Positions 1-28,760 are shown, counted from the first letter of the stretch. The stretch is DNA of 28,760 nt from a virus (IMGVR_UViG_3300025652_000370:1-28760), one strand, 5' to 3'. The notes: a model not told the origin generated them from the sequence alone. Translations and numbers: made by a program.

Positions 1-167
1 ACCGACTGAGGCAGGCAGCTGGTTCACTGATACCGGATATGGCACCATCATCACTAATGGTGTTGATAGGCCTGTGCTGGTCAAGCCATGGCCCATGCCA
101 CAGAATGCCCTGGTTGTTGAATCCTTCTTGATACGTGACTTTGGGTTCACTGGCACACCCAGCGCCG
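1..167. repeat. Left copy of the terminal redundancy (circular join)
   Basis: These bases recur at 28594-28760 with one difference: C at 127 versus T at 28720, a silent TTC/TTT Phe change in the tail gene. The repeat lies inside one open reading frame that continues in frame across the join. It is therefore best read as assembly overlap of a circular or circularly permuted genome of 28,593 bp. A T7-type terminal repeat is of similar size, but those normally lie outside virion genes. Confidence 0.93.
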
Positions 168-1840
168 TTGACCCTCGCTTGAATCTTCCCATGCCCAAAC
201 CGGCTGCTGGGACACCAAAGTTTGACCCTCAAACGGGTGGAGGCGCAACCACGCTCTGGTGCCCTTCTGACACTCAGGGCATCCCTGATGGTGGGCGCTG
301 GGGCCTGGGGCTGGCTGACAATACTGCCAGCACCGCTGCAGATGGTGACAAGGTGTCCTTGTTTGGTTGGGCGGTCAGCTTCATCAGCACCACGGGCAGT
401 GAAGGGCCTGCAAGCACGCTGGCAACTGCCACATGGTCACTGCCAAAGGACCATGAAGGCTTCAGATATGCCTGCACGCTTGAAATACCAACAGGGCCTG
501 CTGGCACCGTGGCACGCAAGCTATACCGCACCACCAACTTCAGCGATGATGCCCCCAGCGCTGGTGATAGCACGCTGTATTTTGTTGACCTGCTCCGCAA
601 CAATGTTGATGACACGTACTTTGATGCCAACCAGACACGCACACTGGGGCAGCCAGCGCCAGTGGTGGCAACAGGACCACTGCCAGCACCGCGAGCACGC
701 TTTTCTGCGCTGTTTGCTGGCTGCCTATTCCTTGATGGTGGCATTGATGATGCCCGCACCTTGTACTTCAGTGCCCAGGGTCTAATTGAGCAGTTCAGTG
801 CTGATGCTTACATTGAGCTGGCTGCAGTGGGTGGTGGCATCACTGCGCTGTATGCCAGCTACACTGACTTGCTGGTGTTCAGAGAGAACAGCATTGACGT
901 TGTGCAGGGCTCCTTCAGCGCTGGCTTCACAGTCACCACCATCAGCACCAGTGTCACTTGCAGAGCGCCCCACAGCATTCAGGCAGTGCCTGGGCTGGGT
1001 GTTGTCTTCCTGGGCAATGATGGCGTGTATGCCATCACTGGTGGCTTCACTGGTGGTGCTGTCAGCGATGTCATCAACCTGACCATCAATCAAGACAAGA
1101 TCATCAAGCGCATCACACCTGACTGCCACGTCAAAGCGGTCAGCGCCTTCAGCGCAGCTGAAAGGGAGTACCAACTATATGTGCCAGTCGATGGCTCTGA
1201 TAGGCCTGGGCTGGGGCTGGTGCTGCACGTTGACCGGCTGCCCCAGGCAGCAGCGCTTAGCCCCTGGTCAACGCGGGTGGGCTTCCCAGTCGGGGCAGTG
1301 GCTACGCTGTACGATGGCACTGTGATCTTCGGACACCACACCGGCAATGAAACCGGCAACAGTACCAGCCAGCGTGGACTGTTTGTCCTTTCTGGCAGAC
1401 GCGCACTGGGTGCTGACATTGTGGGTGACACCATGACGTTCAACCCAGCGCCCACCAGCATCTATCGGTCAGCATGGTGGTCTGCTGGTGATGCCCAGCT
1501 GATGAAGCAGGTGACCTATGTGACAGTCTGGGTACTCACCACTGGTGCGCCCACCATCACCATGCGCCACTTCAAAGACTTTCAGCTGACGCCAGTGGCA
1601 GAGCGGACATACAGCGCGCAGCCCCCTGATGCTGAAGCACTGCCTGAGCTGGACAAAGTGGTGCTCGGGTCTGGCAGATACACCACTGAACGGCTGGTGC
1701 CCCTGCGCTTCTCTGTTGCCCACCAGTCTGCTTCATGGTTCTGCTTTGAGATTGAAACCATTCAAGACATCATCATCGTTGGCTATGAATACACCTTCAC
1801 CAGCAAGGGCATTCTGGTCACCATGGGGCCACGCGCATGA
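2..1840 (+). CDS. Tail nozzle/hub protein (gp12/gp10-like), 3' part of a gene split by the circle join
   Basis: This is the C-terminal 612 codons of a 725-aa protein whose start is at 28256. The reading frame is open from base 2, and GTG 74 is an internal Val, not a start. Segments such as ARFSALFAGCLFLDGG, ALYASYTDLLVFRENSIDVV and GLGVVFLGNDGVYAITGG resemble the repeated beta-propeller blades of podovirus tail nozzle proteins (T7 gp12, P22 gp10). These close the tail tube below the gp11/gp4-type adaptor, and the gene directly upstream (26886-28259) looks like such an adaptor. The family call is from motif style, length and gene order; a generic tail protein is the fallback. The stop overlaps the next start as ATGA at 1837. 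Confidence 0.72.
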   Translation, partial: PTEAGSWFTDTGYGTIITNGVDRPVLVKPWPMPQNALVVESFLIRDFGFTGTPSAVDPRLNLPMPKPAAGTPKFDPQTGGGATTLWCPSDTQGIPDGGRWGLGLADNTASTAADGDKVSLFGWAVSFISTTGSEGPASTLATATWSLPKDHEGFRYACTLEIPTGPAGTVARKLYRTTNFSDDAPSAGDSTLYFVDLLRNNVDDTYFDANQTRTLGQPAPVVATGPLPAPRARFSALFAGCLFLDGGIDDARTLYFSAQGLIEQFSADAYIELAAVGGGITALYASYTDLLVFRENSIDVVQGSFSAGFTVTTISTSVTCRAPHSIQAVPGLGVVFLGNDGVYAITGGFTGGAVSDVINLTINQDKIIKRITPDCHVKAVSAFSAAEREYQLYVPVDGSDRPGLGLVLHVDRLPQAAALSPWSTRVGFPVGAVATLYDGTVIFGHHTGNETGNSTSQRGLFVLSGRRALGADIVGDTMTFNPAPTSIYRSAWWSAGDAQLMKQVTYVTVWVLTTGAPTITMRHFKDFQLTPVAERTYSAQPPDAEALPELDKVVLGSGRYTTERLVPLRFSVAHQSASWFCFEIETIQDIIIVGYEYTFTSKGILVTMGPRA

Positions 1841-2499
1841 AGAAGTGGACACAGAGAGAAGCTGACCAGGGTGCAGCGGTCAGCCCTGGCGCCATCAATG
1901 ATGAGATGCGCGCACAACAGAGCAGCATCACCACGCTTGACCGTTCACAACTGCCCAGTGACTTTGTGGATGAAGCCCGGCTTGAACTGCACGCGCTGCA
2001 CCATGTCTGGGTGGTTGACCGCTGGGGCAGCACTGGTGAGCAGACTGCAGCAGTGGACACTGACACCCAGACTGCGCGCAGCTGGCGTGCAGCCAGCTAT
2101 CAAACCATCAGCGGTGGCTGGCAACCTGGCACCAGCGGCGCAGTCACGCTGACCGGCTTCAAGGGTGGGCACCTGTTCATAGAATGGTCAGGCAACAGCT
2201 ACGTGTTTGGCGCGCTGGCTGATGGCGTTAATGCAGGCTTCCCCTACAACCCAAAGTACATGCGCCTGCGCATCTTGGTGGCTGGTGTGGTCATTGCTGA
2301 GCGCAGGGGACCGGCCTATCACGAGCACTGGCGCATCTTTGGCACTGGCATCTTTCCCCCTGGTGACCTGGCAGTAGACTTTCAGTGGCGCTTGATTGAA
2401 CCCAGCATTGATGATGCTGTTGAAGTCACATCAGGTGAAAACATCATTCAAGGGCACCTTTACAGTCAGAAATATCTTGCAGTGGGGCGCTTCAGATGA
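1837..2499 (+). CDS. Putative tail fibre/appendage protein, 220 aa
   Basis: ATG 1837 overlaps the previous stop (ATGA). Residues 1-55 are polar and probably helical (AINDEMRAQQSSITTLDRSQ), resembling the virion-attachment ends seen at the start of many podovirus appendage genes. From about residue 90 the protein is beta-rich (GHLFIEWSGNSYVFGAL), as in receptor-binding or head/tail fibre domains. No catalytic motif is visible. It is the first of three consecutive genes with the same plan, a short helical N-terminus followed by a beta domain. Function is inferred from position after the tail nozzle and from composition only. Confidence 0.5.
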   Translation: MKKWTQREADQGAAVSPGAINDEMRAQQSSITTLDRSQLPSDFVDEARLELHALHHVWVVDRWGSTGEQTAAVDTDTQTARSWRAASYQTISGGWQPGTSGAVTLTGFKGGHLFIEWSGNSYVFGALADGVNAGFPYNPKYMRLRILVAGVVIAERRGPAYHEHWRIFGTGIFPPGDLAVDFQWRLIEPSIDDAVEVTSGENIIQGHLYSQKYLAVGRFR

Positions 2500-3404
2500 G
2501 CAGGATTATCAGACCAGCAGTGCAGGATGGTGAGTCTATTGACGCCACTGACCTGAACACCCGGTTCAGTGACTTCACCCAGACTGATTTAAACGCTTTC
2601 AACCACCGCAATGCAGCCTATGACCTGCCCCAGTTCAAAAACCCTGGCGCGTCATTGTTCGGCTTTATTGGCAAGTATCAGAACAGCATCATCATTGGCA
2701 AGAACGATTACAAGCACACTGCCAGTGTCACGGTGTCAGGCACTGCCACCACGCCACCAGCTGCACCATACGTGGTGGGGGATGGAGCCAGCCCAACTGT
2801 GATGAGCTTTGGAGCTGGTGGGCAAGCCGTGGCAGCCAATGAAGTGCTGCGCGTCTATTGGGATTTGTCAGTGTATCCCCACTGGGTGGGGTCAAGACCC
2901 TGGTCAGCTTACGATTACAATCTCATCAGTAATGGTGGTGGTGGTGGCACCGCTGTTGGCACTAATGGCAGCTGCTGGGGGTTCTGGCTTCAGTGGGACA
3001 TCACAAGCAATGGGCTGACGAACTTTGTCAATGTGCCGCAGCAGGGCAGTTTTGATACCAACCTGACTGGCAGCATCTATGGCAGCCCCCTGAGCGATAC
3101 CCAGGCAGCCAGCGTGGTGCCTGCCTACATTGACAGGGCACTCCCCAGCGCAGGCACTGTGCCAAACCCACCCACCCAGATTGCTGTTGGCTGGCGTGGC
3201 ATCTCAGGCGCTTGGTACTACCCCAGAACGTCAGGCACCCAGACCATCTATGGCCTGCGCCTTGTATTCACTGGGGTGCTGCATCCCTTCTACAATGCAG
3301 GCACCAGCAGCAACACCCTGGTGCATGATACCAGCTGGGCTGGTGATGCTCGCTTGTCATACAATGGTGGCAAGATGAATGCCTTCATCCAGCGGATAGG
3401 CTGA
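2496..3404 (+). CDS. Putative tail fibre/appendage protein, 302 aa
   Basis: ATG 2496 overlaps the upstream stop by four bases. The N-terminus (DATDLNTRFSDFTQTDLNAF, residues 13-32) looks like a short helical anchor. The remainder is rich in Gly, Thr, Ser, Tyr and Trp with alternating hydrophobic residues, including a Gly run (SNGGGGGTAVGTNG) near residue 147. This is typical of beta-structured phage surface proteins. Only the architecture matches its neighbours; I see no clear sequence repetition between them. It may carry host-range specificity. Family not recognised. Confidence 0.5.
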   Translation: MSRIIRPAVQDGESIDATDLNTRFSDFTQTDLNAFNHRNAAYDLPQFKNPGASLFGFIGKYQNSIIIGKNDYKHTASVTVSGTATTPPAAPYVVGDGASPTVMSFGAGGQAVAANEVLRVYWDLSVYPHWVGSRPWSAYDYNLISNGGGGGTAVGTNGSCWGFWLQWDITSNGLTNFVNVPQQGSFDTNLTGSIYGSPLSDTQAASVVPAYIDRALPSAGTVPNPPTQIAVGWRGISGAWYYPRTSGTQTIYGLRLVFTGVLHPFYNAGTSSNTLVHDTSWAGDARLSYNGGKMNAFIQRIG

Positions 3405-4123
3405 TGAGCTACACACCACCCAACAGCTTCAGCAATGGCACTGTGCTGACCAGTGCAGCGCTTGAAGGCAACAGCGATGCCCTGCGCGTCTACCTGCACC
3501 ACGCCATTGCTACTGGTGATGTGCAGGCAAGTCAGTGGATTCAGACGCGCCACATTCAGCCCCCATACTATGAACCCTTCACTGGGGTGCAGCATGGTGT
3601 CAGTGGTCACCAGGGTGGTCAGTGGGCTGGTGGTGCCAATGTCCGTCTGACCTTTGCCACCAAATACACCACGGGCGGTGGACGCAGCAGCACCAGCATC
3701 TTTGAGCGCCTGAGCAATACGACCTTCCAGATTGAAGTCAGGCAGCCAAACAGCATCATCTTGTATCACTACTGGTATGAGGCAGAAATCGGCCCTGATT
3801 ACAGCACTGGTGGTGGTCAGGTCAGCACTGAAGAAGACCGGCTGGTATGGATCGGTCCACACCTGGGCAAGCTTGACCTGGTGGGCAACAGCTTGGCATC
3901 ACTGCAGGAAGCCCAGAACCTTCAGGATGCCTGGAACGGAACATACCCAATAGGGGCGGTCAAGAGCATGCCTTATACCGGCGGATATGCCAGTCGTGAT
4001 GGCACCTTGCTGGACTTCAGAAGCGGTGCTGGAACGTATACCTATGGGCTCATCTATCACAGCCAGGTTGACCGCGTTGCAGTGGTGAACTGGGGCGTGG
4101 CTATCGAAGTTTACTACTTGTGA
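3404..4123 (+). CDS. Putative tail fibre/appendage protein, 239 aa
   Basis: The start overlaps the previous stop by one base (TGATG). The N-terminal pattern (FSNGTVLTSAALEGNSDALR, residues 8-27) is the third helical-anchor type in a row. After it comes a beta-rich region with Gly-rich turns (HQGGQWAGG, YSTGGGQ). No enzymatic motif is visible. Three adjacent genes with this design could encode parts of one hetero-oligomeric vertex or fibre, or interchangeable adhesins. The family is not recognised. Confidence 0.5.
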   Translation: MSYTPPNSFSNGTVLTSAALEGNSDALRVYLHHAIATGDVQASQWIQTRHIQPPYYEPFTGVQHGVSGHQGGQWAGGANVRLTFATKYTTGGGRSSTSIFERLSNTTFQIEVRQPNSIILYHYWYEAEIGPDYSTGGGQVSTEEDRLVWIGPHLGKLDLVGNSLASLQEAQNLQDAWNGTYPIGAVKSMPYTGGYASRDGTLLDFRSGAGTYTYGLIYHSQVDRVAVVNWGVAIEVYYL

Positions 4124-4132
4124 GGGCATGAC

Positions 4133-4771
4133 ATGGACCCGTTGACACTGGCACTGATTGCAGCAGGCGCAAGCAAAGCAGGCGCAGGCATTGCGCAGGG
4201 TATAGGCTCAGTCAGGGCTGCAAAAGCAATGCAGCTGACACCAGAGCAAGAAGATGAGCTGGCAGCGCTTGAGCGCGGTGATGGCTTGTCTGACCGTCGC
4301 CGTGGTGCGCTTGAATCTCGCTTCCTGCAGCAGCAGGCAGGGGTGCAGCGTCAGCTTGAAGCATCAGGCCTGCAGCAAGCCGCTGCGCGTGGTTTGGCTG
4401 GTGGTGTCAGTGGGCGTGATGTCTTCCTGCAAGAAGTGGCAGAAGCAGAGACTGCGCGCCAGGTCAGGCAGCAGCAAAACGTGCAGCTTGAGCAAGCCAG
4501 AGCAGAAGGGCTGGCACGCGCTGAAGCCCTGCGCATGCAGCGCGATCAAGCAGAAGCCCAGAGGCGTCAAGGCATTGCCCAGGCAGTCAGTCTGGGGATT
4601 GCTGGGGCTGGTGATGTGGTTGCCCAGCAGGCAGCAGGCATGCAGCAGGTAGCCCTTGCAGAAGCGCAGGCAGGGGTGCTGAGCACTGAAGAAGTGCTTG
4701 ACCAGCTTGAAACGGAGCTGGGTGAAGACTTTGACCTGATGTCAGGCATTAGCCTGACGTATGGAGCGTAA
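4133..4771 (+). CDS. Putative internal/ejection virion protein, 212 aa (gp14-like by position)
   Basis: A GAGGG site at 4122-4126 precedes ATG 4133. Residues 1-30 are Ala/Gly-rich and hydrophobic (LTLALIAAGASKAGAGIA), a possible membrane-active segment. Residues 35-170 are Ala/Gln/Glu-rich and probably one long coiled coil. The C-terminus is acidic. In T7-like phages a small hydrophobic internal protein of about 200 aa heads a block of three ejection proteins of increasing size (gp14, gp15, gp16). The same rising order appears here (212, 614, 1556 aa). The call rests on order, size and composition, not on a conserved motif. Confidence 0.5.
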   Translation: MDPLTLALIAAGASKAGAGIAQGIGSVRAAKAMQLTPEQEDELAALERGDGLSDRRRGALESRFLQQQAGVQRQLEASGLQQAAARGLAGGVSGRDVFLQEVAEAETARQVRQQQNVQLEQARAEGLARAEALRMQRDQAEAQRRQGIAQAVSLGIAGAGDVVAQQAAGMQQVALAEAQAGVLSTEEVLDQLETELGEDFDLMSGISLTYGA

Positions 4772-4774
4772 AAC

Positions 4775-6619
4775 ATGCCAACCACTGACTTTGCTGGCAA
4801 GCGACCGGCCTACATTGAGCGCTATGCGCGCACCATTGCAGCTGCGCAGCGCTATGACACCCTGACGCGCACCATTCAGAGTGAGCAGGACCGGCTAAAC
4901 TACATTGATTCGCTGCTGGCTGCAGAGCGTCAGACCCTGCTTGGCTTGCAGCAGACATTCAGAACGCCACCCACTGACACCACCCAGCTGGCTGCCCTGA
5001 TTAAAGAGTCATACAGCCTGGAAGACACAGCAAGACAGCGCGCCACTGGTGCTGCTGCTGCTGGTGCTGCTGCAGCCAGGGTGCCTGCTCAAGTCGCTGC
5101 AGACATCAGGCAGGCTGCCAGTCTGAACAATCCTGCACTGGTGCGCCAGCTGACCACTGAAGCGCTGGTGGGTGCTACCCCTGAGCGCGCAGCAAAGCTG
5201 GTGACATTGGCGCAGGGCACTGGTCTGCTGTCATCAGGTGACCTGCAAGAGCTGGTCACCATGCAGGGCAGGGCAACTGGCAGGGCACCTGCTGGTGGTG
5301 AGTCAGATGCAGAAGCTGAGCGCAGGCAGCAGCTGGGCAGCAGCCTTGAGGCCTTCTTTTTTGCTTCCCCTGCTGGCATCCGTGGTGGCTACGCTGGGCA
5401 GGACATCACCAGCCAGCGCACCTTGACCGCTTCAGCACTTAGGCAGCGCGCTGCTGGTGAAGAAGACGCTGCACGCAAGGCGCAGATTGAAGAACGGGCT
5501 GCAGCCCTTGATGCCAGCTCGTTTGCCACGGCTGATGATGCGCTTGACGCTGCGCTTGCTGTCATTCGCGCCACTGGTGACCCTGCGCAGATTGAAGACG
5601 AATATGCCCGCACCATTTATGAAGAAGCGCGCCAGAATCAGGCTTATCGTAATGATCAGCGCGCTGATTATGAGCAAGAGGTATTAGACAGCAGGAAGCA
5701 GCGCGCAGCACTGGAGCAGCGCAGAGCCACGGCCCCTGGTGCCAAGTATGTTGACCCCCAGCAAGAACTGCTTCGCAGGGAACTGACCGCCAGAGGCTAT
5801 GACTTTGAGCGCAATGGTGGGCGGTTTGTTCGCTACCAGAACACCCAGTATTATGACCCGCTGGTCAAGGCAGATGACATGCTGACCAGTGTCATCGAAG
5901 ACGGGCAAAAGCTTGAGCCTGTCAACAGAGCACAGCGCATGGCTGAAACCCTCGTCATGCAGTTTGACCGCACTGGTGACCCTTACAATGTGGACACCCT
6001 AAGCAAGCAACTGAGCAAGGCGCTGAAAGGTGATGAGCTGACTGACGCGCTGGCGTATGCGCTTGCCTTCAAGGAATATGAGAAGCGCAACCTGAGTGAC
6101 CCCACCCAGGCTGAAGCGCAGCGCAAGATGCGTGCAGCAGAGAAGGACCGGCAAGACAAGCAGAAGCAGCAAGCCCAGCAACTGAAGCGAGCAGAAGAAG
6201 CCGCTGCAGTCAGTGCTGACATGGCAGCAGCCCAGGTGCAGCAGATGCGCGCAGAGCGCCCAGACTATTCAGCGCTCTATGCCAGAGCACGCGCAGCCGG
6301 TCTGACGCCAGAGACTGCCCGTGGCATTGTAGAAGCCCAGCTGGCTGAAGACAGGGCACCAGCACCAGCACCAGCGCCTGCACCAGAGCCAGCACCAGCG
6401 CCAGCACCAGCGCCAGAGCCAGCGCCAGCACCAGCACCAGCACCAGCACCAGCACCACCACCAGTGGCACCAGCGCCTGCAGCAGCAGTGGCACCAGCAC
6501 CAGAGCCAGCGCCGCTGCCAGCGTCAGTGATGGCAGGTCAAGGGCTGCCAGGAAGCAGGGCAGCAGCACCAGTCATGGTGTATGACCCCACCACCAACAC
6601 CTTCAAGGCAAGGCAGTAA
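4775..6619 (+). CDS. Putative internal/ejection virion protein with Pro-Ala linker, 614 aa (gp15-like by position)
   Basis: ATG 4775 lies 3 nt after the previous stop, with GGAG near 4763. The protein is highly helical and charged, rich in Ala, Gln, Glu and Arg, with several probable coiled coils (residues 30-110 and about 430-510). Residues about 527-585 are a Pro-Ala-Glu low-complexity stretch (6358-6530), TonB-like in composition, which would form a stiff extended linker. This suits a virion protein that reaches across an envelope or packs along a tube during DNA ejection. No peptidoglycan hydrolase motif is seen. Assignment as the middle ejection protein is by position and size. Confidence 0.45.
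   Translation: MPTTDFAGKRPAYIERYARTIAAAQRYDTLTRTIQSEQDRLNYIDSLLAAERQTLLGLQQTFRTPPTDTTQLAALIKESYSLEDTARQRATGAAAAGAAAARVPAQVAADIRQAASLNNPALVRQLTTEALVGATPERAAKLVTLAQGTGLLSSGDLQELVTMQGRATGRAPAGGESDAEAERRQQLGSSLEAFFFASPAGIRGGYAGQDITSQRTLTASALRQRAAGEEDAARKAQIEERAAALDASSFATADDALDAALAVIRATGDPAQIEDEYARTIYEEARQNQAYRNDQRADYEQEVLDSRKQRAALEQRRATAPGAKYVDPQQELLRRELTARGYDFERNGGRFVRYQNTQYYDPLVKADDMLTSVIEDGQKLEPVNRAQRMAETLVMQFDRTGDPYNVDTLSKQLSKALKGDELTDALAYALAFKEYEKRNLSDPTQAEAQRKMRAAEKDRQDKQKQQAQQLKRAEEAAAVSADMAAAQVQQMRAERPDYSALYARARAAGLTPETARGIVEAQLAEDRAPAPAPAPAPEPAPAPAPAPEPAPAPAPAPAPAPPPVAPAPAAAVAPAPEPAPLPASVMAGQGLPGSRAAAPVMVYDPTTNTFKARQ
6358..6530 (+). repeat. Pro-Ala coding repeat (CCAGCACCAGCG units)
   Basis: Near-tandem 6-bp units encode Ala-Pro dipeptides, with Glu-Pro breaks at intervals, giving a long proline-alanine linker at the C-terminal end of the 614-aa protein. 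Such runs change length easily by slippage, so the exact copy number may vary or be mis-assembled. Confidence 0.85.
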
Positions 6620-6620
6620 G

Positions 6621-9600
6621 ATGAGCAGCTGGGTTGTCAATGGTGTCACGTATGACTTCCCTGATGATTACAGTGAAGCTGCTGTCATGGGCATCCTACG
6701 TGCTCAGGGCATCCTGCCTGCTGCTCAGCCACCACCAGAACTGCCACGGCTGCCTGCTGCACCGTTGACACCGTTTCAGCCCCCTGGCGCCATCAGTGCA
6801 GGCATCAGAGAAGCTGCCAGAGCAGAAGCAGAAGCAGAAGCTGCTGCAGCGGTGCTGCCTGCTGGCACTGACATTGGGGCGCGTATCGAGCGCACCACTG
6901 CTGACCTGGTGGCAGAAGCAGAGAAGCCCAGGCAGGCAGGCCTGCAGGCTGGCAGGCTTGATGAGCCCATGCCGGTTGAGACTGGCGGCATACCCCTGTT
7001 CAGGCGCTCAGCTATTCAGACAGTGCCTGCCTTTGTGGAGCGGCAGCCCACACCGCTGAGCGTTGCACCCTTCATCAGTGAAGAAGCCCAGCGCCTGACC
7101 AGAGAAGAACAACAGCGCGCTGCTGCTTCTTTTGACTTCCCAACCCCCCTGTCAGCATCCGTGGTGGGTGAAGTGCCCAGGCGCGCCATCAGGGATGCTG
7201 ACACTGACCAGCTGCGCACACCCACCACGGCTGAAGAAGTGCGTGAATCGTTCGCGCAGCAGCCGGTGATGACTGAAGAACAGGCAAGACGCGCAGAACG
7301 GGAGCTGGCAACGCAACAGCGTGAAATAGACAAGCGCATTGAAGCTGGTGAGGATGTTGGGTTCTTTGAGCGCAACCCTGGCAGCTTCCTGGGTGAAGTG
7401 CTTACCCAGCCTGACAAGGGTGCTGGCATTGTTGAAACCCCACTGGGGGCAGGGCTGCGCAGTGCCCTGGGCTATGTCAGCGCGCTGGCTGGTGAAGGCT
7501 ATTTCAGGGGCCTGGGGTATGAAGTCGATGCAGACGGGGTGCCCATTGACCCTGATGACATTGGCTTCAAGATCGCGCAGCTCAGGGAAGCCGCTGGTAT
7601 TCCAGAGGTATACGCCCCAGCCACTGGGGCCGGATATTCCACCATCCCCCTGCCAGGGTTTGCCACGCGCAGAGAACAGGTTGTGCCCACACGATTTGAC
7701 CCCACTGGCAGCAGACGGGTTGACCCTGATGCTGACAGCTTTGCCCTGCGCATTGCGCAAGCTGTTGCCAAGGGGCGCACCCTGGGGGATGACTATGCCA
7801 GTGCGCCTGCTGTGCGTGACTACTATGAAGCCGTATTCAATGACCCTGATGCAGCCTATTATGCAGGCCTGATACCTGAGATTTTCACCCCTGCAGGCCC
7901 TGGCACCGCTGCCAGAGCAGGCAAGGCAGCTGCAGGCGCAGTCATCAGCCGGATTGATGCGCAGCCCTTCCTTGAAGCCGTGGCAGCAGCAGAAGCAGCA
8001 AGTCGCGCAGCCACCACTGCTGCTGACTTCAGCACCCCAGCTGGCAAGGTTGCCATTGAAGCAGGGCAGCAAGCGCAGAGAAGCGCAAGCCTGCTGGCAT
8101 CACCAGTGGTGGGCAAAGTGGCTGACTTTGTGGCTGCAGTCAAACCCGGCAAGGCTTCTGATGGCAGGCTGGTGCGCAGGGTAGCTGAGCGCGTGCTTGA
8201 CCGCTCAGGCCTGGGCAGTGACCTGGCAGCAGCAAAAACAGCCATCAAGCCCAGCAGCAACACCATTGCAGAAGTCATGACTGATATACGTGGTGCGCTG
8301 CCAGCCCAGGCAGCACCACTGACTGCACGGATAGAACGTCAGATCCTGCGCAACGTGCCTGATGACTTCACCCTGGTGACTGACACGCTGGCAGTGCCCA
8401 GGGGCTTTGCCCAGCAGGCAAGGCAGCGATTGACAGAACTGCGCACTGATGTCTTCTTCAAGACAGCAGAAGACATGGCTGCAGAACTTGACACGCTGGC
8501 AGATGGTGCGCGTGGTGATGTGGCTGATGCCCTGCGCTCTGCAGCGCGTCAAGTGGTGGAAGTGGCGCAGGCTGCTGATGGTCGCCCGGTCTATGGTTTC
8601 AAGGGGTTGCCAGCGCGCACCAGAACCGTAGTAAAGTCAGCCCTGGGCAGGCTAAATCTTACCCCCACTGCTGTTGCACGCTTTGAGAAGCGCACCCCTG
8701 CTGACTTTGTAAGGGCTGAAGCCACGGCACTGAGCAGGGAAGCTGCTGACCGGCTGCGCAATGCTGATGACTGGGTTGATGTGGCGCCTGCTGATGTCAG
8801 GGCTGCTGTCAATCTGAGACAGACCAGAGGCCTGCAGCGTGCGCTTCCTGGGCAGCTGCGCAACACCAGAGACTTGACGGCTGCCCAGCTGCGCTTCAGA
8901 AGTGCTGACGCTGGGCTGATGGCTGCACTGCAGAGCAGCAAGACCCTGAGCAGTCCTACATTCAGACGGCTGCGCGCAGCCCTGAGCCGTGGCACCCTGA
9001 CAGAGACTGCAAGCGGTGCCATGGCAGCCCAGCGCATCAGGCAGGCCAGTCAGGAAGCACTGCGCACCCTGAGCAGGCAGCTATATCAGCTGGCGCGTCA
9101 GTATGGCTCTGTTGATGAGGCCATGACTGTGATGCTGAAGCAGCAACTGCTGGCTGCTGGTGTCAGGGCTGATGTGGCTTGGAAGCGCGTGCTGGGCAAC
9201 CTGTATGGTGAAGCCCAGGCAGAAGAAGTGCTAAGCCTAATGCAGCGCTATGACATCCCTGCTGATGGTTACCCCAGTGTGGATGCCATCAAGGCGCTTG
9301 ACCTGGCGCTTACCAAGCGTGGTGACTTGCCAGGGCTTGCCACCACTCTGCCAGGGTTTGCACCGGACTATCACCGGGCATTCTTGAAAACAGTGATGGA
9401 AGAAGGCATCAGGCGAACCCTGATAGCTGACCGGCGCATAGCAGAAGCAGCCGGTGCTGGTGTTGATGTGGCTGAAGAACTGGGGCTGGCAACGCCACTG
9501 CCTGCAGGCTTCAAACTTGCCCAGGAACAGATTGACGCGCTGAAGCGCACTGCAGCCGTTGACCCTGCTGCTGCCAAGGTTGACACTGAAGCGGTGCCCC

Positions 9601-11291
9601 TGGCACTGGAAGTGGGGCCACGCTATCGCGTGTATGACACCGTAGCCAGTCAGGCTGAAAGGGCTCTGGCAGAGTCTGGTGAGGAGTTTGCGCAGTTTAT
9701 TGAATCGGTGCCAGTCAGGCAACGTGGCAGCGTGCAGGACATGGCGCGCAGCACTGCTGACTTCTTGCTGGCTACTGGCAGGCGCAATGCCGTGCAGCGT
9801 CTCAAATACGGCTACATCGTTCCCAACGTGCCGTATCTGGTGGGCAGGCTGATTGAAGCGCCCTTGATAAGTCTTGTCACCATCCATGCAGCAGACACTG
9901 CCAGAGCTGCTGCCCAGCTGGTCAAGCGCAGGGTGTCTGGTGGTGGTGTCACCACTGCCAGTGGTGTGCGCTATACCCCTGAGCAACTTGAAGACCTGGC
10001 GCGCCAATATCCGCTGGGGCTTGCACGGTCAGAGACTGAGCGCGTGGGCAGCCTTGCTGGTGACATGCTCAGGGATGCAAAGCGCGCAGCAGCTACCCCT
10101 GCAGGCAAGGCTGCTGGCTTTGTTGTGGATTACGTCAACCCAGTCACGCGCAGCTTCTACCAACGGTCAGCAGAAGCGCTTGAGCTGAACTATAGGCGCG
10201 CAGTCTTTGAAGCACGGCTGGCAGCTGGTGATGAACCCCTGATGGCTGCACGCAAGGCCAGGGCATCGCAGTTTGACTATGACGAGGTACCAGGGCCGGT
10301 GCGCGATTTGGTGGGCAAGTATCTTGCCACTGCGAGTCACTATTACAAGCTGATGGCAGAGCTGGGCAGGCTCATCAAAGACAACCCCCAGGCAGCCACT
10401 GCAGCGCTGAAGACGCAACGTGAGCGCGCCAGGGTGCAAGACCCTTTCAACCTTCATGGTGACAAGGGCTTGAAGACCCTGGGCATTGTTGACCTGGGTG
10501 ATGATGGCAGCTTCTATGGCCCTGCTGTGCCCTTCCTGGCACCGGTAGAACGGACACTGGCAGCCATGCGCGGTGCTGACATCGCAGTCAGAAGCCTGCG
10601 CAATACCGTGGCAGCAGTGGCATCAGGCGACTTGACCGCGCCAGTGGTTGCCATGACCAGTGGCGGGCAGTCAGTGCTGCGCAGCATGGCTGATGAAGCA
10701 ATCCCTGCAGTGCTTGACCTGTATGAAGCCAGCACTGGTGGCAAGCCATATGAGACGCAAGACATTGACGGTGCACAGCCTGTCAGTGATGAGAAGATGT
10801 TCTGGGCTATGGCGCTGGCTGCCCACCATGCAGACCCCACACGTGAGCTGGGTGACTGGGATGCCTTCCTACGCTTCACCGACCCAAAGCGCGTGCAGCC
10901 ACCAGCAGAAGCTGCGCACCCCACCATTAATGGTGCATGGATACGCCAGCCAGCAGAGGGCACACCGCACCTGTTCTGGGGTAGAGATGATGCAGGGCTG
11001 CCCGTTTATTACGTGTTTGAGCCATCAGATAAGGGCTTGCAGAATATCCAGATCGCCAGAGCAGTGACCCCTGACAGGCTTGAGCAGGTGCTACCCCTGG
11101 CAGCCATTGCAGAAGGGCGAATCAAGGGCACTGCTGATGGCAGGCTTGATGCCAGCGCACTGCTGCCCACCACGATTGCTGGTGGTGCTGCCACTGCCCT
11201 TGCAGAACCCACTTCAGTCAAAAGCACTTACCGTGGTATCAGTGAACAGATAGAAGCCATCCGGCGTATCAGTGAAAGCCAGTCAGAATAG
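6621..11291 (+). CDS. Giant putative ejection/internal virion protein, 1556 aa (gp16-like by position)
   Basis: I chose ATG 6621, one base after the upstream TAA, because the protein then opens with WVVNGVTYDFPDDYSEAAV. This resembles the short 'FPDD..S.E' opening seen on many very large phage internal proteins. ATG 6582 upstream would overlap the previous gene by 38 nt. The body is Ala/Arg/Asp-rich and mostly helical. Around residues 1173-1225 a better conserved-looking stretch occurs (NPVTRSFYQRSAEALE, then ASQFDYDEVP), a pattern I associate with giant phage virion proteins. I could not find a lysozyme or transglycosylase active-site motif, unlike T7 gp16. It is the largest gene (16% of the genome) and probably enters the cell with the DNA. 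Confidence 0.55.
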   Translation: MSSWVVNGVTYDFPDDYSEAAVMGILRAQGILPAAQPPPELPRLPAAPLTPFQPPGAISAGIREAARAEAEAEAAAAVLPAGTDIGARIERTTADLVAEAEKPRQAGLQAGRLDEPMPVETGGIPLFRRSAIQTVPAFVERQPTPLSVAPFISEEAQRLTREEQQRAAASFDFPTPLSASVVGEVPRRAIRDADTDQLRTPTTAEEVRESFAQQPVMTEEQARRAERELATQQREIDKRIEAGEDVGFFERNPGSFLGEVLTQPDKGAGIVETPLGAGLRSALGYVSALAGEGYFRGLGYEVDADGVPIDPDDIGFKIAQLREAAGIPEVYAPATGAGYSTIPLPGFATRREQVVPTRFDPTGSRRVDPDADSFALRIAQAVAKGRTLGDDYASAPAVRDYYEAVFNDPDAAYYAGLIPEIFTPAGPGTAARAGKAAAGAVISRIDAQPFLEAVAAAEAASRAATTAADFSTPAGKVAIEAGQQAQRSASLLASPVVGKVADFVAAVKPGKASDGRLVRRVAERVLDRSGLGSDLAAAKTAIKPSSNTIAEVMTDIRGALPAQAAPLTARIERQILRNVPDDFTLVTDTLAVPRGFAQQARQRLTELRTDVFFKTAEDMAAELDTLADGARGDVADALRSAARQVVEVAQAADGRPVYGFKGLPARTRTVVKSALGRLNLTPTAVARFEKRTPADFVRAEATALSREAADRLRNADDWVDVAPADVRAAVNLRQTRGLQRALPGQLRNTRDLTAAQLRFRSADAGLMAALQSSKTLSSPTFRRLRAALSRGTLTETASGAMAAQRIRQASQEALRTLSRQLYQLARQYGSVDEAMTVMLKQQLLAAGVRADVAWKRVLGNLYGEAQAEEVLSLMQRYDIPADGYPSVDAIKALDLALTKRGDLPGLATTLPGFAPDYHRAFLKTVMEEGIRRTLIADRRIAEAAGAGVDVAEELGLATPLPAGFKLAQEQIDALKRTAAVDPAAAKVDTEAVPLALEVGPRYRVYDTVASQAERALAESGEEFAQFIESVPVRQRGSVQDMARSTADFLLATGRRNAVQRLKYGYIVPNVPYLVGRLIEAPLISLVTIHAADTARAAAQLVKRRVSGGGVTTASGVRYTPEQLEDLARQYPLGLARSETERVGSLAGDMLRDAKRAAATPAGKAAGFVVDYVNPVTRSFYQRSAEALELNYRRAVFEARLAAGDEPLMAARKARASQFDYDEVPGPVRDLVGKYLATASHYYKLMAELGRLIKDNPQAATAALKTQRERARVQDPFNLHGDKGLKTLGIVDLGDDGSFYGPAVPFLAPVERTLAAMRGADIAVRSLRNTVAAVASGDLTAPVVAMTSGGQSVLRSMADEAIPAVLDLYEASTGGKPYETQDIDGAQPVSDEKMFWAMALAAHHADPTRELGDWDAFLRFTDPKRVQPPAEAAHPTINGAWIRQPAEGTPHLFWGRDDAGLPVYYVFEPSDKGLQNIQIARAVTPDRLEQVLPLAAIAEGRIKGTADGRLDASALLPTTIAGGAATALAEPTSVKSTYRGISEQIEAIRRISESQSE

Positions 11292-11302
11292 AGAGGATTC
11301 AC

Positions 11303-11737
11303 ATGGCAACCCGTATCACCAACTTTCTGCATGACAGCAAGGTCACTGGGGCGCAGGTGCTCGGCACCGTCTTTGCTCTGGCTGATGTGCATGCACATGA
11401 CCTGCAGGCTGACCTGCCAGACTTTCAGCGGAACAAGCGCAACTATCGTGGCATCATTGAAGGCATTCACATCAGGCTGACCAGTGCCAGTGGTGCCAGC
11501 AAGGTCACCATTAGGTTGTGCGCTGATGCAGCTGGTGATGATGTGCTGGTGCCTGACACTGAAGCCACGCTGGTGTCAGGCATCACCACTGCAGCCACCA
11601 AGTCTGCTGCTTACAGTGTAGGCCTGCCCATTTTTCAGCTTCTCAACAATCCTGGTAATGGCACGCTTTACCTGTTTGCCAAAGTCGATGCGACTACGGC
11701 CACCATGGCTGAAACAGTCATCACCTGGCGGGAATAG
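11303..11737 (+). CDS. Hypothetical, putative virion protein, 144 aa
   Basis: GAGAGGA at 11291-11297 sits just before ATG 11303. The protein is mostly beta-rich with Thr/Ala/Val alternation (VTIRLCADAAGDDVLVPDTE), consistent with a small structural or fibre-associated protein. Family not recognised. It lies between the giant ejection protein and another beta-rich gene, all in one rightward unit. Confidence 0.55.
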   Translation: MATRITNFLHDSKVTGAQVLGTVFALADVHAHDLQADLPDFQRNKRNYRGIIEGIHIRLTSASGASKVTIRLCADAAGDDVLVPDTEATLVSGITTAATKSAAYSVGLPIFQLLNNPGNGTLYLFAKVDATTATMAETVITWRE

Positions 11738-11738
11738 C

Positions 11739-12446
11739 ATGCCCATTGCACCATGCTTCGACCCCACCAGCGGTGCCAGTGGTGGTGCTGCCCCTGCCAC
11801 TGGTGGTGGTGAAGGTCAGGCGCTCACCTTCATTGATGGCACTGTCATTGGCTCTGGCATCAGCGCAGGCAGCAGCGCTGACACGCTCAAGCTAGATGTT
11901 GCCAGTGGGCAGGCTGCAGCAGTCACTTCAGATGGCTTGTCTGGGATGATTGCCGGTATCTGGTGGAAGCCCACCAGCACACCGCTCAGCAATCTGGGGC
12001 CGGTCTGCATTGATGTGACATGGGCAACAAACCCCTTTCCACCAAACTGGCACATAGTTGTCGTAGTGGCAAAGCTGACCAGTGATCCCACTGCCCTGTC
12101 AGACTTCCAAAGCAAAAGCAAGTGGCTGCAGTGCAAGTCATCAGCTGCCAATGGCGTCAGCACCTATGTCAATCAGACCACGGGCAACCTGAATGGCAGC
12201 AACTCTGAGAACAAGAGCAGCAGCGTGTCAGTGCAGGCGCAGGTGCCTACCGGACCAAAGGGAACCGGCGGCATCATCTCAAGACACTACTTCACCAGCG
12301 GCACAACGCCACAGGTGAGAACAAACGCCAGCTATCAGACGCAAGCCACTGGTGACATCTATATCGGGTTGCTGTTCGCAAAAGCTGCCACGGCTGCACA
12401 AGATGAGACGCTGCAGCTCAAGCTGCGCGGAGGCCTGCCACAATGA
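11739..12446 (+). CDS. Hypothetical, putative virion protein, 235 aa
   Basis: The start is ATG 11739, one base after the upstream TAG; the open frame extends further up (to 11658) but would overlap the previous gene. The N-terminus is Gly/Ala/Ser-rich (GASGGAAPATGGGEGQ, residues 10-25), a flexible linker. A beta-rich domain follows, with several Trp and Ser/Asn-rich loops. Composition resembles a surface or fibre protein. No motif is recognised. The stop overlaps the next ATG (ATGA). Confidence 0.55.
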   Translation: MPIAPCFDPTSGASGGAAPATGGGEGQALTFIDGTVIGSGISAGSSADTLKLDVASGQAAAVTSDGLSGMIAGIWWKPTSTPLSNLGPVCIDVTWATNPFPPNWHIVVVVAKLTSDPTALSDFQSKSKWLQCKSSAANGVSTYVNQTTGNLNGSNSENKSSSVSVQAQVPTGPKGTGGIISRHYFTSGTTPQVRTNASYQTQATGDIYIGLLFAKAATAAQDETLQLKLRGGLPQ

Positions 12447-12718
12447 TTGGCACCATGACCTTCACTGACGCTGCCCCCTTTTTGACCGGCCCAGCATCTG
12501 CGCTGTTTGTTGCTCTGCTGGGCTTCCTGGCGCTTTACAAGACGTTCAATGGCACCCTGGTGCCCTTGCTGTCTGGCGCCATTGACCGCCACTTGCAGCA
12601 GATAGATGACCTATCACAGCGTCAGTCTGCAGAGCATCAGGCAATGATTGACCAGCTGCAAAGCTGCAGCAGTCGGCTTGACCGGCTTGTCACTCATGCT
12701 GACATGCGCGTGCAGTGA
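12443..12718 (+). CDS. Small single-TM protein with coiled coil, 91 aa; possible holin or spanin component
   Basis: ATG 12443 overlaps the upstream stop (ATGA). Residues 16-33 are one strong hydrophobic segment (GPASALFVALLGFLALYK). It is followed by a polar helical region (about 45-85, DDLSQRQSAEHQAMIDQL) likely to form a coiled coil. Size, topology and location just before a putative cell-wall enzyme fit a lysis membrane protein (holin, or an inner-membrane spanin). The sequence does not decide between these. A minor membrane-anchored structural protein is also possible. Confidence 0.5.
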   Translation: MIGTMTFTDAAPFLTGPASALFVALLGFLALYKTFNGTLVPLLSGAIDRHLQQIDDLSQRQSAEHQAMIDQLQSCSSRLDRLVTHADMRVQ

Positions 12719-12972
12719 TGCCGGTGCGGCGCATCAAGAAGGGTGAGCCTGGGCATGGGCGCAAAAAGTTTGTTGCGACTGGCACCCATCAGGGCAAGAA
12801 GTATACGGTGCGCTTTGGTGACCCTGACATGGACATCAAGCGAGACAACCCAGAGCGCAAGCGCAACTTCAGAGCGCGCCACAACTGCGATGCACCAGGA
12901 CCGCCAAACAAAGCGCGGTATTGGTCCTGTAAGATGTGGAGCAGCACCCCAGTCAGCAAGCTGGTCAAGTAA
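12718..12972 (+). CDS. Conserved small basic phage protein with RHNC...KARYWSC signature, 84 aa
   Basis: ATG 12718 shares one base with the previous stop. The protein is strongly basic, opens with RRIKKGEPGHGRKKF and contains FRARHNC and KARYWSCKMW with two conserved-looking Cys. I recognise this as a small family found widely in phages, but I know of no established function. Cys spacing and basic charge would allow nucleic-acid or metal binding; that is inference. It sits inside the lysis-type cassette. Confidence 0.7.
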   Translation: MPVRRIKKGEPGHGRKKFVATGTHQGKKYTVRFGDPDMDIKRDNPERKRNFRARHNCDAPGPPNKARYWSCKMWSSTPVSKLVK

Positions 12973-12988
12973 CCTCAAGAGGTAAAGC

Positions 12989-13147
12989 ATGGCAAAAGCA
13001 GACATTCCAGTATCACGCATCATCCGACTGCTTGCCAAGGTGCTGCGCTTCAGAAAGGACGGCCTATCACCAGATGAGCGTCAGGTACTGCTGATTGATC
13101 TGCTGACGCTGGTGGGGGATATTGCAGATGATGCTGCTGACCGCTGA
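12989..13147 (+). CDS. Small hypothetical protein, 52 aa
   Basis: A short gene supported by a good ribosome binding site (AGAGGT, 12978-12983) and by filling the gap between two genes. The product starts MAKADIPVSRIIRLLAKVLR and has a basic amphipathic helix followed by an acidic, Leu-rich C-terminal helix (ERQVLLIDLLTLVGDIADDA). No transmembrane segment is seen. It overlaps the following gene by 20 nt in another frame. Function unknown; position suggests a lysis or virion accessory role. Confidence 0.62.
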   Translation: MAKADIPVSRIIRLLAKVLRFRKDGLSPDERQVLLIDLLTLVGDIADDAADR

Positions 13148-13736
13148 CCGTGTGCTGCGCAGCATCAAGGCTGCTGGCGGTGCCACTTTTGAAGATGACA
13201 CCCCGTATAACTTGAACGTGTTCGGTGTGCGCAGCTCTGACAGCACACCAAACACGTTCAATGACCTGGTGGGCATCGTATACCGCTGTGATGCAGGTCA
13301 CTGGCACTGCGAGACATGGCAAGCCACCACTGACCCTGGCACCTATTGGCTCGAAAACCCTGGCAACGTCAATGGCACTGCCATCTTAGTGCCTGGGCAA
13401 TACCGTGGTGTCTATGCAGTGGACTACCACAATGGGCAGTATCTTGCGCTCTGTCAGCGCAATGGCCCTGTGAAGGTGTGGCGCGACAATGACAAAGACG
13501 GTGCCCTTGATGAAGGGGGCACCGTCTATACTGATGCAGCTGGTATCAACATCCACCACGCCAGCAGCAGTGGCACCAGCACCCAGGTAGACAAGTTTTC
13601 CGCAGGGTGCCAGGTCATTGCTGACATCAGTGACTGGCTGCGCTTCATGTGGATTGTGAACCAGCAGCAGGCCTACCATCCCACGTGGAAGGCTTACACT
13701 TACACGCTGCTCACTCAAGAACAGCTGGTGAGATGA
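13128..13736 (+). CDS. Putative cell-wall-active lysis enzyme, 202 aa
   Basis: ATG 13128 has GGGGG at 13114-13118; TTG 13122 and ATG 13131 are alternative starts. Conserved-looking features are NLNVFGVRS (28-36), GHWHCETWQATTDPGTYW (57-74), an EF-hand-like calcium loop (D120, D122, D124, G125, D128) and GINIHHAS...FSAGCQV (139-163). The last resembles the H...S-x-G-C active-site region of YkuD L,D-transpeptidases. I associate this protein type with phage lysis regions, where it is usually left unnamed. It is the last gene of the rightward unit, after a membrane protein, the usual place for an endolysin. Endolysin-like function is inferred; no lysozyme, amidase or known peptidase motif is present. 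Confidence 0.55.
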   Translation: MMLLTADRVLRSIKAAGGATFEDDTPYNLNVFGVRSSDSTPNTFNDLVGIVYRCDAGHWHCETWQATTDPGTYWLENPGNVNGTAILVPGQYRGVYAVDYHNGQYLALCQRNGPVKVWRDNDKDGALDEGGTVYTDAAGINIHHASSSGTSTQVDKFSAGCQVIADISDWLRFMWIVNQQQAYHPTWKAYTYTLLTQEQLVR

Positions 13737-14073
13737 TGACTGGCTGGTCATCCCATTCAGGCAGCGAGGATGACCACACCAAGAAGTCAAGCAACTCATC
13801 AGGTGTGAGCAGGGCAGGCTGATTGCTTTGCAGCTGGGCAATGACTGCAGGCGCATCAGAAGCACCAGCTGCAGCCACCCACCAGCCCACTGCCCTGCTA
13901 GTCGGGTTGATTGTCACCACTGACTGCGCGGGCAAGAACTGACAGAGCGCTGCACGGGTTGCAACGTCTCTGGGGCTTGATGTGTCACTGCTGCTGGTGA
14001 TGGTGCTGCACAGCTGCATGATGACACCTTCACCATTCAGCACCCCAACATAGAGCGCGTTTGACCGTCTCAT
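13711..14073 (-). CDS. Hypothetical protein, 120 aa, last gene of the leftward operon
   Basis: The start at 14073 overlaps the HNH-AP2 stop (ATGA), showing translational coupling. The protein opens MRRSNALYVGVLNGEGVI, has a central hydrophobic/Trp patch (GWWVAAAGAS) and an acidic C-terminal part (TPDELLDFLVWSSSLPEW). No family is recognised. Its 3' end overlaps the 3' end of the convergent lysis gene by 26 bp. Confidence 0.65.
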   Translation of the reverse strand: MRRSNALYVGVLNGEGVIMQLCSTITSSSDTSSPRDVATRAALCQFLPAQSVVTINPTSRAVGWWVAAAGASDAPAVIAQLQSNQPALLTPDELLDFLVWSSSLPEWDDQPVIISPAVLE

Positions 14074-14813
14074 GGATACTGCTCCGTCATGAGCTGCAGC
14101 GCGTTGACAAGTGCAGTGCGACTGGTGTCAGCCACTTCAATGCCCAGGACCATTAAAGCCACTTCGGCTGCCAGTCGCTGCTGTGATGACATGGTGCCCA
14201 GCGCATCCCTGGCATCAGGCATGCTGGTGGCACTGACAGCGCGCTGCACCGCTGGGCAGTCTTGCAGGTCTTGCAGTGCCTTATCACGCTCAGTCTTGTG
14301 CTTGATGGCTTGCAGGTATGCTGCAGCAGCTTCTTCAGCAGTGCTGTAACTGCCATGGCTGGTGGTGGTCCTGATGTACTTTCCATCAGCATCCCTGCCT
14401 GCAGTCCGGTGGATCTGAACATAGTATCGAGTCTTACCCGCTGCATTCTGGCGCAGATAGACCCCCTTGTATCCGCTCTTACCACGGCCACTATCAGTCA
14501 GATTGTTCTGCACTGGCACCTGCAGGCGCAGATTGTCAAAGCAGTGGTTGCTCATGTCGCCATCAATGTGAATGACCTGCATGTCACCAGGGTCTGCACC
14601 GGTCGCCATCAGCCAGATGATACGACTGAGCAAGAACGCATCACCAGCAAAATACACGGTCATTCTGTAATGCTTGACGCCCTTGATGATGGTGCCAGGG
14701 GGCTTGCTGCCCTGGCGCTGCAGCAGTCTTGTCAGGGTGCCTGCATCAGCATCAAGAAAGAAGTTCTTCTGCAGCGCGTGCAAGGGTGGAAGGGGCTTGT
14801 ATTTGATGATCAT
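14070..14813 (-). CDS. HNH endonuclease with AP2 domain, 247 aa
   Basis: Residues 62-97 match the HNH pattern of phage homing-type endonucleases: a helix SRIIWLMATG, then VIHIDGDMSNHCFDNLRL with His82, Asp84, Asn89, His90 and Asn95. Residues 113-168 (SGYKGVYLRQ, RYYVQI, HGSYSTAEEAAAAYLQA) match an AP2/ERF DNA-binding domain. This pairing is usual in HNH-AP2 proteins. The C-terminal 70 residues are extra and unrecognised. Both ends overlap neighbours by ATGA, so it is embedded in the operon rather than inserted between genes. It may be a mobile endonuclease or a domesticated nuclease for recombination or packaging. Confidence 0.88.
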   Translation of the reverse strand: MIIKYKPLPPLHALQKNFFLDADAGTLTRLLQRQGSKPPGTIIKGVKHYRMTVYFAGDAFLLSRIIWLMATGADPGDMQVIHIDGDMSNHCFDNLRLQVPVQNNLTDSGRGKSGYKGVYLRQNAAGKTRYYVQIHRTAGRDADGKYIRTTTSHGSYSTAEEAAAAYLQAIKHKTERDKALQDLQDCPAVQRAVSATSMPDARDALGTMSSQQRLAAEVALMVLGIEVADTSRTALVNALQLMTEQYP

Positions 14814-15364
14814 GACAAGCCGTCAATGTTGCCAGCGTCAATGGCTGCCAGGAATCGTGCGCGCTTGACTGGTGCCCAGGTGCGCGGGTTGCCCCACTGC
14901 TTTGCCTTGCAGGCATTGATGACAGCCTGCATGCCCAGCATTCTGTCACTGATGCCCTGCCTGAACTGCTTGTAATCATCAGGCGCTACAATGTCTTCAG
15001 CCTTCTTGACAGTGGCTTTGCCTGCCAGCTTTGCAGCCAGTTCATCAGCGCTGGCATACTGACTGCCACCAAAGCCTGCAGCAGCCAGTGCCCTGCCTAT
15101 TGCGCTTGTCTCGCAGTTTTCCAGCGCTGCATTCTGGTTGATGCCTCTGGTGCTGCGCACTTCTTCAGCCCACCCTGTTGCAACCACATCACCAGCTGGC
15201 TGCAGTATCTCTGCACGCATCACCACAATGTCTTCATTGCAGGTGACCAGGTGCGTAATGATGCGCCAGCCATCAGCGATGCTGTGATTCTGGCGGAAAT
15301 CATGCACGCGCTTTGCAACTGTGATGTATTCCTTGCCTCTGATGTTGACCGTACCCTTATCCAT
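14810..15364 (-). CDS. Putative ssDNA-annealing/recombination protein (ERF/Rad52-like), 184 aa
   Basis: AAGGGGAT precedes ATG 15364. The signature is residues 79-110 (AALENCETSAIGRALAAAG, then YASADEL), after two beta-strand-like stretches (DIVVMRAEI and DVVATGWAEE). The placement of ETSAIGRALA resembles the GSAITYARRY element of ERF-type annealing proteins, so membership of that broad group is plausible. I cannot show it from the sequence alone. It lies in the replication operon next to a nuclease, a common arrangement for annealing proteins. The C-terminal part (residues 120-184) is polar with basic patches. Confidence 0.5.
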   Translation of the reverse strand: MDKGTVNIRGKEYITVAKRVHDFRQNHSIADGWRIITHLVTCNEDIVVMRAEILQPAGDVVATGWAEEVRSTRGINQNAALENCETSAIGRALAAAGFGGSQYASADELAAKLAGKATVKKAEDIVAPDDYKQFRQGISDRMLGMQAVINACKAKQWGNPRTWAPVKRARFLAAIDAGNIDGLS

Positions 15365-15379
15365 GGTATCCCCTTGCGT

Positions 15380-15520
15380 TTATTGGTTTAAATCAGTGAT
15401 GTGCGCCACTGCTGGCACGATTGCAGCAGCTGCGCAGACATGCCAGAACAGTGCAACGTCGAGCCAGAGCAGCAGCAGCAGCACAAAGACAGCCAGCGCC
15501 ATGAACTGTTGTGCAGTCAT
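15380..15520 (-). CDS. Small membrane protein, 46 aa
   Basis: The start codon overlaps the upstream stop as ATGA (15517-15520), which supports this very short gene. Residues 5-26 form a strong hydrophobic helix (FMALAVFVLLLLLWLDVALF). A second, weaker hydrophobic stretch spans residues 28-41 (VCAAAAIVPAVAHI). It could be a hairpin or a single-pass membrane protein. No family is recognised. Its place among replication genes is unusual for a holin; it might be a host-takeover, membrane-anchoring or superinfection factor, all inference. Confidence 0.62.
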   Translation of the reverse strand: MTAQQFMALAVFVLLLLLWLDVALFWHVCAAAAIVPAVAHITDLNQ

Positions 15521-15801
15521 GACTGCCCCAGCGCAGCGCGCACCACTTTGAAGGCTGATTCTTCCTGCATGCCCTCTGGAATGCTGACAGCCTTGCCACT
15601 GTAGAGCCTGACTTCCCACTGCCACGGGGCTGAGTGAAGCCGCACAACCTTCTTGATGCGCTTGTAAGACAGATACCCACAAGGGCGCTCCCTATACAGG
15701 TCACCAACACTGGTGCCATCGACAGTGATATCCCAGATAGTCAGGGTGTTTGCACACCCCAGTGACCAGAACTGAACGCTATTTGTTTTGTCTGTTTCCA
15801 T
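15517..15801 (-). CDS. Hypothetical protein, 94 aa
   Basis: I chose ATG 15801 (METDKTNSVQFWSLG), 2 nt after the upstream stop at 15804; GTG 15810 is an alternative adding three residues. The protein is a mixed alpha/beta small domain with several Trp/Tyr residues and a basic centre (YLSYKRIKKVVRLHS). No known motif is seen. It is coupled by ATGA to the membrane protein after it. Confidence 0.65.
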   Translation of the reverse strand: METDKTNSVQFWSLGCANTLTIWDITVDGTSVGDLYRERPCGYLSYKRIKKVVRLHSAPWQWEVRLYSGKAVSIPEGMQEESAFKVVRAALGQS

Positions 15802-15803
15802 GA

Positions 15804-15983
15804 TCAACACAAGGCGCCAATGAGATGCGCCAAGTCATCAGCAAGGTCATTGATGTCATCAATACCCATGCTTGGATGCAGCTCACTAAGTTCATCAGCC
15901 AGCGTGTCAATGATGTCAATAATCGGGCTGTCAATGGTCAGACCGTTCCGTTTAAGGACTGCGAGTGCTTGTTTGCGGTTCAT
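15804..15983 (-). CDS. Small acidic protein, 59 aa
   Basis: I chose ATG 15983 (MNRKQALAVLKRNGL) because a GGGAGA site lies just upstream. The open frame continues up to 16043, but that would translate the palindrome at 16007-16020. The first 15 residues are basic and the rest is very acidic and helical (IIDIIDTLADELSEL, then GIDDINDLADDLAHL), with two similar Asp-Leu-rich helices. Function unknown; a DNA-mimic or protein-binding factor is possible from charge alone. It heads the second part of the leftward operon, with its own putative operator. Confidence 0.65.
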   Translation of the reverse strand: MNRKQALAVLKRNGLTIDSPIIDIIDTLADELSELHPSMGIDDINDLADDLAHLIGALC

Positions 15984-16006
15984 GTTGTCTCCCTGTTTGT
16001 CTTGCC

Positions 16007-16020
16007 CCCTATATATAGGG
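16007..16020. promoter_or_regulatory. Perfect 14-bp palindrome CCCTATATATAGGG (putative operator)
   Basis: An exact palindrome in the 69-bp gap between the primase-helicase stop and ATG 15983, about 24 bp upstream of that start. The same sequence occurs at 19254-19267 and close variants at 19334-19344, 19410-19423 and 19427-19436. All copies I found are intergenic. Confidence 0.7.
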
Positions 16021-16052
16021 CAGCAGATCACAAAAGACAACATTTTAAACCA

Positions 16053-18980
16053 TCAAGCCGTTGCTTTGTGGGGTTCCTCATTCAACCAGCGCTGCATCAT
16101 TGACCATGAAAGCCGCGTCTGCGCATCCATGGTGGCGTCATCAAGGTAATACAGTCGCTGCCTGCCTGGGCCTGCAGGCCTGATGCTGAGCAGCTTGACG
16201 CCACCAAAGCGCAGCAGCTGCTGCAGCTGGGCAAACGGCTTGCCCCTGGCGTCAGACCTGCGCTTGATGCCGCCTACCTTCATCCAGGGTGCTGCAATGT
16301 GCAGCAGCTTGACTGCCTGGGCTCTGGAGATGTGGCGCCTGCCATCCTTGACTGGTAGCTGCACCAGCGCCTGCATCAGCACTGCAAGGCACCTGGCACG
16401 CGGTATGGCTGGTGCAGCAGTCATGAAGGTCTTGCGCTTGCTGGCTTTGACTTCTGCAGCTGCCAGCTTGTCTTCTTCCCCTGCTGCAATGCAGAGCGCA
16501 GCAGCAAACACCCTGGTGCGTGCAGCCCACTGCTGACGCTTTGTCCGGTGTGCGATGTCTGCACGGTCAGCAGTGCTGCTGGTGGTGTACCCAGCTCCAT
16601 AGATGCCCTCGAATACTGCAGCCTTCCACTGGTGGTATTCCTCGTCAGTCTCTGCCCCCTGAGCTTCTACGCGCTCAACATCAGCAGGCGCCAGTGCAGG
16701 CGCATCAGCAATGGCCAGGGCTTCTGCTGCATCCCTGTCAGCCAGTGCGCTTGCCACTTCCCTGCTGAAGTCGAGATTGCCAGCACCAGCAATGTCAGTG
16801 ACATGGTGGCCGATAGCAAGCCACGGCACCACCCAGCGCAGCCCATGCTGATAGGCAGAAGCCAGCACTGTTGCCTGCATCCATCCCAGGCGCTGACTAT
16901 CTGGTGACATCATCCAGTCACTTGCCAGCGTCAGGCCCTTCTTGATGTTGGTTAGGGCATAGTCACCAGCTGCCAGCCGGGCTTCTGCTTCTTTGACCTG
17001 CCCCTGGACATCAGCGCGCCAGTCAGTCACTGGGTCAGCCAGATAGCCACTGATGGTGATGACCTTGTGCCGTGGCTTGCGTATCCGGTGCGCAGCTTGT
17101 TCAACATGCAGCGCAGTGGTGACCATCCCCCTGCCCAGCAGCACATGCACCCTGTCATAATGGTCTGGCAGGTCATAGCTGACGCCAGTGGCCATGGCGT
17201 TGTTGTACACCAGCACATCAGCAGTCAGCGCCTGCTGCGATAGGTCAGCCCTTGTTTCATGGCTTTTGCTGCCCACCACTGCCACCACGTTGCGACCAGC
17301 CCAGCGCCTGCGCACCACATCAGCAAAGCCCAGGGCAGCTTCTCTGCCTGGGATGTATATCGCCAGCTTCTCACCATCAGCCAGCTGCTGAAGTATCAGC
17401 CCTTTGTGCTCAGCATCAGAGCTGCTGACTGTGACCTGCTTGCCCTTCTTTGTGGTGCGCGTCAGAGCAGGCACATATTCAAGCTGGTGACAGTGGGGCG
17501 CAGTCTTCCAGGCTTCCCAGGCGCCAGGAAGCACGCCAGAGCGCAGCCGATAGGCCGCCACATCTTGCAGCAGCTTCACCGTGCATGGCCCTGCATGGGC
17601 ATCAGCCAGCATGACCCTGCCAGCATGCGCAATGCAGTAGATAAGCAGGTTGTATGTTTCACGCGCTGCATCACCAGAGAGCATGCCAAGCAACTGCTGC
17701 AGGCATGTTTCAATCTCATCAACCATCACATAGGTGTTGCTCAGCTGCATGGGCATCAGCCCTGCTGCCTTCTTCCTGATGCTGGCAAAGCACGTGGCGA
17801 TACTCTGGCGCCTTAGATGCAGTCCGCTGTTGCTGTCAGCATGCGCCAGGTCAAGACGGTCAGCCAGCTGCTGAGCCAGTGCAATGGTGGGGCTGATTGC
17901 CAGCACCCTGCGCTGCATCAGCCCTGGTGCGTGCCACTGCTTGACCAGCTGCTGCATCAGCCACGTCTTGCCAGCGCCAGTGCGGGCACGATTCACCAGC
18001 CGTGGTGGCGCCGTTGGCCACTGCGCATGCCCCCTGGCGTCAAGCTGCAGCACCGTTGCATCAGGGAAGCTGTCAAGGCGCTCAGGTGCCATGGTGAAGC
18101 GCGTGCAGCAACTGAAGCAGCTGTACTGCTCATCAGTCAGGCGCTTGTAACCGCTGCCCTGACACAGTGGGCAGGCTGCACGCGCACCCACTGCCAGCAC
18201 CGGATAGCTGCGCAGCCATTGACGGTACTGCCAGCGCTTCTGCTGCTGGGGCTGTCTTGCCTTCCTGGGCAAGCTGGGGCTGCGCCTTCTTGCCTGTTTG
18301 GGCAAGTCTGCAGGGTAGGCAGCTTCCAGCGCTTCAAAGAAGCTGAGCATGCGCGCATCATCAATGTGGTCATGCTGGTGCAGCAGCCTGACTGGCTTGC
18401 CCGTGTCACGGTGCCCCCACCCAGGCAGGGGGAAGATGCGCGTGCCCACATCCTTTGCACTGTCATCCCACCACCAAGGGGCGCCTGCGCTCAGCAGCCA
18501 GCGCTTCAGCACTGCCTTCATCCGGTCTGGTGACCAGTCGCCACCCACCCAGCCCAGCGAATCAGGTAGCCAATAGATGAGGCAGAACCCCTGCCCAGTC
18601 ATCACCACGCGGTTTGGCTGGTCTGGTAGGCCTGCTGCTGCAGCTTCTTTGACCACCACGCGCAGCAGGTCAGTGTCAGCCAGCCACTTGCCCAGCTCCA
18701 CTTCACTGGCAGCGCGCATGCCTGCCTTGCGTTGCTTCTTTGTGGCGCCCCAGCGCTGGGCAGCCCCTGCCCAGTCATAGGGGTCAACATCAATGGTGAG
18801 GGCAGCAGCTTTGCCCAGGTCAGCCATGGTCATGCGCTTGCTGTCTTGCTTGAAGAAGCCTGCGCAGGTCATGGGCACCCAGCCCTTTTTACCTTTCAGG
18901 TGCCTTGCCTTGACGGTCAGACCGGCTGGTATTGACGGCAACAATGATGCCGCGATAGAATCAACGTGAGAAGGATGCAT
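16053..18980 (-). CDS. Primase-helicase fusion: AEP-like primase, zinc finger and SF2-type helicase, 975 aa
   Basis: GGAG lies 5' of ATG 18980. The N-terminal region has primase-polymerase (AEP) marks: LTIDVDPYDW with Asp64 and Asp66, TGQGFCLIYWL (128-138), and GTRIFPLPGWGHRDTGKPV (179-197), the usual 'R.LPG..n.K.g.PV' region. A zinc-binding cluster follows (CPLC at 270-273, CFSCC at 288-292). The helicase part has Walker A ARTGAGKTWL (332-341), Walker B VMVDEIE (418-424), a VLVYNNAMATGVSYD motif (589-603) and motif VI VEQAAHRIRKPR (626-637). This resembles herpes-UL9-type or plasmid initiator helicases. The C-terminus may hold a winged helix. With no phage polymerase present, it likely opens the origin and primes for the host replisome. 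Confidence 0.82.
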   Translation of the reverse strand: MHPSHVDSIAASLLPSIPAGLTVKARHLKGKKGWVPMTCAGFFKQDSKRMTMADLGKAAALTIDVDPYDWAGAAQRWGATKKQRKAGMRAASEVELGKWLADTDLLRVVVKEAAAAGLPDQPNRVVMTGQGFCLIYWLPDSLGWVGGDWSPDRMKAVLKRWLLSAGAPWWWDDSAKDVGTRIFPLPGWGHRDTGKPVRLLHQHDHIDDARMLSFFEALEAAYPADLPKQARRRSPSLPRKARQPQQQKRWQYRQWLRSYPVLAVGARAACPLCQGSGYKRLTDEQYSCFSCCTRFTMAPERLDSFPDATVLQLDARGHAQWPTAPPRLVNRARTGAGKTWLMQQLVKQWHAPGLMQRRVLAISPTIALAQQLADRLDLAHADSNSGLHLRRQSIATCFASIRKKAAGLMPMQLSNTYVMVDEIETCLQQLLGMLSGDAARETYNLLIYCIAHAGRVMLADAHAGPCTVKLLQDVAAYRLRSGVLPGAWEAWKTAPHCHQLEYVPALTRTTKKGKQVTVSSSDAEHKGLILQQLADGEKLAIYIPGREAALGFADVVRRRWAGRNVVAVVGSKSHETRADLSQQALTADVLVYNNAMATGVSYDLPDHYDRVHVLLGRGMVTTALHVEQAAHRIRKPRHKVITISGYLADPVTDWRADVQGQVKEAEARLAAGDYALTNIKKGLTLASDWMMSPDSQRLGWMQATVLASAYQHGLRWVVPWLAIGHHVTDIAGAGNLDFSREVASALADRDAAEALAIADAPALAPADVERVEAQGAETDEEYHQWKAAVFEGIYGAGYTTSSTADRADIAHRTKRQQWAARTRVFAAALCIAAGEEDKLAAAEVKASKRKTFMTAAPAIPRARCLAVLMQALVQLPVKDGRRHISRAQAVKLLHIAAPWMKVGGIKRRSDARGKPFAQLQQLLRFGGVKLLSIRPAGPGRQRLYYLDDATMDAQTRLSWSMMQRWLNEEPHKATA

Positions 18981-19028
18981 TGCGGTGCTCCGGCAGGGCA
19001 GTGGGCTGCAACCCGTTGCCCTGCTTTA

Positions 19029-19232
19029 TTATGAGGGTGTCTTGACCAGCAGCTGCTGCTTCAGTCGCCGTGGTGGCTTCTGCAGCTGCTGCTGAATGAA
19101 CAGTATCAGCCAGCGCCTGACAACCTGGTCACTGAAGTCAGCAATGCTGAGCCCAGTCAAGAAGGCAGCGAACCGCACCAGACGGTGCGTGTCTTCTCTG
19201 ACGAGCAGGGCTTTCCAGTGCGCAGGGGGCAT
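19029..19232 (-). CDS. Ribbon-helix-helix (Arc/CopG-type) regulator, 67 aa
   Basis: Residues 7-45 fit a ribbon-helix-helix fold: a beta strand (KALLVRE), helix A (DTHRLVRFAAFLTG), a Gly-x-Ser turn (G27, S29) and helix B (IADFSDQVVRRWL). A basic, Gln-rich tail follows (PPRRLKQQ). Such proteins bind palindromic operators as dimers of dimers. It is the first gene of the leftward operon. A perfect 14-bp palindrome lies 22 bp before its start, so autoregulation is the natural reading. The ribosome binding site is weak (GAAG). The fold call is by pattern only. Confidence 0.65.
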   Translation of the reverse strand: MPPAHWKALLVREDTHRLVRFAAFLTGLSIADFSDQVVRRWLILFIQQQLQKPPRRLKQQLLVKTPS

Positions 19233-19253
19233 GGCTTCAGCATAGCATGGCGC

Positions 19254-19267
19254 CCCTATATATAGGG
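19254..19267. promoter_or_regulatory. Perfect palindrome CCCTATATATAGGG, site A
   Basis: Identical to the palindrome at 16007-16020. Its centre is at 19260.5, about 28 bp upstream of the RHH gene start. Likely operator for the leftward operon, probably bound by the RHH protein. Confidence 0.72.
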
Positions 19268-19333
19268 TTGCTTATTAACAAACAGCATCATTGTGCAGGT
19301 TCGTCAATGCTTTTGCGCGGTCCAATAGAGGCA

Positions 19334-19344
19334 CTATATATAAG
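19334..19344. promoter_or_regulatory. Degenerate palindrome CTATATATAAG, site B
   Basis: A variant of the 14-bp palindrome keeping the TATATATA core, with imperfect outer bases. Its centre (19338.5) is 78 bp from site A and 78 bp from site C. Confidence 0.5.
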
Positions 19345-19409
19345 ATAGGTGTATGGTATGGACTGCCCTTTTAGCTTGGTTCAATGCCCTATATCCTTCA
19401 TAGGTGGCG

Positions 19410-19423
19410 CCCTATATATAGGA
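19410..19423. promoter_or_regulatory. Near-perfect palindrome CCCTATATATAGGA, site C
   Basis: 13 of 14 bases match the palindrome. The centre is 19416.5, about 40 bp upstream of the zinc-ribbon start. It lies next to site D, so a cooperative pair is possible. Confidence 0.65.
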
Positions 19424-19426
19424 GCG

Positions 19427-19436
19427 CTATATATAG
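19427..19436. promoter_or_regulatory. Core palindrome CTATATATAG, site D
   Basis: A 10-bp core palindrome centred 15 bp from site C and about 24 bp upstream of ATG 19456, the first gene of the rightward operon. It could be an operator or overlap a -10 element. Confidence 0.6.
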
Positions 19437-19455
19437 AATATGGAGGTTAACCGCC

Positions 19456-19692
19456 ATGCAATGCCCAGTTTGCAAGAGCAAAAGCATAGTCAGAGAGACG
19501 CGCACCCCGGTGAAGTTCCAGCACACCTTCTTGCTGCGGCTTGAAGCTGACTGGCCTGAGCTGGTGTGTAGAACACGCAAGTGCAAAACCTGCAGCAATC
19601 AATGGCCTACCGTTGAACTGCCAGTCGATGACCTGCAGCTGATGCTTGCAGATGTGGCGAGGCAGGCAACACAGCTGATGCGTGCAATCTGA
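19456..19692 (+). CDS. Zinc-ribbon protein (NrdR/Ogr-like), 78 aa; possible late-gene regulator
   Basis: GGAGG at 19442-19446 precedes ATG 19456. An in-frame ATG at 19384 is unlikely, since translation would run through the palindromes. The product has CPVC (Cys3, Cys6) and CRTRKCKTCSNQWPTVE (Cys38, Cys43, Cys46). The second half resembles the zinc ribbon of NrdR (RRRxCxxCxxRFTTxE) and, more loosely, Ogr/Delta late-transcription activators of P2-like phages. It is the first gene of the rightward operon and overlaps the small terminase start by one base. A role in switching on late genes is inferred from this position. Confidence 0.65.
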   Translation: MQCPVCKSKSIVRETRTPVKFQHTFLLRLEADWPELVCRTRKCKTCSNQWPTVELPVDDLQLMLADVARQATQLMRAI

Positions 19693-20141
19693 TGTACGCC
19701 CCCAGAGATGAGCGCACCAAGTTTGAAAAGCTGACGCGCAAGCAACAGCACCTGGTCAAGTGGCTGGCTGAACACCCTGATGCCGTTGTCAGTGATGCCG
19801 TGGCAGCTGGCGTTTGCAGCTTCAGCACCGCTGACCGAATCAAGCGCAAGCACTTGGCAGCCTGGGTGGGCGCCTATCGTGCCACGCTGCCAAAGACAGC
19901 AGCCCAGCTGGCTGAACAAGCCACTGAGCATCTGAACGGCTTGCTGATGCCTGCAGTCAGGGTGCTGGCTGACACTCTGGTATCAGGCGAGGGCAACGCC
20001 ACTGCAGTGAAGACAGCGCAGTATATCCTTGACGGCATCAGAGCCCAGGCAGCAGCAGCACCTGCGCCAAAGTATCGCAACGGCTTTGAGCCAGTGGAAG
20101 AAGCAGAGCTGGCAGCGGTGCTGCAGCTGGTGGGTGAGTGA
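19692..20141 (+). CDS. terS: Terminase small subunit (putative), 149 aa
   Basis: TGATG overlap with the previous gene, and a four-base overlap with the large terminase start. The N-terminal part (LTRKQQHLVKWLAEHP, then DAVAAGVCSFSTADRIKRK) looks like a helix-turn-helix DNA-recognition domain. The Ala-rich middle (AAQLAEQATEHLNGLLMPAVRVLADTL) looks like an oligomerisation helix pair. Size and adjacency to terL fit the packaging small subunit, which recognises the phage genome and regulates the motor. The sequence itself is too divergent to name a subfamily. Confidence 0.72.
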   Translation: MYAPRDERTKFEKLTRKQQHLVKWLAEHPDAVVSDAVAAGVCSFSTADRIKRKHLAAWVGAYRATLPKTAAQLAEQATEHLNGLLMPAVRVLADTLVSGEGNATAVKTAQYILDGIRAQAAAAPAPKYRNGFEPVEEAELAAVLQLVGE

Positions 20142-21685
20142 CGTTCATCCCTGGCAGGGTGCCACGTGCTCTGGCAGGGAAGGTCAGCAGGTTGCTGTCA
20201 GACCTGCCCAGCTTTGCCCAGCTTCACACCGTGCAAGATAAAGACAGCAAGAAGCCTGTGCGATTCAAGCCCCTGCCCATGCAGCGCAAAATCTTTGAGG
20301 CAGTGCAGGCAGGTCACAAGCGCATCATCATTGTCAAAGCGCGTCAGGTAGCTGCCACCACTGGCTGCAAGATGGTGCTGCACCACATGGCGTACACCAC
20401 CAGCTATGCTGCCATGCATGCAGTAGTGAGCATGCGAGATGACAGCGCCACTGCTCTGATGGATGATCCCAGGCGCTGGCTGGATGATCCGCCCACCCTT
20501 TTGAGGCGCCCCATTCAGACAAAAGCAAGGGGGCGCATAGTATATGACGACACTGGTGCCAGCCTGCAGGCCTTTACTAGTCGATCAAAGACCGGCTTGC
20601 GCAGCTTCACACCTGCTGCAGTCCTGGTGTCAGAAGCTGCATATGCTCCAGACCTGGAAGAAGTCATAGCCCAGGCTGATGCTGCAGTTGGTGATGGCTT
20701 GCTGCTGGTAGAGAGCACAGCCAACAACCCTGCAGACTTCTTCAGCCAGCTGGTCAAGGGCGCCCCAGAGAACGGCTGGCACCTGCTCACGATGTGGTGG
20801 CACGAACACCCGGCCTATTCCAGTGACCTGGTGCCTGATGACTTTCAGCCCACCAGCGCAGAAGACCAGATAGCTGACCGCTATGCCCTGAGCAGGCAGC
20901 AGCTGCACTGGCACCGGACCACCAGCAGACGGCTGGGAAGTGATCACAAGTTTAGGCGGGAATACCCTTCCTGCCTGGATGACTGCTTCCTGATGAGGGA
21001 GGGCGGCTATTACGGTGATGAAGTGCTGGCTGATATTCATGTGGTTGAACACATCAGCACCACTGATGGCAGGGAGATTGAACCGCCCCACCCACATGAC
21101 CGCTATGTCATGGGGGTTGATGTTGGTGGTGGTGTTGGTGGCGATTACAGCGCGCTGGCAGTGGTGTCAGTGTCCACCATGCAGCCGGTCTATACAGAGC
21201 GGTGCAACACCACCACCCCTGGCAAGTGGGCGCACCGCGTCATTCAAGTGGCCAGCAGATACAACCAAGCGCTGGTGCTGGCAGAGAGCAACAACCATGG
21301 GCATGCGCTGATGCTTGAGCTGGGAAACTGCGGATACCATCAGCAGTGGCGCAGTGCAGCTGGCAGGCCATGGGTCACCACGCTGCAGAGCAAGCTTGAT
21401 GCGTTTGACACGCTCAGGGAAGCCCTGAGCATCGTAAAGATCATGGACCGCGCCACATGGCTTGAACTGCGCTCACTCACCATCCCTGCAGGCAAAGTGG
21501 CACCAGAGGCACCCAGGGGCTGCCATGATGATGCAGCAATCGCAATGGCGCTGGCTTATCGCTGCATGCGCGATGTGCCTTCATCCTGGCGGACACATGC
21601 GTTAGTATCCGGGAAGACTCGTATTGATGACTTGATCAGTGCCAGCAGGGCAAAGCGTATCAGGTCTTCCCGGCTTCCCTTCTAA
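20138..21685 (+). CDS. terL: Terminase large subunit, 515 aa
   Basis: The start is GTG 20138, overlapping the terS stop (GTGA). The ATPase domain shows a Q-type motif LPMQRKI (46-52), a Walker-A-like KARQVAATTG (67-76), a Walker-B-like VLVSEAAYA (162-170) and coupling motif LLLVESTAN (188-196). The nuclease domain has VMGVDVGGGVGGDYSAL with Asp328 and Asp336, VLAESNNHG with Glu383, and CHDDAAIAMALAY with Asp464/Asp465. It pumps DNA into the prohead and cuts it. The non-classical Walker A and Ser in place of Asp in Walker B occur in other large terminases. Full length, apparently intact. Confidence 0.92.
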   Translation: MTFIPGRVPRALAGKVSRLLSDLPSFAQLHTVQDKDSKKPVRFKPLPMQRKIFEAVQAGHKRIIIVKARQVAATTGCKMVLHHMAYTTSYAAMHAVVSMRDDSATALMDDPRRWLDDPPTLLRRPIQTKARGRIVYDDTGASLQAFTSRSKTGLRSFTPAAVLVSEAAYAPDLEEVIAQADAAVGDGLLLVESTANNPADFFSQLVKGAPENGWHLLTMWWHEHPAYSSDLVPDDFQPTSAEDQIADRYALSRQQLHWHRTTSRRLGSDHKFRREYPSCLDDCFLMREGGYYGDEVLADIHVVEHISTTDGREIEPPHPHDRYVMGVDVGGGVGGDYSALAVVSVSTMQPVYTERCNTTTPGKWAHRVIQVASRYNQALVLAESNNHGHALMLELGNCGYHQQWRSAAGRPWVTTLQSKLDAFDTLREALSIVKIMDRATWLELRSLTIPAGKVAPEAPRGCHDDAAIAMALAYRCMRDVPSSWRTHALVSGKTRIDDLISASRAKRIRSSRLPF

Positions 21686-21693
21686 GGCTGACC

Positions 21694-23421
21694 ATGCTGA
21701 CACCAGAGCAAGTGGCTGACTTCTACCATCAGCACCGTCAATACTGGGATACCAGACGCGATGAGATGCGTGAGCTGCGCAATCTCTACATGACACGATT
21801 CTGGCAAGATGAAACCTTCCCCACCCTTGACGGCATCTTGCGCACTGAAGTGCCCAAAGCATATGCCGTGGTTGAAAGCTACCTCGGCAGCTTGTATGCC
21901 AAGAATCCTGCTGTGTTTGTGCAGCCTGACCTGCGCGCCAGAGGCAACCCGCAAGTTGCAGAAGCCACGGCCAACCAGTATCTGCTGACCATCAGGGAAC
22001 AGCTTGAGGATGCAACCCGGCTGGCGCTCATCTATCCGTGCGGATTCGTCAAGCTGGCACCAGTGCAGAGCGTTGACCCACTGCAGCGCGTGTCATGCGC
22101 AGCCCTTCCCCCCTGGGAAGTCATCGTTGACGCCACTGCAGCCAGCTGGTCTGCGCAGCGCTACGTTGGGCACGTTCAGCTGATGCCCTTGCAGGAAGCT
22201 GCAGAGCGTTACGGCAAGCCTGAACAAGCATTCAGAAGCCGCGCATATAGCAAGTGGATTGAATCTACTGGGATTGCTGGGAAAGATCAGATGCTGGGGC
22301 TGGGTGCGCCCACCAGCGCGCCATCAGCATCCCAATGGGTGCAGGTTGTTGAGCTGTATGACCTGGTGCATGACAAGCTGCTGGTGTGGTCTGAAGATTA
22401 TGCTGATGGCACTGACTTCTTGTTCACTGGCATCACCGTGCAAGTGGGCGCACTGGATGCAGGCGCTGCTTCTGACACTGAAGCCCCTGATGCTGAGCTG
22501 GTGCATGAGACAACGGGCATCCCATTCAAGTCAGCCAATGGCAGGCCAGTGGTGCCCCTGCTACCCCTGTACTTCTCCCGTGACCCAGACACCCCGCTGC
22601 GCGGCTATTCGCTGGTGCAGCGCTCGCTTGACCAGTTCAGAGAGCTGAACGTAATGAGGACCTATCAGGCTCAGGGTGTGCGACGTATGGCGCGCCAATG
22701 GATGGTGCGCGCTGGCTTCCTGAGTGAAGACGGTGCTGCCAAGATTGCGCAGGGCCTGGATGGTGAGTTCATTGAAGTGGACCTGCCCCCAGGCACTGAC
22801 CTGACTGGCAACATCACCCCAGTGCCCCAGGCGCCCATACCTGCTGACATCAGCCTGTATGCGCAAACCGTTGACAATGACATCAATGCTGCAGGCCTGC
22901 TGGCACCCTTCACCCGTGGTGAAGTCACCAAGAGCACTGCCACTGAACAGCAGCTGCTTGCTGCCTACACCAGCAGTGAAGTGGGGCGCATGGCACGTGT
23001 CAGGGATGCTGTCATCACTGGCATTGCGCGCACTTACAATGTGATGCTGAGCGTTGTGCTGGGTGATGATGCAGAGCCACTGGCACTGCCCAACCCAGTA
23101 GGCCCCACCATCCTGAGCGCTGATGACCTTACTGGTGACTTCCAATACTGGGCAGTTGATGCAGGCACCACGCCCATGTCTGACATGGCGCGTCAGGCAG
23201 TGCTTGAGCGCATTGCACCGCTGCTGGTGCAGCTGGGCACCCCACCAGCAGAAGTGCTGGCTGAGCTGGTGCGTGCTTACCAGCTGCCTGAAAGCTTCCT
23301 GGCAGCACCACCACCACCAGAGAACACCCCACCACCATCAATGGCAGCCGGTCAGGCTGAAGCAGAAGCCCAGGCTGAAGCCGCTGTCATCGGAGCGCAA
23401 GACGATGCCACTTTACTCTGA
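21694..23421 (+). CDS. Portal protein, 575 aa
   Basis: It lies 8 nt after terL, the classic position. The N-terminus is helical and aromatic/charged (DFYHQHRQYWDTRRDEMREL), followed by a conserved-looking region (YPCGFVKLAP, then PPWEVIVDATAASWSAQRYV) typical of podovirus and lambda-like portals, where 'W..vivD..a' precedes the stem. A tail from about residue 520 is Pro/Ala/Gln-rich and probably disordered. It forms the dodecameric vertex through which DNA is packaged and ejected. The last 17 nt overlap the next gene. Confidence 0.87.
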   Translation: MLTPEQVADFYHQHRQYWDTRRDEMRELRNLYMTRFWQDETFPTLDGILRTEVPKAYAVVESYLGSLYAKNPAVFVQPDLRARGNPQVAEATANQYLLTIREQLEDATRLALIYPCGFVKLAPVQSVDPLQRVSCAALPPWEVIVDATAASWSAQRYVGHVQLMPLQEAAERYGKPEQAFRSRAYSKWIESTGIAGKDQMLGLGAPTSAPSASQWVQVVELYDLVHDKLLVWSEDYADGTDFLFTGITVQVGALDAGAASDTEAPDAELVHETTGIPFKSANGRPVVPLLPLYFSRDPDTPLRGYSLVQRSLDQFRELNVMRTYQAQGVRRMARQWMVRAGFLSEDGAAKIAQGLDGEFIEVDLPPGTDLTGNITPVPQAPIPADISLYAQTVDNDINAAGLLAPFTRGEVTKSTATEQQLLAAYTSSEVGRMARVRDAVITGIARTYNVMLSVVLGDDAEPLALPNPVGPTILSADDLTGDFQYWAVDAGTTPMSDMARQAVLERIAPLLVQLGTPPAEVLAELVRAYQLPESFLAAPPPPENTPPPSMAAGQAEAEAQAEAAVIGAQDDATLL

Positions 23422-23905
23422 CCGGTCAGACATGCCTGCTGAACTGTTCGACCTTGCTGCAGAGCAGGATGACTTGATTGCAGCAGAAGCTGCTGACCTG
23501 ATCCCACCACCCACCAGTCCTTACAATGCCAAGGTGCTGACCGCACTGAGCAAGGCGCTGGCAGCCGTTGGCCGTGTCATGGGGCTGGACCTGACGCCAG
23601 AGACATACAAGGAAGCAGAAGCCCAGCTGGCACCAGAAGTGGCGCGCTTCCTGATGATGATGGCAGCAGCTGCTGAAGACTATGGGCAGCCACTGCCCGT
23701 GGCTATGGATGACATCAAGGGTGACCGAGAGCTGACCGCCATCACCGCGCACCTGATGCGACTGGCAAAAGACAAGGGCTTTGCTGACTTCCTTGACGCT
23801 CCAGCTGATGAAGAAGTCACTGACGTGCAGATTGAAGTCAGCCCAGCTGGCGTAACTGTCGATGAGGAAGACTTTGACTTCAGCAGCCGGATGCGCAGGG
23901 GCTGA
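23405..23905 (+). CDS. Hypothetical head-module protein, 166 aa
   Basis: I chose ATG 23405 with GGAGCG upstream. The frame is open further up (23123), but that part lies inside the portal gene. The product opens MPLYSDRSDMPAELFDLAAE and is acidic and helical, with a conserved-looking middle (DYGQPLPVAMDDIKGDRELTAI, residues 91-112). It sits between portal and scaffold, where several phages carry an unnamed morphogenesis protein. Family not recognised. Confidence 0.65.
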   Translation: MPLYSDRSDMPAELFDLAAEQDDLIAAEAADLIPPPTSPYNAKVLTALSKALAAVGRVMGLDLTPETYKEAEAQLAPEVARFLMMMAAAAEDYGQPLPVAMDDIKGDRELTAITAHLMRLAKDKGFADFLDAPADEEVTDVQIEVSPAGVTVDEEDFDFSSRMRRG

Positions 23906-23908
23906 CCT

Positions 23909-24382
23909 ATGCCGTTCACCAGCATCAGAAAGCGCTTGCTCGGCATCTTTGGTTATAACAAGCCAAAGACCGTCATACCAAAGACCAGAAAGCAGGCCTA
24001 TTATAGAAGCTATGCTGGTGGCGTCAGTGCCAACCTTGTAGACGCCATCACGCGCAAGCAGCCTGTCAGTTTCTTCTATACAGACAAGTGGCAGCCCCCT
24101 GGCACACCTGGCGCCATGGGGCAGCGAGTAGGCAACCCCCATGCCCTTTGGATCGGTCCCAACGGTTCAAGGTATCTGCACTTGTACGTTGACCCCCAGT
24201 CAGCCACTGCCACTGGCAGCCTGCCAGGGTGGCGCACCTTCTTGGTAGATCGCATCCAAGGTGTGTCAGTGTTTGAACTGGGTGCCAAGCTGTTTGGCAA
24301 GCCGATACAGTTTATCCAGGCGCCAGGATGGAACCCCAGCTGGTATGCACGCAACGGCCAAGTAATCAAAATAATCAAATAA
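23909..24382 (+). CDS. WYL-domain-like protein without helix-turn-helix, 157 aa
   Basis: Residues 43-120 follow the WYL pattern: a helix with LVDAITRKQPVSFFYTD (43-59), then QRVGNPHALWIGPNGSRYL (72-90), HLYVD (91-95) and WRTFLVDRIQGVSVFE (108-123). The usual WYL landmarks are present: Arg before a 'P..L' turn, a 'YL.Y' strand and 'RTF.LDRI'. Residues 1-30 are basic (IRKRLLGIFGYNKPK) but show no helix-turn-helix. WYL domains normally sense ligands or nucleic acids in bacterial transcription factors. A stand-alone copy between portal and scaffold is odd; it may be a minor head protein or an injected effector. Confidence 0.58.
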   Translation: MPFTSIRKRLLGIFGYNKPKTVIPKTRKQAYYRSYAGGVSANLVDAITRKQPVSFFYTDKWQPPGTPGAMGQRVGNPHALWIGPNGSRYLHLYVDPQSATATGSLPGWRTFLVDRIQGVSVFELGAKLFGKPIQFIQAPGWNPSWYARNGQVIKIIK

Positions 24383-24405
24383 CCATCAGCAGAAGGAAGT
24401 CAGAC

Positions 24406-25221
24406 ATGACCACACCAGACGCACCAGCACACCAGAGCATTGCAGAAGCAGTGCTGGCAGAAGTGCAAGCCACCCAGGCACCAGAACAGGAAGCTGCAGC
24501 ACCAGAGCAGGAAGCTGCCCCAGCTGCTGAAGCAGATGCTGCTGATGTTGAGATTGAAGAAGCCGTTGAGGGTGAGGCACCGCGCACCCGTTCATTGTCC
24601 TGGGATGATGCCGTCAAGCAGGTGCCCCCAGACATTGCCAAGCTGATGAGAGAACTGCGCAGCGATTACACGCGGAAGACTCAAGACCTGGCAGAGCAGC
24701 GCAGGGAGTTTGTCAGAGAACGCAAGGCACTGATGAAGGGCAAGGAGTCACTGACCAGCCCTGCAGACGTTCCTGAGTATGACCCCTTCAATGAAGCCAG
24801 CATCACTGCGCGTATCGAGCGCGAAGTAAACAAGCGCCTGCAGCTGGTGCTTGAGCCCATGCAGCAAGAATATGAGCAGATGGCAGCTGAGGAGTCATAC
24901 CAGCGCTTTATGACAGAACATCCAGACTTTCAGAGTGACACAGCTTTGCGCAGTGAAGTGCAGCACCTGCTTGAACGCAATGAAGGGCTTGACCTGGAAA
25001 CGGCCTACTGGGCAGCGCGTGGCAAGCAGAGCAAGCAGCAGGCAGCAGCAGCGAAAGAAGCCACCAGGGCAAAGCGTCAAGCGCGCAGGCAGGCAGCCAT
25101 GACAGGCACCGCGCCAGCCATCAGAGGCAGCAATCGTGCAAGCAAGCCCAGCAGGGGTGAGCTGAAGACCATGACCAGTGCAGACATCTTGGCACTTGCC
25201 CAGTCAATGCACCGGAAGTAA
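24406..25221 (+). CDS. Scaffolding protein (putative), 271 aa
   Basis: ATG 24406 has AGAAGGAAG just upstream, better placed than an in-frame ATG at 24328. Residues 1-60 are Ala/Glu/Gln/Pro-rich, acidic and disordered. The centre is a long charged helical region (AKLMRELRSDYTRKTQDLAE; NKRLQLVLEPMQQEYEQMAA). The C-terminus is strongly basic (AKRQARRQAAMTG, then SRGELKTMTSADILAL). An acidic start, coiled middle and basic end, directly before the capsid gene, are hallmarks of phage scaffolds that shape the prohead and then leave. Confidence 0.8.
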   Translation: MTTPDAPAHQSIAEAVLAEVQATQAPEQEAAAPEQEAAPAAEADAADVEIEEAVEGEAPRTRSLSWDDAVKQVPPDIAKLMRELRSDYTRKTQDLAEQRREFVRERKALMKGKESLTSPADVPEYDPFNEASITARIEREVNKRLQLVLEPMQQEYEQMAAEESYQRFMTEHPDFQSDTALRSEVQHLLERNEGLDLETAYWAARGKQSKQQAAAAKEATRAKRQARRQAAMTGTAPAIRGSNRASKPSRGELKTMTSADILALAQSMHRK

Positions 25222-25348
25222 TCCATAGACTTATCAATAGGATGCTGGTAAGTCATAGGCAGCAAGCCACCCCACTGATGGAGCTTGCAAGCCCCTGGCA
25301 CCAGCCAGCACCGGACTGCAACCACTTCACTACTTTGGAGGGTCCACC
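25222..25348 (+). promoter_or_regulatory. 127-bp leader before the capsid gene
   Basis: This is the second-largest gap. It contains GCAAGC (25262-25267) that can pair with GCTTGC (25283-25288); the latter is also part of the palindrome GCTTGCAAGC (25283-25292). A strong GGAGGGT site (25337-25343) precedes ATG 25349. A capsid-specific promoter, or an RNA structure boosting capsid expression, is plausible. I see no clear sigma70 promoter. Confidence 0.4.
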
Positions 25349-26356
25349 ATGGCACCCCAGTCAGTCATCAGCACCACGCTGCAGCTTCTGCGCGATAAGC
25401 TGATCGACAATAGCTATCTTTCGCACCCGCTTATTCGCGCCATCGAACAGGCAGGAAACCTTGTCAAAGTCAGTGGCGGTCTGCGTGTTGAGCAGCCCGT
25501 CATCTTTGGTGAGCACAGCAGCATCACCCAGCTCAGCAACGGTTTCGAACCTGTGAGCATGGCAGTCACTGACCCGTTTCAGACTGCCAAGTATGAGTAC
25601 AGCAACTTCACCCAGCCTATTGTTCTGTCTGCAGTCGAGAAGGCAGCCAACAAGGGTGACCTGGCAGTGGTCAACATCTTGGAATCCAAGATGAAGAACG
25701 TCATGCTGGGGCTCAAGAAGGAAGTCAGCAAGCAGATCATCCGTGGCAACAGCACCACGCTGACCAGCCTGCAGACCCTGAACGGCATGTCAGGCACAAC
25801 CACTGGCTGGCTTGAAGGTGTCTCTGCTGCCACCCAGAGCAACACGGTGGGAGGCCTGAGCAAGACGACCTATCGCAGCCAGAACTGGTTCAACCAGTTT
25901 GTTGACGCTGGTGGTACGCTCAGCCTTGCTGACCTTGACCAGCTGTTCATCAACTGCCAGGTGCGCAGCCCCAGTGGTGAGTTCCCGGACATCTTGCTGA
26001 TGTCCCCCAGCTGCTTTGCTGCCTTCCAGGCTCTGCAGCAGTCGTCTGTTCGCTATGTCAACGCTTCAGACCGCTCTGCACTTGACTCTGACATGGTTGC
26101 CATGTGGCGCGGTGCTCGCATCTACATCGAGCCAAACCTCGGCTTTACCGCTACTTCTCCGGCAAAGCCGGTCAGCGCCTACGCTCTGACCAGCAGCCAG
26201 TTCCAGCTGTACGCTGACACTGATGGCTTCTTCAATGTCTCTGACATGATGCCCGTGCCTGGCACTGCCACTGAAGCCGCTATGGTCTTCTGTCGCATGC
26301 AGCTGGTCACTGGACATCTTGCCAGTCACGGTGTTCTTCTTGATGGTGAGGCATAA
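25349..26356 (+). CDS. Major capsid protein (HK97-fold, putative), 335 aa
   Basis: It directly follows the scaffold and has the strongest ribosome binding site in the region. The GGLRVEQPVIFGEHSSITQL stretch (44-63) is a common N-terminal element of HK97-fold capsids. DILLMSPSCFAAFQALQQSS (215-234) and a C-terminal beta region fit the A-domain and P-domain strands. Length (335 aa) is normal for phages of 28-40 kb. Codon choice is more even, with CGT/CGC, TCT and GTT frequent, unlike most neighbours; this suits very high expression. Confidence 0.85.
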   Translation: MAPQSVISTTLQLLRDKLIDNSYLSHPLIRAIEQAGNLVKVSGGLRVEQPVIFGEHSSITQLSNGFEPVSMAVTDPFQTAKYEYSNFTQPIVLSAVEKAANKGDLAVVNILESKMKNVMLGLKKEVSKQIIRGNSTTLTSLQTLNGMSGTTTGWLEGVSAATQSNTVGGLSKTTYRSQNWFNQFVDAGGTLSLADLDQLFINCQVRSPSGEFPDILLMSPSCFAAFQALQQSSVRYVNASDRSALDSDMVAMWRGARIYIEPNLGFTATSPAKPVSAYALTSSQFQLYADTDGFFNVSDMMPVPGTATEAAMVFCRMQLVTGHLASHGVLLDGEA

Positions 26357-26358
26357 TC

Positions 26359-26802
26359 ATGGCCACTTCTACGCTGATTCAGTTCTTGGCTGCTGGTGAG
26401 GGTGGTGACACTTCAAACCGTCGTCAGATTGAAACCTTCTATGCCAATGGCGCCATCACTAAGGGTGACTGGGTGATGCTCGATACCAGCAAGACTGGTG
26501 CAGATCGTGCGCTCTTCGTCATCGAAGCCACTGCTGTTGCCAATGGCAATGCGCTTGTCATTGGTGTTGCCACTGAAGCTGCTGCTGCTGGTGGTCAGGT
26601 TCGTGTGGTCATCTCTGGCTATGCAGAGGGTGCCAGCGTTGCTAACGCTGTTGCCGCTGCCAATGTGCCGCTGGTGGTTGACAATACTGCTGCAGGTCAG
26701 GCTGTTGCCATTGCAGCTGGTGACCTTGCACCGGCTTGCGGTGTCTCGCTTGAAGCTGCATCCGGCAACCTCGCTGATGTCTGGGTCTTCAAGCGCTTCT
26801 AA
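26359..26802 (+). CDS. Capsid decoration/cement-like protein (DUF2190-like), 147 aa
   Basis: It starts 2 nt after the capsid stop. The whole protein is Ala/Gly/Val-rich and beta-structured, with short segments ALVIGVATEAA, GQVRVVISGYAEG, VPLVVDNTAAGQAVAIAAGD and ACGVSLEAASGN. These resemble the small cement proteins often annotated DUF2190 that sit on capsid surfaces and follow the capsid gene. Its codon use shares the capsid gene's style. Confidence is limited because low-complexity Ala/Gly proteins look alike. Confidence 0.62.
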   Translation: MATSTLIQFLAAGEGGDTSNRRQIETFYANGAITKGDWVMLDTSKTGADRALFVIEATAVANGNALVIGVATEAAAAGGQVRVVISGYAEGASVANAVAAANVPLVVDNTAAGQAVAIAAGDLAPACGVSLEAASGNLADVWVFKRF

Positions 26803-26809
26803 GCCACGC

Positions 26810-26856
26810 AAGCCAGCACCATACTGGCTTCACCAGCCTCACTGCCACTGCTGGTG
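26810..26856 (+). terminator. Two tandem hairpins after the decoration gene (possible attenuator)
   Basis: AAGCCAG (26810-26816) pairs perfectly with CTGGCTT (26824-26830), leaving a 7-nt loop. CACCAGC (26831-26837) then pairs with GCTGGTG (26850-26856). A pyrimidine-rich stretch CTTCTTCTTT follows at 26863-26872, without a true T-run. This could partly terminate, or protect the 3' end of, the abundant capsid transcript. Confidence 0.4.
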
Positions 26857-26885
26857 GTGGGGCTTCTTCTTTGCAGGGGTAGACA

Positions 26886-28259
26886 ATGAACCTGGGCAGC
26901 TTGCTGGATTTTATGGGAACCCTGCTGGACTATGACCCCAGCAACAGCACATATAGAGCGCAGGTAGTCACCCTGCTGAATGATGCCCAGGTCAGGTGCC
27001 TGACTGATAGGCACTGGAGCTTTGCCACCCGTGACAGAACCGTGCAGGTGTGGACTGACACCACCCTGACGCTGACCGTGACCAACGGGTCAGCCACGGC
27101 CACTGGCACTGGCTTCCCTGTCAGCAGTGACTTGGTAAAGCCAGGCAGCGAGCTGGCACGCGCAGTGGTCACCTTCTCTGACAGCGCAGGCAATGCGCAC
27201 ACCCACCGCGTTGCCTGGGTAGAAAACGCCACCACGCTATATCTGGATCGGCTGTATACCGGTGCCAGCGGTGCTGTCAGCGCACTGGTCAAGCGCAGAG
27301 ATGTGGCCCTGCCTTCTGACGCCATGAACGTTCTCAACGTCTCTGACCCCAGTGTAGGCATCCCAGCAAAAGCACTGATGCTGAGCAAGTGGGAACGGGA
27401 AGATGCCAACCTTGATGCAGACCTGCTGGGCACCATTGAAGCCTACCTGCCCAGTGAAGGCCTTATGGTGCGCGCCCCCCAGACGGTCAGGGGTGTCACG
27501 GTGCAGAGCGCTTCAGCCGGTCAAGGGCTGCGCACTGTTGATGTGTATATGTGCAACGTCCGTGGCCCTGCAGGTCAAAACTATCCAGCATACCGCTCTG
27601 ATGTCAGCAGCGGCTTTGAATCTGCGTTCAGCAAGGTCAGCAGCTTCACCCTGTCTGACACACAGACGCTGCACTTCACCCCTGAAACCATCCCCAACTT
27701 CACTGGACTGTATCGGCGGTATTACTTCACCTGCGCTGAAGCTGGCATCATTGCCCCAGTTAGGGTGCGCAATGCTGATGCAGAAGGTGGCGCAGTGGTT
27801 GACCGTGACACCATCAACCCCAAGGGTGGCATTACCTTGAAGCCTGACTTGGCGCTGGGCACCCTGCAAGGGCAGGCATTCAATAGCATCAGCATCAGAT
27901 ACCGCTTCAACCAGAGCAGCGCGTATCGAAGCATCCAGCTCTATCCCCACCCTGCAGAAAATCAGAAGATTGATGTGCGGACGGCAATCAACCCCCAGCG
28001 CATGCAGGAAGATCAAGACGCCACCCTGATACCTGCCAGCTACAGCAAGATGCTGGCTTACAGCGCGCTTGAGAAGCTGGCGTTGAAGGTTGACGGGGCA
28101 AGCGCACTGGCAGTGGCATACGCCAGAGAACGTGATGTCATGTATCGTGGAATGGAAGCGCGCTTTCTGGCTCAGGTGCCCAGGCGCATCATCAAGGGCA
28201 ACCCCACTGCCGGGTATCGATTTGTACGCAACCCGTTTGGCAAGCTGACCTTTTCATGA
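26886..28259 (+). CDS. Tail adaptor/tubular protein A-like (gp11/gp4-like), 457 aa
   Basis: AGGGG at 26875-26879 precedes ATG 26886. The N-terminus (YRAQVVTLLNDAQVRCLTDRHWSFATRD, residues 19-46) matches the style of podovirus head-tail adaptors, where helices with '.LN.A..R......W.FA' precede a beta domain. The middle is beta-rich. The C-terminus (YSKMLAYSALEKLALK, then AYARERDVMYRGMEARFL) is helical, as in T7 gp11 and P22 gp4 relatives. It likely sits between portal and the nozzle protein encoded directly after it (ATGA overlap at 28256). Confidence 0.66.
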   Translation: MNLGSLLDFMGTLLDYDPSNSTYRAQVVTLLNDAQVRCLTDRHWSFATRDRTVQVWTDTTLTLTVTNGSATATGTGFPVSSDLVKPGSELARAVVTFSDSAGNAHTHRVAWVENATTLYLDRLYTGASGAVSALVKRRDVALPSDAMNVLNVSDPSVGIPAKALMLSKWEREDANLDADLLGTIEAYLPSEGLMVRAPQTVRGVTVQSASAGQGLRTVDVYMCNVRGPAGQNYPAYRSDVSSGFESAFSKVSSFTLSDTQTLHFTPETIPNFTGLYRRYYFTCAEAGIIAPVRVRNADAEGGAVVDRDTINPKGGITLKPDLALGTLQGQAFNSISIRYRFNQSSAYRSIQLYPHPAENQKIDVRTAINPQRMQEDQDATLIPASYSKMLAYSALEKLALKVDGASALAVAYARERDVMYRGMEARFLAQVPRRIIKGNPTAGYRFVRNPFGKLTFS

Positions 28260-28760
28260 AGCAGAACACCTATCAAACGCCGCTTGCTGGTGGACTTGAA
28301 ACCAAGCTGCCCCAGAATCCCCAGAATGCCAACGTCGCACAGAATCTGGTCATTGACACTGAGACTGGCGGGTGGTCAACCCGGCTGGGGTATGAGCCTT
28401 ACAAAGCAGGGGCAACCAGCTGGGCACCGTTTACCAACAGCGGACCCATACACAGCCTGCACGTTGCTCAGCATCTTGCCAGCGGTGCACGCTCTCACAT
28501 CTTGTTTGAGGAGCAGGGCAACCTGCAGCTGCTGTATGAAGCATCTGGTGGGCTGGTGCTCAAGACGCTGGCAAGTGGGCGCAATGTGCCCACACCGACT
28601 GAGGCAGGCAGCTGGTTCACTGATACCGGATATGGCACCATCATCACTAATGGTGTTGATAGGCCTGTGCTGGTCAAGCCATGGCCCATGCCACAGAATG
28701 CCCTGGTTGTTGAATCCTTTTTGATACGTGACTTTGGGTTCACTGGCACACCCAGCGCCG
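28256..28760 (+). CDS. Tail nozzle/hub protein, 5' part of the gene split by the circle join
   Basis: ATG 28256 overlaps the adaptor stop as ATGA. The frame is open to the window end and, with the 28,593-bp period, is in phase with the frame at base 2. The product begins MKQNTYQTPLAGGLETKLPQ, and the segment NVAQNLVIDTETGGWSTRLGY resembles the 'N..N...d..G....R.GY' opening of tail nozzle proteins. Joined, the protein is 725 aa. Only the linear cut makes it look incomplete. Confidence 0.85.
   Translation, partial: MKQNTYQTPLAGGLETKLPQNPQNANVAQNLVIDTETGGWSTRLGYEPYKAGATSWAPFTNSGPIHSLHVAQHLASGARSHILFEEQGNLQLLYEASGGLVLKTLASGRNVPTPTEAGSWFTDTGYGTIITNGVDRPVLVKPWPMPQNALVVESFLIRDFGFTGTPSA
28594..28760. 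repeat. Right copy of the terminal redundancy
   Basis: It matches bases 1-167 with a single T/C difference at 28720 (127 in the left copy). See the left copy for interpretation. Confidence 0.93.

Follow-up and report, generated by a model that had tools for sequence, protein, structure and literature searches.

A palindrome at three transcription-unit starts in an uncultured phage lineage, a probable operator of the phage's own RHH repressor

Genes and palindrome copies in the window

The stretch of DNA analysed here, hereafter the window, is a linear virus record from IMG/VR (IMGVR_UViG_3300025652_000370:1-28760) of 28,760 bases. A first leftward block of genes starts at 19232 with the gene of a 67-aa ribbon-helix-helix (RHH) protein (19029..19232, minus strand), the proposed binder of the palindrome described below, and continues downstream on the same strand with a helicase-type gene for a 975-aa replication protein (16053..18980, minus strand). 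The two genes probably form one operon, and an N-terminal IDVDPYDW motif in the replication protein suggests a primase. The first gene of a second leftward block, which begins at 15983 and extends to an HNH endonuclease gene, encodes 59 aa (15804..15983, minus strand); in relatives the place of this 59-aa gene is taken by unrelated genes. The rightward block begins at 19456 with the gene of a 78-aa zinc-ribbon protein (19456..19692, plus strand), followed by a small terminase subunit, probable by position (19692-20141, plus strand), the probable large subunit (20138-21685, plus strand), and the portal, scaffold and major head protein. Judged from gene order, these three units would span most of the contig, with the rightward unit running through all structural genes.

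The palindrome CCCTATATATAGGG occurs exactly at 16007-16020 and 19254-19267, as an initial annotation of this DNA had reported. A scan of the whole window with up to three mismatches returns exactly five sites, at 16007, 19254, 19332, 19410 and 19425, against 0.18 expected by chance, and five were reached in none of 100 shuffles. The core CTATATATAG, with at most one mismatch, picks out the same five (expected, 0.07), and every TATATATA and every TATATA of the 28,760 bases falls within them. The copy at 19410 carries one mismatch, that at 19425 (19427 in the initial annotation) is a core-only copy and that at 19332 (19334) is a weaker form; the variants listed by the annotation are thereby confirmed, with none elsewhere in the window, and its view that such sites are unlikely by chance is borne out by these counts.

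We designate four of the copies as candidate operators. Site A (16007..16020, CCCTATATATAGGG) lies over the -10 of the putative promoter of the leftward early accessory unit, 23 bp from the ATG of the 59-aa gene at 15983. O1 (19254..19267, CCCTATATATAGGG) lies 21 bp before the start codon of the RHH gene (ATG at 19232) and is the proposed site of autoregulation. O3 (19410..19423, CCCTATATATAGGA) and O4 (19425..19438, CGCTATATATAGAA), spaced 15 bp centre to centre, precede the zinc-ribbon start codon (ATG at 19456) by 32 and 19 bp, respectively. The distances, put at about 20-30 bp in the initial annotation, thus measure 19-32 bp. Longer mechanical ORFs at 15804-16043 (minus strand) and 19384-19692 (plus strand) would take in palindrome copies. 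Shine-Dalgarno sequences precede the shorter starts of these two ORFs. In relatives a different gene is found below 16007, with the palindrome there retained. Relative to the likely genes of the window all five copies are intergenic, as had been claimed; many copies inside genes, the outcome named in the annotation as speaking against its reading, were looked for, and the window has none in its likely genes.

Conservation of the sites and their position in promoters

A search with the large terminase subunit (TerL) gave 46 loci. Relatives with a TerL 91-95% identical to that of the window, and with the region covered, carry palindromes at the same places as the window; absence from these places, the other outcome that the annotation had regarded as damaging, was examined and the sites proved to be kept. 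In these near relatives (clade A) the palindromes are mostly ACCACTATATATAGTGGT, and the window differs at site A and O1 by an A to C change on both sides, at the arm position next to CTA. This one-position shift (window CCTATATATAGG versus ACTATATATAGT in near relatives) has no matching change in the RHH beta strand. One near relative, L170, has three 18-bp copies, two of them perfect and the third with two mismatches. All clade-A relatives that cover O4 have its core CTATATATAG unchanged, and degenerate forms of O3 are present in L011, L012 and L017. Site A keeps its place in L169, L170 and L171, and the first gene downstream of it differs in each clade-A genome (59, 139, 70 and 98 aa).

A second, more distant clade (B) is represented by L172 and L173, whose replication proteins are 46% identical to that of the window and whose RHH homologue, encoded between the helicase and zinc-ribbon genes, is 37-40% identical to the window's. 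Here ATGTCTACCGGTAGACAT or close variants stand before the RHH gene, the zinc-ribbon gene and the site-A unit. In L172 just three ATGTCTACCGGTAGACAT-type matches with up to three mismatches are found in 17 kb, where 0.00 are expected; the copies of L173 are weaker and, while recognisable against the L172 motif, are each at noise when taken alone (score 21; null 95%, 22). In a comparison of 100-bp upstream regions, the window, L170 and L172 scored 27-32, where the null reached at most 24. The clades share the frame CTA-NNNN-TAG, in which NNNN is TATA for clade A and CCGG for clade B, and differ in the outer arms; the three-site layout is the same in both. At the site-A position of clade B, yet other genes follow, and a promoter and a palindrome, although another one, are still present.

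The same upstream-region comparison found no palindrome shared between units in the more distant L179, L181 and L182, which limits the evidence for a shared-site regulon to clades A and B. L049/L181 has a palindrome of its own, GTACCCTATGTAGGATAC, lying within the spacer of a TTGACC-N17-TACACT promoter in front of its RHH gene, and the site-A unit of L181 begins with a second RHH gene carrying its own long inverted repeat.

That the sites are chance or low-complexity AT sequence is exceedingly improbable. Intergenic DNA is AT-richer, and exact CCCTATATATAGGG is present in at least 119 unrelated viral stretches, which looks like chance frequency by an estimate of collection size; none of the shuffles, however, yielded five sites, and conserved placement and joint replacement in relatives refute the explanation. 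Exact matches to CCCTATATATAGGG in other viral contigs, among them the double-copy loci L068 and L097, and a match to CCACTATATATAGTGG in L207 were dismissed as chance or unrelated occurrences, these genomes being unrelated and having no RHH-helicase neighbourhood. The clade-B sequence TGTCTAYCGRTAGACA occurs in seven viral stretches, with two copies only in L228, which is the same contig as L172. The nucleotide sequence 16001-21700 has no match among isolate phages, in which no relative of the helicase protein was found either and TerL matches lie below 60% identity only (24-29% for the best records). No related TerL or helicase was detected in 84,980 prokaryotic genomes at the sensitivity used.

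The fifth copy (CACTATATATAAGA, 19332..19345) stands in a different context. Most relatives have a dyad between RHH and zinc-ribbon/terS, with arms of 10-14 bp (CGGTGGACAGGTGA and TCACCTGTCCACGG in L172) and an AT- or CT-rich loop of 21-30 bp. The window retains arms at about 19321-19329 and 19360-19368, eroded relative to those of relatives, with the copy in the loop. Because the TATATATA of 19334 sits in this loop in clade A and the clade-B loop has no palindrome copy, we set this copy apart from the operators: it exists as the variant originally described, its role as a shared operator is doubtful, and it probably belongs to the dyad as a different conserved element. This dyad might serve as an origin or as a packaging site. 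Another reading takes the whole 19254-19438 cluster, with its AT-rich palindromes and dyad, as an origin of replication or a packaging site to which the replication protein or the terminase binds. It could draw on the related, eroded arms in the window and on the adjoining replication and terminase genes. We regard it as highly improbable, given that site A lies isolated 3.2 kb away at a promoter and that the dyad is present in relatives without palindromes; on these two grounds the dyad is a separate element, which leaves the operators unexplained and may explain the 19334 copy.

Promoters were scored with a simple E. coli-type matrix. By this scoring the sites appear to overlap sigma-70-like core promoters. 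At site A the minus strand of the window reads TTGTCT-N17-TATATA, with the palindrome covering the -10, and a -35/-10 pair at 17-bp spacing (TTGNCN-N17-TATATA/TATATG) recurs in six lineages, with -35 boxes TTGTCT in the window, TTGACT in L169, TTGCCT in L170, TTGACA in L171 and TTGACG in both L172 and L173. The score of the window promoter is modest (6.7, against 7.0 for the 95th percentile of random segments). In L172 the zinc-ribbon promoter TAGACA-N17-TATAAT, also found by a consensus scan, has its -35 inside the palindrome. No good -35 was seen for the RHH promoter of the window or for the clade-A zinc-ribbon promoter, and a consensus scan of the window listed no promoters at the palindrome sites.

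The position of the palindrome relative to these elements discriminates between two readings offered by the initial annotation, a shared operator and a phage-specific promoter element. At site A it covers the -10 in clade A; in clade B it falls within the spacer. A site that shifts among -35, spacer and -10, while the units served stay the same, behaves as expected for an operator rather than for a promoter core. Recognition of the palindrome as a promoter element by a phage factor or a host sigma factor would fit the short fixed distance to start codons in the window (19-23 bp) and the likeness of TATATA itself to a -10. The clade-B element nevertheless moves relative to -35 and -10 and exchanges TATA for CCGG with its palindromic frame and its units retained, and the genes scanned included no recognisable polymerase or sigma gene; we therefore disfavour this reading as very unlikely. 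The shared operator is well supported, by occurrence at the same unit starts in relatives and by the joint replacement, with RHH change, in L172 and L173.

Somewhat less unlikely, though still improbable, is a dual regulator, in which the RHH protein would repress the leftward early promoters and activate the clade-A rightward terminase/late promoter, with O4 replacing the -35. The lack of a good -35 in the clade-A zinc-ribbon promoter and the status of O4 as the most invariant copy would suit such a role, and AvtR, an RHH protein of an archaeal virus, both represses and activates (PMC5569661). Against it, the clade-B site lies on the -35 of the near-consensus TAGACA-N17-TATAAT, a repressor geometry, and the core of O4 occupies the place where a -10 would be, which is unsuited to an activator.

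The RHH protein and its change between clades

The 67-aa protein has no match in Pfam. A profile of 12 RHH-like relatives listed Arc, omega and ParG as its only PDB sequences, at weak E-values (0.09-0.95). An AlphaFold model of the window protein built with the 12 relatives (pLDDT 83.5; 72 in a poorer run with eight sequences) shows an extended segment at residues 1-12 and helices at 13-26 and 30-51. No strand is assigned in this monomer, as might be expected for a fold in which the sheet arises on dimerisation. The leading Foldseek matches to the model are nearly all RHH proteins, the best with an E-value of 0.14. Membership in the RHH fold is likely, although no match reaches significance (best E-values 0.09 for the profile and 0.14 for Foldseek).

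A role as the antitoxin of a toxin-antitoxin pair was rejected, as no toxin gene adjoins the RHH gene, whose neighbours are the 975-aa helicase gene and the divergent zinc-ribbon gene. Nor were the features of a phage lysogeny repressor system (integrase, prophage functions, host integration) seen; no integrase was recognised among the scanned window proteins, many of which have no match, and the prokaryotic genomes searched gave no related TerL or helicase at the sensitivity used.

The predicted beta strand reads WKALLV in clade A and FTSLQV or FVSLQV in clade B, whereas the flanking VRE.TxR..RFAA.L.G.S..D is kept across clades. Arc aligns without gaps (query 8-40 to Arc 11-43), such that W6, A8 and L10 of the window protein fall on Gln9, Asn11 and Arg13, the base-contacting residues in the beta strand of Arc (PMC12645479). 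Positions 6, 8 and 10 are W, A and L in clade A versus F, S and Q in clade B. Operator core and predicted contact residues thus changed together between the clades, as a single contrast that is neither a statistical correlation nor proof of cause.

A candidate regulon and its relation to known systems

We propose, with a probability of about 0.77, that the phage's own 67-aa RHH protein is an autoregulated repressor and that the palindrome, placed at three unit starts, serves as its operator. In both clades the palindrome stands before the RHH gene and before other units, which would make this an autoregulated regulon. At the level of sequence, the sites are there, their placement is conserved, they are jointly replaced in the second clade and the RHH beta strand changes in parallel. 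Binding, repression, promoter use and timing by the RHH protein are what we infer from this pattern. RHH dimers, probably pairs of dimers, would insert a two-stranded beta ribbon into each half-site's major groove and, once bound, would cover the core promoter elements read by the host sigma-70-type RNA polymerase. Through O1 the protein would repress its own RHH-helicase operon, through site A the early accessory unit, and through O3/O4 it would hold back the rightward zinc-ribbon-terminase-structural unit. The timing of early, replication and late expression in this phage of about 29 kb would follow from such repression.

Several known systems share elements of this arrangement. SvtR of the archaeal virus SIRV1, a small RHH protein, represses its own gene and a few viral promoters, including that of the late structural gene gp30 (PMC5569661), and thus resembles the small viral regulator of its own and a late gene proposed here. 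SvtR, however, acts on archaeal TATA/BRE promoters, in contrast to the sigma-70-like promoters of our phages, and its sites are long imperfect inverted repeats (the gp30 one some 80 nt upstream of the promoter), unlike the compact 14-18 bp palindromes overlapping promoters seen here. CopG of plasmid pMV158 represses the copG-repB operon (PMC6607859), in which a small RHH gene immediately precedes the gene for replication, as in the RHH-helicase pair; it differs in controlling one operon and copy number instead of three dispersed phage units, and the likeness does not imply membership in CopG by sequence. Arc of phage P22 is a phage RHH repressor and the best PDB sequence match of the family profile, although the similarity is weak (E 0.09), its contacts are Q/N/R as opposed to W/A/L or F/S/Q, and its operator is a 21-bp TAGA-box site unlike our palindromes.

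In Cluster A mycobacteriophages, one repressor serves dispersed stoperators, and the motif drifts with the repressor between related phages (PMC6550527). Those phages have as many as 30 sites per genome, motifs that are similar across the clade, a non-RHH repressor and temperate immunity, whereas here the sites are few, all operators lie at unit starts and the motif exchange is near-complete. Joint drift of repressor and site is hence already known, and complete site exchange with a preserved layout is the unusual part. Archaeal viruses keep one regulatory sequence before non-homologous early genes (PMC11065993), the same pattern as at site A, in another domain of life and with another type of regulator.

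More tentatively, and short of what we would call probable, the regulon may have been re-addressed between clades of this uncultured podovirus-like lineage. In all three units the operators would have passed together from CTATATATAG to CTACCGGTAG with the promoter layout kept, driven by two or three RHH beta-strand substitutions (A8S and L10Q, with K7T/V and W6F) that alone would be enough to switch specificity.

A bare motif thereby becomes a candidate regulon covering the replication, early accessory and terminase/structural units of a phage lineage for which no cultured relative was found. The two clades would provide natural repressor-operator pairs for studying the way in which DNA specificity is encoded in RHH beta strands, and bear on joint change in a repressor and its several dispersed operators. 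With its conserved promoter standing before ever-changing small genes, site A would mark a slot for early accessory, possibly counter-defence, genes.

The dyad between the RHH and zinc-ribbon genes

In most viral loci related to the window, the interval from the gene for the predicted ribbon-helix-helix (RHH) protein to the zinc-ribbon/terS genes holds a dyad with arms of 10-14 bp and a loop of 21-30 bp, AT- or CT-rich, whose arm sequences differ among relatives. It lies at about 19300-19385 in the window, 3645-3898 in L172, 6280-6548 in L173 and 7830-8020 in L049, and is also present in L183, L182, L179 and L034; in L184 the entire element is duplicated. The dyad is a possible replication origin or packaging site.

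Palindromes and the replication protein

The L049 palindrome GTACCCTATGTAGGATAC (7854-7871) sits exactly within the TTGACC-N17-TACACT spacer upstream of that locus's RHH gene; no second copy of it was found. L030/L180, with neither a recognisable RHH gene nor a palindrome in its helicase-to-zinc-ribbon interval (4560-4930), is a natural negative case.

The window's replication protein (16053-18980) combines in one chain a CPLC..CFSC cysteine motif, a helicase domain and an N-terminal IDVDPYDW motif, which suggests a primase-polymerase-like function; no relatives were found among isolate phages.

Gene exchange at site A

In L181 (12998-13168), the unit at site A, the position in front of the early accessory genes, opens with a second RHH gene (MGRPKTDNPRTNRVQLLLTDDELASVKSASGNVPLARFLREAILQAIGAKRAESDK), upstream of which lies an inverted repeat with arms of about 18 bp and TTGACG at its centre.

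Site A is a single conserved predicted promoter/operator, and the first gene downstream differs in each relative (units at 15983 in the window, leftward; L169 7390; L170 8265; L171 6173). It is a slot where early accessory genes are exchanged, and these genes possibly serve in counter-defence.
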